From Halobacterium sp. DL1 (GTDB taxonomy: Archaea > Halobacteriota > Halobacteria > Halobacteriales > Halobacteriaceae), in assembly GCA_000230955.3 (NCBI GenBank), contig CP007060.1:372001-436000 (forward strand): a stretch of 64,000 bases of DNA. Reading direction: 5' to 3'. Positions 1-64,000 of the stretch are shown piece by piece (position 1 is the stretch's first letter; every line of letters starts with the position of its first letter). Below the pieces are notes generated by a model. That model saw only the letters and a program-made list of their open reading frames with translations. It was not told the origin of the DNA and made no database searches. The position numbers were made by a program, and so were the translations under genes.

Positions 1-582
1 GACTACGTCGAGGACCTCCGGGAGCGTGCCGCGGCCCACGGTCGCGACCCCGACGATCTCGCCTTCTTCCCGGGCATCGTTCCGGTGGTCGGCGAGACGG
101 AGGCGGTCGCGGAGGCGAAACACGACGCCTACCGCGACGCCATCGACACGGAGGGCGTGCTCGCGCTCCTGTCCGGGTTCGTCGACGTGGACCTCTCGGC
201 ACTCGACCCCGACCAGCAACTGGAGCACATCGAGACGGAGGCGATCCAGGGCGTCGTCAACGCGTTCACCGCGAACGACGACCGCGACTGGACCGTCCGG
301 GAGGTCGCGGAGTTCGCCGGCCTTGGCACCACCTCGCCGGTCGTCGTCGGGACGCCCGAGCAGGTCGCCGACGAGTTCGAGCACTGGTTCGACGAGGTTG
401 GCGTCGACGGCTTCAACGTGAAGGAGGTCGCGCGCCCGGGCAGTCTCCGAGACTTCGTCGACCTCGTCGTCCCCGAGCTGCGCGAACGCGACCTGCTCGC
501 CGACGCGCCCGAAGGCGAGACGCTGCGGGAGCGCACGTTCGGCCGGCGCGGTCTCCCCGACGGCCACCCCGGGCGCGAGTAA
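1..582 (+). CDS. LLM-class flavin-dependent monooxygenase, 3' end only
   Basis: The reading frame is open from the first base, so the N-terminal part of the gene lies outside the window and 193 residues are visible. The C-terminal fragment has the look of FMN-dependent NtaA/SnaA/DszA-type monooxygenases of the bacterial-luciferase-like (LLM) superfamily: a segment ending FFPGIVPVVGETEAVA, a long helical region, then a conserved VVGTPEQVADEFEHWFDE element followed by a VDGFNV strand, which is typical of the end of the TIM barrel. Such enzymes use reduced FMN and oxygen to oxidise amines, sulfur compounds or ketones; the substrate cannot be told from this piece. It belongs to the GC-rich core region and is followed after 66 bp by a HerA-like ATPase on the same strand. 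Confidence 0.85.
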   Translation, partial: DYVEDLRERAAAHGRDPDDLAFFPGIVPVVGETEAVAEAKHDAYRDAIDTEGVLALLSGFVDVDLSALDPDQQLEHIETEAIQGVVNAFTANDDRDWTVREVAEFAGLGTTSPVVVGTPEQVADEFEHWFDEVGVDGFNVKEVARPGSLRDFVDLVVPELRERDLLADAPEGETLRERTFGRRGLPDGHPGRE

Positions 583-648
583 CCCCGACGCCGGCTGCCG
601 GTCCGGCGAGGGCAACGGTTTTCCCCCCTGATTGCGTGGCCGCAAGCG

Positions 649-2382
649 ATGGCAGACACCGCAGCGGACGGCGACCAGCGGATTCACGTGGGCGAAACGG
701 CCGACGGCGAGCGCCTGGAGTTCCCCATCGTGGAGATGCTCACCGGCCGCGGGTTCGTCACGGGCAAGTCCGGGTCCGGGAAGTCGAACACCACCAGCGT
801 CGTCGTCGAGGAACTGCTGGAGGCCGGCTACCCCGTCCTCATCGTCGACACGGACGGCGAGTACTACGGACTCAAGGAGGAGTACGAACTCCTGCACGCG
901 GGCGCCGACGAGGAGTGCGACATCCAGGTGAACGTCGAGCACGCCCAGAAACTCGCGAACCTCGCGCTCGAGGAGAACGTCCCCATCATCCTCGATGTCT
1001 CGGGCTACCTCGACGACAACGAGGCCGACGAACTCCTCCGGGAGACGGTCCGACACCTCTTCGCCAAGGAGAAGAAACTGAAGAAGCCGTTCCTGCTCGT
1101 CGTCGAGGAGTGCCACGAGTACATCCCCGAGGGCGGCGGCGTCGGGGAGACGGGCAACCTCCTCATCAAGGTGGGCAAGCGCGGCCGCAAGCACGGCCTC
1201 GGCGTCGTCGGCATCAGCCAGCGCCCGGCGGACGTGAAGAAGGACTTCATCACGCAGGCGAACTGGCTGGTCTGGCACCGCCTCACCTGGGAGAACGACA
1301 CGAAGGTCGTCGGGCGAATCGTCGGCACCGAGTACGCCGACGACGTCGTCGACCTGGGGGACGGCGAGGCGTTCATCCAGACCGACTGGAGCGACGAGAT
1401 GGTCCGACGCGTCCAGTTCAAGCGCAAGCGCACGTTCGACGCGGGCGCGACGCCCGGTCTCGACGACTTCGAGCGCCCGGACCTGAAGTCCGTCAGCGGG
1501 TCGTTGATGGAGGACCTCGGCGACATCACCGACCGGAAGGAACAGGAGCGCGACCGCATCGCGGAACTGGAGTCGAAGATCGAGAACCGCGAGGAGCGCA
1601 TCGCGGAACTGGAGTCCGAACTGGAGACCGCCCGCGACGTCTCGGCGGCCGCCCGGAAGATGGCGAACGCGCTCGCCCACGGCGACGGCGCGCCGCCCGA
1701 CAGCTACCAGTCGACGCTCCAGACGAAGAACGAGCAGATCGAGCGCCTCGAATCCCGGCTCGCGGAACTCGAGTCGAAGGTCGGGGACGCCGAGTCGACC
1801 GTGGCGGCGGACGAGGCGCCCGTCGACAGTACGACGGAGACCGGCGAGGAGTCGACCGCGGACGAAGAGTCTGCACCGGCCGTAGATTCTCCGGAGGGGG
1901 ACGACACGGAGGGGGACAGCGCGTTCGTCTTCGACGAGACGGCCGACGAGGAGGGGGGCCGGGACGCCCTGGTCGAGGCAGTACAGGACCGGCTCCGGCG
2001 GCGCGGCGAGCGCCTACAACTCCAGGACGGCGCCGGTGAGGACCAGCCGGCACCTGAGGCCGTCGTCGACCTCTTGCAGGCGCCGCCGGTCGTCATCCGC
2101 GTGAACGCCTCGCGGCGCGAGTCGAAGTGCAACGACGACGCCGCCTGGGACATCGTCTCCGACCTCGCGACGAATCCGGGCGCGTCCGCACACGACCTGG
2201 CGGACGCCGCGGACGTGGACGTCGAGGCGGCGCACACGCTGCTCAGCGAACTCCGCGCCCGCGACCTGGTGGTCCGCGAGAACCACGAGTACGCGTTCAA
2301 CGCTGAGACGATGCGGACGCTCGTCGAGCGCGACGACCCGACGAAGCCCCGGACGGAACTGCGCGACCAGTGGAAACCCTAG
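649..2382 (+). CDS. HerA/DUF87-type ATPase with C-terminal coiled coil and winged helix
   Basis: A 577-residue P-loop ATPase of the HerA/FtsK-like group (DUF87). Walker A GKSGSGKS is at residues 39-46, a Walker B-like FLLVVEECHEY near 148-158, and a GISQRPADVKKDF segment typical of HerA-type motors follows. After the motor (about 1-280) comes a heptad-rich helical region with repeated RIAELES units, an acidic low-complexity linker, and a C-terminal region (about 475-577) with a winged-helix pattern (DLATNPGASAHDLADAADV, then LLSELRARDLVVREN). Known relatives are hexameric DNA translocases; here no NurA nuclease is adjacent, so a role in end resection is not indicated. The start follows the upstream stop by 66 bp. 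Conserved core-genome gene; the coiled coil and winged helix suggest a DNA-tethered version. Confidence 0.88.
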   Translation: MADTAADGDQRIHVGETADGERLEFPIVEMLTGRGFVTGKSGSGKSNTTSVVVEELLEAGYPVLIVDTDGEYYGLKEEYELLHAGADEECDIQVNVEHAQKLANLALEENVPIILDVSGYLDDNEADELLRETVRHLFAKEKKLKKPFLLVVEECHEYIPEGGGVGETGNLLIKVGKRGRKHGLGVVGISQRPADVKKDFITQANWLVWHRLTWENDTKVVGRIVGTEYADDVVDLGDGEAFIQTDWSDEMVRRVQFKRKRTFDAGATPGLDDFERPDLKSVSGSLMEDLGDITDRKEQERDRIAELESKIENREERIAELESELETARDVSAAARKMANALAHGDGAPPDSYQSTLQTKNEQIERLESRLAELESKVGDAESTVAADEAPVDSTTETGEESTADEESAPAVDSPEGDDTEGDSAFVFDETADEEGGRDALVEAVQDRLRRRGERLQLQDGAGEDQPAPEAVVDLLQAPPVVIRVNASRRESKCNDDAAWDIVSDLATNPGASAHDLADAADVDVEAAHTLLSELRARDLVVRENHEYAFNAETMRTLVERDDPTKPRTELRDQWKP

Positions 2383-2424
2383 GGGCTGCACCAGACCTTT
2401 CCTCGTCGCGGCCGGACGTCCTGT

Positions 2425-3264
2425 ATGGCGCTCCACAACGACAGCGACACGTTCGACGTCGGCGGCGACCGCACCGTCCACCGCCTCGGCTTCGGCGCGA
2501 TGCGCGTCACCGGTGAGGACATCATCGGACGCCCCGAGGACGAGGCGGCGGCCCGCGACGTGCTCCGGCGCGCGGTGGACCTGGGCGTCGACTTCGTCGA
2601 CACCGCGGACTCCTACGGGCCCGGCGTGAGCGAGCGGCTGATCCGCGAAGCGGACCTTCCCGAGAACGTCCTCGTAGCGACGAAGGCCGGTATGCTGCGG
2701 GACCACTCGGGCGAGTGGCTCCCCCACGGCGACCCGGACTACATCCGAAACCAGGCGCTGGCCTCCATCGATCGTCTCGGCGTCGACTCCATCGACCTCT
2801 ACCAGTTCCACCGCCCCGACCCCGAGACGCCGTTCGAGGACTCCGTCCATGCGTTCGCCGAACTGCAAGACGAGGGGCTGGTCGACCACGTCGGGCTGAG
2901 CAACGTCTCCGTCGACCAGTTAGAGACCGCACGCGACATCGTCGACGTGGCGACCGTCCAGAACTCCTACAACGTCGCCGACCGCGAACACGAGGACGTG
3001 CTCTCGGCCTGCGAGGAGTACGACATCGGCTTCATCCCCTACTTCCCGATGGGCGGCGGCGACCTCGACGAAAAGCAGGACGCCCTGGAGGCGGTCGCCG
3101 CAGACCACGACGCCACCGTCCGGCAGGTGGCGCTCGCGTGGCTGCTCGACCACTCGGACGTGACGCTCCCGATTCCCGGCACCTCCAGCGTCGACCACCT
3201 GGAGGCGAACGTCGCCGCGAGCCACCTCGAGCTGACGGACGAGGACCGCGCGCGGCTGGAGTAA
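2425..3264 (+). CDS. Aldo/keto reductase
   Basis: A 279-residue protein of the aldo/keto reductase superfamily, an NADPH-dependent oxidoreductase with a TIM-barrel fold acting on aldehydes or ketones in the cytoplasm. Visible signatures are LGFGAMRVTGE at the N terminus, DFVDTADSYGPG carrying the catalytic Asp and Tyr, VATKAGM with the catalytic Lys, DLYQFHRPDP carrying the active-site His, VGLSNVSVDQL, and the cofactor-binding IPGTSSVDHLEANV near the C terminus. Length is usual for the family. It starts 43 bp after the HerA-like gene on the same strand and could be co-transcribed. The substrate is unknown. Confidence 0.93.
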   Translation: MALHNDSDTFDVGGDRTVHRLGFGAMRVTGEDIIGRPEDEAAARDVLRRAVDLGVDFVDTADSYGPGVSERLIREADLPENVLVATKAGMLRDHSGEWLPHGDPDYIRNQALASIDRLGVDSIDLYQFHRPDPETPFEDSVHAFAELQDEGLVDHVGLSNVSVDQLETARDIVDVATVQNSYNVADREHEDVLSACEEYDIGFIPYFPMGGGDLDEKQDALEAVAADHDATVRQVALAWLLDHSDVTLPIPGTSSVDHLEANVAASHLELTDEDRARLE

Positions 3265-3385
3265 CGCAGCGACCGCTGCTGGACATGGACCGACCGCAGA
3301 ACTGAGACACCGCTCGCTGGTCGGTGTGAACGTTCGAAAAACGATGCCTCCAAGCCAGCGTCAGAGACGCCGGCGGGTTCCCGAG

Positions 3386-3580
3386 TTACAGGCGGGTGAC
3401 GTTCGTCGCGCGCGGGCCCTTGTCGGCCTGCTCGATGTCGAACTCCACTTCCTGTCCCTCCTCGAGATCCGGACCGCCGACGTCCTCCATGTGGAAGAAA
3501 ACGTCCTCGTCCGCGTCGTCAGTCTCGATGAAACCGTAGCCGCCCGTGTCGTTGAAGAAGTCAACCGTGCCTTCTGCCAT
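3386..3580 (-). CDS. cspA: Cold-shock domain protein (CspA type)
   Basis: A 64-residue single-domain cold-shock protein. The RNP-type nucleic-acid-binding motifs are recognisable as GTVDFFNDTGGYGFIETDD and DVFFHMED, and the C terminus ends in the usual GPRATNV strand. The family forms a five-stranded beta barrel that binds single-stranded RNA or DNA and acts as an RNA chaperone. Haloarchaea commonly carry one or more such genes. It is transcribed opposite to its left neighbour and ends 121 bp from it, tail to tail. The acidic replacements relative to bacterial CspA fit adaptation to high salt. Confidence 0.95.
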   Translation of the reverse strand: MAEGTVDFFNDTGGYGFIETDDADEDVFFHMEDVGGPDLEEGQEVEFDIEQADKGPRATNVTRL

Positions 3581-3714
3581 TGCAAACTATCCACAGGCGT
3601 TTCTCACCCATAATACTTGTGGGGTTGCTCAGGAGGGCGGAGAATAGCGTAGAGGGTGTATAGCTGGTGCTAGACGCTCGATATGCGAAATCGGGGTTCG
3701 AGCGTGACGGCCGC

Positions 3715-4374
3715 TCAGCTCCGGCAGATGTCGTGCAGGTCGTCGAGGCAGTCGATGTCCCAGGTCGGCCAGACGTTCAGGTCCCAGGACTGCCGGTGGG
3801 GGCGCCGGATGAACGCCGAGTCGATGCCCGCGTTCTCCGCGGCGCGCACGTCGGACTCGTTGTCCCCGACGAACAGCGCGGAGTCGGCGTCGAGGTCCGC
3901 GAGCGCGAGGTCGATGTAGTGGGAGTTCGGCTTCCGGTGGCGCAGGCTCTCGACGGTGGGCGCGCGGCCGTACGCCGTGCCGAACATGTCCCTGACGTCG
4001 AAGTGGTCGAGGACGAAGTCGACGGTCGCCTGCTGGTTCGAACTGACGATGCCCATCGAGACGTCGAGGTCGTCGAGGGTGTCGAGGTCGTCGTAGAGGG
4101 TCTTCCGGCCCGCGCGGACCTCCTCGTACTGCGCCTCGGCGGTCGTTCTGTCGCGCGTGCGCCAGAACTCGTCCGGGTCGATACCGTACTCCTCGCAGAC
4201 GTCGCTGACGGTCTCGGGCGTCGCACCGATGGTCATCTGTTCTACGTCCTCGGGGGCGGGGTCGGTAACGTCGAACTGCTTGAAGGTCGCTTCCGCAGCC
4301 TCCTGCAAGACGTCGTACCGGGTACGGCCGACGAGGACGCCGTCGTTGTCGAACACGACGGTGTCGTAGGTCAT
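3715..4374 (-). CDS. HAD-superfamily hydrolase
   Basis: A 219-residue haloacid-dehalogenase superfamily hydrolase, probably a small-molecule phosphatase. Motif I is seen as VVFDNDGVLVG, where the usual nucleophile pair DxD is present as DND; motif II as GIVSSNQ; motif III Lys in RHRKPNSHYI; motif IV as ALFVGDNESDVRAAENAGID. The helical cap lies between motifs I and II (about residues 20-90), which is the PGPase/beta-phosphoglucomutase arrangement. The substrate cannot be predicted. It is a single gene with a 360-bp non-coding region upstream. Confidence 0.9.
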   Translation of the reverse strand: MTYDTVVFDNDGVLVGRTRYDVLQEAAEATFKQFDVTDPAPEDVEQMTIGATPETVSDVCEEYGIDPDEFWRTRDRTTAEAQYEEVRAGRKTLYDDLDTLDDLDVSMGIVSSNQQATVDFVLDHFDVRDMFGTAYGRAPTVESLRHRKPNSHYIDLALADLDADSALFVGDNESDVRAAENAGIDSAFIRRPHRQSWDLNVWPTWDIDCLDDLHDICRS

Positions 4375-4734
4375 AGACCCCCCTACGTCGGTCGCACTGA
4401 TAAGCGTTTCATCGATTCAACCCGCGCGAGCGGTGAACCTACGGGTGCGCTACGGTAGCAACTAACACCGGTAACGTCTCCTTTCCGCTCGGTAAGGGCG
4501 ATGAAACTCCGTGCGAACGCGTTGCACGCAACAACGCTAACCGAATTGGGTCGCCACTGACGACGAACCAAAACTGCAGTTCGGCGGAGAGCCTCGTTCG
4601 TCGGTTCTCCTGCTGAACCGGCGTTAATGGGCCTGAGACTACAGTAACCGAGCCATACTTACCGTTCAGGATGGAACTAGAACCGTGAACCAGACAGTCT
4701 CACTGACCACCGAACCGTCCGAGAGTGATTCCCG
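4375..4734. other. Intergenic region without a recognisable gene
   Basis: About 360 bp between the divergent HAD hydrolase and a small membrane protein gene. The sequence is GC-rich and should contain both promoters. Short ORFs here have no recognisable product. No hairpin or repeat stands out. Confidence 0.5.
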
Positions 4735-5109
4735 ATGATGTGGCAGGACCTGGTCTTCCTGGTCGGCAGTATGACGTCGGTAATGTTCCTCTACCCCACC
4801 CTCCGGGACACGGCCTCCCGGGTCCCACGGGCCACGAGCGTCCCCTCGATGCTCATCGGCGCCGTCTACTCGATGACGTTCTTCACGCTGGGCATGCAGT
4901 TCTCCGCGGTCGGCTCGTTCGCCGCCTGCACGATGTGGTCGCTCATCGCCGCCTTCCGCGCCCCCGACGACGGGTCGATCACCGACGGCACGCCGGTCCC
5001 GCGCGTCTCCGAGTGGCGCCCCCGCCTCGTCGCGCAGTACCAGCGGCTCGTCGGCGGAACCCCTCCCCGCGCCGACGACGACTTCGACGTCGTCCCGAAC
5101 TCCGACTGA
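4735..5109 (+). CDS. Small haloarchaeal membrane protein, function unknown
   Basis: A 124-residue protein with an N-terminal hydrophobic segment (about residues 5-22), a second and third hydrophobic stretch around 38-72 (LIGAVYSMTFFTLGMQ and FAACTMWSLIAAF), and a polar, acidic C-terminal tail of about 45 residues ending in DDDFDVVPNSD. This predicts two or three membrane spans with a cytoplasmic tail. The ATG at 4735 was chosen because the hydrophobic segment follows directly. I do not recognise a characterised family. It stands alone, with the sulfatase-like gene converging on it 108 bp downstream. Confidence 0.75.
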   Translation: MMWQDLVFLVGSMTSVMFLYPTLRDTASRVPRATSVPSMLIGAVYSMTFFTLGMQFSAVGSFAACTMWSLIAAFRAPDDGSITDGTPVPRVSEWRPRLVAQYQRLVGGTPPRADDDFDVVPNSD

Positions 5110-5217
5110 CTCTCAGACGAGACAGCTGTTCTGCGACGAGTGGTCGCTCGACGCTCCGTAATTTCTGATTACTCGCGGTAGGGCGGGTAGTGAAACCGGG
5201 TAGCGGTCACTGAACGC

Positions 5218-6675
5218 TCACTGGAGGTAGCCGAGCTGTTCGAGGCGGTCCTTCCGGTCGTCGGAGATGGTCACCGACTCGTCGGTGTCCGCGTGCTCGA
5301 AGGACGCCAGCCACTCGTCGAGCGTCGACTCCAGGTCGTCGGCGACCGCCGGCTCCGCGTCCGCTATGTCGTCGTTCTCCCCGGCGTCGGCGGCCAGGTC
5401 GTACAGCTCACGCAGGCCGTCGGAGCCGCGGACGAACTTGTACTCCTCCGTCCGGATAGCCCGCAGCGACCGGTCGTACTGGTAGACGTGCTCTGGCAGG
5501 TCCTCGACGTTGCGTTCGAGCGCCTCCATCGACGGCTGGGGCTCCGCGTACTCGCTGACGACGAACTCGCGTGGTTCGCTGTCGGCGTCCGGGTGGACGG
5601 AGACGCCCTGGAAGGACTCGCGGGCCGCCGGCGCGTCGATGCCCGCCTCGTCGAGCAGCGTCGGCGCGAGGTCCACCAGGCTGACCAGGTTCGTGAGTTC
5701 GCCCTCGCCGCTGAAGCTCCCGCCGTCGAGCACGAGTGGGACGTGGACCAGCGTGTCGTAGAGGCAGTACTGGTGGTCCATCAGGCCGTGGTCGCCGATG
5801 TTCTCACCGTGGTCGGAAGTGACCACGAAGATGGTGTCCTCGAGCTCTCCGGCGTCCCGCAGCGCACTCCTGAGCGCCGCTAGCTGTTCGTCGACGTACG
5901 CGACCTCCGCGCGGTAGAGCCCGCGGAGGAGCTGGAACTCGGAGTCCGAGAGCGTGAGGTTGCCTGCGAGATACTCCCAGGGTTCCTGGCGGACCTCCAT
6001 CGCCTCCTCGTAGGTCGCGTTCGCGGGGAGGAACTGCTCGGCGAGGCGCCGCGGTGGCCGGTACTTCAGGTGGGGTTCGAGGTAGTTCACGAGCAGGAAA
6101 AAGGGGTCCTCGGCCTCGCGGTCGGCCAGCCAGTTCTCGATCCACTCGGTGCTGCGGGCCGCGCCGTCGTCGGTCCGGTCGCGGACGAGGTAGCGGTAGA
6201 GGACGTTCGCGACGTTCGCGAGCGGGTTGCCGTCGAACAGCTCCCGGGCGACCGCGCGGACGCGGCTCTCCTCGGTCTCCTCGACGAGTCCGCCGAGCGC
6301 GTTCCCGGACTGGACGACCTGCCACATCTGCTGGAACTCGTCGAACCCGCGGTCGAAGCCGGACTCGGCGCTCAGCCACGTGTTGCTCGTGACGCAGACC
6401 GTCTCGTAGCCGGCGTCCTGGAAACACTCCGACAGCATCGGGAGCTGGTCGTCGAGTCGTTCGTGACCGGCGTGCGCGCCGTGTTTCGACGTGTGCGTCC
6501 CGGTCAGAAGCGACGCGTGGGACGGGAGCGTCCACGGCGCCGCGGAGAACGCCCGGGTCGCACGTGTCCCGGAGTCGGCGAGGTCGGCGAGCGTCGGCGC
6601 GACCTGTGCATCGTAGGCGTCGTCGACACGCGTCGTGTCCGCGACCACTACCACGACGTTTGGCTGTACGGCCAT
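5218..6675 (-). CDS. Sulfatase / alkaline-phosphatase superfamily hydrolase
   Basis: A 485-residue member of the arylsulfatase/phosphonate hydrolase superfamily. The N terminus carries the metal-binding VVVVADTTRVDD, the active-site element APWTLPSHASLLTG follows near residues 46-59, and metal ligands recur in VTSDHGENIGDHGL around residue 290. Classical sulfatases carry Cys or Ser in C/S-x-P-x-R, which is converted to formylglycine; here that position is Thr (T-L-P-S-H), as in many haloarchaeal members and in Thr-nucleophile phosphatases of the same superfamily. The natural substrate, sulfate or phosphate ester, is therefore uncertain. No signal peptide is seen. It is a single gene in the core region. 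Confidence 0.88.
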   Translation of the reverse strand: MAVQPNVVVVVADTTRVDDAYDAQVAPTLADLADSGTRATRAFSAAPWTLPSHASLLTGTHTSKHGAHAGHERLDDQLPMLSECFQDAGYETVCVTSNTWLSAESGFDRGFDEFQQMWQVVQSGNALGGLVEETEESRVRAVARELFDGNPLANVANVLYRYLVRDRTDDGAARSTEWIENWLADREAEDPFFLLVNYLEPHLKYRPPRRLAEQFLPANATYEEAMEVRQEPWEYLAGNLTLSDSEFQLLRGLYRAEVAYVDEQLAALRSALRDAGELEDTIFVVTSDHGENIGDHGLMDHQYCLYDTLVHVPLVLDGGSFSGEGELTNLVSLVDLAPTLLDEAGIDAPAARESFQGVSVHPDADSEPREFVVSEYAEPQPSMEALERNVEDLPEHVYQYDRSLRAIRTEEYKFVRGSDGLRELYDLAADAGENDDIADAEPAVADDLESTLDEWLASFEHADTDESVTISDDRKDRLEQLGYLQ

Positions 6676-6852
6676 CGTCTCCTTCCGTTGGGCCTCGATG
6701 CCGATAGTAAGTCGTCGCTTGTCGGCGCCAACGCGGGCGATTCGCCCGGAGTAGCCTGCGCGCTATCCGGTTTCTCGGAGACGGCGGTCCGACGACGCGC
6801 TGGCGTGAGGGGACCCAGCGAGCGTCGCCGTCGAAAAAAGGCGGCGTCGGCT

Positions 6853-7125
6853 TTACTGCTCCTTGACCATCCGCTGGACGCGACTGACGAGGTCGCTGGA
6901 CTCCCGCTCCAGCATCTCGTTCATCCGGATCTGCCGGAAGTGGCTCCCGAGCGCGAGGAACGTCGGCGCCCAGAGCCCGACGAAGATCCCGCGTTCGCGG
7001 TCCTTCTTACCGAAGAAGTAGTACCACGACATCGGGATCGACAGGATCGCGGCGAGGAAGAATGGGTCTCTCCCGGTTCGTTCGGCCGCTTGCTTCGATC
7101 GTTGCTGCTGCATTCTATCGGCCAT
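6853..7125 (-). CDS. Small haloarchaeal membrane-associated protein, function unknown
   Basis: A 90-residue protein if the ATG at 7125 is used (reading MADRMQQQ); an in-frame start further upstream at 7134 and a later ATG at 7113 are alternatives. It has a polar N terminus, a hydrophobic stretch FFLAAILSIPMSWYYFFG, a charged KKDRERG turn, a second hydrophobic stretch FVGLWAPTFLALGSH, then a charged helical tail. This predicts two membrane spans. I do not recognise a family with known function. It lies 177 bp upstream of the sulfatase-like gene on the same strand. Confidence 0.7.
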   Translation of the reverse strand: MADRMQQQRSKQAAERTGRDPFFLAAILSIPMSWYYFFGKKDRERGIFVGLWAPTFLALGSHFRQIRMNEMLERESSDLVSRVQRMVKEQ

Positions 7126-7439
7126 GCACGTCAACGTACACTGCCCAGGCGTGATTGTTAATTGGACCCGTGTCCGGCGAAACGCGAGCCATCTCTGCGT
7201 AAGACGGTCGTACCGCGTTCGGGGGCCTATCTACTCGCCTCGTCGTCTGGCGTCGGACACGTCGAGACGCAGGAGATGGCCCCCTCTGGAACGGGAACGC
7301 GCGTCGACAACGCCGCTCGTACACCGGCGGCCGTCGGTAGCCCGCCGGTGGGGAGCCCCGAACGAGACGGGAGCAGTTCCGTTGTGATAATTCGGGTGAA
7401 AAACGCCACGGGTTTTACCCGCTCGCTCCTACCAGTGGC
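7126..7439. other. Intergenic region without a recognisable gene
   Basis: About 314 bp between divergent genes. ORFs in this stretch overlap each other and none resembles a protein family. A short AT-richer element (gattgttaatt, about 7151-7161) could be the promoter of the leftward gene. Nothing else stands out. Confidence 0.5.
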
Positions 7440-7736
7440 GTGGAGTACAACATCGGGGTGGACGAATCGGTGAGTACGGCCGTAGTGCGCGCAGTGAGCG
7501 CCATCGTCGGCCGTCGACCCGGTTCGCTTCGACCACTGGACCGCGTCCTCGACCCGGAGGCGCTGGACGCGCTGTTCGTCCCGTCGGTGGACGGCAAGAC
7601 GCGAATCGGCGGTCGGCTCTCCTTCGTCTTCGGTAACTGCCGGGTCACCGTGGACAACGGCGAGTACCTGACGGTCAAGCCACTCACGGTCCAGTCGCGG
7701 GTGACCGACTTCTCCGACTTCCGGGAGGAAAGTTAG
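7440..7736 (+). CDS. HalOD1 output-domain protein
   Basis: A 98-residue stand-alone HalOD1 domain, a small module found almost only in haloarchaea, either alone or at the end of signal-transduction proteins. Family features visible are an N-terminal helix VSTAVVRAVSAIVGR, the LRPLDRVLDPEALDALF segment, and the GRLSFVFGNCRVTVDNGEYLTV beta-hairpin that ends the domain. The likely start is the GTG at 7440. The biochemical role of the domain is unknown; it is presumed to be an output or protein-interaction module. It faces the TrmB-type regulator, with the two stops 34 bp apart. Confidence 0.88.
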   Translation: MEYNIGVDESVSTAVVRAVSAIVGRRPGSLRPLDRVLDPEALDALFVPSVDGKTRIGGRLSFVFGNCRVTVDNGEYLTVKPLTVQSRVTDFSDFREES

Positions 7737-7770
7737 CGCGACTCGCGGTCGACGGACGACGCGCGCTCGC

Positions 7771-8574
7771 TCACTGTCCGGGGTCGCGAGCGGTCAGTAG
7801 CCCCTGGGCCATGAGACGGCGCGCCACCACGACCAGACCGTTCCCGAACCCCTCGCCGAATATCGCCTGTTCCTCCTTGGTCTCTGGCATGATCGAACTC
7901 ACGAGGATCGTCGACCGGTCGACCAGCAGCAGCCGGCCGATAGCGGTGTCGTCCTCCAGGTCCTTCGCACCGTGCAACCACTCCAGGCCGGAGATGAACG
8001 TCGTCGCGCCGGGAACGGCGTCCTGAATTTTGTCCTCGAGCGAGCCAGTCAACGCACCGACGACCAGTTCGACATCGTCGTCGACGTCGTTGAGCGTGTC
8101 GACGAGGTCGTCGGTGAGCAGTGTCTCGTCGCCGAGCACCAGTACGACCTCGCCGTACGCCCCCCGAACGAGTTCGTTCGTCCTGTTCTCGATGCCGTCC
8201 CGTCCCCGCATCGCCCACACCTCCTGGACGGTCGAGTCGTCGTCCTCGGCGACGACGTCGATGTTCGCGAGGGCGTCGTGGAGTCGGTCGACGCGGGACT
8301 CGTACTGGTCTCTGAGCGTCTCCTCGGCCTCGTCGAGCGGAACGGCACGGAACTGCTGGGGGCTCGAGTGTTGCACCTCGACGAGGCCCTGTGCCTCGAG
8401 CACCCGGACTGCGTCGTACACCCGCGTTCGCGGCACCTCTGTCATCTCGCTCAGTTGCTTCGCTGTTCCTGCGTGAAGGCGGGAGAGTCCGACGAAACAT
8501 CGCGCCTCGTACTCCTTCAGGCCGAGTTGCTGGAGAACCTCGACGGCTTCTCCCACGTTTTCAGATTCGTTCAT
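7771..8574 (-). CDS. TrmB-family transcriptional regulator
   Basis: A 267-residue regulator when started at the ATG at 8574 (MNESENVGEAVEVL); the longer in-frame extension to 8766 has no family character. Residues about 8-75 form the TrmB winged helix (LKEYEARCFVGLSRL, GTAKQLSEMTEVPRTRVYDAV, LEAQGLVEVQ), and the rest is an effector/dimerisation region with a phospholipase-D-like fold typical of short TrmB proteins (TTFISGLEWLHG, LLLVDRSTILVSS). TrmB proteins repress or activate sugar and other metabolic genes. No transporter genes are adjacent, so the regulated pathway is unknown. A 435-bp upstream region holds its promoter. Confidence 0.9.
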   Translation of the reverse strand: MNESENVGEAVEVLQQLGLKEYEARCFVGLSRLHAGTAKQLSEMTEVPRTRVYDAVRVLEAQGLVEVQHSSPQQFRAVPLDEAEETLRDQYESRVDRLHDALANIDVVAEDDDSTVQEVWAMRGRDGIENRTNELVRGAYGEVVLVLGDETLLTDDLVDTLNDVDDDVELVVGALTGSLEDKIQDAVPGATTFISGLEWLHGAKDLEDDTAIGRLLLVDRSTILVSSIMPETKEEQAIFGEGFGNGLVVVARRLMAQGLLTARDPGQ

Positions 8575-9009
8575 GTGTCCCAACCCCCGGAATCGCCCGG
8601 GATTCCTCGGAGTTTGGCTCCCGAGACTGATAGGTATTGTCACTCCGTCCACGACACCGAGCGTGCCGAATGGTAGGTACGAGGCTGCTACGCTCGCCTG
8701 AGCGTCCCTCCACGAACTGCCTGCTGTTGTACCTACATGGGTTACAACCGAACTGCATCGAGGCACATGGCGTACAGAACCTCCTCGTAGCCGGAGGGTG
8801 CTGTTACCCGCTTGCTCACAAAAGTGATATACGCCCCGGGGCGCAAGCAGGTACCGGCACGCAGCTTAGTACTGTGTCCCAACCACCTTGCTACTGCGTG
8901 CCATTTCCTACACTGAAGGAGGTCCTGGCATATCCACGACTACCCAGCGGTCGCTCCGAGCGCATCTGGGGAAATGACAGCGGGGAATAAACTCAGAACC
9001 CACCCTCGT
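8575..9009. other. Intergenic region without a recognisable gene
   Basis: About 435 bp upstream of the TrmB-type gene. Short ORFs on both strands do not resemble known families. The region may carry the TrmB promoter and the 3' untranslated region of the DUF7344 gene. No convincing RNA gene or repeat was seen. Confidence 0.45.
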
Positions 9010-9345
9010 TCAGGCGTTCGCGTGCGCGACTTGCGTCGGGAGCGCGTCCAGCACCGCTTCGACCTGTTCGTCGGGCTGGTAGCTGACGGTCTCGGCCTCC
9101 TGGTTGTAGTCGACGACGCCGTGGCTGGCGAGCTTCGGTAGGTGCGTGTGGCGCAACTGGATGGAGAGTTCTCTCCGTCCCATGGCGCTGCCGTTGGCCA
9201 GAATCCGCTCGGTGCTGTGTAGTTCGTCGACGAGATTGTCGACCGTCGTCTCCTCGTCCCTCGTCTCACGCAGCCGTCGGATGACTCTACGTCGCTGCCT
9301 GTCGGAAACGAGCCTGATGTGCGCGTCGAAGGGGTTCTCAGTCAC
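9010..9345 (-). CDS. DUF7344-type winged-helix protein
   Basis: A 111-residue haloarchaeal winged-helix protein of the DUF7344 type. It begins NPFDAHIRLVSDRQRRRVIR, the signature N-terminal helix, continues with the DNA-binding helices (TTVDNLVDELH, then RELSIQLRHTHLPKLASHG) and ends in the beta-wing VVDYNQEAETVSY. The GTG at 9345 gives the usual family start; an upstream TTG at 9378 would add 11 residues. Members are abundant in haloarchaeal genomes as small regulators of unknown regulons. It is the last clearly core-type gene before the integrated island. Confidence 0.88.
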   Translation of the reverse strand: MTENPFDAHIRLVSDRQRRRVIRRLRETRDEETTVDNLVDELHSTERILANGSAMGRRELSIQLRHTHLPKLASHGVVDYNQEAETVSYQPDEQVEAVLDALPTQVAHANA

Positions 9346-9718
9346 GATACTCTGCCTATGGGGTTCTGTCGGCTTCAATAGGCGTCATTTTTACACTGTG
9401 CGGTGTATTGATTAACCGAGTCACACTGGCGCCAGGGCGTCCTTCGGCCCGGACCGTGGTCGCTACGCCCGCGTGACGAAGACAACTCCGGCTGTCAGGT
9501 TAGAGCGACAACTCTTCAAGTGGAAATCGCGAAGAATGGGGATGCCGCCTCCCCGATTCGAATGGAGGAAGACGGTCGCGCTCACTTCGTTCCCGCGCTG
9601 CGACTTCCAGACTCAAATCGGGTCGGGAGCATTTCCACTGTTCACTTCGTTCGTAGGAAAATGCCGCCTCCCAGCATTGAACCAGGGGTTCAAATGCCTC
9701 TGGTTGTTTCATTTAGTT
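9346..9718. other. tRNA-like, repeat-bearing junction; candidate left attachment region of the island
   Basis: Between the last core-type gene and the first recombinase lies a stretch with tRNA-like pieces. Around 9493-9530 the plus strand resembles D-arm and anticodon-arm order (agagcgacaactcttcaag), and TTCGAAT and TTCAAAT T-loop-like cores appear near 9557 and 9690. The second can form a 7-bp stem around an 8-nt loop. GCCGCCTCCC occurs twice (about 9544 and 9664), and a TCACTTCGTTC element occurs twice (about 9582 and 9639). I could not fold a complete cloverleaf, so this is not called a tRNA gene. Archaeal tyrosine recombinases often use tRNA 3' ends as attachment sites, so this is a plausible attL. 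Confidence 0.35.
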
Positions 9719-10978
9719 ATGACAAGCTTGCCGCCTAAGGTCGAAGCCCTCCACAACCGGATTAAAAAATCAGAAGTACTGCCACAAGATGACAAAGATG
9801 CGCTGTTGCAGTTCTCGGACGAACTCGGTGCTCATAACTATTCAACGGGCAGGCGGGTGAAACTCCTACAGCACTGCACGATGATGGCAGGGGATTCGGA
9901 GAAATACAGCCCGGATCAACTTCCCGAGCCAGATCTCGTCGATATGATCGGTGACACGGAGACGGAGAAAAAGAAGGCGAAACGGTACGTCAGCTGGATC
10001 AACGGAAACTACGATAGCGAGGAATCAAAACGGGATCACCGAGTCGCACTCCGGATGTTCGGGGGGCACATTACTCGCGGGGATCCTGAAGACGAGAAAC
10101 CATACAGTGTCGAATGGATCTCGGCCGATCTCCCGGATGACTATGATCCAATTCCAGACAAGACGAAAATGTGGTGGTGGGATGAACACATTCTCCCGGT
10201 CCTGAATAACGCGAAGTATGCCAGAAACAAGGCGGCGGTCGCAGTTGATTGGGACTCTGGAACTCGCTCGGGTGAATTCCGGTCGATGAAAGTTGGTGAC
10301 GTCGGGGACCACAAATACGGGAAAGAAATCACAGTCAACGGTCGGCAGGGGCAACGGTCAGTCACCCTTATCACATCCGTTCCGTACCTCCAACGCTGGT
10401 TAGAGGTTCACCCAAAAGGAGATGATCCAGAAGCGCCGCTCTGGTGCGACCTGGATACCGGACGCGAGGTGAGTTACAAGATGAAGCAGAAAATGCTCCG
10501 AAAGCCTGTTGAGCGAGCAGTTAAGAACGGGGATCTGAAGAAGCCGTCAAAGATGGGCTTCACCCGGATGCGAAAATCCTCCGCAAGTTATCTGGCTCGC
10601 AAGAACGTGTCCCAACATCACTTGGAGCGCCACCACGGGTGGGTCGAGAACAGTGACGAGGCGCGGCGATACATCATCGTCTTCGCAGAAGACACGGCCC
10701 GCGAGGTTGCTCGCGCCCACGGGATGGACGTTTCAGCGGACGAAATCGCTGACATCGGCCCGGTTGAATGTCCTCGCTGTCAACGCGAAACACCGCGAGA
10801 CAAGGTTCAGTGTATGTGGTGTGGACAGGCGCTGAGTCCCAAGGGTGTCGAGAAGATTGAAGAGCGGCGGGAACGGCTATTCGACTCCGCACTAGAGGCA
10901 GAAGAAGACATGAAAGACCGGCTCAAAAGCGTCCAGAGCGAACTCGAAGAACTCCGGGCATTAGGTCTGGAGGTCTAA
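9719..10978 (+). CDS. Tyrosine recombinase with C-terminal zinc ribbon (integrase 1)
   Basis: A 419-residue XerC/D-like integrase when started at the ATG at 9719; the open frame extends back to 9473 but that part is tRNA-like sequence. The N-terminal SAM-like DNA-binding domain covers about residues 25-130. In the catalytic domain, Arg183 sits in SGTRSGEF, box II is FTRMRKSSASYLARKN (the usual first His of HxxR appears replaced), HHGW is at about 305-308 and the candidate nucleophile Tyr318 is in EARRYI. A CPRC...CMWC zinc ribbon lies at 351-368, followed by a coiled coil. It probably integrated the element at the adjacent tRNA-like site. Confidence 0.9.
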   Translation: MTSLPPKVEALHNRIKKSEVLPQDDKDALLQFSDELGAHNYSTGRRVKLLQHCTMMAGDSEKYSPDQLPEPDLVDMIGDTETEKKKAKRYVSWINGNYDSEESKRDHRVALRMFGGHITRGDPEDEKPYSVEWISADLPDDYDPIPDKTKMWWWDEHILPVLNNAKYARNKAAVAVDWDSGTRSGEFRSMKVGDVGDHKYGKEITVNGRQGQRSVTLITSVPYLQRWLEVHPKGDDPEAPLWCDLDTGREVSYKMKQKMLRKPVERAVKNGDLKKPSKMGFTRMRKSSASYLARKNVSQHHLERHHGWVENSDEARRYIIVFAEDTAREVARAHGMDVSADEIADIGPVECPRCQRETPRDKVQCMWCGQALSPKGVEKIEERRERLFDSALEAEEDMKDRLKSVQSELEELRALGLEV

Positions 10979-11385
10979 TCCAGAAGAAGCCTGAAATAAA
11001 CTGGCAGAAACCATATATGAGTCGGTTATTGTTTGTTTGTGATTTGTATCCTGTCACAACCGAACCAACTCCCAATACTTTCGAATCGCTGTACAGAAGC
11101 GGGTTACCTCATCGTAGTTGTTCGACGGGTTATTCACTCAACCAAATTCACCAGACTGTAACGGGTAGCATATTTCCGGTGGCGTCACAAGCTACCAAAG
11201 TTCGACAGTCAGAGAAGTGACACTCAGTGGGTATGGCTGAAGATTACGTCAGCGAGACAACGATCTGATCACCGGTCAGCGAAGTTCATATTCTGCGACG
11301 GATCCTATATTGTCTATGAATAGCACCGTGTACCACCAGCGCCCTCCCGAATAGGCTTCACCACCCATCACTCCATCGCAAACGT
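10979..11385. other. Intergenic region without a recognisable gene
   Basis: About 407 bp between two convergent recombinase genes. It is less GC-rich than the core region. One short plus-strand ORF (11017-11220) has no recognisable features. I see no repeat or hairpin worth naming. Confidence 0.5.
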
Positions 11386-12744
11386 TCAGGTGCCAAAGTC
11401 GTGATCGGTGAACTTGGTCTGTCGCTCACCATGCTGATCTTGGTCCAGCTCTTCCCGAACTAATTCAGGTAATTCACCGAGGTCCAGCACGTCACCAAAA
11501 TATTCCCGACCAAGACCACGAACATGCTGTCGGTTCACTACATCGTCGATGTAATCACGCTCATCACTCTCGTAATCCTTCTTGCCATCTTCTTCAGAGA
11601 CAAATTTGATCTGCTCTCGGTTCTCTGCAACTGCCCTCTTATACAGTGTCTTCCAAAACTGGCGAAAGTTCTGAATCGTCGGAAACTCCCCGCCATCAAG
11701 TCGAACGCCAGCAATCTTACATAGTCGCCCCAGCCATTCATTCAGCGTGCTTGGAGTCCGGCAGCCAGATTCAGACTGGTCACTCGGAACCAACTTCCCA
11801 TTCCCACCGATCGCGTCAATGTACTCACGATACGCTCGAAGGAAATCACCACCCATCATTATCGGGACTTTTGCTGGTCCCTCATCTCGTCGCATGTTCT
11901 TTCGTACGGCGAAGTGAACATGCGGGTCATCACCAAAATGAAGTTGTGTCCGCAAATCAAGTTGTTCGACTTCATTTGACCGGGGACCAACGGCGATCAA
12001 GAAGATGAGCAGCATTTTCATCCATAACCGCCACCGCTCTAAATCGTGACCGTCCACAGGACACTCGTCAAGGACATCTAACGCGTTCCACAGATCGTTT
12101 AGTTGTGCTTCAGTGACTGGCTGTGCGTCACTATCACTCCGGTACCATTCGAATTCATCGAGTGCTTCTTCGACTGGATTAATATTGATCTGGTGCTTGT
12201 TTTTCACGATGTTGTAATATTCCTCAAAATATCGAGGGTAGTTTCCCATCGTGCTGTCGGCCAGGTCACGATCCATGTATTCGATGATTGTGATAGCGTG
12301 TTGGATATTCTCCACACGGTTCTTTTCAGAGTCATAGTAGCCGATATCCAGCATCTCGATGTCGAGTCCTTCGTCTCGAATCGCTTCGTACACCTTGTTC
12401 ATCACCGACTCAACGGAATCAATGGTGTTCTCACTCCACTCTTTCCGCTCTTCGGCGCTCTCAATATAGTACTCCAGCGAACGGATGGTTTCTTCATCGT
12501 CTGTCGGCCATTTTCCGGTACTACGCACGCCAAATCCCTGTTCTCGAAGAAATTCAAGAATGGTCTGTCCGTACAGCTCTTTGGACTTGTTGTTCAGTCC
12601 TTGGGCGGAGTACCGTGTATTCGCGGTGATATACTCCCACGACGGTTCGTGATCTTGCGGCAAATTATCTAGTTGAAACTGTTCGTGGAGAATTGCGGGT
12701 AGTTGCTCTTTAAGCGTTTTTCGCCCGATACGTTCCCTGGTCAT
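11386..12744 (-). CDS. Divergent tyrosine recombinase (integrase 2)
   Basis: A 452-residue protein with a tyrosine-recombinase pattern but weak conservation. Residues about 1-200 are helical and could be the core-binding region. The catalytic Arg box is visible as IAVGPRSNEVEQLDLR (Arg255), followed by the beta-hairpin HVHFAVRKNMRRDEGPAKVP. Later boxes are poor; IQNFRQFWKTLYKRAV may be box II and HVRGLGREYFGD the C-terminal His/Tyr region. Whether it is catalytically competent is uncertain. It overlaps by ATGA the small gene immediately upstream, so the two form an operon. It differs completely from the two other recombinases in the window. Confidence 0.72.
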   Translation of the reverse strand: MTRERIGRKTLKEQLPAILHEQFQLDNLPQDHEPSWEYITANTRYSAQGLNNKSKELYGQTILEFLREQGFGVRSTGKWPTDDEETIRSLEYYIESAEERKEWSENTIDSVESVMNKVYEAIRDEGLDIEMLDIGYYDSEKNRVENIQHAITIIEYMDRDLADSTMGNYPRYFEEYYNIVKNKHQININPVEEALDEFEWYRSDSDAQPVTEAQLNDLWNALDVLDECPVDGHDLERWRLWMKMLLIFLIAVGPRSNEVEQLDLRTQLHFGDDPHVHFAVRKNMRRDEGPAKVPIMMGGDFLRAYREYIDAIGGNGKLVPSDQSESGCRTPSTLNEWLGRLCKIAGVRLDGGEFPTIQNFRQFWKTLYKRAVAENREQIKFVSEEDGKKDYESDERDYIDDVVNRQHVRGLGREYFGDVLDLGELPELVREELDQDQHGERQTKFTDHDFGT

Positions 12745-12908
12745 TGGCCTGCGGTTTCCTCTTGTTGTGCCTGCTCCAGATCTTCTAAAATGCGTTCAGC
12801 GTCATACGCGAAGGGAAGATCACTCGCTGCTAGGGCTTCCAGATCGTCCCGCAATTCTTCTGCAGTCTCGATGGCCGACTGTCGGGTATCGGAGGCCTCA
12901 GGGTTCAT
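12741..12908 (-). CDS. Small acidic protein upstream of integrase 2
   Basis: A 55-residue ORF beginning MNPEASDTRQSAIETAEELR and ending QEETAGQ. Its stop overlaps the integrase start as ATGA, which indicates translational coupling and supports its being real. It is mostly helical and acidic with no recognised family; it could be a recombination accessory factor or an antitoxin-like protein, but nothing in the sequence shows this. The promoter region is shared with the divergent HxlR-like gene at 13034. Confidence 0.6.
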   Translation of the reverse strand: MNPEASDTRQSAIETAEELRDDLEALAASDLPFAYDAERILEDLEQAQQEETAGQ

Positions 12909-13033
12909 GTCGACCCCCTCTTCGCCACCACTCGGCCGATGTTGTTCAAATTTATAGCCATTCTAATTTTTACTGGCTAGTGATTTTACCCACTATAGTT
13001 TAAAGCCTTGGCGTACAAGAAGGAGATACGAAT

Positions 13034-13579
13034 ATGCCAAACGACTCTTCGGACACAACCGACGACGATAACGAGACGATTGGGAATTTAGAGCGAAGTA
13101 GTCATTCGGCAGAGGAACAACCAGATGTGACCGACGGGATGTCGGACGAAGACAGGACAGACACAAACATCGGCTCCTACGCAGAACCAGACGGCAATAT
13201 CGGAGCTGACCTCGATACCGCGAAGGTCAGGGACTTCTTCGAAAAGAAAGGTGCAGTCGAAATCCTCGCCCAACTCGCTGACGGGTCCAAACGATTCAGC
13301 GAGATTGATGAAGCGCTTGTGGTGAGTCACGGCACGATCGCCACCCGTCTCACCGACGGGGCCAAACTCGGCCTCTGGCGTGAATTTATGACCTACCCTG
13401 ACGACGGCGGGAAAATCAAATTGTACGAACTGGTGCCTGGCGCGCAGCACCTCGCTGCACTCACAGAAGACGAGAACATTGGTCAAACCACCAAACAACT
13501 ACGACAAGCACACGAACAGCACGCAGACGCCGTTACAAATTTCAGAGACAAGATCCAGCCAGCGGACTCAGAGACATAG
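13034..13579 (+). CDS. HxlR/ArsR-like winged-helix regulator
   Basis: A 181-residue protein with a disordered acidic N terminus (about 1-60) followed by a winged helix: VRDFFEKKGAVEILAQLADG, KRFSEIDEALVVSHGTIATRL (recognition helix), and the wing GLWREFMTYPDDGGKIKLYEL, then LVPGAQHLAALTED. This pattern is closest to haloarchaeal HxlR/ArsR-like regulators that respond to an unknown signal. A TTTAAA element at about 12999-13004 lies roughly 33 bp upstream of the ATG and is a good TATA box. It diverges from the small-protein/integrase 2 operon and may control it. Confidence 0.82.
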   Translation: MPNDSSDTTDDDNETIGNLERSSHSAEEQPDVTDGMSDEDRTDTNIGSYAEPDGNIGADLDTAKVRDFFEKKGAVEILAQLADGSKRFSEIDEALVVSHGTIATRLTDGAKLGLWREFMTYPDDGGKIKLYELVPGAQHLAALTEDENIGQTTKQLRQAHEQHADAVTNFRDKIQPADSET

Positions 13580-13623
13580 TTCACCTCCCCTCACCGTCGC
13601 CAATTTCACAGATTCCAACACTC

Positions 13624-15015
13624 CTACTGCGATGCTCCCGGGTCAACGATCCGTTCGAGGTTGAACAACTGCAGGTCGTCACGATCAGCGGCTGCCTCAC
13701 GAACAGAGTCCGTGAACCCGTTTCGGGCGAACAGCGCATACTCGTGTTCGACTTCGCTCCCATCAGGCGACCATCGAATCTCATCAGTATGGTCTTCAAG
13801 CGAGGCGAGTGCGCTGTAATCGAGAGGCGCGGACGTGAACTTACACTCGCCCGTCACCATCTTCCCGTCGGCAGCGAGCCCGACCACATCCACCTCGTAT
13901 TCGTTATACCACCAGCGGCCGATGTCGGTAAACATCGTTTCAGGATACAGGTCAGGCAGAATATCCTGACAGCGGGTTTCGAATGCTCTGCTCACGAAGT
14001 CCGCCAGATCCGGTTCGATGACCGTCTCGTAGGCGTCAGCACCTAACCGTTCGTAGCGGTCTTCGTTTCCATAGACGAACCGGAACCAAAACCGGAACAA
14101 CGGATCGAGAATCCGGTACCGACCACGGCGTGACCTGGTCTTGTCCTCGGTCACCGGTACCTCTCGTTCGACCAGTCGCAGTCGCTCCAGTTTCTGCGTG
14201 TACGTCGAAATTTGCTTGCCATCGATCCCGACCGTTTGCGCGATTTCATTCGATGTCGTGTTCCCGGCCGCAATCGCTTTCAGAATAGCAAAGTACCGGT
14301 TCGGCTCGGTCAGCTCAGTACGAAGCACGTACTCCGGCTCGTCATGCAGGAACCCCTGCCGTGACAGCAGCGACTGCTGGATGACTGTTCCAAGATCGTT
14401 GTCCATATCGACGCCATCCAGATAGTACGGCGTCCCACCAAACACACCCCACGCGAGGAACAGTTGTTCAGCGGAATAGCTCTCGGGGAAGAACGTGCGC
14501 GCGGCAGCAAAATCGAGCTGGCGCAGATCAATCTTCTCGGTGAACCGGCCGTACAGCGGACTGTTCCCGAGGAGTGTCGCCTCCTCCATCATACTGATCG
14601 AGGACCCCACGAGTATGAGCGTCACACCAGTGTCACGCAACTCCTGATCCCACAATCGCTGAATCACCGACGGGAGACTCTCATCAGCGTCAATCAGATA
14701 CGGGAATTCGTCCAGCACGATGACTGCATCCTGGTCAGCAAGATACCCGAGCAACGACTCCCACTCGCCCTCAATCCGATCGATCCCCGGAATCGACTCA
14801 GCCGCCACGTCCACGAACGCATCCAGTTGGATCTGCCGGGTTGTTTCAGTTGCTTGGTATAGAACGGCGTCATCGCGGTCTTCCAGTGACTCTCGGACGA
14901 GTTCGGTTTTCCCGAGGCGGCGACGACCGAAAATCACGACCATGTCAGCGTCGTCAGAATCGTAACACCCTCGAAGCCGACTGAGCTCATCCTCCCGATC
15001 CACGAATCGCTCCAT
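13624..15015 (-). CDS. Archaeal P-loop ATPase with DUF234 nuclease-like domain
   Basis: A 463-residue protein of the archaeal ATPase_2/DUF234 family. The STAND/AAA-type domain has Walker A FGRRRLGKTE at 29-38 and a Walker B-like AVIVLDEFPYLID near 97-109, then a winged-helix region (TTSNEIAQTVGIDGKQISTY, LERLRLVERE). The C-terminal DUF234 region carries DIGRWWYNEYEVDVVG and GECKF, an ExK-type arrangement consistent with a PD-(D/E)XK nuclease fold. Such genes are multiplied in archaeal genomes and their role is unproven; DNA binding or a toxin-like defence function has been suggested. Repeated GAATAGCC elements upstream may be an operator. Confidence 0.9.
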   Translation of the reverse strand: MERFVDREDELSRLRGCYDSDDADMVVIFGRRRLGKTELVRESLEDRDDAVLYQATETTRQIQLDAFVDVAAESIPGIDRIEGEWESLLGYLADQDAVIVLDEFPYLIDADESLPSVIQRLWDQELRDTGVTLILVGSSISMMEEATLLGNSPLYGRFTEKIDLRQLDFAAARTFFPESYSAEQLFLAWGVFGGTPYYLDGVDMDNDLGTVIQQSLLSRQGFLHDEPEYVLRTELTEPNRYFAILKAIAAGNTTSNEIAQTVGIDGKQISTYTQKLERLRLVEREVPVTEDKTRSRRGRYRILDPLFRFWFRFVYGNEDRYERLGADAYETVIEPDLADFVSRAFETRCQDILPDLYPETMFTDIGRWWYNEYEVDVVGLAADGKMVTGECKFTSAPLDYSALASLEDHTDEIRWSPDGSEVEHEYALFARNGFTDSVREAAADRDDLQLFNLERIVDPGASQ

Positions 15016-15050
15016 ACCCTCTGACTGACGCCCAACCAGATAAAACTCTC

Positions 15051-15093
15051 GAATAGCCTAATTCAGAATAGGCTAACTGAGGATTGGCTATTC
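15051..15093. promoter_or_regulatory. Repeated GAATAGCC/GGCTATTC elements between divergent genes
   Basis: Three related octamers lie 36-78 bp upstream of the ATPase/DUF234 start: gaatagcc at 15051-15058, gaataggct at 15066-15074 and ggctattc at 15086-15093. The first and third are exact reverse complements. A TATA-like ggtatagtatat follows at about 15096-15107 for the rightward gene. The arrangement suggests binding of a dimeric regulator controlling both divergent promoters. No binding protein is identified. Confidence 0.5.
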
Positions 15094-15182
15094 TGGTATA
15101 GTATATGTCCACTGGATTGGAGACTGACATTGGATCAGTTTGCTGAGGGGGATTTTTGAGGCACGGTTCTGTCTGTGCTCCC

Positions 15183-15866
15183 ATGGAATTTTCTGAGATA
15201 GTCGGTGATGAGGATGGAAAGTCCAGTGACTGGCATACAAGCGATATGCCGGATGATGTCAAGAATGCATTGTCGTTGGCATTCCTGGACGGGTTCCACA
15301 ATGAAGTTCACCGGCTGCATGAGGAACTACAGCAGGAATGGGAAGAGGCAGAGAATGATGATCTTCCCATGGAGTTCAGTTTCGGCGGTGTCGGGTTGAA
15401 GACGTACGAGCTCCATAGCTTGACAGTGAGTTATTTCGAGGCAGGAGTTCCGATTCTGTGCTTCCACCACTTCCGAAATGAGACGGAAGAAGGGTACCAA
15501 ATTCTGGAGTGGATGGAAGAGAACCGAGACCGTGCTCTCGACGAGGACAGTGAAGAGCCGTACGGTACACAGATCATGCAGTGGTTGAATAGTCGGCGGT
15601 CCTCTATCACCGACATGGCTCGGTTGATGGATGAGACCGGGTTGTTAAGTCATGATAAAGTGAAGCGGGTAAGGTCTCACCGCCACGACTTCCTCCACTC
15701 TCCTCTGCAGATTCTATACATCTCTGATTGGGAAGACCTGCTAAAAATGTCGGAGAGATGTATCACAGTAGTCGATGACTTAGATGAACGACTGTACCAG
15801 GATATCGACCTCCACGCATTCTATCCGACTCTCACAGACAAAGAGCGCTCCAGCCGTACTTTCTGA
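15183..15866 (+). CDS. Hypothetical protein, function unknown
   Basis: A 227-residue soluble protein from the ATG at 15183 (MEFSEIVGDEDGK). It has an acidic helical N-terminal half with EEWEEAENDD-like stretches, a central beta-rich segment (MEFSFGGVGLKTYELHSLTV), and a C-terminal region with SHRHDFLHSPLQIL. The RxxxH-type motif RSHRHDF recalls, weakly, helical nuclease families (HEPN-like RxxxxH), but the spacing does not clearly fit. It is flanked by the ATPase/DUF234 gene (divergent) and a small orphan gene. I do not recognise the family. Confidence 0.72.
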   Translation: MEFSEIVGDEDGKSSDWHTSDMPDDVKNALSLAFLDGFHNEVHRLHEELQQEWEEAENDDLPMEFSFGGVGLKTYELHSLTVSYFEAGVPILCFHHFRNETEEGYQILEWMEENRDRALDEDSEEPYGTQIMQWLNSRRSSITDMARLMDETGLLSHDKVKRVRSHRHDFLHSPLQILYISDWEDLLKMSERCITVVDDLDERLYQDIDLHAFYPTLTDKERSSRTF

Positions 15867-16038
15867 CCTTTCCGTCCTCGTTGAGACCCTCAGTTGATGA
15901 TAGGTTCCAGCAGTCGTGCTGAATTCAGTGTGTGTCCAGCAGTAACCTGTCGTTCGTCGTACTCAATCTGTCAATCCGGTTTAAACGCGGGTTCAGGGAC
16001 TACTCTTATAATCTGTTGATTTGAATTGATAGCCGAGA

Positions 16039-16362
16039 ATGTCAGATTCAGAAACTCCCACAGAATGGTCAGAGGATAGTTCCGACACTTGGAGCCATTC
16101 GAGATTACCTATAAATTTGGAACTCATCGGTATCGGTGACGAGTGGGACGTTGAAGTGACTCCGCTTCCTGACGATATGCCGTGGCACAGCGTAAGGGTA
16201 AACATTCGAAATGACAACAAGAAACAGGAGCGCGAGGTCGCAATGAGTTATATGAGTGAATTTAATGACATTGAATTTGATGTTCGGGAAGAACACCCTG
16301 AACTTTCTGAGGAACGCAAGGTTCTGATTGCAGCAACTGAAGCGATATTGAATCTTCGGTAA
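16039..16362 (+). CDS. Small hypothetical protein
   Basis: A 107-residue acidic protein. Residues about 25-70 read as alternating strands (PINLELIGIGDEWDVEVTPL, HSVRVNIRNDN), followed by a helix ELSEERKVLIAATEAILNLR at the end. A cttataatct element at about 16012-16021 sits 18-27 bp upstream of the ATG and is a plausible TATA box for a near-leaderless transcript. No family is recognised. Confidence 0.65.
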   Translation: MSDSETPTEWSEDSSDTWSHSRLPINLELIGIGDEWDVEVTPLPDDMPWHSVRVNIRNDNKKQEREVAMSYMSEFNDIEFDVREEHPELSEERKVLIAATEAILNLR

Positions 16363-16427
16363 GTTAGTACCTTGTATTCAGCGCGTCAGTATTATCGGGT
16401 GCCGAAGAGCTAAACCGATTCACTCCC

Positions 16428-16790
16428 CTACTCCTGCCGCAACTGGATCTGTACTTTATCCCCGACTGCTGGTTCGCCGTTACCGTAGGTGAGCTCATAG
16501 AGGTCGCCGTTCCCTTTTTCTCCGACCGGGATGGTATTCGCCCCCTCAAGCAGGTACGCAATCCGCTCAAATCCTTTGTCCAGCAGCGGACCCCATTTCG
16601 ACTCCTCGATTATTTCGTTCACATCCCGTACCAGAACGTCCTCTTCGACGCCGCCGCGGTCACGATGATAGAACGCCGTAAACTCAGTTGGCTCCTCGTC
16701 AAGTTCTGTCCCGGATTCCATTTTAGCGAGTCGTTCGTCAGTTGCGAAGGTGTACTGGGAAAGTTGCTTCAACGAGAGTTGTTCCGCCAT
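16428..16790 (-). CDS. Small hypothetical protein
   Basis: A 120-residue protein from the ATG at 16790 (MAEQLSLKQLSQYTF); a TTG at 16892 would extend it. It contains a helical N terminus, an FTAFYHRDRGG strand-turn, a VRDVNEIIEESKWGPLL helix and a C-terminal beta segment with YGNGEPAVGDKVQIQLRQ. No catalytic motif or family is recognised. It lies 183 bp downstream of a hypothetical gene on the same strand. Confidence 0.6.
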   Translation of the reverse strand: MAEQLSLKQLSQYTFATDERLAKMESGTELDEEPTEFTAFYHRDRGGVEEDVLVRDVNEIIEESKWGPLLDKGFERIAYLLEGANTIPVGEKGNGDLYELTYGNGEPAVGDKVQIQLRQE

Positions 16791-16973
16791 AGCACGATAA
16801 TCAAACAGACCTTGGATAACGCTGTTGAATACATTGTCTTCCCCGAAGATAGAGAACTCACGGATAAGCAGCAACCATCTACTGCCAGACAACGTATGCA
16901 GTCGCCATTCTGCTGCCTCTACTGTTTCCGTCTATGTGCAACAAGGGTATGGAACCGGTCTATGACACTCTCC

Positions 16974-17825
16974 TCAAGCTATCTGCGAGGCGTCGCCGTT
17001 TAGTATGTACGGGCCGTATTCGCCACGGTTCCACGAATCTTCCAGTTCCTTACGCGAAACGGGGCGTCCAAAGTAGACTGTCTCTTCTGGCGGCAACGGA
17101 CTATGCCACGGCCAGGTCAGTTCGACCACGCGTTCGTCATGTTCTATCCAGCCGTGGCCGGTGATGCGTGCAGTGTGCTTCGAGAGGCCGATTCCCTCAA
17201 CGTACTGAACACGGTCGTTCTCCCAGTAGCGATTGTCCTGCATCACGAGTCGGGCGTTTCTATAGCAACCGCTGGAATCGAAGTCGAACCGGCGGTGGAG
17301 CGCGCGGGCGAATCCCTGCAGGTCGTTGTCGTGAGTAACAGTTCGCCACTTCCCCTGCTCCAGGATATCCTCGTACAGCGGATCCCATTCAGTATCAGCT
17401 TCGGCTTGATCGAGTAACCGGAGGCGACGGTCGCTCACGTCGAGTTCCTCCCGCCACGTCTTGTACTCGGCATACAGATCAGGCACTGCATCTTCAAGGC
17501 CAGCGTACATGTCGTTCTCGTCCAGTTCGTGGAGTTCGAGTAACTGGATGTAGTAACCGATGGCCAGCATCTCATCACCAGTCACAAAATGTGCGATACG
17601 GCCACCGGACTCGCCGTAGCTCTCGACAATTCGGTCGGTCTGCTTGGTGCGACCGCCGCGCACAAGAATAAGATGACGCACCGCGTTGCGATCGTGAGCC
17701 TGAACGCGCAAATGGGCTAGAGGCTCGGATTCTTCGTCGTCGCTACCCCCGCTAATGAAAACCGACCAACAGTGAGAATCCTCGGTCAGCGGGGCCTCCT
17801 CCGAGCCAAGTGGTTCCGCCATCAA
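16974..17825 (-). CDS. Hypothetical protein with transglutaminase/NlpC-like C-terminal pattern
   Basis: A 283-residue protein. The N-terminal part has strand-helix alternation (HCWSVFISGGSDDEESEPLA, AVRHLILVRGGRT). The C-terminal third reads SSGCYRNARLVMQDN, VQYVEGIGL, ITGHGWIEHDERVVELTWPW and VYFGRPVS. This order, a Cys helix, then YVEG, then H-W with a strand, then VVELTW, resembles orphan papain/transglutaminase-like proteins in which Cys, His and Asp/Glu form a triad. That resemblance is my inference from pattern, not a proven assignment. Nothing around it explains its role. Confidence 0.65.
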   Translation of the reverse strand: MMAEPLGSEEAPLTEDSHCWSVFISGGSDDEESEPLAHLRVQAHDRNAVRHLILVRGGRTKQTDRIVESYGESGGRIAHFVTGDEMLAIGYYIQLLELHELDENDMYAGLEDAVPDLYAEYKTWREELDVSDRRLRLLDQAEADTEWDPLYEDILEQGKWRTVTHDNDLQGFARALHRRFDFDSSGCYRNARLVMQDNRYWENDRVQYVEGIGLSKHTARITGHGWIEHDERVVELTWPWHSPLPPEETVYFGRPVSRKELEDSWNRGEYGPYILNGDASQIA

Positions 17826-17880
17826 CTCGAAAAACAGATTGGAACCTGATAAGACTATGTTGATTCGCTTGCCTGATCAC

Positions 17881-17989
17881 GAACTTTGGAGTCTGTTTGT
17901 AGAGTCCAAAGTTCAAGTGTTTGTAGCCTTTGGTAGTATTTAAAGAGGATTCGTTGTAATGACCAATTCTGCAGATTCCAAAGTTCGTG
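17881..17989. promoter_or_regulatory. Three copies of a CACGAACTTTGGAGTC-type element around the integrase 3 promoter
   Basis: gaactttggagtc (17881-17893) and gagtccaaagttc (17902-17914) form an inverted repeat with one mismatch and an 8-nt spacer. A third copy, gattccaaagttcgtg (17974-17989), lies inside the first codons of integrase 3 and matches the extended left arm (17878-17893) in 15 of 16 positions as its reverse complement. A TATA-like tatttaaa at 17937-17944 lies between them, 15-22 bp before the ATG. This fits either an autoregulatory operator or recombinase arm-binding sites. Confidence 0.6.
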
Positions 17990-18576
17990 CAAAAGTATGG
18001 GTGACACCCGAGCAAGTTGAAGCACTCCGATCCGCCTGTTACACGGCAGGCGCAGAATATCTTCAGCAGCGTAATGAGGCAATCACTGCGTTCGCGTACG
18101 ATACCGGACTCCGAGTAGGAGAACTTGTCCAGGTTGATGTCTCACTGCTCCGGAGCAACAACTCGGAACTCTACCTGCCAACAGAGATCCAGAAAGACTA
18201 CCCCAATGAGAACTCGCCACCGCCAGTAACACTCGAACTCGCAGACGAGACCGCCCGTCTGTTATCTGCCTACCTCACCAATCGATGGAAGGACACACCG
18301 GCATTGTTCCCCTCTCGATCCTCGAACCGTATCTCCGAACAGGGTGTGCGGAATATGCTTCACAAAGTTGCTGAAGCCGCAGACGTACGCCCCTACAAGC
18401 TCGACGGCAGTCGCGGCGATGCCGGTGACGTGACGCCGCACGCGCTTCGACACGGTGTTGCCTATCGGATGATGAACGAAGAAGAGGACAACACGCTTTA
18501 CGACGTCCGCAATCGGTTACGTCACCGCAGCATCCAGACAACCGAGCGCATCTATGATCATCTACTGAAGGTTTGA
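17959..18576 (+). CDS. Compact tyrosine recombinase (integrase 3)
   Basis: A 205-residue XerC/D-like recombinase consisting almost only of the catalytic domain. Box I is DTGLRVGEL with Arg52, box II is TPHALRHGVAYRM with His161 and Arg164, followed by RLRHRSIQTTERIYDH with His189 and the nucleophile Tyr199. All expected catalytic residues are present. The N-terminal core-binding domain is missing, as in several short archaeal recombinases, so it may act with a partner or on resolution of dimers. Repeated elements around its promoter suggest self-control. The gene is preceded by a TATA box and probably has a very short leader. Confidence 0.92.
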   Translation: MTNSADSKVRAKVWVTPEQVEALRSACYTAGAEYLQQRNEAITAFAYDTGLRVGELVQVDVSLLRSNNSELYLPTEIQKDYPNENSPPPVTLELADETARLLSAYLTNRWKDTPALFPSRSSNRISEQGVRNMLHKVAEAADVRPYKLDGSRGDAGDVTPHALRHGVAYRMMNEEEDNTLYDVRNRLRHRSIQTTERIYDHLLKV

Positions 18577-18673
18577 TTCGACAACAGCCGGCGTCACAAT
18601 ACTCTCAAAGAAGGAAGACACGGTATCGTCTAGGTGCTGGATCAACCGCAACGTTGCGAAAACTGTGATAGAA

Positions 18674-19234
18674 TTACTCTATCGTCCCGGTACCATCGTT
18701 GTTCGATTCGACGTTCGCGTTCTCGATCTCATCCAGCCATTTAGACAGGGTTGCCATGAGAGGCGCTTGTATGCCGTAGCCGGCCTCTTGCGCTTCCGAC
18801 AACTCCTCTGTCGAGATCTCGGGCAGGGTCTCTGGATATCCATGAATGAATGTCCGCACTGCTCGTAACGTCTTAGGATCAAGGTTCTTCTCGACAGGAT
18901 CAATCGTCATGTCGCCCGAACTTTCTTTTTGGCGATGTTCCCACTTTTCTAATTCTGTGGAAGGGCCTGGCTCCGTCTCTTCACATACAAGCCCGTGGCC
19001 AGGTTCCTTCCAGACCGAAACAACATTCTCATAGAAGCTCAAACCGGTTGCCCCGACTTGCGTAGCTATTTCACCGTTCTCAAGAAGGTCAAATCCGAGG
19101 CCGCCACCTCCCTCCGGAGCAAAAACGTCCGTGTCGTCATCAACGTATTCCAGAACCTCATCGACGTCTTCGTGATCTACAATTACCGCGTCAGCGTCCG
19201 TGAGCGCTTCTCTGAGTTCATTTTTTCGTTGCAT
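18674..19234 (-). CDS. Hypothetical haloarchaeal protein
   Basis: A 186-residue acidic protein when started at the ATG at 19234 (MQRKNELREALTDADAVIVD); the in-frame upstream extension to 19372 lacks protein character. The first 40 residues look like a helix-strand unit (ELREALTDADAVIVDHEDVDEVLEYV). It then has a Gly-rich loop EGGGGLGFDLL, a beta segment and a C-terminal helical region (LRAVRTFIHGYPETLPEIS). No recognised family. It is convergent with integrase 3, the stops being about 97 bp apart. Confidence 0.65.
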   Translation of the reverse strand: MQRKNELREALTDADAVIVDHEDVDEVLEYVDDDTDVFAPEGGGGLGFDLLENGEIATQVGATGLSFYENVVSVWKEPGHGLVCEETEPGPSTELEKWEHRQKESSGDMTIDPVEKNLDPKTLRAVRTFIHGYPETLPEISTEELSEAQEAGYGIQAPLMATLSKWLDEIENANVESNNDGTGTIE

Positions 19235-19660
19235 TGCAAGGTTCCATCGCGTACTAACCCACTTAATAAGTCGTAAAGTTACTACGCCGGTCGCGTACCC
19301 TCTCTCCCGGTCAGAAAGACAAACGTTGAAGTGCATGAGAAGAATTCGGCTCGAATTCTTCGGCAAAATCACCTACCATCGTATTCTGACTTCGGACCAT
19401 GACGGCCCCGTCTTTGCGGACACCTCTGTTGCACTGCCTTTGAACAGGCTTAACGGGCCTGTCTTTTCCGGATATACCCATGCCTACGCCATTTCATTAA
19501 CCTTCGTAAACAAGTCAGCATAATTGCGGACACACCCCCTTCTCACTACCCGAACACGAAGGCGAATTCGAACCGTCGATCGAACGCAGTCAAAACTCTC
19601 GGTGAATTCGACTACACCAAAGAGTTCTCTAACGCTGTGCGTGACTTGAGTCCGTTCCAA
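19235..19660. other. Intergenic region with one strong hairpin
   Basis: About 426 bp without a convincing gene. It contains the promoter of the leftward hypothetical gene and a perfect 10-bp inverted repeat. A short open frame at 19541-19687 has no recognised family and overlaps the end of the HNH gene, so it is not called. Confidence 0.45.
19339..19361. repeat. Perfect 10-bp inverted repeat (GAAGAATTCG)
   Basis: gaagaattcg at 19339-19348 and its exact reverse complement at 19352-19361 are separated by 3 nt. It can form a hairpin or bind a dimeric protein. It lies about 300 bp beyond the end of the HRAMP-like operon and upstream of the leftward hypothetical gene, so its role is open. Confidence 0.6.
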
Positions 19661-20809
19661 CTACAGTACTTCGTTCACATCCCGTAACGCATCAATTGCT
19701 TCCTGGAGATGTGCCTGTAGTTCCTCGCTCCCAACGTCGTCACTCGCGGTTTGACTACCACGACGGTCATCCACACCCGTGGATTGCGCCTCAGACTCCG
19801 AGTCGGCCGCACCCCACGTTTCCGTCCTGCCTAGCGAGTCAGGATCCTTGTCAGGCACTGCGTCAAGCCGCTGCTGCCCATCAGCCTCTCCTGTATCCGT
19901 GTCAGCCGTAACGGAACTCCGTTCTGACCGCTCACTATCAGTCGGCCGTCCACCGCGATTGAACGCAGACAATGGGAAACCGTACGCACAGGCGCGCTTC
20001 TGCTTATTGAACGTGGTTCGGCGCGAGATGCCCAGCACATCGATGATATCGCTGCGATCACAGCCGCGTTCAAGCGCCTGCCTCACTTGCTCGTCTTCCA
20101 TGCGTTGCAACAACAGTTGGGGGTCGTCCGGGATATGGCCACGAGCGGAGCTTTCGATCTGGTCGGTGAGCCCCCACTCCCCGGTTTCGATGTCCTTATC
20201 GACGATCTGCCGGTCACGGCCTTCGACGAGGTTATCGAGCCCTGTTAGCACCCACAACCGCTCACGAACCGCTGATACCGAGTGATCGCTCGGCAGCCCG
20301 GACACGATGTCACCAGTACGTGTCGGGCCATTTTCCGACAAGTACCGTAGAATCTCGATGTCCTGCGGAAGCAGCACACTCTGATCCTCCTCAGTGAGCT
20401 CGACTGGCGAGTCATCTGGTGTGCTCTGCTGGTGGAACCAGCTGTGACAAGACCGGCACAGGAGCGTCAGGTTCGCCATGTCGTGCTCATCCATCCCCTC
20501 AGGGTCGCGTTCGATGTGATGGACGTGCAGAGTAGCTAACCCACCCTTCTCCGGGCCCCGACGGCCGCACACCTGGCAGCGATGCCAGTATTCGGTCAAC
20601 ACGTCATCACGCGTCTCTGGATTCACCGTCTCGTTGCATTCACGAGGACTGGTTACGTCGGACTCGTCACCGTCTGTGCTTGCGCCGCTCAATTCATCTT
20701 TCCGAGGTTGTGATTCAGCTTCTACCATGTCGTATCTCACTTGAGGCTGCCGTTCATTTTCGACTGCTACTGCGCCGCTCTGCCGTAATCTGCTGGGGTA
20801 TCGCTTCAA
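19661..20809 (-). CDS. HNH endonuclease with helix-turn-helix domains (HRAMP-like operon)
   Basis: A 382-residue protein; an ATG at 20728 would give 355 residues. The HNH domain reads YWHRCQVCGRRG, LHVHHIERDPEG, MANLTLLCRSCHSWFH, with Cys pairs for zinc and the His-His/Asn/His catalytic pattern. It is followed by a winged helix (DIEILRYLSENGPTRTGDIV, VRERLWVLTGLDNLVEG) and a second HTH-like unit (RSDIIDVLGISRRTTFNKQK), then an acidic disordered tail and a C-terminal helix. It is the last gene of the leftward operon with Cas7- and Cas5-like proteins. A DNA-cutting role for an RNA- or protein-guided complex is a reasonable inference; self-standing homing-type activity is the alternative. Confidence 0.85.
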   Translation of the reverse strand: MKRYPSRLRQSGAVAVENERQPQVRYDMVEAESQPRKDELSGASTDGDESDVTSPRECNETVNPETRDDVLTEYWHRCQVCGRRGPEKGGLATLHVHHIERDPEGMDEHDMANLTLLCRSCHSWFHQQSTPDDSPVELTEEDQSVLLPQDIEILRYLSENGPTRTGDIVSGLPSDHSVSAVRERLWVLTGLDNLVEGRDRQIVDKDIETGEWGLTDQIESSARGHIPDDPQLLLQRMEDEQVRQALERGCDRSDIIDVLGISRRTTFNKQKRACAYGFPLSAFNRGGRPTDSERSERSSVTADTDTGEADGQQRLDAVPDKDPDSLGRTETWGAADSESEAQSTGVDDRRGSQTASDDVGSEELQAHLQEAIDALRDVNEVL

Positions 20810-20894
20810 TCCGCACCAGCGGCACTATCGACACCGAACACTTCCAGAGCGACCGAACACGTCGACCGTCTCTGTCCAGCGACTCGGATTCCAG

Positions 20895-21563
20895 TTACTC
20901 ATGACGTGTCGGGGTCAGCGATTTCAGTTTGAAATCGGACTTTGAGCAGTACCGTTCCGAGAGCAGTCCTAACTCCCGGGTACGAAGGACATCCGCGACG
21001 TTATGCACCACAAGGTCACCGAACCGGCCATCCTCGTACGCAGTCACGGCTTCTGCACTGTCCGCGAACGGGTCGAGATCACTATACTGCCCGTCACAAA
21101 GTACCTCGTACACCCCGGCGAGATCCGACCGTGATTCTCCGTCATCGCCAGTCGTGTTGAATCGATTCGTCACGACCGGCAGCAGGTCAGCGTACGGCAT
21201 CTCCCGGAACGGCCACTCAACACCTACCCGGGAGAGCCGCGTCCGCAAGAACGGTAAGTCGAACCCGGACCGCCATAACTCACCGTTGAACGCGACCAGC
21301 AACACGTCATTTCCCACTAACCGATCTGCAGCGAACGCGCCGACTGCCTCCAACAATACACGCTCTGATTCGTGTGTCGACACCTGGACGTGCGACTCAA
21401 CACGATCACGAACCGCCGCCTCAACATCCGGCGCTGCGCGCCCGTCTGTCTGCACGAACGCCCGAACCCCCATCGGCACCGCAAATCCGACTACAGTCAC
21501 CTCGTCACTAACCTCGAACCCGGTGGTTTCGATATCGAATGCCACTAACTCCAGCGCCATCAC
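20895..21563 (-). CDS. DnaQ-fold 3'-5' exonuclease (HRAMP-like operon)
   Basis: A 222-residue DEDDh-type exonuclease. Exo I is VAFDIETTGF near residues 7-16 (Asp and Glu ligands), Exo II is FNGELWRSGFDLPFL near 94-108, and Exo III is VVHNVADVLRTREL near 186-199 with His and Asp. Family members degrade single-stranded DNA or RNA from 3' ends using two metal ions. Its start overlaps the stop of the Cas5-like gene (GTGATGA), so translation is coupled, and it sits between two nuclease-like or RAMP genes. In the HRAMP proposal such nucleases replace Cas3 or HD nucleases as the cutting component. Confidence 0.87.
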   Translation of the reverse strand: MMALELVAFDIETTGFEVSDEVTVVGFAVPMGVRAFVQTDGRAAPDVEAAVRDRVESHVQVSTHESERVLLEAVGAFAADRLVGNDVLLVAFNGELWRSGFDLPFLRTRLSRVGVEWPFREMPYADLLPVVTNRFNTTGDDGESRSDLAGVYEVLCDGQYSDLDPFADSAEAVTAYEDGRFGDLVVHNVADVLRTRELGLLSERYCSKSDFKLKSLTPTRHE

Positions 21564-22507
21564 CGCTCACCACCGACGGTCTCCCGAGGACCCGCGATAC
21601 TCACACGTCCCGGAACCCGATCCTTACTCACCGGCCGTACCCGGAACTCACCGAACCCGAACTTCGCGTGCGTCCCGACGCGTTGAATACCATTGATCGC
21701 CGTCTCAACCGGACGATCGCCCGCGTACCCAACGACTTGCCCATGATCAATCATTGCCAGCTCATGACACTCATCACCGGCCACGAGCCGACCCGTCCGG
21801 CGACGAAACTCCCCGTCAGACTCCCACCACCACGGCACCGACTGACTGTCAGCCCCCGGCGAATCGCTCTGCAACACGTACGGCGACAACAGTTCCAACT
21901 GGACGTTGTCTGCTTCTCGAACCCGCGAGTAATCGAGGTCATCCAGATCAATGACCTGCGTCTCCGCGAGCGATAGTTCACCGAACCCGTAGTTTCGACC
22001 CCCGCCGACACGCAGCCCATCCAGTACATCCACGGAAAGCGGGAGGACGTCCTCGTCTCCCCCATCGGCGTGCAGGTAGCAGTGGACGTGCCAGTGCATC
22101 GTCCGCTTGCTGTTCCGATGCTCGGGCGGCCGGCCGAAGTGAGCCTTCGGTGCAAACGCCAGTCGGCCGCCATGACTCTGGACGTCGTGCGTGTTGTGCG
22201 CATCCCGTGGCCGTGAGTCCAGCAACCACCGCTGCGCTGCATCCCGACACACGAACACATCCTCGTACGACTCCACTGGTGGGAGCGACATGCCAAGCTT
22301 CCCTCCATACCCGTCGTGCGAATGTGACTCCGGGTATGCCCCGTACTCGCCAGGGACGAACACACCAGTGCTGACGTTGAGCGACCGTCGCGCCTGCGCA
22401 TCCACACGGCGGGCGAGCGCGGTGTACAGCGCGTGCCCGGTCAGGTAGTACGGGTGGCCCATGTAGTCAGTCTCCAGTTCGAACAGCACCTGCTGGATCG
22501 TGGTCAT
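21560..22507 (-). CDS. Cas5-like RAMP protein (HRAMP-like system)
   Basis: A 315-residue protein with two glycine-rich loops characteristic of RAMP (repeat-associated mysterious protein) ferredoxin-like folds: GGGRNYGFG at 168-176 and GTHAKFGFGEF at 278-288. Two such loops, one ending each RRM-like half, are typical of Cas5/Cas6-type RAMPs. The N terminus (FELETDYMGHPYYLTGHALY) fits a first beta strand followed by the GHAL helix. It has no Cas6-type catalytic His I can place. It overlaps the exonuclease gene and follows the conserved unknown gene. Assignment as the Cas5 homologue is by loop pattern and operon context with a Cas7-like protein; sequence divergence is extreme. Confidence 0.72.
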   Translation of the reverse strand: MTTIQQVLFELETDYMGHPYYLTGHALYTALARRVDAQARRSLNVSTGVFVPGEYGAYPESHSHDGYGGKLGMSLPPVESYEDVFVCRDAAQRWLLDSRPRDAHNTHDVQSHGGRLAFAPKAHFGRPPEHRNSKRTMHWHVHCYLHADGGDEDVLPLSVDVLDGLRVGGGRNYGFGELSLAETQVIDLDDLDYSRVREADNVQLELLSPYVLQSDSPGADSQSVPWWWESDGEFRRRTGRLVAGDECHELAMIDHGQVVGYAGDRPVETAINGIQRVGTHAKFGFGEFRVRPVSKDRVPGRVSIAGPRETVGGER

Positions 22508-22550
22508 CGTTCACACGACCCCTTGTTTCGCCTCCAGGTCGTGATGGGAA

Positions 22551-23423
22551 TCACGCCCCATCACCCTCCAGTTCCCCGGCCGCCGAGCCGTGCAATTCGA
22601 TGAATTCATCGATGTACGCAAGTGCCGCCGACCACGACCGGATGCGACGCAGTTGGGCATCCAAGAGCCGCCAGCGCCGCTCGCCATCCGTGTCGAACGG
22701 GTGCGCAGGCAGACGCGACCAGACATCCGCAAACGAGCGCGCCGGCACATCACCGAGCCGCGCAGCCGGTCGATCACCAGGCGTCGCCGTCACGTGCAGG
22801 GTCATCTCAGGTGTCCATAGCACTGTTCGGTGGGGTTCGACGGCGTCGGCCGCCAGCGCTGTCTTCGGGTCGCGGGTCGAGACCGCGTCTGCATTCGGCG
22901 TCACGTCTGGCGTCGTCGCCACGAGAAACAAGTCCTCAAACGCGTGCCTGGCGCGGTAGTTGTGCAACAGCGCCGCCGTGAGCAACACGTGGTACTGCAG
23001 CGACGTGTACGGATAGTACACCGACTCGTTGAATGCAGCCGGGACCTCGCTCGTCAGCCACCGCGCGTGCAGGCACTCCGGATCCTCCGGCGTGACCAGC
23101 GCTCGAAAACCACCGCCCGTCGTCGCCTTGATCCGCTCGGTCGTCGCCGCCGTCTCGCCCGTCAACAGTGACAGCCGGTACGGCGACTCGTGATTGGCGA
23201 CCGTCTGTTCGGGCTCACCCGCCGGGCGGCTCAGCAGTGCTGCATCCCGATCAGCGTCACGCGGAACTGTCTCGTTGACCGGCACGCTGGCGTACGAGTC
23301 GGCCGCCGACGCGTGCGGCCTGGCACGCAGCTTGTGAACGTCGTGTCGGTAAACAGCCACCATCGGCTCAGCCCGCGTAGACGCGTCGTCACGGCTGTCA
23401 GCCTCGACAGCCGAGTCAACCAT
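22551..23423 (-). CDS. Conserved uncharacterised protein of HRAMP-like operon
   Basis: A 290-residue soluble protein with no motif I can name. It starts with a polar, acidic region and has a central helical stretch with FNESVYYPYTSLQYHVLLTAALLHNYRARHA (key residues only: Tyr-rich, then LLTAALLHNYRARHAFED), ending in a C-terminal helical bundle (LLDAQLRRIRSWSAALAYID). The published outline of HRAMP includes one uncharacterised conserved protein beside the Cas5 and Cas7 homologues, and this gene occupies that place. A structural (large-subunit-like or small-subunit-like) part in the complex is possible but not shown. Its start overlaps the end of the 81-residue gene by 8 bp. Confidence 0.7.
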   Translation of the reverse strand: MVDSAVEADSRDDASTRAEPMVAVYRHDVHKLRARPHASAADSYASVPVNETVPRDADRDAALLSRPAGEPEQTVANHESPYRLSLLTGETAATTERIKATTGGGFRALVTPEDPECLHARWLTSEVPAAFNESVYYPYTSLQYHVLLTAALLHNYRARHAFEDLFLVATTPDVTPNADAVSTRDPKTALAADAVEPHRTVLWTPEMTLHVTATPGDRPAARLGDVPARSFADVWSRLPAHPFDTDGERRWRLLDAQLRRIRSWSAALAYIDEFIELHGSAAGELEGDGA

Positions 23424-23661
23424 CCTGGCCCTCAGAGTCCAGTTCTACGTCTCCACGGTCTGGACGCTCGGCGTCGTCGCGGTCTTGGGTGTCGTGTGCT
23501 CGCGCCGCCGGGTCAGGGCCCGACGCATCGTCCGCTACTGGCGACGACCGCTGCACCGGCTCGTCCTCACGTTTCGGGTCTCGGCGGCGCTTGGGCGCTT
23601 CGACTGGCTGCCACTCTCGGGCACACGCGGTGTCGGGGTTCCACTCAGCGTTTCGGGTCAC
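23416..23661 (-). CDS. Small charged, disordered protein in HRAMP-like operon
   Basis: An 81-residue protein starting at a GTG that overlaps the stop of the Cas7-like gene (GTGA) and ending 8 bp inside the next gene. This exact fit between two overlapping neighbours argues that it is translated. The composition is extreme: Asp, Arg, Glu and Pro dominate (for example RRRDPKREDEPVQR and DRDDAERPDRGDV), so it should be intrinsically disordered. It has no recognised family. It could be a linker, a chaperone or an assembly factor of the RAMP complex; these are guesses. Confidence 0.6.
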   Translation of the reverse strand: MTRNAEWNPDTACAREWQPVEAPKRRRDPKREDEPVQRSSPVADDASGPDPAARAHDTQDRDDAERPDRGDVELDSEGQDG

Positions 23662-24638
23662 GCTGCATCATCCCCCGTCGGCATCGGAAGGTCGCCATCA
23701 CCGGCGGCTGTCCGAGCCTGCAGTGCCCTGACGAACTCGTCACGACACTGGTCACGCCAGATGTCGTCCTTCGTCTGCATCCCGCTCGTCGGGTCCTGCG
23801 CGCGGTTGTAGACCCGGCGAAGTTCAGCCTCCGTGTACAACGGGTTGACGACGTGGGCATCGACGATCCCAGCCCCGAAGTTGCGAGCGCCGCCGAGTTG
23901 TATCTCAAAATCGCCACTATGAGCATCCAAGTACGCGATGGCCTCGACGAGCAGCCCCACGTATTCAGGCTTCAACTCCCGGAGCGTCAAGCGCCACGTC
24001 CCCACGAGATTCCCAACGACGTCCCGCGTCGCCTGCCTGAGTGGTTGCCCCTCATCCTCAGCGTTCCGCGAACGCACCTGCGTGTTCAACTGTCTGTAGT
24101 GAGCTTCGGCCTCACCCTTCGTCACATCCACCTGCCTTCGGATGGGTGAGAAGCGAATCGGCCGGCGGATTACCCGGCCCGCGCGGTCGCCGAACCCACC
24201 GAAGAGATCGTGGATGACACAGCCGGTGTCGTCAACGCCGTCATCATCGACGCAGGACCCTTTCTCGTGATAGCCGTTGTCGAGGTCGCGGTCGTACACG
24301 TCGTCGAGCATATAGTCGGCGTCGGCATAGCCCGGATGGCACGCCGTCGCGCCCGCCGTCTGCACCACTCGTTCACAGGCATGGCGCAGCCAGCCCGACA
24401 ACGTGAACGGCGAGATCTGACCTGCAATCTGATTCTGCGGGTCGTCTGCTTCGTACCGGTCAGCTGAGGCATGATGGCGATCCGTGACGATCCCATCACC
24501 CGGTGCCAGTAGGTCGATGTCGAGACCAACGTACAGATCCGGGAACGCCATCTCATCGACAGGACGCGGGAGAGCGAAGTCGATGTCGAGGTGTGAATCA
24601 TCGAAGGCCTGCGTATCTTGATTCCGGCGCATCGTCAC
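23658..24638 (-). CDS. Cas7-like RAMP protein (HRAMP-like system)
   Basis: A 326-residue protein with the order of motifs of Csm3/Cmr4/Csf2-type Cas7 backbone proteins: a first strand IDIDLLAPGDGI-like region, SPFTLSGWLRHA at 76-87 (the conserved G-slkG-lR helix), CVIHDLFGGFG at 140-150 followed by AGRVIRRPIRFSP (the LFG...gr.....D region), and the glycine-rich LGGARNFGAG at 248-257. In class 1 CRISPR effectors Cas7 coats the guide RNA as a helical filament. Cys140 and nearby Cys residues may bind zinc. The start is a GTG overlapping the upstream stop (GTGA). It is the clearest evidence that this operon encodes a derived CRISPR-type complex. Confidence 0.82.
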   Translation of the reverse strand: MTMRRNQDTQAFDDSHLDIDFALPRPVDEMAFPDLYVGLDIDLLAPGDGIVTDRHHASADRYEADDPQNQIAGQISPFTLSGWLRHACERVVQTAGATACHPGYADADYMLDDVYDRDLDNGYHEKGSCVDDDGVDDTGCVIHDLFGGFGDRAGRVIRRPIRFSPIRRQVDVTKGEAEAHYRQLNTQVRSRNAEDEGQPLRQATRDVVGNLVGTWRLTLRELKPEYVGLLVEAIAYLDAHSGDFEIQLGGARNFGAGIVDAHVVNPLYTEAELRRVYNRAQDPTSGMQTKDDIWRDQCRDEFVRALQARTAAGDGDLPMPTGDDAA

Positions 24639-25234
24639 CGAGCACCTCCCGGACGGCCGCCATCACCAGCGTGTGGGGCAATAGTCCCAGTCGCGTCATC
24701 ACTCATCGAACCAGTTTCCCGATCGGACGCGCCATCGCGGTTCGACCTGTTAGCCCGCGCCACCGGACGCTGCCATGGCTTACGCGTCGATTCACAATCC
24801 GCAGCAACGTACCTGTCGCTACGCGCGATAGGTTGGCGGAACCACGCAATTCCCGGTAGTGGTTGCACCGTGGTCATGTCCGCCGGGCTCACAGCGCGCG
24901 GCTGCGGAGCCAGTAACACCGGCCACGACGATTGAGTTGCAGGGTCAGTACAAGTACCAACACGACCCTCTAATACGAGCTCGCGCACGCCGAGCGTAAA
25001 GTACTCCGTCGGCTCATGCCGACACTCAGTGCATTTCACGTGCCCGGTCTCGAAGGCCAGTTGATTGGCCGGCCGGAAGGCGAACACGACGAGCGGAGCG
25101 CCTTCCCGCAGTTCCTCACCGCAGGCTTCACAAACCGCGACCCCTTCCCCGAGCGCAATTCTTTCTAGTTGATATATTTCTTCAATTATCTTCCGATCCG
25201 TGCCTTCTTGTTGGTCTGGAATTGAATCTTCCAT
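24635..25234 (-). CDS. Zinc-finger protein, first gene of HRAMP-like operon
   Basis: A 199-residue protein with a treble-clef-like zinc site: CEACGEEL with Cys35 and Cys38, and CTECRHEP with Cys68 and Cys71. Between them lies a beta segment PLVVFAFRPANQLAFETGHV. The C-terminal third is polar and probably disordered (GASDRETGSMSDDATG). Type IV CRISPR Csf1 proteins also carry a zinc site, but I cannot claim homology. It heads the operon, about 96 bp from a tandem operator, and its stop overlaps the Cas7-like start. Confidence 0.7.
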   Translation of the reverse strand: MEDSIPDQQEGTDRKIIEEIYQLERIALGEGVAVCEACGEELREGAPLVVFAFRPANQLAFETGHVKCTECRHEPTEYFTLGVRELVLEGRVGTCTDPATQSSWPVLLAPQPRAVSPADMTTVQPLPGIAWFRQPIARSDRYVAADCESTRKPWQRPVARANRSNRDGASDRETGSMSDDATGTIAPHAGDGGRPGGAR

Positions 25235-25265
25235 TGGGGTTACCTCGGATTATCAGGAAGCCCCG

Positions 25266-25287
25266 CCCGCGTGCTCCAGCACGCGGG
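25266..25287. repeat. Perfect 10-bp GC-rich hairpin
   Basis: cccgcgtgct at 25266-25275 and agcacgcggg at 25278-25287 form a perfect stem with a 2-nt spacer. The flanks (ggaagccccgc before, tatcctct after) resemble the subterminal hairpin at the right end of haloarchaeal IS200/IS605 (tnpB-type) elements. No tnpB is adjacent, so it may be a relic; a regulatory hairpin in the HRAMP leader is the alternative. Confidence 0.5.
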
Positions 25288-25329
25288 TATCCTCTACACT
25301 GGATCTCCCGTTGGGCTGAGCTCCCCTAT

Positions 25330-25384
25330 CCAATGCATTAACCTGCATTGGGAAAAGCGTTGCCATTGCAGTAGGATGCATTGG
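25330..25384. promoter_or_regulatory. Two tandem operator dyads, CCAATGCA-N6-TGCATTGG
   Basis: The first dyad is ccaatgca (25330-25337), six bases, tgcattgg (25344-25351), which is perfect. The second is ccattgca (25363-25370), six bases, tgcattgg (25377-25384), with one mismatch. The two are 33 bp apart, about three helical turns, so bound dimers would lie on the same DNA face. A further half site, gtgcaatgg, precedes the next gene at about 25417. They lie between the HRAMP-like operon and a winged-helix gene and probably control both. Confidence 0.75.
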
Positions 25385-25420
25385 GTGCAAGAGATTAAAC
25401 CCCTTCTACAGGTAGGTGCA

Positions 25421-25675
25421 ATGGACAAAGTAATGCCCAAGGATCGAGATGAGCAGACGGGAAAATACACCGAGCGATATACTCAGGAGAACTTTCTGTC
25501 GGCTCTCGAATCGTTAGGGGGCTCAGCTGGTACCCAAGAAATTGCCGATGAAGTTAGTTGTGCCTATCGAACTGCTCACGCAAAGCTAACTGAATTGGAG
25601 GGAGAGGGAAAACTTACTTCTCGAAAGGTTGGGAACGCTAAGCTCTGGGAATTAGATTCTTCTGAAGATGGGTAG
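25421..25675 (+). CDS. Small winged-helix regulator
   Basis: An 84-residue protein from the ATG at 25421. Residues about 23-75 form a winged helix: FLSALESLGGSAGTQEIADE, SCAYRTAHAKLTELEGEG (recognition helix) and KLTSRKVGNAKLWEL (wing). It ends in an acidic SSEDG tail. An attaaac element at about 25395-25401 could be its TATA box, close to the start as in leaderless transcripts. It is the natural candidate to bind the two dyads just upstream. The TBP-like gene follows on the same strand after 36 bp. Confidence 0.8.
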   Translation: MDKVMPKDRDEQTGKYTERYTQENFLSALESLGGSAGTQEIADEVSCAYRTAHAKLTELEGEGKLTSRKVGNAKLWELDSSEDG

Positions 25676-25711
25676 CTTCGATTCTGTTCTGGTCTCTTGG
25701 TGGGCTGAACG

Positions 25712-26011
25712 ATGGTGAGCGTCGTGAATATGGTCGGGTCAGGTTCGCTCAATGTTGAGCTTGATCTTGAAACGCTCGCCGAAGAAATCGGACAACCTCA
25801 GGCTCAATATAACCCCGACAAGTATCCCGGCATGTATCTTCGATTTGAGGAAGAAGCCCCGCTGATCACCGTCTACAGAACTGGCAAATACATCATTACT
25901 GGACCGACTTCAGAGGAAGAGCTGTTCGATCTTCGGGAACGGTTTCTGAGGTTCCTATCCGATATGGACGTCATTGAAAACGCGACTGACGAGTGGTTCT
26001 CCGTTCAAAAC
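25712..26011 (+). pseudogene. TBP-like single-repeat protein, 3' end cut by ISH3-type element
   Basis: About 100 residues resemble one repeat of TATA-binding protein: VNMVGSGSLNVELDLETLAE, then the stirrup-type YNPDKYPGMYLRFEEEAP, ITVYRTGKYIITGPTSEEEL and a long helix RERFLRFLSDMDVI, ending EWFSVQN. In TBP the VQN element begins the next repeat, so either a second repeat was lost or the protein had a different tail. The frame then runs into the insertion sequence at 26012 and the last 24 residues of the ORF are IS-encoded. It probably formed an operon with the winged-helix gene and perhaps with genes now at 50.7 kb. Confidence 0.75.
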
Positions 26012-27412
26012 TCAGTACCTCACAAAGCATCCTCGGCTAGCTGTTTCTGCGGCCTGAGTTCTGTGTCGAAGCGGTTGTACTGACGGTCTCGACGAGAGAA
26101 TTACGGACGGATCGACGGAGAGCTGTCGCTGTCGGCGGCGGTCAGCCGCCGACGCGACAGCGTCGCCACTCACTCCGCTGGCTTGCTCGGTCGGTGGTTA
26201 GCGGTGGAATCGGTCGTCAGGTGGCCGATTCGCGGGGACGGCCCGACGCACCGCGAGGGCCGTCCACGCAGCTCGTCGAATCATATTGACGAACTCCTTG
26301 TACGGCCACCACCAGAGGCGACGCCCGCCTCGGCGGGGCGTCGCCACATACTCGTAGTGAAGGTACCGCCAGACGTTCTGTAAGAGGAGACTCACCACCA
26401 CGTACAGCAGCCGTACCGTTGGATCTCGTGTTGTCGTTGTCGCTATCGCTTGCTCAAACAAGCGATAGCTTGACTCGATACCGAAGCGTTTCGAGTAGTG
26501 GTATCGAGCGTCCCGTGGTGAGTCGATGAACGGCGCGTCAGCGGCGTAGCCGTGACGCGCCACACCGTTCTCGTCATACTTCCCATTTAGGTACGTACAG
26601 TCGATGTAGACGGGAAAATCGACGGTCCAGCTGTGACCGTCGAGTTTCCCCGTCAGATCATGCTGAATGACGCGACTCCATCCTTCCGAGAGCTCTTGCT
26701 GAATCGCCTCACCCCACCGGATGATCGGGATCACGTACGCGTAATTGTGCGCCTGAAGCAGCGTGAGACACTTACTGTCGTAGAATCCGCGATCAAGGTA
26801 GACGGCCTTGACCCCGGCGTCAAGGCCGTCGAGGACACCGAAGAACTCAGCGAGGACACTACTTGCGGTATCGCCGTCTTTGAGACGGCGTACCGCCAGC
26901 GTGTAGCGTTTGTTCTTCACACGCGCGTAGAGTGTGGCATAGGCGTGGAACGCAGTGGTTCCACGCTTCGCTACCGAGTGATAGAGGCCGTCTGTGTCGT
27001 CTTCGTCACCGTAGTAGGGCCGCAGGTGGAGGTCTGCGCAGACCTCCACCTGTTCGGGGAGCAATTCATCGAGATCCTTTCGCAGGAGCGTGTTAGCGAC
27101 TCGTTCGAGCCGTTCCGGCTCGAACTTCGTCCGAAGATGGTAGAGGACCGTGTTCCCAGCGGGTGAGTTCTGGCTCGACGCACAGAGCGTAGAGACAGAG
27201 GTCCCGTCGGCGCAAGCGCCGACGAGGACCTCATAGATGTCTTCAGCAGTGATTTCAGCGTTATTGGCTAACGAGAGCGAAACTTCCTCGTCAAGGCGGT
27301 TGACGAGAAAGTTAAGAAGCTGGTCCTCGTGGATCTCACCGTCTGCTTGTTTGGTTTTAGACACACCTTCAGCAAGCAGACGTTCTAACTAAGCGGCTTT
27401 GTGAAGTACTGA
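26012..27412 (-). mobile_element. ISH3-type insertion sequence, copy 1 (inverted relative to copy 2)
   Basis: A 1,401-bp element with 17-bp imperfect terminal inverted repeats: tcagtacctcacaaagc at the left and gctttgtgaagtactga at the right. It carries one transposase gene on the minus strand. Both ends are matched by copy 2 at 49264-50664 in opposite orientation, and the encoded proteins and even the shadow frames are identical, so the copies are recent. The base string tagcc/ggcta lies outside the same end in both copies and may belong to the element. I see no direct target duplication. It interrupts the TBP-like gene. Confidence 0.88.
26198..27364 (-). CDS. ISH3-family transposase (copy 1)
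   Basis: A 388-residue DDE transposase with a GTG start. Segments typical of the ISH3 family are DLHLRPYYGDEDD, SVAKRGTTAFHAYATLYARV, VKAVYLDRGFYDSK (second Asp) and KRFGIESSYRLFEQA (the Glu of the YREK-like region). It ends in a basic tail. It catalyses cut-and-paste or replicative movement of the surrounding element. The protein is identical to that of copy 2 and shows no frameshift, so it may be active. Confidence 0.9.
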   Translation of the reverse strand: MSKTKQADGEIHEDQLLNFLVNRLDEEVSLSLANNAEITAEDIYEVLVGACADGTSVSTLCASSQNSPAGNTVLYHLRTKFEPERLERVANTLLRKDLDELLPEQVEVCADLHLRPYYGDEDDTDGLYHSVAKRGTTAFHAYATLYARVKNKRYTLAVRRLKDGDTASSVLAEFFGVLDGLDAGVKAVYLDRGFYDSKCLTLLQAHNYAYVIPIIRWGEAIQQELSEGWSRVIQHDLTGKLDGHSWTVDFPVYIDCTYLNGKYDENGVARHGYAADAPFIDSPRDARYHYSKRFGIESSYRLFEQAIATTTTRDPTVRLLYVVVSLLLQNVWRYLHYEYVATPRRGGRRLWWWPYKEFVNMIRRAAWTALAVRRAVPANRPPDDRFHR

Positions 27413-27810
27413 GGCTACGTTCCGTCTTGACAGCCTCAATTCCAAACTCCGGCCGCAGGGGTTCGCCCAGACAGGGGCGGGTGGAGGCTTTCCTCCATGA
27501 CACCAGTTAGAAGACACGACCGGAGAGGTATCGAATTAGAACAGCTCATTCTCGAAGAGAGGCTTGTCGAAGCCGCTCTCAGAATTTCTTTTTTGCGCCA
27601 ATCAGGAATCCCTCTACAGGGGGGCAGCATTCAGCAGGGGCGTCGGGCCGCTAAAACCGCTCATGACGCCGATTTACTAGAGCCACTGACCGACCACGGT
27701 GCCGAGGTACTACAGATACTACTACTGTCTGTAACCAATTGCATACATCATCATCACCTCTATCAGACCATCAGCACTTGGTTCCCGCAGTTCGATGCGG
27801 GGTGGTCTGT
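27413..27810. other. Intergenic region next to IS copy 1, possibly degenerate element sequence
   Basis: About 398 bp between the IS and the ribbon-helix-helix gene. It has GC-rich clusters (cctctacaggggggc, gacaggggcggg) and ORFs on both strands (27497-27814 plus, 27436-27630 minus) without a recognised family. It may be a relic of a mobile element. A tataca-like AT-rich stretch close to 27740 may hold the promoter of the next gene. Confidence 0.4.
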
Positions 27811-28830
27811 GTGAGCGGTGAGACCAATCGCGTGAGATTGAATCTGCGCATCGACGAAGATGTGAAACGGAATTTCAACAACGAAATCAAGGCCAAGTTC
27901 GGAAAGTGCCGGCCATATGCGGGCATCGAGTTGGAACGGGAATTCCGATACTTCCTCAATCAGGGAGAACTCGCAGACCTGCAAGATGTAGTTGATGACC
28001 TCACGGACACCTTAGGTGGTTCAGAAAGCAAAGAAAAAACTCGTGAGGTTGACCGAGGTGAGACAGTCGTTGCTTCTCACCGAATCGCTGAAAACGTTCG
28101 TACAGCCTTGATATCGGCTTCTCAAGACGATTATCGTTCTGCCGGTGAACTCGCAGAGGCGATCATGTACGGATACATCACTGATGGTAGCGTAATCGAA
28201 CGGGTAACACAGAAGCTTCAGAGAATCTCAGAGGAGCCTCAGCCGGATGTCGATGATTCGATGGGGGCGAAGGAGCGTCGTACCAAGACGATCGCTCACG
28301 AACTCAGTCAATCTGGAGCGGTCGGATTCAGTCTCACTGAGTTCGATAACGCAATCAAGGCAGCACAAGGAATCGGTGTGAGCGACTACACCCGGAAGCA
28401 GTATCTACCCAGAGTGCTCGATGAATTGGATTTCACATGGCATCCGAATAACCCAGAGTTGTACGTTGATTCTGAGAGTTTAGAACTCACGAATCCACGA
28501 GATCCGACTAAAAAACCGTTGATGCTTATGGACAGGGAGGATAAGCGGCTGGCAATCAAGGTCGCTGCGTACCGTTCTGATGGTGGCGATAGTATAAAAG
28601 CGACATTCAGTATAACCGATGTAGTTGACCTGTTCAAAGGTCAAATACGGAAAAGTACGGTCAGGCGATTGATGCGAGAGGTCGCTGAATCCTCACCAGG
28701 CTACAAATACAACCAAGATCGGGAAAAGCTGGGAATCAATATAAAGAACGTGAGGCGTCACAATAGGGAGAATGAAGATCTGATGCGGATCGAGCATGAT
28801 GAGTTATTCATCATGGGAGACGATGATTGA
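27811..28830 (+). CDS. Ribbon-helix-helix-type protein, function unknown
   Basis: A 339-residue protein from the GTG at 27811; earlier in-frame starts exist. The N terminus reads NRVRLNLRIDEDVKRNFNNE, a pattern of a beta strand followed by a helix like CopG/Arc DNA-binding proteins, then KCRPYAGIELEREFRYFLN. The middle is helical with repeated HTH-like segments (SAGELAEAIMYGYITDGSV; VGFSLTEFDNAIKAAQGIG), and the C-terminal part has FSITDVVDLFKGQIRKSTV, again winged-helix-like. It may be a plasmid- or provirus-type DNA-binding protein; I cannot assign it to replication or partitioning with confidence. Confidence 0.7.
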   Translation: MSGETNRVRLNLRIDEDVKRNFNNEIKAKFGKCRPYAGIELEREFRYFLNQGELADLQDVVDDLTDTLGGSESKEKTREVDRGETVVASHRIAENVRTALISASQDDYRSAGELAEAIMYGYITDGSVIERVTQKLQRISEEPQPDVDDSMGAKERRTKTIAHELSQSGAVGFSLTEFDNAIKAAQGIGVSDYTRKQYLPRVLDELDFTWHPNNPELYVDSESLELTNPRDPTKKPLMLMDREDKRLAIKVAAYRSDGGDSIKATFSITDVVDLFKGQIRKSTVRRLMREVAESSPGYKYNQDREKLGINIKNVRRHNRENEDLMRIEHDELFIMGDDD

Positions 28831-28887
28831 GGTTCGCTGAGAGGCCTCCGTTCGTCGGTGCATTCGATAACTCTTGCTGCAGCTTCT

Positions 28888-30054
28888 CTAGTCGTTAGAA
28901 GAACTGCAGACTCTACATCGAAGAGAACCTTTGATCGTATTCAGAGGGTTCTCTACGCTCAACACACGATCGCATGATGAACACTGGACGGTCTCCGTAG
29001 TTCCGATCCCGCTTCCATATCCGAGCGTCACCGTTCGGGAAACTCCTTGCTCAGCCAGTTCGACATCGATCTCTCCCCGTTCGTACTCTACCTGTGTTAC
29101 CGTCAGGGGAGTCACTCGAATATCCAGCGCATGCCGCTTTCGAATCTCTTCCTGTTTCTGTGGAAATCCTTGGTCGCGCTGTTCCTGCAGAGTACTTAGT
29201 TCCGCATCCACCTCTTCATACTCAGCTTTTGCCTCTTTCCGTTTCTTCAGTGCCTCCACGCGATCGTCCTGATCACTGCCGTTGATCGTTTCACTCAGCT
29301 CATCGATCTTCGAGGATAGTTTGGATCGTTCCTCTTCCAGCTCTTGGATCCGTTGTTGTTGGAGCTGCCGGTATTCTTCGACCTCTGCGTCCGCTGCTCT
29401 GGATGCTTCATTATGGACCTCATCAATTTCGTTCTGGATGCTCCGCATCAGCTGATCTTGAGCTGTGCTGAGATGTGATCGTGCGTCTGATTCCGATAAT
29501 GAGGATTTCGCGGTAGTGGGAGAGCCGTTCGTGGGTATCGCCGTCATTTGAAGAAACGTCTCCTCCAACGCCGGAAGTCTCTGTTCCGAGCGGTGGTCGA
29601 TGGCGATGGCGCGAAGGAGCTCCTGTTGGTATTCACTGACTGTCTCGATACTCACCTCAAAAAGAACCACAATCGCGGTACGGTCGTAGTACGGCGTGAA
29701 CTGGATTTCCCTCACTTCGACGTCGCCTTCTTTAATCCACTGTGGGATCACTACGTCATCCCGACCGGCTTCTATCGATATTTTCCCTGTGGGGCGACGC
29801 TCAGCTGCCTCTCTGAGGATCCGCTGAAAAAACTCACTTTCTGGATGGAGATGCTCTCCAGTACTATCTTCGTCTCTGTTCGTACCACAAAGCAACGAGA
29901 GGGTGCCTGCCGGCAATTCTGTATCCTCATTGTCTGGAATCGCAACTTCCCAGGTGTCTCCTCGTGTCTCAATGGTGCCGCCGAGTGACTCTAGGTAGCG
30001 TTCGGAGAAGTCCTCAACGACGGACTGCGTGACCGCGAGTGCTTCGTCAGTCAT
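28888..30054 (-). CDS. Coiled-coil protein with C-terminal zinc finger, partner of SNF2 helicase
   Basis: A 388-residue protein from the ATG at 30054 (MTDEALAVTQSVVEDF), overlapping the stop of the helicase gene by 8 bp. The N-terminal half is mixed alpha/beta (WEVAIPDNEDTELPAGTLSL, IQFTPYYDRTAIVVLFEV). Residues about 200-310 form a long coiled coil (EEYRQLQQQRIQELEEE, then KKRKEAKAEYEEVDAEL). The C terminus has CSSCDRVLS...CRVCSSS, a zinc ribbon. It is translated after the helicase, so a physical partnership is likely. Homologues are known to me only as helicase-associated hypothetical proteins. Confidence 0.78.
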   Translation of the reverse strand: MTDEALAVTQSVVEDFSERYLESLGGTIETRGDTWEVAIPDNEDTELPAGTLSLLCGTNRDEDSTGEHLHPESEFFQRILREAAERRPTGKISIEAGRDDVVIPQWIKEGDVEVREIQFTPYYDRTAIVVLFEVSIETVSEYQQELLRAIAIDHRSEQRLPALEETFLQMTAIPTNGSPTTAKSSLSESDARSHLSTAQDQLMRSIQNEIDEVHNEASRAADAEVEEYRQLQQQRIQELEEERSKLSSKIDELSETINGSDQDDRVEALKKRKEAKAEYEEVDAELSTLQEQRDQGFPQKQEEIRKRHALDIRVTPLTVTQVEYERGEIDVELAEQGVSRTVTLGYGSGIGTTETVQCSSCDRVLSVENPLNTIKGSLRCRVCSSSND

Positions 30055-31801
30055 CGCTTTCCCCCAAGTCGAATCCTTCGAAGACGCCGTTGTTGAACTC
30101 CTCCAGTTTGTCAGCGAGCTCTCGTTGTTCCTGCAGATCGACGGCCATCGCATCGAAGTCATTCTCCAGATCGACCTCTGAATCAGCATTGACGAGTCGG
30201 TCGAAAATCTGGTCCTCGAAGCTTGTTCCCGACTCTTCTAACCGACTCAATATGGAACTTAGCTCGCCCACGCTTTGTTGGAACAGGTCGATTTTGTGGT
30301 AAAGGCGCTCCAGTACGTACTCCTCGACCGTACCTTTCAACGCCATATTGAAAACGAATACATCTCGCTTCTGGCCAATTCGGTGAACTCTCCCGATACG
30401 CTGCTCCATACGCATAGGATTCCAGCTGAGACCCAAATTGACAAGTAAATTACAAAACTGGAGATTTCGGCCTTCACTCATTGCATCTGTTGAAACAAGG
30501 ATTCCGCCTTCTTCTTCGAAGTCCTCGACGATCTGTTCTTTCTCACTACTGGAGTGCCCACCGTGGAACGCGTGGACGGTATACCCTTCTGAGGCGAGTC
30601 GATCAAGCACTTGACGTTGCGTCGCACGAAACTGGGTGAAGACGATCACACGCCCCATTTCGACGGTGTCACGTGCTTCTTCGACGATATCCAGAAGGCG
30701 CTCCTGTTTCGTTACTGTATCAATGTCTTCGATCAGGTCCAAAATGGACTCCAGTTCGTCCGCATGGGTGAGTTCAGACTGCTCATAGAGTCGTTTCTCG
30801 ATCGTTTCCTTGAGCGCTACAGGACTGCTAACAACCTCCTTCTGAAGGAGCATTAGCACGAGCTTCTGGCCCTGATCTTGGCTGTAAGCACCCTTGACGT
30901 AGTCAGAGACTGCCTGGTAGAGCTCACGTTCCTTTGGAGTCGGATCGAACGTCCGTGTGTCGATAGTCCGGTCCGTGAAGTCGATATCCGTCTCTTCCCG
31001 TCGGTTCCGAATCATCACTTTGTTCAACCGATCCTGTAGTTCGTCTCGGTTGACGAGTGTCTCCTGATTGCTGTTCACGAAGTACTGGTGGAAGACGTCG
31101 CGTGTGCCGAACAGTCCGGGACGGAGAAGTGAGACGACGTTGTACAGGTCAGTTAGTTCGTTCTGAATCGGCGTCGCCGTCAGGAAGAACGCGTAGTTAT
31201 ACGAGAGCCGGTCGATCAGGTCGTAGCGGTCCGTCTCTTCGTTCTTGACGTAGTGTGCCTCGTCGAGGACCAGAACGTCCCAGTCGCGGTCGAGAACCGT
31301 CTGACGATGTCGCTCACTCTTCGCGGTGTCGATGCTCGCAATGATGTAGTCGTGGGCGTCGAAGTCCTCGAATTCGTCGTCGTAGTTGCAAACGAAGTCG
31401 AGTCCGAACTTCTCACGGAGTTCCGCTTGCCACTGTTTGGCCAGTTGTGCAGGCGTGAGGATGAGGACGGATTCATCTGTCTCCCGGAAATGCATCTCCT
31501 TGAGAATCATCCCGACCTCGATGGTCTTTCCAAGCCCAACTTCGTCCGCGAGAAGGGCTTTCCCATCCATCTCGAAAAGGGCCCGATAGGCAGCATCCAC
31601 CTGATGTTCGAGTAGCTTGACGGAGTTTTCATCCAACTCTTTGAGCGACCGGAGTTCAGAATCAGGCTGGCCCGCTTGGAGGCGAACAGCTTGGATGCTC
31701 TGTAAATGATCCTCGTATGCACCATCCTCAGACAATGAATCGAAAAGATCGTCCGCAGACTCATGTGTGACCTCAACATCAACGAGGTCGTAACTTCCCA
31801 T
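30047..31801 (-). CDS. SNF2-family (HepA/RapA-like) helicase
   Basis: A 584-residue superfamily 2 ATPase from the ATG at 31801. Motif I DEVGLGKT is at 86-93, motif II DEAH at 180-183, motif III FFLTATPIQNEL follows, and in the second RecA domain VIVFTQFRATQRQVLD, LVSTDAMSEGRNLQ and the Arg-finger motif RIGRVHRIGQK are all present. These proteins translocate on double-stranded DNA and remodel DNA-protein complexes. SNF2 helicases of this size occur with DUF499 ATPases and DUF1156 methylases in archaeal and bacterial defence islands, which is what is seen here, although the neighbours are on the other strand. Confidence 0.93.
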   Translation of the reverse strand: MGSYDLVDVEVTHESADDLFDSLSEDGAYEDHLQSIQAVRLQAGQPDSELRSLKELDENSVKLLEHQVDAAYRALFEMDGKALLADEVGLGKTIEVGMILKEMHFRETDESVLILTPAQLAKQWQAELREKFGLDFVCNYDDEFEDFDAHDYIIASIDTAKSERHRQTVLDRDWDVLVLDEAHYVKNEETDRYDLIDRLSYNYAFFLTATPIQNELTDLYNVVSLLRPGLFGTRDVFHQYFVNSNQETLVNRDELQDRLNKVMIRNRREETDIDFTDRTIDTRTFDPTPKERELYQAVSDYVKGAYSQDQGQKLVLMLLQKEVVSSPVALKETIEKRLYEQSELTHADELESILDLIEDIDTVTKQERLLDIVEEARDTVEMGRVIVFTQFRATQRQVLDRLASEGYTVHAFHGGHSSSEKEQIVEDFEEEGGILVSTDAMSEGRNLQFCNLLVNLGLSWNPMRMEQRIGRVHRIGQKRDVFVFNMALKGTVEEYVLERLYHKIDLFQQSVGELSSILSRLEESGTSFEDQIFDRLVNADSEVDLENDFDAMAVDLQEQRELADKLEEFNNGVFEGFDLGESDD

Positions 31802-31948
31802 AGTCACGTAGAGACAGGTTCGCGTCAAATACGTTTTGTGACCGACAGGCGTAGGACTGCACATTTATTACGGCGGATTCAGCACTCACTTCGATCGAAA
31901 CGTTGCCTGCTCTCTCGTTAGTGGATACGAACCCAAGTTGGGAGACAA

Positions 31949-32416
31949 CTACTGTGTTGCCTCATCGATTGCACTACTGAACTCCTCGGCGTGTTGTGAC
32001 CCGAGAAGAATTGAACGTCCGTTCGTCTGTTCGATCCAGACCCCCTGATTGCCACTGACATTGTATGCGATTTTCCCAGGTGCCCAGCGGATTCCCCAGC
32101 CACCGAACTCTCGAATGGGACTATACTGTTTGGCCTCGTAATGTTCAGTCTCTGACCACGGGATTTGACGGAATGACCAGTGGAGAGGCCACATTCTGAA
32201 ATAGATGCCATCAGTTCTAACCTCGGTTTGGAGACGAAGACTGTAGATTAGCCCAGCGATCCCAACGACAATGGCGAGCCCTCCCCACAAGATAGGGCCT
32301 AATACAAGCATGAGGAGCGCGATACCACCGAGAAGCGCCCAGATCCACGGCTGGCGAAACCGCTGTACTTCACGAAACAGAGGATCACTCTCCATAAATG
32401 AGTAGTACGGCATCAT
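31949..32416 (-). CDS. Membrane protein with PH-like domain
   Basis: A 155-residue protein. After a short polar N terminus it has two hydrophobic spans (WIWALLGGIALLMLVLGPIL and GGLAIVVGIAGLIYSLRLQ), then a beta-rich soluble region with VRTDGIYFRMWPLHWSFRQI and SGNQGVWIEQTNGRSILLGS, ending in a helix AEEFSSAIDEATQ. This layout fits small membrane proteins with a bacterial PH-like domain (DUF6141-like). Function is unknown; it lies between the helicase operon and the DUF499 gene, and its start is 206 bp from the latter. Confidence 0.72.
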   Translation of the reverse strand: MMPYYSFMESDPLFREVQRFRQPWIWALLGGIALLMLVLGPILWGGLAIVVGIAGLIYSLRLQTEVRTDGIYFRMWPLHWSFRQIPWSETEHYEAKQYSPIREFGGWGIRWAPGKIAYNVSGNQGVWIEQTNGRSILLGSQHAEEFSSAIDEATQ

Positions 32417-32622
32417 CGCTACTCAATCATGGCCCTTTCGGACAATGAGACGTCCCAGATTCGCAGACCTACTTAGCATTCAGATCACCGTGAAAATAGG
32501 TGTGAGCAACAAACCACGAAGACTTCGATGACACCCTACCTTTGAATGGTTCTGGGGGGAGAGAGGGGTTCGAAAGACCATAGTGTTTATTGGGTGCCCA
32601 AGAGGTGTGTTTAAGTATCAAG

Positions 32623-35600
32623 ATGGCACAGTCAGGATCCTTGTCGGATACCCTCAAAGACACGGTAACACTCAGCCGTGAGCTTCGGGAAGAGGGGCAA
32701 ATCGACGGCCAGGTAAAGCTCTACAACGTGGATGACGATGACGAGTTCGAGTCAGACGCGGAACTCTTCTTCGAGCGAACCCTGATGACCCAGGGGCTCC
32801 GTGAAGCACTCTCCATTCTCCGCGATTCGCTCACAGGCGATGACCCGCGCGGGACACATATCCTATACGGGCCGTACGGCAGTGGGAAGTCCCACCAGAT
32901 GGTCGCGCTGTACCACTGCTTCGACGACCCCGACGCAGCAGGCCACTGGGCAAGCGACTCGGTCGAAGGGTTCGACGCAGCACTCCCTGAATCGGCGACG
33001 CCGATTACGGTCGCCATGCAGAACGAGCAGTACGAGTATCTGTGGGAACCGTTTTTCGAGGCACTCGATTACGATCCTGGAACGTACAGTTCGGGAGGGT
33101 ATCCCGATATGCAGACGATTCAGGAAGCAGTCGGCGACGATACGGTCGCGTTCTTCGTGGACGAACTTGAGGACTGGTTCGATACGCTCCAAGGCGACCG
33201 CAAGAGTGCGAACAAAGCATTCCTCCAGTCGCTCCTCGAATCTACGGCACTCTCCGATCTCGAACTATACACCATCGTCTCCGTCCTGCGTGAGGGCTCC
33301 GAGGTCCACGACATCCTGAACCGGGAACAGGCGGTCGAGGTCAACATGAACAACCAGGTGGACAAGCGCGAGGTTCTGCGTCACCGCCTGATCGATTCGG
33401 TTAACGAGAACGCTGCCCGGGAGATCGTCAACGGGTACTTCGATGCCTACGACCAATCTGATCACGTCTCCATTCCCGATGATCTGCTGTCGGAGATGCA
33501 CGATCTGTATCCGTTCCACCCTGTGCTTCTGGATGCGCTTGAGACGCGGTACTACGCTGACGAGGATAACCAGAACACGCGAGGGATGATCTACCTCTTC
33601 TCGAAGGTTCTCCTGGAGATGCAGGATCAGACGGATCTGATCACGCACGGTGATATCGATGCTATCGAGTTCGAGGACGAATTGGCGAAGATCAACTACG
33701 AGCGACTGAACGCGGCGACGGGCGACATCAAGAGTCGAATCGATGACGACGACGTTCCCCACGGCCGACGTATTCTGAACACGATTCTCCTGTACTCGCT
33801 GAAGCCGAGCGAGGGCGAGGGTGCGGAGGTTTCGGAGATCGTCATGGGTGCCTACCAGACTGGGGATCTCGTCTCTGACGTTGTCCTCAATCTCGAACGT
33901 CTCCACGGTGTCGCGTGGCATCTCCACAAGCTGAACGGGAAGTACGCAATCCGCGACCGCCAGAACCCGAACGCACTCATCCGGAACGCGGCCGTAGACG
34001 TCTCGGAGACGTCGGCGAAGGCTGAGGTCGCGGACTTCATCACAGATATCTTCGGATCCAACGCGCACCCGGTAGGGTTCCGTACGAACGACATGCGGGA
34101 CATCCCGGACGACCGTGAGGTCAAGGTCGTCGTGAAGGACGACCAGTGGACGAACGAGGAGGTCGAGAAAGTCATCACGAACGACGGACGTGGCCGCGAG
34201 TGGCGTAACACGCTCGTGTTCGTCCAGCCCTCGGGCGACAAGGCCATCGAGTCGGGGACACGGTATATCGACAAGGCACGGTACATCGAGGGCGCACGGC
34301 AGGTCCTCGCCGACGAATCCCTCGATGACGAGATTCGCACGTCGATTCAGGGAATGCGGGAGCAGGAAGAGAATGAACTCCGCGAAGAACTCCAACTCCT
34401 GTACGGTGAGGTGCTTGACGGGAACGATCTGCTCAACGACTGGGGGCAGATGACGCCGATGGAACTCGATGTCTACGTTCACGACGAGGCCGAGCTGGAC
34501 GCCTCGAACATCGCGGACTCGGCATCTGCTGATCCGTTCGACCTCCAGTCGGACGTCTGGGACATCGCCGAGGATCTCTTGGAGCGGCGCGGTGAGATTT
34601 CGGTCGAGGATATCTACGAGCAGTTCCTCCGCGATCCGGAGCTTCCGATCCCCGGTAGTGCGAACGATGTGCTGAATGCAACCGTCGAAGCGCTCTCGGA
34701 CAAACCGGTGCTCGCCCGTGACACTGGCGGGTTCCGCGATGACCTCTCCGGAAGCTCGCTGGACACCGTCCTCGTCCAGCAAGACGATGTGGACGTATGG
34801 GGCGTCGATGACGTCGAACAGGAACTGCGTCAGCGGTTCGGGAGCGGAACAACCGCGCTTGATATCGGTGACTTCGAACTGGAACTCGTCGAAGACGGCG
34901 AGATCTGGATCGACGGCGACAGCCACGACGTCGTGATGCGGGCCATCGGTCGGCTCGCTCGTGAGGACCAGTACGTCATCGTGAAAGGGAACGAGATTCT
35001 CGATAAGCCCCAATCCGACGCGACAGTCCGAGACGTCGGCGGCGCAGAGGTCGTCGGTGCATCGTCCCTTGTAGACCGCATCGAGACGCACATCGACGAC
35101 GACGGCTACGCGAACCTCGACACGATCATCGGCGAAATCCGTGCCGAGGAGTCGGTGTTCCTCCCGCCGGACGAGACCGAGTCCGTCGCCCGCGAGGCAG
35201 TCAACGAATTCCTCGTAGACGACTACGTTCTGGAAGCCGGCGGTCGGTATCTCGGATCGCTGGGAGACCGTGACCCGACGACGGTAAAGATCGTTCCGAC
35301 GGTTCCCGAGCGGATCGGCGACCAGATCCTGGAGTACATCGAGGACCTAGAACCCGGCGACCAGTTCACGGTGAACAAGGTCACGGATCGGTTCGACAGC
35401 AGTGTGACCGAGTACATGGTGCGGACGTACCTGCTGGAGAACATCGGGAAGGACGAAGAACCCGAGTACGTCGTCAACACGACCGGCTCGGAGAAAGCCT
35501 CCGACTGGGTTCCGGGGTACCCGTTCCGCAAGGCCGACACAGAGATCCCCACGTGGCGCTTCGAGTACAACGGCGACGACGTCGCCGCGATGCGGAGTAA

Positions 35601-35829
35601 GTGGCGGAACAACCACCAGACCGGAAGTGTCGATTACGGCGACGTCACGTTCATGTTGCCCGACCGCGAGGGTGTTCCCGGCGCTCTTCAGGGGACCGCC
35701 GACGTCGAGCGGACGCAAGTCAGCTTGACGTTACGGTCCGGACAGGACTACACGAAGGTCCAAGACCTTTTCGAGCGGATGCCCGATGAGGCGTCAAGCC
35801 TGAAGATCGAGATCACCTTCCAGAAGTAG
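32623..35829 (+). CDS. DUF499-family P-loop ATPase
   Basis: A 1,068-residue ATPase from the ATG at 32623. Walker A GPYGSGKS lies at 83-90 and a Walker B-like VAFFVDELEDWF near residues 172-183, in an AAA-like domain typical of DUF499 (COG1483). The middle has FHPVLLDALETRYYADEDNQ and GMIYLFSKVLLEM; the C-terminal 500 residues are mixed, with winged-helix-like segments (GEISVEDIYEQFLRDPE, GDQFTVNKVTDRFDSSV). The family is repeatedly found beside DUF1156 adenine methylases and helicases in defence islands; its mechanism has not been established. The DUF1156 gene lies 1.1 kb downstream on the same strand. Confidence 0.9.
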   Translation: MAQSGSLSDTLKDTVTLSRELREEGQIDGQVKLYNVDDDDEFESDAELFFERTLMTQGLREALSILRDSLTGDDPRGTHILYGPYGSGKSHQMVALYHCFDDPDAAGHWASDSVEGFDAALPESATPITVAMQNEQYEYLWEPFFEALDYDPGTYSSGGYPDMQTIQEAVGDDTVAFFVDELEDWFDTLQGDRKSANKAFLQSLLESTALSDLELYTIVSVLREGSEVHDILNREQAVEVNMNNQVDKREVLRHRLIDSVNENAAREIVNGYFDAYDQSDHVSIPDDLLSEMHDLYPFHPVLLDALETRYYADEDNQNTRGMIYLFSKVLLEMQDQTDLITHGDIDAIEFEDELAKINYERLNAATGDIKSRIDDDDVPHGRRILNTILLYSLKPSEGEGAEVSEIVMGAYQTGDLVSDVVLNLERLHGVAWHLHKLNGKYAIRDRQNPNALIRNAAVDVSETSAKAEVADFITDIFGSNAHPVGFRTNDMRDIPDDREVKVVVKDDQWTNEEVEKVITNDGRGREWRNTLVFVQPSGDKAIESGTRYIDKARYIEGARQVLADESLDDEIRTSIQGMREQEENELREELQLLYGEVLDGNDLLNDWGQMTPMELDVYVHDEAELDASNIADSASADPFDLQSDVWDIAEDLLERRGEISVEDIYEQFLRDPELPIPGSANDVLNATVEALSDKPVLARDTGGFRDDLSGSSLDTVLVQQDDVDVWGVDDVEQELRQRFGSGTTALDIGDFELELVEDGEIWIDGDSHDVVMRAIGRLAREDQYVIVKGNEILDKPQSDATVRDVGGAEVVGASSLVDRIETHIDDDGYANLDTIIGEIRAEESVFLPPDETESVAREAVNEFLVDDYVLEAGGRYLGSLGDRDPTTVKIVPTVPERIGDQILEYIEDLEPGDQFTVNKVTDRFDSSVTEYMVRTYLLENIGKDEEPEYVVNTTGSEKASDWVPGYPFRKADTEIPTWRFEYNGDDVAAMRSKWRNNHQTGSVDYGDVTFMLPDREGVPGALQGTADVERTQVSLTLRSGQDYTKVQDLFERMPDEASSLKIEITFQK

Positions 35830-35840
35830 TTCCACTTCTC

Positions 35841-36053
35841 CTACTGGTCGGCGTCCGCGTTTCTGACGAGGGCTTCGACGACGATTTCGTCATCGTCCGC
35901 CTCATCCAGCATATCCCGAAGAACAGTCTTCAGTCGTCTATCGAACAAACTTCGTGGGTTCAGCGGTGTCAGTTCCGCTTCAAGCTCATCTCGGCTTACT
36001 GTTCCAGAAATCACGGAGTCTCCGTCTTCTCGCACTTCCAGGAAATCAGTCAT
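35841..36053 (-). CDS. Small acidic protein, function unknown
   Basis: A 70-residue ORF reading MTDFLEVREDGDSVISGTVS at the start, followed by a helix (DELEAELTPLNPRSLFDRRL) and an acidic tail. Composition fits haloarchaeal coding sequence. It is antisense to the gap between the DUF499 and DUF1156 genes and converges on the former. It could be an antitoxin or a small regulator, but no motif shows this. Confidence 0.5.
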   Translation of the reverse strand: MTDFLEVREDGDSVISGTVSRDELEAELTPLNPRSLFDRRLKTVLRDMLDEADDDEIVVEALVRNADADQ

Positions 36054-36530
36054 ACCGAACTATCCACAGCACGCTGGATAGCCTGTTCGATTGCCCCCTA
36101 ACTCGATATTCGGCGGGAAACGGTGTTGGTTCGGTTTTACCTGTGCCAGTACTCGGAACCCGGTGTGGGCCACGCTCAGCAATCGTGTGATTCTCCGATG
36201 AAGCCGCGGCCTGCCTCGCGTTGGTACGTCTTGACCCAGACCACCGATCAGTCGTGTATTCACAAACAATTCATTGAGAGCTCATCAGTTTCTGGTGTCG
36301 AACCACTTCGCGCCGCTGTTAGACATCTGGCCCATTTCGGAACTCATTGACCACTCTCACCCACCTCTCCTGACACGCATACTCGCTCTAACCCCTCAAA
36401 ACAACGCAATAACGGAGAATCGCTCGAATCGTAGCGATTCAGGGAGCGAGTACCAACTCAATTACCTCCGCTCCCTCTGGCTTACCTTTAAAAATGACTG
36501 GCGGCTGTAGTTGTTCGGGTCAAACCCACT
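36054..36530. other. Intergenic region with one hairpin
   Basis: About 477 bp without a recognisable gene. A perfect inverted repeat, gaatcgct (36417-36424) and agcgattc (36433-36440) with an 8-nt loop, lies near its right end. A tttaaaaat element at about 36487-36495 is a good TATA box for the gene at 36531. Confidence 0.5.
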
Positions 36531-36812
36531 ATGCAGACCGAAAAAACGATCAACCGTGCGAAGAAGATCGACGAATCGCTAGAAATAATCGCTAAGATCG
36601 AAGAAGTGGTCGGAATACCACTGACAGACAGCCGGCGAGCACTACAGGTGGCTGGAGAGTACGTCACGGATGACTCGATGTTCGTGGAACAGATGGTACA
36701 AGCAATGACTGAGGCAGCCGGTTTCGCCATCGAGACGGGTCATGACGACTTGGCATCCGACGCCATCCAGAACGTGACTGACCTCGAAACGCTCGTCTCT
36801 GACGACGACTAG
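36531..36812 (+). CDS. Small haloarchaeal protein in methylase locus
   Basis: A 93-residue protein, predicted to be entirely helical: KTINRAKKIDESLEIIAKIE, then TDSRRALQVAGEYVTDDSMF and a helix EQMVQAMTEAAGFAIETG. The ATG at 36531 is 36-44 bp after a TATA-like element. No family is recognised. It lies 121 bp upstream of the DUF1156 methylase on the same strand and could be a regulator or subunit of that system. Confidence 0.68.
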   Translation: MQTEKTINRAKKIDESLEIIAKIEEVVGIPLTDSRRALQVAGEYVTDDSMFVEQMVQAMTEAAGFAIETGHDDLASDAIQNVTDLETLVSDDD

Positions 36813-36933
36813 GCAACTTCTTCGACGTTTGTTTTCCTTTCAAGACACCCAACGAAGCTCGCTTCACCGAGACGTTACTGCGAAGAACGCACACTTATGT
36901 GGCTCGTGGCGCATCGCTTCTACATACTGAATA

Positions 36934-39612
36934 ATGTCTGAACAATCTGGATCTTCGCAGGGCCGGCAGGAGCGGACGGAACTCCCCATAGAACGCGGGT
37001 TCCCCATCGAGCGCGTGAACGAGATCGCGGCGAAGGAGGGTCGAGCGAAGATGTACTACCGCCCAATCTACACGATGCACAAGTGGTGGGCGCGACGCCT
37101 CGGTTGTGTCTTCCGCGCCATCTCTCTGTACACGATGCTGGACGATCCGGAGAAGGTCTCGGTGTTCGAGCCCGGCCACGAGGGCAGCACGCTGGCGTCC
37201 TATGGCGACGACGCAGACGGCAAGTCGGACTTCGACGTCGCGTCGCTCCTCGAACGCGTGGACATGACCGACCCGGAGAGCCTCTGGGAGCTTTACCCGA
37301 AGGACGTCCGTGTCGAGGACAAGAAGATTCTCGACCCGTTCATGGGCGGCGGTACGTCGCTCGTAGAAGCGTCACGCTTCGGGGCGGAGGTCGTCGGCAA
37401 CGACCTGAATCCCGTCGCGTGGTTCGTCACGAAGAAGGAACTGGAAGCGGGCCAGACCGACGTCGAAGAGCTGGAGGAAGCCTTCGAACAGGTGAAGGAG
37501 GACGTCGCCGACGAGATTACGCAGTACTACAAGACCCCCTGCCCGAACGGCGACCACGACGCCGACGTTATGTACAACTTCTGGGTTCGAGAACTCGACT
37601 GCGTTTCCTGCGGGCACACTGTTCCCCTATTCAAAGACTACCGAGTCGGGAAAGGACGATATGGGGACAACAAAGGAACGTACAGCGTCTTCTGTCCGAG
37701 TTGCGAGTCGGTCGTCAGTGTTGACGATTGGCAAAACGAGTGCGCCTGTAATGAATGCGGGAATTCCTTCGACCCTTCGGACGGGAACGTCGGAAGGGGG
37801 AACTACCACTGTACCGACTGTGGACAAAAATACTCGGTTACTGACGCTGTTGCAGAACAAGATGGCTACGGTCTCAGCCTGTACGCGCTTGAGTATTATT
37901 GCGGCACCTGTGATGACCAAGGAAAAGAACGTGCCGCAGTGAAAGGCTACAAGCGAGCAGAAAAAGTGGACCGCGACCTCGCACAGGAGGCTCGAAAGGA
38001 GTGGGAAGAAGCAGACGAACTCACTCAGTTCGTCCCACAGAGCGAAATCGCACGCGGAGCAATCACCGAATCATCCTCTATTAGCGGGAACGACCTATTC
38101 CAACATGGGCTGGAGGACTGGACTGACGCGTACAGTCCACGCCAACTTCTCTGCCTTTCGAAACTTCTTCAGTCGATAAGCGAAGTTGAGAATGAGAATG
38201 TTCGAGAGTATCTTTTGATGGCATTTAGCGACATGCTCCGGACGAACAATATGCTAGTGGGATATGAGCACTCAAATAATAAAATAAATCATATCTTCAA
38301 TACCAATTCGTTTGACGTTCCACAGGCAGCCGCCGAAGCAAACGTCTGGGGGACTGAATACGGGATGGGGACGTTCCAGTCCATCTGGGATATGGTGATT
38401 AGTGGGGTAGAGTATGCCAGTGCTCCCACTGAGCGGTGGGTGGACGACGGTGAAAAGAAAGAAACACCCGAATTCGCCAAACCAATTGGCGAAAACTTCA
38501 CCCTCTCACAGGGGGATATGCGCAAACTTGATTATGAAGACGAGTTCGATGCTGTAATCTCGGATCCGCCGTACTACGACAACATCATTTACTCCGAAGT
38601 ATCTGACTTCTTCTACGTCTGGCTTCGATTAATCCTAAAAGACGAGTACGAGTGGTTCGAACCTGAATACACACCACGTACTGAGAGCATTGTTTCGAAC
38701 CCTTCCGAGGGGAAGGACGTGGAAGACTTCGAGATGGAACTTAGAGAAGGGTTTGAGGTAGTTCACGAGAGCCTCGTAGACGATGGGGTTCTAACATTCA
38801 CATACCATCATAGTGATTCCGAATCCTGGGGAGAACTTCTTGAATCACTCTGTGATGTTGGCTTCGAGGTCACAGCTACGTATCCAATTACCGCAGATCT
38901 TCACAAATTCATCTCTGGTGAAGCCGTCTCCTTCGACATCGTCGTCGTCGCTCGACCCATTGACGACACCGAACCCGCCTCGTGGAACTCCCTCCGCCGC
39001 GACATCTACCGAACAGCCCGTCGCACCCGCACGCAACTCGAAGAGAACCGCGACCTCTCACGTGGCGACATCGGCGTGATGGAGATGGGCGCGTGTTTCC
39101 ACGAGTACTCCAAACACCACGGGAAGGTGCAGCGCGACGGCGAGATCATGTCCGCGAAGGAAGTCGTTCAGGAGATCTACGGCATCATTCAGGAGGCCAG
39201 CGACATCGGCGTCGAAGACGTGTTCATCGACCTGCTTGATACATCGAACCCCTCCTTCGACGACGTTAACAAGCTCTGCCGCGGGACGAATGCCAACCCA
39301 GAGGACCTCAAGGAGACCCACCTGTACAACCAAGATGACGGCTTCGAACTCGGCACTTGGGACAACGAGAAGCGTCGGGCGTACATCGAAGAGCGGGTCA
39401 ACGGCGAAGGTGGCGACCACCTTTCAGACCTCGACAAACTTCAGTTCCTCCGCTACCGCTACGAGAAGGGGAAAGCAGTTCAGAACTACGTCGATAAGTG
39501 GGGCGTCGATGACGACCTGCGGGAACTCGCCGGTCGGCTCGCCGACGTAACCGGCGACGACGCGTATACGCGCGTGCTCGGGGATCGGGACATCACGAGT
39601 TACGGCGAATAG
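36934..39612 (+). CDS. DUF1156 adenine-specific DNA methylase with zinc ribbons
   Basis: An 892-residue protein. The N terminus is the DUF1156 domain (LPIERGFPIERVNEIAAKEG, then YTMHKWWARRLG). The S-adenosylmethionine-binding motif LDPFMGGGTS is at 133-142 and the catalytic DPPY at 544-547, so the motif order is that of amino-methylases with a long insert. The insert carries several CxxC pairs (CVSCGH, FCPSCES, CACNECG, CTDCGQ), at least two zinc ribbons. The C-terminal part is helical. This is COG1743; such enzymes pair with DUF499 ATPases and are thought to mark host DNA. The middle of the gene (about 37.6-38.9 kb) is less GC-rich than its ends. Confidence 0.93.
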   Translation: MSEQSGSSQGRQERTELPIERGFPIERVNEIAAKEGRAKMYYRPIYTMHKWWARRLGCVFRAISLYTMLDDPEKVSVFEPGHEGSTLASYGDDADGKSDFDVASLLERVDMTDPESLWELYPKDVRVEDKKILDPFMGGGTSLVEASRFGAEVVGNDLNPVAWFVTKKELEAGQTDVEELEEAFEQVKEDVADEITQYYKTPCPNGDHDADVMYNFWVRELDCVSCGHTVPLFKDYRVGKGRYGDNKGTYSVFCPSCESVVSVDDWQNECACNECGNSFDPSDGNVGRGNYHCTDCGQKYSVTDAVAEQDGYGLSLYALEYYCGTCDDQGKERAAVKGYKRAEKVDRDLAQEARKEWEEADELTQFVPQSEIARGAITESSSISGNDLFQHGLEDWTDAYSPRQLLCLSKLLQSISEVENENVREYLLMAFSDMLRTNNMLVGYEHSNNKINHIFNTNSFDVPQAAAEANVWGTEYGMGTFQSIWDMVISGVEYASAPTERWVDDGEKKETPEFAKPIGENFTLSQGDMRKLDYEDEFDAVISDPPYYDNIIYSEVSDFFYVWLRLILKDEYEWFEPEYTPRTESIVSNPSEGKDVEDFEMELREGFEVVHESLVDDGVLTFTYHHSDSESWGELLESLCDVGFEVTATYPITADLHKFISGEAVSFDIVVVARPIDDTEPASWNSLRRDIYRTARRTRTQLEENRDLSRGDIGVMEMGACFHEYSKHHGKVQRDGEIMSAKEVVQEIYGIIQEASDIGVEDVFIDLLDTSNPSFDDVNKLCRGTNANPEDLKETHLYNQDDGFELGTWDNEKRRAYIEERVNGEGGDHLSDLDKLQFLRYRYEKGKAVQNYVDKWGVDDDLRELAGRLADVTGDDAYTRVLGDRDITSYGE

Positions 39613-40004
39613 GAACCCCGACATAGGACGCGAAGACAACTCCCGATGGCGATTTTCGACAATCCATTTCGAGACTCTCGCTGAGAGTGTTTCTGTTGCT
39701 TGCCGCACCCTTGTTCCTACAGCCTGTCTAAGGCGAGTCGGCGATATGGTCGTGCCGTGAGTCTGCGTTCCGGGCCCTCGATATGGATATTGGCCGTATA
39801 GGCTCTGGTGGGACGATATCACGGTGTTCTCAGGGCAGAGTTTTTTACGCACCTGGTTATTTCACCTATTCCGAACGATGAGGGCAAAACAACAGCTCGA
39901 AACGGCGGGTCGTCGGCGAAGGTGGTCACGAATTGACTCTGTCCCCCTTCTGACTCGAATCGCTCGATCAGCCGTTTTCTCGCGCATAAAGAGTGGTAGT
40001 TGCG
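39613..40004. other. Intergenic region without a recognisable gene
   Basis: About 392 bp between the methylase and the next orphan gene on the same strand. A few ORFs on the minus strand show no family features. A gcgcataaagagtgg element near 39981-39995 may be the promoter of the next gene. Nothing else stands out. Confidence 0.45.
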
Positions 40005-40541
40005 ATGAGTGACACTGATCATCTGGTTCTGCTCGTGGGATCGATCCAACCGTACTGCACGTTCTCGATCTCGCGGGACGAACGAGATACCCTTCTCCGG
40101 CATGTGACCAGAGAGATGGACAAGCAACGTTCAGATCCGACTAGGGACAGTATAGCACCGTGGTTGGAAAATCTGCGGCCCGTGATTGAGGAGTCCGTTT
40201 CGACACTCCGACTTGATATGTCGGACCACGCTAATCTGTCCACCCTCCTTACCCAGGTGATGGACTCGGAAGGCCTCCTGGAGCGGTTCCGGGAGGCAAC
40301 TCCACAGTGTTACTGGTGTGGCGATTCTGCCGACCGGCAGATAGACTTCCATGACTACTATCTCGTATTGGCCTGTAGCGAGTGCCTCGAAACAATTGAT
40401 TCGTCGGATGGCCACCATCTTCTGCAGGATCTCGATCCCACGATCAGTCCTTCGACGACAATCGACTGTCTGGATGCCTCTACTCACCAGGGAACGAACG
40501 AACAACAGTCCACCCTACTACAATTCACCACCTCAGACTAA
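40005..40541 (+). CDS. Hypothetical protein with CxxC zinc-site pattern
   Basis: A 178-residue protein from the ATG at 40005. It has a helical N-terminal half (SISRDERDTLLRHVTREMDK, EESVSTLRLDMSDHANLS) and two Cys pairs, CYWCG and CSEC, near residues 103-126, fitting one structural zinc. The C-terminal tail is polar with Ser, Thr and Asp. No family is recognised. It stands between the methylase and a toxin-antitoxin pair on the same strand. Confidence 0.62.
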   Translation: MSDTDHLVLLVGSIQPYCTFSISRDERDTLLRHVTREMDKQRSDPTRDSIAPWLENLRPVIEESVSTLRLDMSDHANLSTLLTQVMDSEGLLERFREATPQCYWCGDSADRQIDFHDYYLVLACSECLETIDSSDGHHLLQDLDPTISPSTTIDCLDASTHQGTNEQQSTLLQFTTSD

Positions 40542-40628
40542 CTGTGAGTCAGGTCGGAGATCACGGCTAGTCGATACGGATTATTACGTGCGGAAAAGAT
40601 TTATTCCTCCTTGGTGCGGAGACAGTGT

Positions 40629-41204
40629 ATGGAGGAACCGCGCGAGGAGCTAACAGCCGACGCCGATGAACGTTCTGAGGCACCCGACTTCGAGGCATTG
40701 ACTCCTCCAGAGGAGTTGGTGTGCGGCGACCGAACGCGGGACGATTTTTTCGACGCCGTCCTTGCCCTTGATAGTCCAGCAACGGCGAACGACGTCGCCG
40801 AACTCGCGGGACACGGTGTCGATGCCGCACGTGAGTACTTGGACTGGTTCGAACGGATGGGAATCGTGACACAGGTCACGGAATCACCAGCCACCTACGA
40901 GCGTAACCAGGAGTACCTGAATTGGCGACGGGTTCAGAAACTCCGGCAGGAGTACGCCACTGAAGAACTTCTTGACCTTCTAAAAACAGAGTCGGAGCGC
41001 GCAGAGACGCTGGAGAGCGAATTCGACGTCGAATCACCGGACGATATCTCGATTTCGGACTATGCGAGCGAGACTGACCGATCTATCGAGGACGTCTGGG
41101 AGAGTCTCTCCGCGTGGCAAACAGCGCGTCGTCGGGTGGCACTGCTCGAACGAGCCCTCACGACCGAGTCCGGTGACGGCGCTGATCTACAGTCCGCCGT
41201 ATGA
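40629..41204 (+). CDS. DUF7342-type winged-helix protein, probable antitoxin/regulator
   Basis: A 191-residue protein from the ATG at 40629, with a TATA-like gatttatt about 30 bp upstream. The winged helix reads RDDFFDAVLALDSPATANDV, AELAGHGVDAAREYLDWFER and MGIVTQVTESPATYERN, the DUF7342 pattern frequent in haloarchaea. A long helical C-terminal region follows (EYATEELLDLLKTESERAE). Its end overlaps the next gene as ATGA. Pairing with a TumE-like protein points to a DNA-binding antitoxin, as is usual for such two-gene units. Confidence 0.85.
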   Translation: MEEPREELTADADERSEAPDFEALTPPEELVCGDRTRDDFFDAVLALDSPATANDVAELAGHGVDAAREYLDWFERMGIVTQVTESPATYERNQEYLNWRRVQKLRQEYATEELLDLLKTESERAETLESEFDVESPDDISISDYASETDRSIEDVWESLSAWQTARRRVALLERALTTESGDGADLQSAV

Positions 41205-41644
41205 GAGGCGGCGACGAGAACACGTCTGACTCGCTTAGCGGTGCGCCGATTGATTTCGACCGACTCGATGCCATTCGAGATCGATTCGCCGCTGGTGACC
41301 GTTTCAGCCGAATCGATGATCAGCCGGCATTTGCCCCGGACCGTCTGGTGTGCGTGTACGATCAGCGGTTCTACCCGAAACGCGTTCGTGCTGCTCGCTT
41401 GGAGGTCGTCTGGTTCGAAAACGGGGACTTCTCGCTTCACTACCACGAAGAACACGACACCAGCGAGTTCGATCATCGATGGGATAGACATCCATCAGGC
41501 CACAACACCCGTGATCATGTCCATCCAGGTCCTGATGCGCCGACGCCAGGTGACGACTCGCCACACCCAATTGACTGGCGGGATGTCCTATCGATGGTAC
41601 TCTCCGAAATCGAAGAACGCCAGCGTGCCTTCTGGGAGGAGTAG
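41201..41644 (+). CDS. TumE/DUF6516-like toxin
   Basis: A 147-residue protein with the haloarchaeal DUF6516/TumE-like pattern: LEVVWFENGDFSLHYHEEH, then TSEFDHRWDRHPSGHNTRDH and DDSPHPIDWRDVLSMVLSEI. The His-rich centre (DHRWDRHP, HNTRDHVHP) is the most conserved part of this group. TumE-type proteins are the toxin partners of small HTH antitoxins and are thought to act on RNA. It overlaps the DUF7342 gene by 4 bp. Confidence 0.82.
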   Translation: MRGGDENTSDSLSGAPIDFDRLDAIRDRFAAGDRFSRIDDQPAFAPDRLVCVYDQRFYPKRVRAARLEVVWFENGDFSLHYHEEHDTSEFDHRWDRHPSGHNTRDHVHPGPDAPTPGDDSPHPIDWRDVLSMVLSEIEERQRAFWEE

Positions 41645-41713
41645 GACTTTCGTAGAGATAGGTGACTACGCTACCGTATCCATTTTTGTCCCTTCGGAGA
41701 CGTTGTCTGCGTA

Positions 41714-42097
41714 ATGGCAGGCCCCGGACAGATACCTGGACGCTACAATCTCGTTATCGAAGGTGCGTATGAGACCTTCGAGCATCAGATTCCTGTAGAG
41801 GAGTTTGTACAGCGACTCAAAGAAGACGACGTTCCGGATCTTGTGAGTGTTGTTGGTCTCTCAGAAGCCTTGGCAGAGGAGGACCTGGCTAATGAGTTGG
41901 CTCATGAGATGGACCGACGCGCAAACGATTTAGAGTACCAAAGTCCGACGGTACAGTTCGTCGTCGAAGGTTCGTTCCATCGAAGTGGGAAAACGTACGA
42001 TCTACGGTACGAGGATGAACTTCACTCTCTCCAGCAGGTTTTCGGACCGCAGCTTGAACGAAAGGAAGACGGTGAGTGGCTCGTCGCACCGTTTTAA
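41714..42097 (+). CDS. Hypothetical protein, function unknown
   Basis: A 127-residue acidic protein with a first beta strand RYNLVIEGAYETFEHQIP, a helical middle (EALAEEDLANELAHEMDRRA) and a second strand pair TVQFVVEGSFHRSGKTYDL. The two similar strand pairs suggest an internal repeat around a helix. It is the last plus-strand gene before the McrBC/FokI-like operon and converges on it, with 72 bp between stops. No family is recognised. Confidence 0.62.
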   Translation: MAGPGQIPGRYNLVIEGAYETFEHQIPVEEFVQRLKEDDVPDLVSVVGLSEALAEEDLANELAHEMDRRANDLEYQSPTVQFVVEGSFHRSGKTYDLRYEDELHSLQQVFGPQLERKEDGEWLVAPF

Positions 42098-42169
42098 TCT
42101 TCACCAGCGAAGATCACCAACATGCAGTCTGATTAGTTTGTTTCGAACAGTATGTGGGACTAACAAGCT

Positions 42170-44530
42170 CTATTCAGTGTGGTCTTTGAGCGTTCTACTC
42201 CGGGTAGTCCCCCTCAATGCCTGTAGTACTTGCTCTTCGACGGTGTCGCAAGCGTCTGTATCAACAACAGAGTATCCATCCTCTCCATTTTTGACCTTCT
42301 CTGTGAACGCTCTTCTGAATGCAGCTTTCACTGAGGGGTATTCGATGATGGGATCGTAATGCCGATCGAAGATTTCGTAAAGTGACAACAAGGATTCGAG
42401 TGGGAGGAATGCAACCGGGATTCCCCCTTTTTCAACGTCTTCACTCTGTTCGAACCACTCCTGAACACGAGAGGCGACATGGGGGAATTGACCTTCCCGG
42501 AAGTTATTCGAGACGAAGAGGTGGGCATCCAGATTTTCGTCGTCTGAAAGCGAAACTGAGAGAGCGCCGCCGAGGTTTTCCGTAACCATGTACCATGCCG
42601 CTTTGTTCTTCTCTCCGGCATCTAGGTCGTATCCCTTCTTAGTGTAGGTGAGCTTTGGATCGTAACTTGCGATGAAGTATCCATCCTCCTCCGGAATTAC
42701 GAGGCAGCCGTCTGTTTCTGTTTCTCCTTCTCGGCCCCACCGCTCAGTGAAGAGGAACATAAACTTCAGGAGATAGAATACGTCCCGTTCAAACCCGTTG
42801 TAATCGTAGTCATCTTTCAGTTCCTTCCGTTCCTCCTGTGATAGGTCGTCAAATTCGCCTGCTGTACCGCGCTGATGAAGGTCTTGGAGACGCTCAAACG
42901 CATCATCAGCCCGCCCGATAATCCGATTCCTGAACTGAGACTTGCTGTTACGAATCGCTGAGACAAGAAGGTCTTCTGGGGAATCGGTCATCAACAGGTC
43001 ATGTAGATTGATAGTTCCAAAGTGCTCTCGTCCGTTGAGATATGCTTTCCCGTAAACAATGAGAACTGAGTTTAGCAGGTATTGATTGATGCGTCGAGGA
43101 AGACGACCATTTCCGAGACAGTAGTTGATATACTCGTATCGGTGGGTGTTGGCTTCTTTTCCTGCACTCGCCACTTCTTGGAATGTGGTTCTGATGTAGT
43201 CGTTGTTTTTTGTCTCATACGCATCGATTGTGACGTCTAAGAAATTAATTCCATTATCAGATAGCGTGTCACCGGTCTCTTTCAGTGCCTCAAGTGCTGC
43301 TTCATGGATTGCCTCATCGTCAACGCTAACCTCTCGTCGAATTTCATCTCTGAAGCTGTCCCCTTCACATTCCTCGCATTCATCCGGTTCCTCTCCTTCA
43401 TATACTTCGTGACACCGGTAGCACTCAAACGTATCAATTTCAGACACTTCGATAAATTCGTTTAGGAGCGACCGTTCTTCCTCTGGCAGGTCATCGAAAT
43501 ATCGAATATAAGTGTCAACTGCGCCAGTGAGAATCTGGTGGAAAATGTATGAATCACGTAACTGGACGTCATAAGGATAGATGCTGTCGAACGAGATTCC
43601 CAGTTTGTCCTCGATCAGTAATTGGATTGCCTCTTTTTCTGACTCAGGAAGATACCGGTCTTGGATTTCGAAGTAGAATCCAGTCTCTTCACGCTCTACT
43701 TTCAACTCAACCTTCTTCCCAGTCTTATTGTGGTTAAATTCGAGATGGGAGAGTTCGGAGAGGCTTTGTAGATCGACCAGTTCCTGAAAGACAGCTTCCG
43801 AGTTGAGGTCGTTACGAACTCCTGCAGGGTTGCTGAGGGAAAGTGAGGATCCATCAGGGAGATACGTTCGTTGGAACTCCACCTCTGTGAGTGTGAGCGC
43901 TTCAATCTCGTCATTGAAGATGGACGCAAGGCCATCAATAACGGGTTGAGTCGTTTGTGATCTCTCTATTCTATCAACCCCATCACTGTCTGTGAAGGTC
44001 TTTGAGAACTTCTTGATTCGATTTTTTGCACCCCGTACCTCTACTTCACTACCATCCTCTTTCCGTACGAACAGTGGGTGGGCTTGCTCAAACAATCGGC
44101 TCCTGACACGATCATCTTCCCGAGTGGTTACACGGACCTCCTTACTCGGCCATACCAATGTGAAATTGTTAGCCAACTGCTCCACGAAGAGCCCCTCCTC
44201 TTTGAGTCGTTGAAGCTCATCTTCGAAATTAGATTCCACCTGGAAGCCGTTGCTGCCGCTGCTCTTTTGAGCCCATTTTTCCTCTGCCCAGATTGTGAGG
44301 AGAGTTTGTTGAGCCTGATCTGCCGATTGGTCTTCTAATCCTGCGATTAGGTCGTCGATCGACTCAAACCGGGTGTCGATACGTTTCGTACGCCCAACGT
44401 AGAATTCCGAGACGAGATTTTCAAGCGTCCGTTCTGATTCTGGGACTTTGTCATATTTCTTCCCAAGCAGTAGACCCCAGAACCCATCATCGTTCGAGAG
44501 GGGGTCATGTGATGTCATCTCGCTACTCAT
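42170..44530 (-). CDS. Large protein with FokI-type endonuclease domain (McrBC-linked)
   Basis: A 786-residue protein from the ATG at 44530. The C-terminal domain (about 590-740) matches the FokI cleavage domain: ETDG with Asp607, YDPKL with Asp624 and Lys626, then GYDLDAGEKNKAAWYM and AHLFVSNNF. The spacing Asp-17-Asp-x-Lys equals that of FokI Asp450, Asp467 and Lys469, and the GGYNLPIGQADEMQRY and FVSGHF segments of FokI have clear counterparts. A CYRCHEVYEG...CEEC zinc ribbon lies near 390-415; the N terminus is helical, perhaps DNA-recognising. It is the third gene of the McrB-McrC operon, 58 bp after McrC, so it is likely the effector or a second nuclease of that system. Confidence 0.8.
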   Translation of the reverse strand: MSSEMTSHDPLSNDDGFWGLLLGKKYDKVPESERTLENLVSEFYVGRTKRIDTRFESIDDLIAGLEDQSADQAQQTLLTIWAEEKWAQKSSGSNGFQVESNFEDELQRLKEEGLFVEQLANNFTLVWPSKEVRVTTREDDRVRSRLFEQAHPLFVRKEDGSEVEVRGAKNRIKKFSKTFTDSDGVDRIERSQTTQPVIDGLASIFNDEIEALTLTEVEFQRTYLPDGSSLSLSNPAGVRNDLNSEAVFQELVDLQSLSELSHLEFNHNKTGKKVELKVEREETGFYFEIQDRYLPESEKEAIQLLIEDKLGISFDSIYPYDVQLRDSYIFHQILTGAVDTYIRYFDDLPEEERSLLNEFIEVSEIDTFECYRCHEVYEGEEPDECEECEGDSFRDEIRREVSVDDEAIHEAALEALKETGDTLSDNGINFLDVTIDAYETKNNDYIRTTFQEVASAGKEANTHRYEYINYCLGNGRLPRRINQYLLNSVLIVYGKAYLNGREHFGTINLHDLLMTDSPEDLLVSAIRNSKSQFRNRIIGRADDAFERLQDLHQRGTAGEFDDLSQEERKELKDDYDYNGFERDVFYLLKFMFLFTERWGREGETETDGCLVIPEEDGYFIASYDPKLTYTKKGYDLDAGEKNKAAWYMVTENLGGALSVSLSDDENLDAHLFVSNNFREGQFPHVASRVQEWFEQSEDVEKGGIPVAFLPLESLLSLYEIFDRHYDPIIEYPSVKAAFRRAFTEKVKNGEDGYSVVDTDACDTVEEQVLQALRGTTRSRTLKDHTE

Positions 44531-44588
44531 TCGGTTATCTGAGTAATGTGAAACCAAGTATAAAGAGACTGTCGGACAGGACTACTAA

Positions 44589-46346
44589 TTAGAGGAGTTT
44601 CAAAGGACCCTCTTTCTCGACTCCACCACTGCCGTTCAGGAAGTATAGGTCAATCCATTCTTGCCCCTGTTCACGACAGAACACCGGTACGCACGTCGTC
44701 GTATGCTCGTAACGCTGTTCACACCGCGTTTCGATCTGTTCCCGCGTCCAGTCACCGTCCTGCTCCAGATCGTACCGGTTTCGGACCTCCCAAGAGTGTT
44801 CGTCGGCGGCAGCCTTGAGAACACGTAAGGAGAAATCCCGAGAATCCTTGAACGTGAACGGACCTCTCATCGACTTCGAGTCGGTCAGATCCGTCTCTTC
44901 GACACCGTCAAGGCACAGTCGGTTTTCCGCGACAGCCCGGAAGGCTTCGAGTTCAGCAGACTTGCGGACAAGTACGTCGTGCAGATAGTCGTGGACGACG
45001 TCGCCATACCCACCCAACGTAAACTCCTGCTCGGGCGAAACGATCTGCAGTTCGGCATCTGTCTGGGTAACTCGCCGTCGCTTCGGTTCGAGAAGCGGAC
45101 ACAGAAATGCGAGCCGATCTGAGTGGAGGAGATACGCGTAACTGAAGAGCCGTGATCTGGACGGCGATTCCTTCACGGGATCGTGACCCTCTGCGTAGTA
45201 TTTCGAGTCCAGTACAGCCAGTGTCTTGTCACCTTCCTGCAGGGCGTGGTCTGGTTCGTGGTATATCTGCCCTTCACCCTCGAACGGGTTCACCGATGGT
45301 GACCGAACGGGTGTCACGTCGTCGAGGTCTCCGAGGTGGTCGTAGGACTTGATGTACGAGAGTTCGCGCTCGATAACGACCTGAGAGTACTGCTCGAACA
45401 GCGACTCCATGTTCAGGACGTAGTCCACGACCAGTTCTCGTGGGCCATCACGGAGTTGCTGGCCGAGCGACGACGACATCACTGCCTTGGCGACGTCGAA
45501 CGCCTTCTGGTAGTACCGTCGTTGCTTTGGAAGGTCGCTCAGTGAGAGGCGTCGATACGCGTCCATCCGGTCCAGCCCGCTGCTGACACCCATACTCTCC
45601 AGACGCTCCACTTCGCGGTGTACTTCGGAGAAGATTCGATCGTATGCAGGGTGGTCGTTCTCGTGAGAATTCTGTCGGAAGAGTCGAAGGAGCGTCTTTC
45701 CAGCGAAGTGAAGCAGCGAGTTCGCGGCGTTGTCGTACTCGGTCTCGTTGCGGATCCAGTGTGGCTCCAACGTTCCGCGCCCGTGGTTCAACAACGTTTG
45801 TTCGACGTCGATTTCCCCCCGCCCATCGAGACTGTCGAGCCGTCTGATGACCAGATCCCGGATGTACCCCTGCCGGTGGATCGTCTCCAAGCCATCCAGG
45901 TAGTTGATCGCCAGCACCACGAACACGTCGTCAAGATGGATGTCGTCAGAGAGGAAGTCCTGCAGCGGAATTCCGTGATACTCGATAGATCGGTTCTGGT
46001 CGTAGACAGCCAGGAGCATGTCGAAGATGTGTTCCCAGTCGATCTTCGGATCGACCTGCACCTTCGACGACGGCGTGAGGCTCACGACACCGATGATGTC
46101 CGTCGCCTCAACGTGGAGTACCTCGTTCTCGTCGCCGTCTACGGTGACCGTCACGACCTCGTACTCCTGATCTGAGTCGAGTGCGGCCTGACTCTTCGTG
46201 AAGACACCAGGACTCTCCTGTGTAAATGACGCGCGACGAAGCTGGTCCCCGATGGACGACGGACAGCCCTCTATTCGGATCTCCCCGCGCTCGGGGACAT
46301 TGAAGGTGTCCTGCCCGTACTCGTAAACTTCGTCAACCGTACTCAT
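44589..46346 (-). CDS. mcrC: McrC-family 5-methylcytosine restriction subunit
   Basis: A 585-residue McrC-like protein. The N-terminal half is the family's beta/helical region; the PD-(D/E)XK nuclease motif is HEPDHAL with Asp366 and VLDSKYY with Asp380 and Lys382. McrC supplies the nuclease and stimulates GTP or ATP hydrolysis by McrB. It overlaps the McrB stop by 1 bp (TAATG). The C-terminal 100 residues exceed the minimal McrC core and may bind the FokI-like partner. A cytoplasmic defence role against modified DNA is the usual function. Confidence 0.92.
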   Translation of the reverse strand: MSTVDEVYEYGQDTFNVPERGEIRIEGCPSSIGDQLRRASFTQESPGVFTKSQAALDSDQEYEVVTVTVDGDENEVLHVEATDIIGVVSLTPSSKVQVDPKIDWEHIFDMLLAVYDQNRSIEYHGIPLQDFLSDDIHLDDVFVVLAINYLDGLETIHRQGYIRDLVIRRLDSLDGRGEIDVEQTLLNHGRGTLEPHWIRNETEYDNAANSLLHFAGKTLLRLFRQNSHENDHPAYDRIFSEVHREVERLESMGVSSGLDRMDAYRRLSLSDLPKQRRYYQKAFDVAKAVMSSSLGQQLRDGPRELVVDYVLNMESLFEQYSQVVIERELSYIKSYDHLGDLDDVTPVRSPSVNPFEGEGQIYHEPDHALQEGDKTLAVLDSKYYAEGHDPVKESPSRSRLFSYAYLLHSDRLAFLCPLLEPKRRRVTQTDAELQIVSPEQEFTLGGYGDVVHDYLHDVLVRKSAELEAFRAVAENRLCLDGVEETDLTDSKSMRGPFTFKDSRDFSLRVLKAAADEHSWEVRNRYDLEQDGDWTREQIETRCEQRYEHTTTCVPVFCREQGQEWIDLYFLNGSGGVEKEGPLKLL

Positions 46347-47575
46347 TACTCGTAGGAGCCCATCTGGCGTCGTTCCTGTTCGAGTTCCCGTTCGGCGAGC
46401 TCTGCTGCCGGCGAGAGATCGAACTCCTCGAACTCACCGTTCATCGCGCGGTAGTGTTCCGCGATGCGCTCGATCTGCGGGAACGCGGCGGCGTTCAGCA
46501 ATCGCGGAACGATGTACGTCCGGAATGCCTGTCCGACCGCGTCTGTCTGGTCGTACTCGTACTCTCCGCCTTCCCGACAGCCGACGCCGAGGAAGACGGC
46601 GACGTCGCGGTAATGCATCGGGCCGAACCGCATAATCGACCCTTGCGACGTCGATTCGTGGCCGTGATTGATACCCTGGTAGTCACGTTCGAACAGCCGG
46701 AGAATCTCACTTTCTCCGAGGTCGGTGTGGTCGGTGACGTGCGTGGTGATCCAGTCTTTGAACAGCTGACGGCGCTTGTCCTCCTCGTACTCGTCCAACT
46801 CGATCATGGCGAACCGGCGGGTGATGGCGTTATCGAGTTCGTTCACCGTCCGGTCGGACATGTTCATCGTACAGATGATGTTCACCCGCTCGTCCAGCTC
46901 AATAGTCTCACCTTCGTCGGTCTCAAAGATGGTTTGGTGTGGGTTCTCGATTGCAGTGTACAGCGGACCAAATATCTTCGATATGTCCGCTCGCGTAATC
47001 TCATCGAGGATGACGCCGTATTCGACGTCGAACCGGCGAGCACGCTGAACGGCTTCGGACACGCAGCCGAGTTTCGTTCGGTAGCTTAGTGAGTCGCCGG
47101 TGTAGTCCGGACTGATGCCGCCGATGATGTCCGACGGCGTCCACGAGGGAGTGGCAGTGTTGAGGGTGTATCCGATTCCGGTTTCACGAGCGAGTTGCTT
47201 AGCAAATGTCGTCTTCCCTGTCCCGGTCGGCCCATACAGGACGACTGGCTTGCCCGCTTCCAGTGCGACCTTCGCGTTCCGCTCAACGTCGTTCGGGACG
47301 AGTATCTCTTCGGGCGTTTCGTCGCCGCGGAGACTTACAATACGCTTGAGCCGATCTGACGCCAATGGAGACTCAAGTACGGCCCGTCGGACCTGACCCA
47401 GACCACGCTCTCCGTCGTGGACCACGTCGAGTTTTTCGTCCTCAATCAAAAACTCCAGTACGTCTTCGCTCTCCGCGTTCTGGATTGCTTCGACGACGTC
47501 GTCGGTTACACGGCGAAGAATTCCGACTTCGTCTTGCGCATCCTCAAGCGTATAGTCGTCCGACGAGTCACTCAT
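46346..47575 (-). CDS. mcrB: McrB-family AAA+ motor
   Basis: A 409-residue AAA+ protein from the ATG at 47575. Walker A GPTGTGKT is at 115-122, Walker B VILDE at 188-192, and the family element NMSDRT at 238-243 corresponds to the NTADRS guanine-binding loop of E. coli McrB, so nucleotide preference may differ. An N-terminal region of about 100 residues takes the place of the McrB methyl-cytosine-binding domain but is not recognisably a DUF3578 or EVE domain. It is first in the operon mcrB-mcrC-FokI-like gene. A TATA box lies in the 125-bp upstream region, which also ends a transposase relic. Confidence 0.92.
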   Translation of the reverse strand: MSDSSDDYTLEDAQDEVGILRRVTDDVVEAIQNAESEDVLEFLIEDEKLDVVHDGERGLGQVRRAVLESPLASDRLKRIVSLRGDETPEEILVPNDVERNAKVALEAGKPVVLYGPTGTGKTTFAKQLARETGIGYTLNTATPSWTPSDIIGGISPDYTGDSLSYRTKLGCVSEAVQRARRFDVEYGVILDEITRADISKIFGPLYTAIENPHQTIFETDEGETIELDERVNIICTMNMSDRTVNELDNAITRRFAMIELDEYEEDKRRQLFKDWITTHVTDHTDLGESEILRLFERDYQGINHGHESTSQGSIMRFGPMHYRDVAVFLGVGCREGGEYEYDQTDAVGQAFRTYIVPRLLNAAAFPQIERIAEHYRAMNGEFEEFDLSPAAELAERELEQERRQMGSYE

Positions 47576-47700
47576 TATCGGATACAGGTAGTCCTGAGTA
47601 TATAAAATCCCGTTCAAGAGCCACGCAGATTCCGATATCCATCTAACCTACCCGGCTGAAACCCTCGAAGAGTTACAGGTTCGCCGCGTAGTTTGGCTGA

Positions 47701-48205
47701 ATGCAGGCCCCTTCAAAATCGCGGTTACTTCGGTTTGTAGAGCAGACGTTTCATTTGGCTCGACGAGCCGTTGCCCGCTACTCTTCGAAGTTCTCAAAAA
47801 AGCGGCGCACACTTCACCAGCATATCGTATAGCTCTGTCTCAAGATTCGGAAAAATACGACGTACCGGATGCTTCTTGACGAACTCATCGAGATGTCTCG
47901 GGTTCGGAGTACAATCGATCTTGAGGAAATCCCGTCTCCTTCGACATCGTGTAAGGCGTTCAACCATCTTATCATGGCTGGTTCTTCTCAATCTCTCAGT
48001 AACGCTTCTCCCGACTAACGGTGTCGTCGGAATCGATGCCTCCGGGTTCGACTGCAGTCACGCCTGAAAACACTATACGGAGCGAACGAAGCTGACGATT
48101 CAGCAGTTGAAAGTCACAATTCTCGTGTAGACGAGAGCGAATGACATCCTCAATTTGCACGTGACGACGACCAGAAAATACGACTCGAAGATCGCTCCGC
48201 CGCTG
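47701..48205 (+). pseudogene. Decayed N-terminal part of an IS5-type transposase
   Basis: The plus strand carries recognisable pieces of haloarchaeal IS5-group transposase in shifting frames: a start at 47701 reading into SRLLRFVEQTFHLARRAVAR, then RMLLDELIEMSRVRSTIDLE and EIPSPSTLCKAFNHL, further on NGVVGIDASGFD, and finally remnants of the HDSKIAP region near 48190. Frameshifts and internal stops show it is dead, and the C-terminal half is missing. It marks the former presence of another IS near the right ISH3 copy. Confidence 0.78.
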
Positions 48206-48214
48206 ATTAAGCGG

Positions 48215-48607
48215 AACACGAGCCGCTCGCCATTCTGCTCCGAAACTGCTACGAACGACACCGCGAATTCCGGTTGTTGCTCGACGCGTTACGGAAGAGG
48301 GCCCGCGGATTCACTTCCCTGACTTGATTCGCCGGTTGGTCCACGAGTACCCGAACGTCTTCCTGAACACGTTCTGCACGCAGGCCGGGCGAACGCGAGC
48401 CCGGGAACTGATTGAGGCCGGTCAGACGTCCCGAATCTACGAGGAGAAGCCGTCTGGAAGGACATTATCCGAACGAACGTTCTGTTCAATTTCGTGCAGC
48501 AGCTCAAGCATATCGGCGCGCTTGCCGCGGAGACACACAGTCACAGCGGGAAGATCAGTGAGTACGACCCGGCTGCGAAGCCGTGGGTTTTGCGAGACGA
48601 CCGGTGA
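48215..48607 (+). pseudogene. C-terminal relic of the PD-(D/E)XK nuclease paralogue
   Basis: This stretch matches the last third of the nuclease gene at 51519-52682 at the DNA level (for example over the segments for HRLVHEYPNVFLNTFCTQA-like sequence and the QQLKHIG region), with point changes, a one-base gap after the position equivalent to EEEAV, and other frame breaks. It ends at a stop at 48605-48607 at the equivalent position. It joins directly to the transposase relic at about 48210, so it is a truncated, decayed copy rather than a gene. Confidence 0.85.
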
Positions 48608-48897
48608 GGTAGTGCGGGAGCTCAGAAGCAGTCCGCTCTTTGGTTCCACGTGCAGCTTACTAAGTGAGAAGCCAGGATTGATTCAGGACGAGGGTTTATA
48701 ACTGGTAGGTTCCTTTGAGCAATCAAGCGACGCCCGAGAATCACCCCGCATCTACAAGCTGACGATGCATAGACCCTCTCTGGCAAAATAATTCGATACC
48801 GCAATCCCTGGTATCATAGATCCTTGCTGACGCGAGGCCAGCGCGTCGTCGGACGTCGCGTGCTAGCGGTACGATCAGCAGATAGCACGTGATACCA

Positions 48898-49263
48898 ATG
48901 ACGTCAGAAATCCCGCCAGAATACGACGATAGCACAGTTCGGCATTATCGCGCCGACGGTGTCCTCACCGTCACGCATGACGACGAAACAAACGAGCATG
49001 TCATCAAATCCCGCGGCCGTGATCAGGGTGACAAGTGGACGCGTCGCGTCCCGGCAACCCGGACTACCGTGGACGTAAGCGAGGCCCTATGGAGCATCCC
49101 GGACAACTGGACGAAAGTGTACAGGCTCACAGCTGAGTACGGCCATGATAAAGGTATATACCGTATCCCCGAGTCCGGCGACGCGGTCCTCGTGTCGCTA
49201 TGTCACAAAAACAGCCACATCACTGACGCGAATCACACTGTCGAAGCGGTCGGGAGTATAGCC
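48898..49263 (+). pseudogene. Hypothetical gene cut at its 3' end by ISH3 copy 2
   Basis: An ORF starting at the ATG at 48898 (MTSEIPPEYDDSTVRHYRAD) with about 122 native residues. It is beta-rich (VLTVTHDDETNEHVIKSRGR, WTKVYRLTAEYGHD, GDAVLVSLCHKNSHI). The last codons before its stop at 49287 (SVLHKAA) are from the insertion sequence, so the natural C terminus is lost. No family is recognised. Confidence 0.65.
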
Positions 49264-50664
49264 TCAGTACTTCACAAAGCCGCTTAGTTAGAACGTCTGC
49301 TTGCTGAAGGTGTGTCTAAAACCAAACAAGCAGACGGTGAGATCCACGAGGACCAGCTTCTTAACTTTCTCGTCAACCGCCTTGACGAGGAAGTTTCGCT
49401 CTCGTTAGCCAATAACGCTGAAATCACTGCTGAAGACATCTATGAGGTCCTCGTCGGCGCTTGCGCCGACGGGACCTCTGTCTCTACGCTCTGTGCGTCG
49501 AGCCAGAACTCACCCGCTGGGAACACGGTCCTCTACCATCTTCGGACGAAGTTCGAGCCGGAACGGCTCGAACGAGTCGCTAACACGCTCCTGCGAAAGG
49601 ATCTCGATGAATTGCTCCCCGAACAGGTGGAGGTCTGCGCAGACCTCCACCTGCGGCCCTACTACGGTGACGAAGACGACACAGACGGCCTCTATCACTC
49701 GGTAGCGAAGCGTGGAACCACTGCGTTCCACGCCTATGCCACACTCTACGCGCGTGTGAAGAACAAACGCTACACGCTGGCGGTACGCCGTCTCAAAGAC
49801 GGCGATACCGCAAGTAGTGTCCTCGCTGAGTTCTTCGGTGTCCTCGACGGCCTTGACGCCGGGGTCAAGGCCGTCTACCTTGATCGCGGATTCTACGACA
49901 GTAAGTGTCTCACGCTGCTTCAGGCGCACAATTACGCGTACGTGATCCCGATCATCCGGTGGGGTGAGGCGATTCAGCAAGAGCTCTCGGAAGGATGGAG
50001 TCGCGTCATTCAGCATGATCTGACGGGGAAACTCGACGGTCACAGCTGGACCGTCGATTTTCCCGTCTACATCGACTGTACGTACCTAAATGGGAAGTAT
50101 GACGAGAACGGTGTGGCGCGTCACGGCTACGCCGCTGACGCGCCGTTCATCGACTCACCACGGGACGCTCGATACCACTACTCGAAACGCTTCGGTATCG
50201 AGTCAAGCTATCGCTTGTTTGAGCAAGCGATAGCGACAACGACAACACGAGATCCAACGGTACGGCTGCTGTACGTGGTGGTGAGTCTCCTCTTACAGAA
50301 CGTCTGGCGGTACCTTCACTACGAGTATGTGGCGACGCCCCGCCGAGGCGGGCGTCGCCTCTGGTGGTGGCCGTACAAGGAGTTCGTCAATATGATTCGA
50401 CGAGCTGCGTGGACGGCCCTCGCGGTGCGTCGGGCCGTCCCCGCGAATCGGCCACCTGACGACCGATTCCACCGCTAACCACCGACCGAGCAAGCCAGCG
50501 GAGTGAGTGGCGACGCTGTCGCGTCGGCGGCTGACCGCCGCCGACAGCGACAGCTCTCCGTCGATCCGTCCGTAATTCTCTCGTCGAGACCGTCAGTACA
50601 ACCGCTTCGACACAGAACTCAGGCCGCAGAAACAGCTAGCCGAGGATGCTTTGTGAGGTACTGA
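49264..50664 (+). mobile_element. ISH3-type insertion sequence, copy 2
   Basis: A 1,401-bp element in the opposite orientation to copy 1 at 26012-27412. Its ends are tcagtacttcacaaagc (49264-49280) and gctttgtgaggtactga (50648-50664). Between the two copies lie 21.9 kb of mostly defence-like genes. Transposase translations in all frames agree with those of copy 1. No direct target repeat is visible around this copy. Confidence 0.88.
49312..50478 (+). CDS. ISH3-family transposase (copy 2)
   Basis: A 388-residue DDE transposase with a GTG start, identical to the protein of copy 1. The same family segments are present (YYGDEDDTDGLYHSVAKRG, YLDRGFYDSK, GIESSYRLFEQ). It is intact. Because the copies face each other, homologous recombination between them would invert the segment they bound. 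Confidence 0.9.
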   Translation: MSKTKQADGEIHEDQLLNFLVNRLDEEVSLSLANNAEITAEDIYEVLVGACADGTSVSTLCASSQNSPAGNTVLYHLRTKFEPERLERVANTLLRKDLDELLPEQVEVCADLHLRPYYGDEDDTDGLYHSVAKRGTTAFHAYATLYARVKNKRYTLAVRRLKDGDTASSVLAEFFGVLDGLDAGVKAVYLDRGFYDSKCLTLLQAHNYAYVIPIIRWGEAIQQELSEGWSRVIQHDLTGKLDGHSWTVDFPVYIDCTYLNGKYDENGVARHGYAADAPFIDSPRDARYHYSKRFGIESSYRLFEQAIATTTTRDPTVRLLYVVVSLLLQNVWRYLHYEYVATPRRGGRRLWWWPYKEFVNMIRRAAWTALAVRRAVPANRPPDDRFHR

Positions 50665-50692
50665 AGTTGGAGAATGGGTCGATGGTCTGAGC

Positions 50693-51013
50693 GTGTCAGA
50701 GGCAAAGGATGAGCTCAGTACAAGAATCGACCAGGCGGAGAAAGAGCGAGAACGATTACAGCGTGAACTGGAAGAATATTGTGAACTCATGGGGCGAGAA
50801 GTTCCAGATATTATCGAAGTGCCTGAACTTGAAGAAGAGGTTTCCAGCCTGTATGAAGATCTTCTCGATAAAATCGGGGCTAACGGCGAGAAGCTGCTAG
50901 AGTTTCTCCTTGGAAAAAGCGATGAGCTACCAGAGGATCAGGAAACGGGGGACCTGCTCGATACCCTTGAGCAGATTCGGCCTCTACTACAACGGAGGCT
51001 TGAACGGGAATGA
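50693..51013 (+). CDS. Coiled-coil protein, function unknown
   Basis: A 106-residue protein from the GTG at 50693, 29 bp after the IS end. It is a nearly continuous helix with heptads (AKDELSTRIDQAEKERERLQ, ELEEYCELMG, EVPELEEEVSSLYEDLL). The frame remains open upstream toward the IS, so the N terminus may have been lost and the gene may be the remainder of a longer one. It overlaps the next gene as ATGA. If the IS-bounded block was inserted as a unit, the TBP-like gene at 25712 would have been its upstream neighbour. Confidence 0.68.
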   Translation: MSEAKDELSTRIDQAEKERERLQRELEEYCELMGREVPDIIEVPELEEEVSSLYEDLLDKIGANGEKLLEFLLGKSDELPEDQETGDLLDTLEQIRPLLQRRLERE

Positions 51014-51405
51014 CACGAGTTTATGAGGAAGATGTTCACGACGCTCTTCTCAGATACGCTGGCGAGGAAACAGTAGAAATCGGGGATGGTGAGGTCGACA
51101 TCGAAATCACACCGGTTGATATCCATACAATTGATTCTCCAGATTCAATTGTATGGTTAAAACTCAATTTAGAGATGTTTTCCGAGCAATTCCGAGTGAA
51201 AATCCCATTACCAGTAGAAGCAGAAGCTGCGGGGCTCGATCATGCAAAAGAGGATCTGGAGAAATTCATCCAGCGGGAAAATTATATCGCTGAACTCCCG
51301 ATGTTGATCGTTGCTGAGAAGGGATTCGATTCTGACGAAGAGTCGGTCAAACAACGCGTCTCCTACAATCTCGAACAAATCCCAGAGCGACTATTAGACG
51401 AATAG
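51010..51405 (+). CDS. Hypothetical protein, function unknown
   Basis: A 131-residue acidic protein with a beta-rich centre (TVEIGDGEVDIEITPVDIHT, DSIVWLKLNLEMFSEQFRVK) and a helical C terminus (EDLEKFIQRENYIAELPML, RVSYNLEQIPERLLDE). It is translationally coupled to the coiled-coil gene. No family is recognised; the pair may be a complex. Confidence 0.68.
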   Translation: MTRVYEEDVHDALLRYAGEETVEIGDGEVDIEITPVDIHTIDSPDSIVWLKLNLEMFSEQFRVKIPLPVEAEAAGLDHAKEDLEKFIQRENYIAELPMLIVAEKGFDSDEESVKQRVSYNLEQIPERLLDE

Positions 51406-51518
51406 ATTGGCACTGCATTCTGCGTTAGTTTCTCGTAATTGAAATATCAGTGGGAGGTTCCCGTTATCGAGATGGTGGAATACATTCAAATTGGTGTCGG
51501 TACAAAGAGGTGAATAGG

Positions 51519-52682
51519 ATGGATGAATCGTCGGTTTTCGGGCACGTCATCGACGAACTCGAAACACGCGATTACCAGCCACTCGTCCACGTGCCGGGCT
51601 CGCATCAAGACACATACGCGGATGTCTTGGATCGGTGCGAAACCCACCAGATCACGATCGGCGGCCGGTACCCGGACGTCCTAGGATTCACGCATGCTGA
51701 TCGCGTGTTCGCCGTGGAGGTGAAGGGCTCAAGTGGATTACTCCGCGGGATCGGGCAGGCACTTACGTACCAGCAGGGGGCGCACGTCTCCTACCTTGCG
51801 GCAGCTACTGACACCGTTAGCCAACACGCTGATTTGCTCCGGTCAAAGGGTGTTGGTGTGATTGGTGCGACGGATGATGGCGTGACGCGGTGGTCGAGTC
51901 CGCCGACCTCGGAGTCCCACGAGCAGGTCGTCGATATTGAGGGGCAATTGTCGGTTCGACTGCGTCGCAGTGACATTTCCGGTGATATTGCGAGTCTCTC
52001 GCTTGCCCAACCGCTGAATTATCTCGCTCCTGTCGTCGCAGTCGATCAACACGGCCCGCTGGCTGGCGATGAGTTGGCAGATGTACTCAAAGCCGAGTAC
52101 GGCTTCGGCGCGGGCACCCAGGCCCGGCGGAGTGCCCTGTCACTCGGACTGGTGGAGGGTACTGATCGGTTCACGCTAACTGATCAGGGAGAACTCGCAG
52201 CGACGGTGCTTCGTGGCTCCGGAATTTCGACACTCCAAGAACTCGATGCGATCAAGAACGATGTCGGCCGATCGACGGTCGTCGCAGAGCACCAGCCGCT
52301 CGCCATTCTACTGCGGAACTGTTACGAGCGACACCCTGAATTCCGGTTGTTGCTCGACGCGCTGCGGAAAGAAGGACCGACGGTTCACTTTCCCGACTTG
52401 GTTCGTCGGTTGGTTCACGAGTACCCGAACGTCTTCCTGAACACGTTCTGCACGCAAGCCGGCCGAACACTAGCCCGGGAACTGATTGAGGCCGGCCAGA
52501 CGTCCCGAATTTACGAGGAGGAAGCCGTCTGGAAGGACATCATCCGGACAAACGTGCTGTTCAATTTCGTCCAGCAGCTCAAGCATATCGGCGTGCTCGA
52601 CGCGGAAACACGCAGTCACAGCGGGGCGATTAGCGAGTATGACCCGGATGCGAAGCCGTGGATCCTTCGCAGTGAGGGATAG
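51519..52682 (+). CDS. PD-(D/E)XK nuclease-like protein with C-terminal helical domain
   Basis: A 387-residue protein from the ATG at 51519. The N-terminal domain has the restriction-endonuclease fold pattern: GGRYPDVLGF with Asp53, then VFAVEVKGSSG with Glu67 and Lys69, and IGQALTYQQGAHVSYLA, the helix-strand that follows in Holliday-junction resolvase-like nucleases. The middle has winged-helix-like segments (GDELADVLKAEYGFGAGT, LVEGTDRFTLTDQGELAA), and the C-terminal part is helical. A decayed copy of its C terminus lies at 48215-48607. The substrate is unknown; a defence role is inferred from context. Confidence 0.83.
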   Translation: MDESSVFGHVIDELETRDYQPLVHVPGSHQDTYADVLDRCETHQITIGGRYPDVLGFTHADRVFAVEVKGSSGLLRGIGQALTYQQGAHVSYLAAATDTVSQHADLLRSKGVGVIGATDDGVTRWSSPPTSESHEQVVDIEGQLSVRLRRSDISGDIASLSLAQPLNYLAPVVAVDQHGPLAGDELADVLKAEYGFGAGTQARRSALSLGLVEGTDRFTLTDQGELAATVLRGSGISTLQELDAIKNDVGRSTVVAEHQPLAILLRNCYERHPEFRLLLDALRKEGPTVHFPDLVRRLVHEYPNVFLNTFCTQAGRTLARELIEAGQTSRIYEEEAVWKDIIRTNVLFNFVQQLKHIGVLDAETRSHSGAISEYDPDAKPWILRSEG

Positions 52683-52811
52683 CCGCTGCTACGATTCAAC
52701 CCGATCATGTTGCAGGCAGAAAGCAAAGTCACCTCTCTTAATCCATTATTGAGTGCTGATTCCCTGTCAGTGGAATAGTATAACACGTATCGATTCGTAG
52801 GATTACATCCC

Positions 52812-53642
52812 ATGACAGATTCCCCGTCTGAGTCCGAATTAATACGGGAGTATGAGCGACTCACGACGCGGATTACTGAAGTTCGCCAGCAACGAGAAGA
52901 GCTTGTTTGGGAACTCTCATTTGAACATAGTCAAGCACACGAACAACTCGGTAGTATCAGATTTGACTCGGTGAAACACTCTGACAGGATTCCATTCAGC
53001 CACCGGCACTCGAAGGAGAAACAATCCGCGATACGGGAGGTGATGGAAGAGATTCGTGAAGATGACGAGTATCAAGAACTTTCTGAGAAGATTACTGCTC
53101 TCCAAGCGGAGTTGGATGAACTCTGGGCTCATGCTGCCGAGGTTATAGTCAGCGATGAGTTGAATAAAAAGGAGAATATCGAGGCACTGTGGGCGGCCTT
53201 CGGAGAAGATGTGCCGAATAGTCGTGTCGCCGAGGCTGTCGATTGTCACGAACAGTATCCGGGACGGCTTGTGTTCGATCCTGAGACGGAGACGGTGGAC
53301 TACAAAGACCATGTTAAGCAACGCAAGGAGAACCAGGTCAGGACAGATCATCGGCAGAAGATTTTGGAGAGGGATGGCAACGCGTGTGTTCGGTGTGGAG
53401 TTTCAGCGAGTGATGGGGAAGCAGAACTCATAATCCATCATATTGTTCCCGTCTCTGATGATGGGTCAGCGGAACCGGAAAACTTAGCGACGCTGTGTTC
53501 AGATTGTCATAGCTCTGGTCATGATGAATACGGGTCTGGTGAGGTGTTTTACAGTACTAACACGGGATTTTGGCAGTGGGTTCGTGAGGGGGATCGCGGT
53601 TTTGATCCACATCATACGCAACAGAATCTCGACGCATTCTAA
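52812..53642 (+). CDS. HNH endonuclease with N-terminal coiled coil
   Basis: A 276-residue protein. Residues 1-110 are a coiled coil (EYERLTTRITEVRQQREELV). The C-terminal HNH domain reads ILERDGNACVRCGVSASDG, LIIHHIVPVSDDG, ENLATLCSDCHSSGH, with zinc Cys pairs and the HH-N-H catalytic pattern. Such proteins act as homing, restriction or effector nucleases. It has no coupled partner; it stands between the PD-(D/E)XK gene and the convergent exonuclease. Confidence 0.87.
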   Translation: MTDSPSESELIREYERLTTRITEVRQQREELVWELSFEHSQAHEQLGSIRFDSVKHSDRIPFSHRHSKEKQSAIREVMEEIREDDEYQELSEKITALQAELDELWAHAAEVIVSDELNKKENIEALWAAFGEDVPNSRVAEAVDCHEQYPGRLVFDPETETVDYKDHVKQRKENQVRTDHRQKILERDGNACVRCGVSASDGEAELIIHHIVPVSDDGSAEPENLATLCSDCHSSGHDEYGSGEVFYSTNTGFWQWVREGDRGFDPHHTQQNLDAF

Positions 53643-53678
53643 TATAGAAAGTTACAGCCAAGCTTGGATAGGGCAGTG

Positions 53679-54674
53679 CTATTTTAGCAGCTCAAAAAGT
53701 GGATCAATATCAGCAACGGTGTAGTGTCGGAGTAGTTCATGCAGTGCTCGATGTTCACGATGTCCTGATTCTGGCTGCTCTGTGAGTTCTAGGTATCGCT
53801 GTCCGAAATATGGAATATCTATGTTGTAGACGATGGGGTCGTCTGGATCGCCATCGAACCGGGGGTGGTCTTTCCGCCATTCTGCAGGGGTGAGGGAGTG
53901 GTCGTAGATGTCCCAGTGAGTTTTATTGACGTCGGCGTTATCTTCAAGACTGCCCCAGGGATCCAAATTGGTCCAGTCCTGTTCTGTGAAGAGACTCCTC
54001 ACCCGAGTGCTGAGGTCTGGTTCGATTTCTGAGAGTCTTTCGGCTCGTCCAATCAAGTGTTGGTAGTCAAAATCTCCTTTGAAGGTAACTAAATGAGACG
54101 GTGTATGTGATTCGACGTATTCGCAGAATTGCTGTAGTAACGCGGCCTCTGATACGTCTGTAGTTCCAGATCGAAAGAGGGTACGGGACGTCCCTGGCGC
54201 TCCCTGGTATGGCGCATAACCAACACCGATACAGAGTAATTCAAGATGGTCTGAATTGTCAAATTCGAATTCTGCTTCCGGGACGGTGGAGATCGTTTCA
54301 ATGTCGAGTGCAACGACACCTCCTGTTTGTTGAGTGCTGTCGGTTGCTGTATCGTCGGGCTCGTCTTGATCGACAGAGGATGGAGATGATTCTAGATACG
54401 TTACTTGCAGGTCACCATAGTTTGATCCCACATTGACGTTCTCATTATAGATGTCTCCGAGCGCATCCTCAAGTAGAATCCACTCGTTCTCTCTAAATTC
54501 AAAATCTGGAAGATCGCCATCCCATATTTTCAGAAGGAATTCTTGACCTTCTATGTCTTGTAATTGAACCTGTGTATTCCCATCGTCGAAAGTACGATGC
54601 TGTAGTACCTGAGCCGCGATGGAGATCGTGTCTTCATCAGTAATATCGTCTTTCGTGGTCTGTGGAACGTTCAT
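53679..54674 (-). CDS. OB-fold / DnaQ-type exonuclease fusion
   Basis: A 331-residue protein from the ATG at 54674 (MNVPQTTKDDITDEDTISI). The N-terminal 100 residues show an OB-fold pattern (AAQVLQHRTFDDGNTQVQLQ, FLLKIWDGDLPDF, NEWILLEDAL), linked by an acidic spacer to a 3'-5' exonuclease-like domain: VVALDIETIS (Exo I), LVTFKGDFDYQHLIGR (Exo II) and HYTVADIDPLFEL (Exo III). The OB fold would bind single-stranded nucleic acid and feed the nuclease. Domain order is unlike DnaQ and closer to predicted RNase H-like nucleases of mobile elements. It diverges from the next gene by 94 bp. Confidence 0.78.
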   Translation of the reverse strand: MNVPQTTKDDITDEDTISIAAQVLQHRTFDDGNTQVQLQDIEGQEFLLKIWDGDLPDFEFRENEWILLEDALGDIYNENVNVGSNYGDLQVTYLESSPSSVDQDEPDDTATDSTQQTGGVVALDIETISTVPEAEFEFDNSDHLELLCIGVGYAPYQGAPGTSRTLFRSGTTDVSEAALLQQFCEYVESHTPSHLVTFKGDFDYQHLIGRAERLSEIEPDLSTRVRSLFTEQDWTNLDPWGSLEDNADVNKTHWDIYDHSLTPAEWRKDHPRFDGDPDDPIVYNIDIPYFGQRYLELTEQPESGHREHRALHELLRHYTVADIDPLFELLK

Positions 54675-54768
54675 GAGGAGATACCCTGGTGGTCGCCTTG
54701 TATCGATGTTTCTCGAAGTGGGGTAAAAAAGAATACTCATTATTGGAGATTCAATCTATATCTGTTCC

Positions 54769-55830
54769 ATGACTAACTATCCCTCGGAATCCTCACTGGT
54801 GGTGAACGCCACTCAACAGCAGTTGTCGCAAAGCCCGTTCACTGCTGGCGTCGCAATCGCACCGTCTCAGCGTGAGGAGGCGGAAGGTGGCTATGATATC
54901 GCGTTCGACACTGCGAGCCGACTTGAACTCCAGTACAAGGCAGTCTACAGCGAGATCGACGACCGGACGTTCCGGCGTGGACACACTGTGAGCGCTGTGA
55001 AATTCCCCTTCGACGGGGCACAAGCGAAGACACTTCTCGGTCGGCAAACGGGCCCGGGCACTGCTTTCTATGCATTACCGGTCGTTACTGATGTCTCTGG
55101 CCTCGGTAATGTTCTCGGGACAACCGTATTTCTTGATATAGTCGGGTTGTGGAACCTGCCTAAACCCCCGAGCGATTTTGGGGAGTACACGGCGTTCTGG
55201 GTACCCGTCAACAATGGCACGCCGACATTCTCCGAAGTGTATCTCAAAGACGGTGAGGTGTCACGATACTCCAAACCCCGAGCGTATGACCGTATTGATG
55301 GGCAGTATCTCTACACCTGGTCAGAACTCAAACGGCTAACAAGCGCCACTATGACCGGAGTGCCCGTGCGTACCAGTGGTAAATCACAGGCAACGGCGGG
55401 GTATCAGGAACTGGTATCATACGAGCGTCAGCTGTTGGATTCGCGGCTCCGTGAACTGGTTCTTGACGATCAAACATCGGAAGAAGTCGACGACTGGGAA
55501 ATCATTGCTCCCGTGATTCGGGAAATCGGTCAGCGGAGTACCGAGGTTGGCGAAAGAATCGTCGGGGACAGGCCAGAACGGACCGAAGTCCCGCCAGAGG
55601 TGGGGGAACTGCTTAACGAGCATCGGTATCTGTTGGATCCGGAATTCGACATCGAGCGGCAACAGAAAGCGGTGGAAGCCGCGCTCGTCAGCTTGTCGGA
55701 CGAAGAGGAGATGGAGATTGATTACGCAGGTCTGGATCCGCGTCAGGGATCCCGGCATCGCCAGTACCGGTTCCTCACCTCGGGTGAAGAGACCGATGAG
55801 GTGCTGACAGTTCCGATTGGATTCGCATGA
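54769..55830 (+). CDS. Hypothetical protein paired with HExxH/RelE-like gene
   Basis: A 353-residue protein. The N-terminal half has alternating strands (GYDIAFDTASRLELQYKAVY, HTVSAVKFPFDGAQAKTLLG, GTAFYALPVVTDVSG, TVFLDIVGLWNLP). The LELQYK strand and later TAFYALPV recall DUF4365-type PD-(D/E)XK folds, but the match is too weak to call. The C-terminal half is helical and acidic. It precedes the peptidase gene by 78 bp on the same strand, so the two are probably co-transcribed. Confidence 0.66.
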   Translation: MTNYPSESSLVVNATQQQLSQSPFTAGVAIAPSQREEAEGGYDIAFDTASRLELQYKAVYSEIDDRTFRRGHTVSAVKFPFDGAQAKTLLGRQTGPGTAFYALPVVTDVSGLGNVLGTTVFLDIVGLWNLPKPPSDFGEYTAFWVPVNNGTPTFSEVYLKDGEVSRYSKPRAYDRIDGQYLYTWSELKRLTSATMTGVPVRTSGKSQATAGYQELVSYERQLLDSRLRELVLDDQTSEEVDDWEIIAPVIREIGQRSTEVGERIVGDRPERTEVPPEVGELLNEHRYLLDPEFDIERQQKAVEAALVSLSDEEEMEIDYAGLDPRQGSRHRQYRFLTSGEETDEVLTVPIGFA

Positions 55831-55908
55831 GAGAGTGTCGAGGAAATTATAGTCTGCTGTCACCCGGGTTTCTAAGAGGGTGACGGATGTTGGTCGGTGT
55901 AGATCCCG

Positions 55909-57240
55909 ATGTTCGCTCCTGAACAGGTACGTGCGTTTTTGCGGTGGTACGAAGGGGATGGCGAGGACCCGCCAGTCGTTCCGGACCAGCAACCACCACC
56001 GTGGCTTGTTGACAGGCATCCGTGGGTGGATCCGGAGGAGGAACCGGATGAGCGACTCGTTCCACTGTCGGAGTACGACATTAAGGAGCGGACGACGGGG
56101 GATCCTGACGGTGATGGGTACATTCCGGGTTCGCAAGCGGGTGATGAACTCGTTGATACGTGGCGCGGGACCGTGGATCAGGAGGGGTTTGATGCGATTG
56201 CCTGGTATGTTCCGTTCCACTATTCGACCGACCAGTACGGAATCTACGTGACGGAGCGCGGCGTTCAGGTCTTGGGGAATTTGTTGTTCAATTGGAGTCA
56301 CGGGCAGCAAAAGCCGATGGTCGCGGATATTACGTTCTCGACCGAAGACGGGGAGCTCCCGTTGCAGGCTGATATCCGTAATGCTGCGCCGGACTACACG
56401 TTTGCGTCGTTCGAGTCGGTGCAGGCGGCGTGTGAGTTGGCGCTGGAGATTCTGCTTCGCCACGAGTGGTATCATCACCAGACGGAGCTTTTGGCGACGT
56501 ACTTGGAGGACGTTGCTGGTGAGATGCTGTATCGAGACTATGTGGAGGAAGCGTATCGACCGGCGCGTCCCGGGAAGGATTGCTTGGAGGAATCGCTGGC
56601 GAATGCGTACGTGGCGCGTAGCCGGGCGTGTATGCGGCGAGCACCGTCAACGCCCGCATTCCATACGTTGTTCGAATATTCGACGCGGTTCCAACCGGAC
56701 GCGTACCGTGCATACGAACGGTTTACCGGACAGGACTTCCGGGTCGGTGGCCGGCATCTCGCGCATCTTCTTCACACTGCAGACGCTACTGATGCTGCAG
56801 CATCTCTCGGTGATCGGAGCCAGCAAACGCTTCTCGGTTCTCGACTACCCTTCGATACGTCGATTGATCGGGCGACGAGCACTCGCCGCATCCCAGTGTA
56901 CGTGGTTCAGCCTGCATCGCCAACACCGAACTTAGAGTATTTCAAGTATGTTGCGTTGGAGACTGACTACACCATTCGTCGGACTGATGACTTCGAAAAG
57001 AAGTACGAACGGTCGGATAACACGGTTCGAGAGCGGGTGGATCGGGCAATCGAGAAGCTTGAGACGAATGTTAATATGCCTGGGTTCAACTGGCGGAATT
57101 GCCGGACAGGGTATCAGTATGTGCGGATCAACGAGCAAATGCGGATGATCGTTGACCGCGATAACTCTATTGAGGAGGTCAAACTGGTTGACTTTGATAC
57201 TGACCACGATCTCCCTCGGGAGTACGGGTGTTATAACTGA
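55909..57240 (+). CDS. HExxH metallopeptidase-like protein with RelE-like C-terminal domain
   Basis: A 443-residue protein. Residues 185-189 are HEWYH, an HExxH zinc-peptidase motif in a helix (ALEILLRHEWYHHQTELL), and CLEESLANAYVARS at about 225-238 offers a third ligand Glu, the gluzincin arrangement. The C-terminal 100 residues (KKYERSDNTVRERVDRAIEK, then NCRTGYQYVRINEQMRMIVD) follow the RelE/ParE fold order of two helices and a beta sheet ending in KLVDFDTDHD. A peptidase fused to a toxin-like ribonuclease or gyrase-poison domain is unusual. Whether the peptidase removes a partner antitoxin, or acts in defence, is inference. Confidence 0.74.
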   Translation: MFAPEQVRAFLRWYEGDGEDPPVVPDQQPPPWLVDRHPWVDPEEEPDERLVPLSEYDIKERTTGDPDGDGYIPGSQAGDELVDTWRGTVDQEGFDAIAWYVPFHYSTDQYGIYVTERGVQVLGNLLFNWSHGQQKPMVADITFSTEDGELPLQADIRNAAPDYTFASFESVQAACELALEILLRHEWYHHQTELLATYLEDVAGEMLYRDYVEEAYRPARPGKDCLEESLANAYVARSRACMRRAPSTPAFHTLFEYSTRFQPDAYRAYERFTGQDFRVGGRHLAHLLHTADATDAAASLGDRSQQTLLGSRLPFDTSIDRATSTRRIPVYVVQPASPTPNLEYFKYVALETDYTIRRTDDFEKKYERSDNTVRERVDRAIEKLETNVNMPGFNWRNCRTGYQYVRINEQMRMIVDRDNSIEEVKLVDFDTDHDLPREYGCYN

Positions 57241-57399
57241 CAGACACCGAAAATACCCGTCGGGGGTACTCGGATAATTAGCATAAACCGCAGTCTGCGA
57301 ATAAAGGTTTGCCAGGGATTGAGCTGAATTTTTCTGCAAACTCTGAGTTCATGGGTGAGGAATATTCTACTTGATATTAGAGTATGGCATCAGTGGTTT

Positions 57400-58200
57400 T
57401 CAGTCACGTAGAATTCCAGAAAGAGATTCAGCAATTCGGTCAACGTTGTCTTCGTCGATTACTCCGGCTACCCGTCCGGATAACATTGGGCTGTACTCTG
57501 TGACTTCTTTCTCGCCAACCCCGTACCAGAGTGGCAAGATGATATCAGTGTTATCGTTTTCGCGGGACATCAACCCCTCAAGTTCCTCTTCAGGCCACTG
57601 TTTGCCGAAATACGCCTCTGACAAGATTATTATTCCGTGGTTTGAGTTGGCCAATCCGTCATCGATCGACCGCCGTAACCGATCTCCGATTTGGAGTTCA
57701 AACTCGTCGAACCAAACATCAAATTCCCGGTCACGCAGTTCATTAGCGAGGGGCCGGGCGACTGGATCCTTGTCCTCGCCGGCGTGAGAGATAAACACAT
57801 CGTAGGAATTGTTCGCTGATTCATTGTCGACATTATCTCGACTCTCTTGGCCCTCCTCGGTCTCCTCGGTCTCTTCAGGTTCGCCGCTACCTCTTTCGTT
57901 CATTCCCGGGCAGCCACCGGACAATTCATCGTATCGCTCAAATCCAGGTATGGTAAGTTGAAATCCAGAATAGGTTCCAGACCTCTCCCTATAATAGACT
58001 AGTCCCTCATCTTTGAGCTGCTGTATTCTAGTCGCTACCGTTTGGTCACTGAGATTGAAATCATACAAGGTCAAGATATCGTGTACCTCTGATATCGGTA
58101 CAGCATCATAACCGTTACAGGCTGAAATCCAGTAGACTGCCAGCCCCACCAGATCCTGCTGAGTGTCATAATTAGATTGATCGGCGAATTCGGAGAACAT
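57400..58200 (-). CDS. Winged-helix TIR-domain protein
   Basis: A 266-residue protein from the ATG at 58200. Residues about 10-90 are a winged helix (DLVGLAVYWISACNGYDAVP, NLSDQTVATRIQQLKDEGLV), followed by an acidic linker and a TIR domain from about 133: YDVFISHAGEDK, DVWFDEFELQIGDRL, GIIILSEAYFGKQW and EEELEGL with Glu206 at the catalytic position of NAD-cleaving TIRs. TIR proteins in prokaryotic defence cleave NAD to stop infection. Winged-helix-plus-TIR is a haloarchaeal architecture; it may sense a signal through its N-terminal domain. It is divergent from the operon at 58365. Confidence 0.88.
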   Translation of the reverse strand: MFSEFADQSNYDTQQDLVGLAVYWISACNGYDAVPISEVHDILTLYDFNLSDQTVATRIQQLKDEGLVYYRERSGTYSGFQLTIPGFERYDELSGGCPGMNERGSGEPEETEETEEGQESRDNVDNESANNSYDVFISHAGEDKDPVARPLANELRDREFDVWFDEFELQIGDRLRRSIDDGLANSNHGIIILSEAYFGKQWPEEELEGLMSRENDNTDIILPLWYGVGEKEVTEYSPMLSGRVAGVIDEDNVDRIAESLSGILRD

Positions 58201-58351
58201 GTTCACAATACGTGATTGATCAGGTGCCAATATAATGAAACCACGGTTACCTAATCCCCCGTCCAGAGTGACACAACACAGTCCCTTGGCTGCGCAGCAT
58301 GTAGAAGTAGCCGGGTTAGCACGACCGAAAGGGTTAATATTTGTGTGTACG

Positions 58352-58365
58352 TATGTACGTACATA
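58352..58365. promoter_or_regulatory. Perfect 14-bp palindrome overlapping a start codon
   Basis: tatgtacgtacata is its own reverse complement and ends at the A of the ATG at 58365. Upstream lies a second gtacgta element (58348-58354) and a TATA-like ttaatatt at 58334-58341, about 24-31 bp before the ATG. A repressor bound here would block a near-leaderless transcript. The divergent TIR gene starts 165 bp to the left and may share control. Confidence 0.68.
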
Positions 58366-58805
58366 TGTCCCGGCCACAGATATCGGACGATCTCACTCAG
58401 GTCGTCGAGGAGATCCACAGGGAGGAAACCGGAACGAGACCCAGCAGTTTCGAGGAAGCATTGGAAACTGTTGTCCAGATGGCCGATCACGGCCTTGGCG
58501 AAGACGGGTGGTATCCTGGAAAATACGCTGGAAAGGCCTTCGAACGGGTCTTGGGAGGTAATAACGCTGAATCCTCCGTCCAGAACCGTGTGCAACAGCA
58601 GGGCTCTTTAGTCTCACAGGTATCGGTGGTTGATCCCGACCGGCAGGCAGTGTTCAAGCAAATCCTTGAGGACGACTACACAGTCACTATCCCTGAAGTC
58701 GAGCAGACAGCGTTAAGCTTGACGCCGGGAGAAGTACTGCAGGTCATCGCTTACCCCGCGGGGTCATCTGACAACGTTTCGGAAGAGGAAAACAGCGATG
58801 AGTAG
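58365..58805 (+). CDS. Hypothetical protein in palindrome-controlled operon
   Basis: A 146-residue protein. The N-terminal half is helical (DLTQVVEEIHREETGTRPSS, EEALETVVQMADHGLGE) and the C-terminal half is beta-rich (VSQVSVVDPDRQAVFKQILE, YTVTIPEVEQTALSLTPGEV). The last region, with TPGEVLQVIAYP, resembles a swapped-hairpin AbrB-like strand order but is not conclusive. It overlaps the next gene by 8 bp. Its promoter carries the perfect palindrome, which it could itself recognise. Confidence 0.68.
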   Translation: MSRPQISDDLTQVVEEIHREETGTRPSSFEEALETVVQMADHGLGEDGWYPGKYAGKAFERVLGGNNAESSVQNRVQQQGSLVSQVSVVDPDRQAVFKQILEDDYTVTIPEVEQTALSLTPGEVLQVIAYPAGSSDNVSEEENSDE

Positions 58806-59364
58806 TCCCGGTATGACTGGACCCGGCGATTTTACCAGCAGTTCGAGTAACTACGTCCCAGCCAAGATTTCGTTCATGGAGTGGCTGCAAGAGGAGGCTC
58901 AGAAGCGAGGGTACGACCCGGAACTTGACCGATACAATCGGGTTCTCTATGAGCGGCCATTTATTGCTGTCAGGACTCGGGCGAGTGTTCAACAGCAGTC
59001 ACCGTTCAAGTTCAAGGTCAACGATGAGGTCAACGCAGATGTCTCCGAGTTTCAGAATGCGTACTCTATCGTACTTGATCTACATTCTCCATTCGATTTC
59101 GACCCATCGTTGGACGACTTCTACCCCCTGACCCTGACGTACTACCGGGTGTCGACGAACCAAGACAAGAATGGGGACTACCCGATCGGTATATATCTTA
59201 AAGACAACCGAGTCAATCGCCACAAGAACTCGGCCGACTACCTGTTCCCACCCGATGATTCCGATTTCGACCCTGGTTCGGATGATTCCGATGATTGGCA
59301 AAATCGGATGTCGGATCAGACGCGCAGGCTCAACGATATAGCCCAGGACCTTACCCAAGATTGA
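58798..59364 (+). CDS. Hypothetical protein, coupled to upstream gene
   Basis: A 188-residue protein with a short helical N-terminal region (KISFMEWLQEEAQKRGYDPE), a beta-rich core (ERPFIAVRTRASVQQQSPFK, YSIVLDLHSPFDFDPS) and an acidic tail (DDSDFDPGSDDSDDW). The start overlaps the preceding stop within GATGAGTAG, so translation is coupled. No family is recognised. The pair may form a complex, with the AbrB-like or helical first protein as regulator. Confidence 0.68.
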   Translation: MSSPGMTGPGDFTSSSSNYVPAKISFMEWLQEEAQKRGYDPELDRYNRVLYERPFIAVRTRASVQQQSPFKFKVNDEVNADVSEFQNAYSIVLDLHSPFDFDPSLDDFYPLTLTYYRVSTNQDKNGDYPIGIYLKDNRVNRHKNSADYLFPPDDSDFDPGSDDSDDWQNRMSDQTRRLNDIAQDLTQD

Positions 59365-59468
59365 AATCCATCGATCCCGGTCGTGCGTCTGGCCGTGTAT
59401 CAGGTTCACCGCTCATTCCCCTATCCATTTGCCGGTGTAAGCTGTAGATATGCCGAGGAGGATCAACG

Positions 59469-60215
59469 ATGTACATCGGAGTTGACGGCTGTGTGGACGG
59501 GTGGGTCACGGTTTGCTATGACAACGAAGGATATACCGAGACACGCCTGTACGCGGATATCGAAGAGTTATGGTATAATCACGGCGAGTCCGCGGAGACG
59601 ATTTTGATTGACATCCCGATTGGGCTCAGGGAAGATTCGAACGCGAAACGACCCTGCGACGATGTGGCCCGGCAGAAACTCAGCCCGAACCGGTACTCCA
59701 GCGTGTTCCCTGTCCCGGTGAGAGACGCCGTCTACGCAGAGAGTTACGAAGCCGCGAAGGCGGCGCAAGAACGGCAAACTGATGGGAGTCTCGGTGTTCA
59801 ATCGTGGAACATTGCGGATAAAATCGCGCAGCTCGACGCGTTCCTTCGTGAAACCGAGTCCGATGCGGTCGGTGTCATCCGCGAAGCACACCCCGAGGTT
59901 TGCTTCTGGGCGTTCAACGACAAGACGGCGACCGAGTACTCGAAGACTGGTCAGCCCGCCGCGGCATTCTGGGAACGAGCGGCGATTCTGGAGGAGACCG
60001 ACTCGGGAGTATTGGCGCATGTTCGTGATGCGGGTCGTGACTTGGACGGCGAGGTCGGGAATGACGACATCGTCGATGCATTCGCGTTAGCACTCACTGC
60101 GAGTCAGAAGACTGGGACGTTACGGACTCTTCCCAAAGAGTGGCCTAAGGATGATGAGGGTGATCCAACTGGTGATCTCCCCATGGAGATGGTTTACGCG
60201 TTCTCAACGTCATAG
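59469..60215 (+). CDS. DUF429-family RNase H-fold protein
   Basis: A 248-residue DUF429 protein. The signature MYIGVDGCVDGWVTVCYDN opens the chain, ILIDIPIGLRED follows, then RPCDDVARQKLSPNRYSSVF and PVRDAVYAESYEAAKAAQ, REAHPEVCFWAFND and GNDDIVDAFALALTA. The Asp residues at the ends of the first and second strand and the final DDIVDA fit an RNase H-like metal-binding site. The family's biochemical role is unknown although a nuclease activity is suspected. It is a single gene. Confidence 0.9.
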   Translation: MYIGVDGCVDGWVTVCYDNEGYTETRLYADIEELWYNHGESAETILIDIPIGLREDSNAKRPCDDVARQKLSPNRYSSVFPVPVRDAVYAESYEAAKAAQERQTDGSLGVQSWNIADKIAQLDAFLRETESDAVGVIREAHPEVCFWAFNDKTATEYSKTGQPAAAFWERAAILEETDSGVLAHVRDAGRDLDGEVGNDDIVDAFALALTASQKTGTLRTLPKEWPKDDEGDPTGDLPMEMVYAFSTS

Positions 60216-60288
60216 CTTACTGATCAGGCTCGCCAATTTTGTGACCGTGCCTGGCCTCACCGCATAGTATGAGAGGCCTGCCGGCAAT

Positions 60289-60756
60289 TCACATATCGAA
60301 CTTCCGCCCGACTCGTTCCGTTGGGCGATCGTCACTCACTCGCCAGAATCCTTGTGGCCAGAATGACTCTTCGTAGTCGAGCAGCCGGTTGACTGTCTCT
60401 GGTTCCACATCGATGGAGTCGTCGTAGTCCTCCACGACGTAGATGTCGAGTGCTGGGCCGCCGTCCCAATATTCGTCGCGGACGTGTTCTGTGTGGGCCA
60501 TCGGCCCGACGCGTCCGGTCGCAGTGTATCGGCTTTCCGAGTTCCGGTAGATCAGGAGCGGGTCGCCGCGCTCCATTCGTTCGAGATTTCGACGGTTTCG
60601 CTCCCAGGAACCCTGTTCCGGATCGGTTCGGACGCCCCATACCCGGGCGCGTTCGGGAAATGAGTCGGGCCGGTTGTTCCAGTCCGACAGGTCGATTGGT
60701 TCGGCGAGTGTTCGCTGAAAGGACGGTTCGTCTACAGGTACGAGCCACAAGTTCAT
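60289..60756 (-). CDS. EVE-domain protein
   Basis: A 155-residue EVE/PUA-like domain. It begins MNLWLVPVDEPSFQRTLAEP, has RARVWGVRTDPEQGSWERNR and GDPLLIYRNSESRYTATGRV as core strands, and ends RLLDYEESFWPQGFWRVSD. EVE domains bind modified bases in DNA or RNA and are common in modification-dependent restriction. Here it stands alone and convergent with the DUF429 gene, so it may sense modified nucleic acid or RNA for one of the nearby effectors. Confidence 0.82.
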   Translation of the reverse strand: MNLWLVPVDEPSFQRTLAEPIDLSDWNNRPDSFPERARVWGVRTDPEQGSWERNRRNLERMERGDPLLIYRNSESRYTATGRVGPMAHTEHVRDEYWDGGPALDIYVVEDYDDSIDVEPETVNRLLDYEESFWPQGFWRVSDDRPTERVGRKFDM

Positions 60757-60920
60757 GTGTCCCTCGTGACGCTGCAGTAACTAAGTCGATAGGGAGTAGC
60801 GTCGTTTTGAAATCCGGAGCGTTCCACAGTCCCCGAATCCTTTGTCAGTCAATAACAGCTCCGAACTGTTCCTAACGGGGAAGAGGGAGGACTAATGGGA
60901 TGTCGGAGTGACTACTTCTT

Positions 60921-62015
60921 ATGCCGGTTTTGAAGGAATATGCGGACTCCAACGAGAAGGACGGGTACTACGTTCATGCTTACGTCTATGGGATGAGTCA
61001 TCCGCTGCCGTTACAAACGCCAGAGGTAACCGAGAAGGTCTATCGGGAACTCGGCTATAAGCCGTTGAAACCAGGGGATGATGGCGGTGTTGATGTCCCG
61101 AAGCACTTGACGTGGACACTTTACGAGGTCGGACTACACTGGACTGGAAATTCAGGGCCGCAGGAGGATGCTTCAGAACTTGATTCTGATGATTTTCGTG
61201 ACGCGGCAGGGCCGTCGCTCTCGGAAGCGGATGTGAGAACAATCCGTGACTTCACTGAGGATTACAGCGGTCAGTACTCATCCCGCATCAAAGAGCTACG
61301 TGCTGAGTTCACCGAAGGTTCCAGTGGTAAGTCGACCGGTGAAACATCACCGTCGTTCACAGAATTACTGCAGGAAATGTCGGCAGATGTCAGTTTCAAC
61401 GACGAAGTAGAGGCGTTATTAGATAACTGGCAGCCAGACCGCGTCAAACCAGACGACTACGATCCCGAGGAAGCAGAGGGATTCCTCACCCAATTTTACA
61501 CCACTCGGTCCGAGTACCGGGAACGGCTGGATTCTGTACCAGAACTGAACACACGGTTCGAGGAATACAGCAACCACTCGTGGGAAGTGAACTCGATCAA
61601 AGGAGTGACAGTCGACTCAGACAGTGACAGCCGAGGGCTGAGACTCGTTTTCCAACTGGATGACGACTCCAAGCTGGACGAGTGGGGGGTGACAGATTAT
61701 CGGGGAACAGGTGACACCCGAGATTTCATGATTGCTGCAGATATCGGCAGTCGAAGCTACTCGTTCGAGATCTCGGATAACTATATCAGTGACTTTGAAA
61801 TCACAGTTGCGCATGGACACGTCGGGAAATTCGATCTGCCGCCTGACGATTTCTGGGGATATGAAGTAGAGAACCAGGATCCGAACGAAATCATGCATAC
61901 CTTGCTCTCGGACTGCAGTCACCTGCTCCCGATTATTGCGGGCTTCTTCGACGAGATCCCGTCTTACAATCTGGAATCAACTGACCCAGGCGACCACTCA
62001 ATTTTCCTCCCGTGA
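60921..62015 (+). CDS. Hypothetical protein, function unknown
   Basis: A 364-residue soluble acidic protein. Early segments read YYVHAYVYGMSHPLPLQTPE and HLTWTLYEVGLHWTGNSG, giving a beta-rich start; a helical acidic middle follows (DVRTIRDFTEDYSGQYSS), and the C-terminal part is again mixed (RGLRLVFQLDDDSKLDEWGV, YSFEISDNYISDFEITVAHG). No catalytic motif or family is recognised. Confidence 0.68.
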   Translation: MPVLKEYADSNEKDGYYVHAYVYGMSHPLPLQTPEVTEKVYRELGYKPLKPGDDGGVDVPKHLTWTLYEVGLHWTGNSGPQEDASELDSDDFRDAAGPSLSEADVRTIRDFTEDYSGQYSSRIKELRAEFTEGSSGKSTGETSPSFTELLQEMSADVSFNDEVEALLDNWQPDRVKPDDYDPEEAEGFLTQFYTTRSEYRERLDSVPELNTRFEEYSNHSWEVNSIKGVTVDSDSDSRGLRLVFQLDDDSKLDEWGVTDYRGTGDTRDFMIAADIGSRSYSFEISDNYISDFEITVAHGHVGKFDLPPDDFWGYEVENQDPNEIMHTLLSDCSHLLPIIAGFFDEIPSYNLESTDPGDHSIFLP

Positions 62016-62126
62016 GACACTCTGATGTCCGCGGATCTCTATTGTGGCTGCGGGCAGTAGAACAGTTCAACAGCGAGTTCGACGCAGAGACGTGAGTGTT
62101 GCAGCAGGGTCAGTGGGTATTGAGTG

Positions 62127-62438
62127 CTACTGATCCTTGGGGTCGTAGAATTTGTTCGCCCAGGAGCGCTTGTGGAGTTTCAGTTGGATTTCTTCGCCGT
62201 CGTCCCATTGGTTGTCGAATCCGCCAAAGCGGTAGCCACATCCCTCTTCGAGGGTGATGTCGTCGTTGAAGACGACGCAGGGTCGCTGGACGTCGCCTCT
62301 GTCGCTGTCGCTGAGCATGACTTTCTGTTTCGGTGTGTGGCTGCGGAGGTCGATGGTGTAGTTGACGAATGCTTTCGTCGTTACAAACCGATCTGCGCCG
62401 TCGAATTCGTCGATGTGGATGAACGGTGGGCTGCTCAT
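62127..62438 (-). CDS. Small hypothetical protein, coupled to zinc-ribbon gene
   Basis: A 103-residue protein from the ATG at 62438 (MSSPPFIHIDEFDGADRFVT). It is beta-rich (AFVNYTIDLRSHTPKQKVML, RPCVVFNDDITLEEGCGYRF) with a short helical end. Its start overlaps the stop of the upstream gene as TGATG, so both are translated together. It has no recognised family; similar pairs occur in haloarchaeal mobile regions, to my knowledge without known function. Confidence 0.68.
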   Translation of the reverse strand: MSSPPFIHIDEFDGADRFVTTKAFVNYTIDLRSHTPKQKVMLSDSDRGDVQRPCVVFNDDITLEEGCGYRFGGFDNQWDDGEEIQLKLHKRSWANKFYDPKDQ

Positions 62439-62821
62439 CAGTCGGCACCTCCCTGGACGACAGTGATTTGACCGGAGGTTTGCTCGGCCGGTTGTGGGTT
62501 GCCACAGGTGGGGCAGCGCCTGTGTGTGATCGGGTCGATGAGGTCGTCGCAAGCATCGCACATCACGAGGCCGCTGTGTTGGAGGCGGCCGTCGTTGATG
62601 AGGACCGTTCGCAGCCAGCCGTCACGGACGAGCATGAGTGCGTCTGTGGGTTCGTAGAGCCGGGCGTGGCTGCATCGGGCTGCGGGGGCGTCAACGGGTG
62701 TGGCGCTGAACCAGGCTGATGCGAGGGGTTGGTGTGCGGGGGTTCGTTCGTGCCACCGGTCGCGGGCGTGTTGTTTGATTAGCGGGAGATACGTCTGGTC
62801 GAGGTTGGGTTGTACGGACAT
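62438..62821 (-). CDS. Zinc-ribbon protein
   Basis: A 127-residue protein with CDACDDLIDP...RRCPTCGNPQ near the C terminus, a four-Cys zinc ribbon of the RanBP/double-zinc-ribbon kind. The N-terminal part contains KQHARDRWHERTPAHQPLAS and YEPTDALMLVRDGWLRTVLI. It is the first gene of a two-gene leftward unit; upstream lies the hairpin-rich region. Likely nucleic-acid binding, but the role is unknown. Confidence 0.72.
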   Translation of the reverse strand: MSVQPNLDQTYLPLIKQHARDRWHERTPAHQPLASAWFSATPVDAPAARCSHARLYEPTDALMLVRDGWLRTVLINDGRLQHSGLVMCDACDDLIDPITHRRCPTCGNPQPAEQTSGQITVVQGGAD

Positions 62822-63389
62822 CTATCGAATTGGTTGTCTGGAGTAGTACATCGCCGTCTGGAAGTCAGTGGCTGCGAAGCAGGGAGTACCGAACGCTGAC
62901 CAGCGTTGCCACTGGCCGCGTCGATATGTGCTAAGGAGACTGAGACCTGACGAAGGAACTCTTCAACGAGGGCTGATTCCTCTCAGTGATGGGTCGAAGG
63001 GCCTCTAAGGGGTGTCGCTGACTAACGACGAGAAACGATGCTTTCGAGCGCGAATTGCGCGCACGGACTATGGTACCCTCTGGAAGGGGTTCGCTTGCTG
63101 GGCCGAAGCCCATCGATTATTCCCGTGCGTGTTGGTTACGAAGCCCCCTTCGAAGGCCAAAGTGGGAGTCTAAAGAGACCCACCTCTTTCGAAGGGGGAA
63201 GCCGAATCCCGCGATAATTCGCGCGTGAACTGGCAGCCAGGCCGTCTCTCCGCCTTACGGCGGATCCGACGACCGACGACCCTAAATACGCATATTGTCG
63301 CAGGGAATACTTAAAAGAAAATTACCAATATGTATGTCCATCTGATTTAGGATGTCCAGTGTGAATGTACCGGTAGTCAGTGGGGGGTA
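62822..63389. other. Hairpin-rich non-coding region; candidate structured RNA or origin-like element
   Basis: About 568 bp without a plausible gene. It has a 5-bp GGGC stem closed by CGAA (63099-63112), a nested structure in which cccccttcgaa (63144-63154) pairs with ttcgaaggggg (63188-63198) around an inner stem-loop (63162-63183), and a 5-bp CCGCC/GGCGG hairpin (63250-63263). Similar gcgcgaatt-type strings occur near 63046 and 63217. The right 90 bp are AT-rich. This could be a stable RNA, an origin or an attachment region; the sequence alone does not decide. Confidence 0.45.
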
Positions 63390-64000
63390 TCACCCGCTAT
63401 TTTCCTTGCTATCAGTGTTAGCTGTGACGTCTGATCCGTCTCGATCGCTGGGGCTGAAAAACGCCTCCTTTTTCAGTTCACGTTTGACGAGTTGGGACAC
63501 ACTGTATAGATCCGCTTTCGAGACATCCTGTTGATCCAGTATCTCCTGGTAGTCTGGGTCGTCGAGCATCCGCGTCGGTAGATCATCCTCATTGAGGTTC
63601 GACAAGGCATCGTCAGGGAATCGCCGGGATCGATCCCATTCGACGATCACTTTAATCGTTGCCAGCGCGACTTTTCCGAGCCGTTTCTGTCGACCGAACC
63701 GATCTAGGTTCATCGTTGCCATTGCGGCGACTGCTGCACGTTGCTGGTGAGATGGAAGATCGAGCGCAGAGCAGAACGACTCAGTAACGCGCCCCTTGTC
63801 ACGAGCTGCTTCACGAGCACTGTGGCTGCCATCGGAGCGATGCCGGCCTTCGTTATGCCGGATGAGTTTTGTTACATCTCCGCCAGCGCTTCCGATCCCG
63901 ACCCGCGTGTCACCGAACGCATCGTACCCGGTAGTGTACTTCTCAGGTGAATGGTCGAGTTCTTGTTGACGGGATGGTTTCTGTTCTGGAGTTTCGTCGG
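63390..64000 (-). CDS. Partial protein running off the right end, TFB-like helical region
   Basis: The minus-strand frame is open from the right window edge to the stop at 63390; 202 residues are visible and the N terminus lies outside. The visible part has YTTGYDAFGDTRVGIGSAGG, then AREAARDKGRVTESFCSALD and PSHQQRAAVAAMATMNLDRF, which recall the cyclin-like repeats of transcription factor B (helix-rich, with the AALAxI-type pattern LGKVALATIKVIVEWDR). A polar C-terminal tail ends DSKENSG. Whether it is a TFB-like regulator or another helical DNA-binding protein cannot be decided from the fragment. Confidence 0.62.
   Translation of the reverse strand, partial: DETPEQKPSRQQELDHSPEKYTTGYDAFGDTRVGIGSAGGDVTKLIRHNEGRHRSDGSHSAREAARDKGRVTESFCSALDLPSHQQRAAVAAMATMNLDRFGRQKRLGKVALATIKVIVEWDRSRRFPDDALSNLNEDDLPTRMLDDPDYQEILDQQDVSKADLYSVSQLVKRELKKEAFFSPSDRDGSDVTANTDSKENSG

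Follow-up and report, generated by a model that had tools for sequence, protein, structure and literature searches.

An open reading frame of Halobacterium sp. DL1 that joins a HExxH-containing, peptidase-like domain to a RelE-like toxin domain raises the question of which half is the effector and what the other half does for it. The gene occupies 55909-57240 (+) of the window, by which we mean the whole stretch of 64,000 nucleotides analysed (CP007060.1 372,001-436,000, forward strand), and its ATG-initiated product of 443 amino acids lies exactly where the initial annotation placed the fusion gene. As a tentative answer, to which we give a little less than even weight, we propose a one-gene defence or stress toxin, in which a RelE effector would be gated in cis by the N-terminal HExxH domain.

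Two domains in one chain

The first 92 residues (55909-56184, + strand, as are all parts of the gene given below) are poorly predicted, with pLDDT mostly <50, and are followed by a mainly helical HExxH peptidase-like domain, residues 93-333 (56185-56907), which is delineated by family conservation and predicted structure. The two motifs that had been assigned to the N-terminal region are both found there. HEWYH (residues 185-189; 56461-56475), comprising the putative zinc ligands H185 and H189 and the putative catalytic E186, lies within a long predicted helix (171-203), and LEESLANAY (residues 226-234; 56584-56610), the second family motif, lies within a helix spanning 226-236; the window holds a single instance of the LEExLANA codon pattern, and 100 shuffles yielded none. 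By analogy with the ExxxAN motif of ImmA/IrrE, E227 or E228 likely serves as the third metal ligand. Near-invariant positions across the family are H185, E186, H189, E200, L226-E228, L230-A233, G265, Y266, L284 and P329, and HExxH is present in 21 of 22 bacterial members, the remaining one (L040) carrying HDFFH. HExxH together with LEE[AS]LANA is, at the level of sequence, the conserved signature of the family.

Zinc peptidase activity, which these motifs suggest, is putative. No match to the peptidase domain was found in the PDB, either by sequence or by fold with the models of the window protein and of its Spirochaetia relative L060, and Pfam, NCBIfam, PHROGs and PADLOC were blank for this domain in the members scanned. 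The zinc-peptidase half of the initial annotation is thus carried by motifs and family conservation, but its predicted fold matched no solved structure. A Pfam match to ‘M3’ (PF09213; E=0.0019, below the cut-off) falls outside the HExxH region, does not denote peptidase family M3 and was dismissed as chance. Membership in Peptidase_M78 (ImmA/IrrE) is unsupported, as the fusion family has no match to Pfam M78 (PF06114) and an hhalign comparison of the family profile with M78 gives a probability of 15%, in which only the motifs align; the N-terminal domain may at most act like ImmA/IrrE, without being a member.

The C-terminal domain, residues 352-441 (56962-57231), is RelE/ParE (BECR)-like according to PHROG 1213, a family profile and a fold search. 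PHROG 1213 (‘RelE-like toxin’) matches residues 354-427 of the window protein (E=0.0022), gives a weak match at the same place in a homologue with 32% identity to it (L002), and matches the bacterial relatives L060 (E=7.7e-6) and L040 (E=1.6e-7). Archaeal RelE3 (3bpq) is detected at E=1.1e-4 by a profile built from five RelE domains of the family, and Pfam returned no RelE match for the C-terminal domain of the window protein. The AlphaFold2 model of L060 (mean pLDDT 78; RelE domain mostly >80) retrieved RelE, YoeB, YafQ and HigB with Foldseek at probability 1.00, with RelE-domain TM values of 0.69 for 3bpq, 0.73 for 2khe and 0.73 for 7v5y, likewise at probability 1.00. The RelE region of the window protein model is only moderately confident, and RelE structures are still among its fold matches. 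The C-terminal assignment is therefore borne out, as are the presence of peptidase-like and toxin-like domains in one chain and the rarity of this combination, and neither half is a product of chance.

Two residues of this domain deserve mention. R412 (57142-57144) is an arginine shared by every RelE domain of the family and by the stand-alone clostridial RelE-type ORFs, and H433 (57205-57207) is a C-terminal histidine near the toxin-type histidine position, in a loop where the alignment is loose. Both are retained in the window protein, and the glutamate of the WERIKG-type motif of L060 is missing. R406, once considered as a catalytic residue, was dropped, as the stand-alone RelE-type ORFs lack it. 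These ORFs of 88-119 aa, with RelE-type sequence, were found in Clostridia with the full-family profile; two other matches of that profile (G830 and G736) are unrelated, glycosyltransferase-like sequences. In a further locus (L091, G667), a RelE-like domain opens a long ORF that runs on into helicase-like sequence. Separately, Foldseek aligned 302-326 columns of the L060 model with the insect toxin Txp40 (7xbj) at probability 0.66-0.72 and with a large rmsd; the similarity probably does not extend beyond the C-terminal fold.

Relatives in archaea, bacteria and a viral contig

Besides the genome of origin, which carries one copy, a match to the fusion protein occurs in 5 of the 391 genomes sampled from the class. 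Four of these five relatives are full-length, with 31-32% identity to the window protein, and have YRWADH or YRWVDH in place of HEWYH, LEESLANAY being lost too; the fifth is a truncated remnant, residues 9-79, adjoining an EVE-like gene. All haloarchaeal carriers found outside the genome of origin are thus either HExxH-less or remnants. The HExxH-less copies retain R412 and H433 and are under purifying selection (dN/dS 0.14-0.19 for the whole gene and 0.07-0.16 for the RelE-like part), so across the family the N-terminal domain cannot serve in catalysis only. The protease-activated toxin envisaged in the initial annotation may still hold, but not with catalysis as the only N-terminal function, given four such relatives. 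The EVE-like gene, which we named by eye, also occurs in the window (60289-60756, -) and in L011 (12636-13313), with 75-96% identity to the copy that directly adjoins the remnant (G213).

Direct protein searches of plasmid and phage records and of GTDB and IMG/VR contigs returned no relatives because single-sequence patterns were too specific, whereas a pattern built on the conserved motif succeeded. A degenerate DNA pattern for LEE[AS]LANA[YF], run over GTDB contigs, gave 51 loci, of which 21 non-redundant ones (L074 duplicates L056) have HExxH with LEEALANAY or LEEALANAF downstream; with L040 these make 22 bacterial relatives. Homology to the window protein is detected by phmmer for L060 (E=4e-16), L071 (6e-13) and L044 (4e-13), and a profile built on the RelE fusions from bacteria matches the window protein at E=8.5e-28 over residues 88-431, spanning both domains, with shuffled controls at E>1. 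A RelE domain follows the peptidase in 4 of the 22. It is in line with the peptidase in L060 and in L071 (Paraliobacillus); in L040 (Clostridium) the RelE sequence is in line and the N-terminal half lies in another frame, and in L050 (an Actinomycetes MAG) the RelE sequence lies beyond a frame break. These matches show that the fusion recurs in archaea and in three bacterial phyla, Bacillota, Spirochaetota and Actinomycetota. The members found most often lack a toxin domain altogether, and the peptidase domain therefore has a RelE-independent role.

In an IMG/VR contig (L113, 5743-6996), the same peptidase family is fused instead to HicA (PF07927; E=1.2e-7, above the cut-off), downstream of genes for a type III methyltransferase and a restriction subunit. 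A constant peptidase with interchangeable C-terminal toxin domains, RelE or HicA, is also what a polymorphic-type secreted toxin would present, the peptidase autoprocessing to free the toxin tip. The fusion protein sequence, however, contains no hydrophobic leader and no secretion module, no immunity gene adjoins the fusion gene, and relatives are located with restriction genes; we consider secretion of this kind very improbable.

Members of the HExxH peptidase-like family are rare: when Actinomycetes, Spirochaetia and the class to which L044 belongs were searched, only the source genomes came up, and in further viral scans the sole family member was the HicA fusion described above, the other matches being unrelated ORFs. 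In a tree of the family, support is 97/94 for the grouping of the window protein with the HExxH-less haloarchaeal copies and 100/99 for a single clade of the RelE-less restriction-type members, and the RelE label requires three changes. An ancestral fusion followed by later losses of RelE is possible, with long branches limiting what the tree can tell.

Gene neighbourhoods and the identity of the effector

The fusion gene sits in a variable defence-gene region of a salt-loving archaeon. It is absent from 12 of 12 sampled genomes of the same genus, and the G+C content of 0.48-0.61 over most of 24-64 kb, compared with 0.65-0.69 in the first 8 kb of the window, is consistent with a variable island. 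Reading of both flanks revealed no antitoxin-sized ORF next to the gene, the intergenic gaps of 78 bp upstream and 159 bp downstream being too short for an antitoxin gene directly adjoining it. The initial annotation had pointed to a partner gene just upstream. The gene at 54769-55830 (+) encodes 353 aa of no known family, and its near-full-length homologues in other haloarchaea (82%, 60% and 58%) have different, unrelated downstream genes, which led us to reject it as a partner. Nor did a two-gene unit emerge from the haloarchaeal carriers, which in several comparisons share only the single gene of ~1.4 kb: L007 and L008 have only ~1.4 kb in common, namely the fusion gene itself, and other pairs share 1.4-1.8 kb around the gene, with further similar pieces elsewhere in a different order. 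The haloarchaeal carriers thus have no constant neighbour.

These observations bear on a three-component toxin system like that proposed for COG2856, in which the peptidase, here joined to the toxin, would cleave an antitoxin or repressor whose gene lies elsewhere. HExxH proteins of COG2856 are frequently associated with RelE and PIN toxins (PMC2701414), and IrrE cleaves the repressor DdrO (PMC7907104). Set against this precedent are the lack of a directly adjoining HTH or antitoxin gene, a haloarchaeal shared unit without a constant neighbour, and the weak match of the family profile to M78 members, and we judge such a system quite unlikely here.

Convergent with the fusion gene lies a TIR-domain gene (57400-58377, -; PDC-S66 E=2.8e-54, ThsB E=1.1e-31), whose product also shows weak winged-helix-type matches at residues ~91-146. 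Elsewhere in the window, 52812-53642 (+) encodes a protein with a C-terminal HNH-type region and best matches to DpdF and ZorE. The fusion protein itself has no accepted match among PADLOC models, only a weak one to Cas3HD (E=0.029), and six relatives compared with the same models gave no match. Restriction, methylase or BREX genes occur in 8 of 23 family loci (L035, L044, L056, L061, L064, L067, L071 and L113), those of L071 being several kb from the family gene; a PtuA-like ATPase (Septu-like) lies nearby in L051, and L037 and L066 have weaker defence-type matches. RelE-less relatives in particular often adjoin restriction-modification, BREX or Septu-like genes. The restriction-modification queries had 0 matches in 28 chance-match loci of the same scan, a rough control, as the queries were taken from family loci. 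L056 and L067 carry type I M and S genes alongside a RelE-less HExxH peptidase. L056 has two further ORFs, an unknown of 370 aa and one of 707 aa in which a P-loop-like GRGKS motif was read by eye; neither of the two has a match in Pfam or PADLOC. These genes may together form a restriction-type system that has escaped recognition.

In restriction-type loci, the RelE-less relatives must act through the peptidase-like domain, which brings in the chief rival to a RelE effector. Under this rival, the effector role would fall to the peptidase, with the RelE or HicA fold serving only as an address label that would dock it to the ribosome, mRNA, an antitoxin or a phage protein. RNA or ribosome binding is established for the RelE and HicA families, so that both folds could serve in this way, and the loss of the WERIKG-type glutamate from the window protein fits such a role. 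For four haloarchaeal relatives without HExxH to keep their RelE part under purifying selection, however, would make little sense if the peptidase were the effector, and we regard this alternative as unlikely.

A proposed toxin gated in cis and its parallels

In the one-gene toxin that we tentatively prefer, the C-terminal RelE domain would be a ribosome-dependent mRNase that arrests translation, and the N-terminal HExxH domain a built-in control that keeps it inactive. On a signal, the RelE domain would be released, either through cleavage of the linker (residues ~334-352) or through a conformational change that depends on a metal or a substrate. Two observations lead us to take the RelE domain as the effector: among the haloarchaeal copies without HExxH it is the best-kept part, and in the viral contig its place is filled by HicA, which is also an mRNA interferase. 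The control role is assigned to the peptidase domain on the grounds that this part is constant and that no antitoxin accompanies the gene. As no separate antitoxin gene would be needed, the gene could move alone. Within this scheme we infer toxicity, zinc binding, inhibition in cis, the trigger and phage defence.

Our weighing, which leaves the proposal just short of an even call, counts in its favour the cross-domain homology, the L060 fold, the HicA swap, the lack of an antitoxin, selection and the defence neighbours. Counted against it are the missing WERIKG-type glutamate, the frame breaks in two of the four bacterial RelE fusions, the predominance of toxin-less members, the HExxH-less or remnant state of the other haloarchaeal carriers, and a defence-neighbour control whose queries came from family loci. 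The fusion proteins appear to make up a toxin family that has not been catalogued, its members self-contained and probably self-controlled. More doubtful is a broader view, in which they would constitute an undescribed one-gene immune class that archaea and bacteria employ next to restriction systems, a zinc-peptidase-like sensor gating a swappable RelE or HicA in cis and a catalytically dead haloarchaeal branch keeping the toxin part. If the proposal is true, the family would provide a toxin with an on-switch in its own chain and no antitoxin, a putative peptidase family missed by Pfam, NCBIfam, PHROGs and PADLOC in the members scanned, and possibly an added effector in haloarchaeal antiviral defence. 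The N-terminal domain is found joined to RelE, joined to HicA, or on its own near restriction or BREX genes, which poses the question of a common peptidase-like sensor for different RNA-cutting effectors.

By profile, the C-terminal domain resembles RelE/ParE (BECR) toxins such as M. jannaschii RelE3 (3bpq), YoeB and YafQ, with R412 and H433 retained and with predicted fold likeness in L060. Unlike these toxins, it is fused behind a 330-residue HExxH domain, and unlike a type II toxin-antitoxin module, the fusion gene has no adjacent antitoxin gene. ImmA/IrrE proteins (COG2856, Peptidase_M78) likewise combine HExxH with a subsequent ExxxAN-type motif and have a RelE-toxin association, but their partner domain is a repressor HTH, whereas that of the window protein is toxin-like, and the profile comparison between the two is the weak one noted above. 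COG2856 HExxH proteins were predicted to act in three-component toxin systems beside RelE and PIN (Makarova 2009, PMC2701414), and IrrE is a zinc peptidase switchable by available zinc (PMC7907104).

Multidomain HicA and RelE toxins have been surveyed (Gerdes 2024, 2025; PMC10865869, PMC11980606), and these are likewise single-gene, multidomain and linked to defence. Searching the text of both surveys brought up no peptidase or HExxH fusion. The RelE survey (PMC11980606) excluded multidomain families without a recognisable antitoxin, and a literature search of partial coverage found no peptidase-RelE fusion. In Cami1, the CARF-RelE fusion of type III CRISPR (8phb, 8phj), which appeared in our fold search, a sensor and a C-terminal RelE domain likewise share one chain. 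The CARF sensor domain of Cami1 binds cyclic nucleotides. The N-terminal domain of the window protein is instead of the HExxH type, and Cami1 is the closest mechanistic parallel to the control in cis proposed here.
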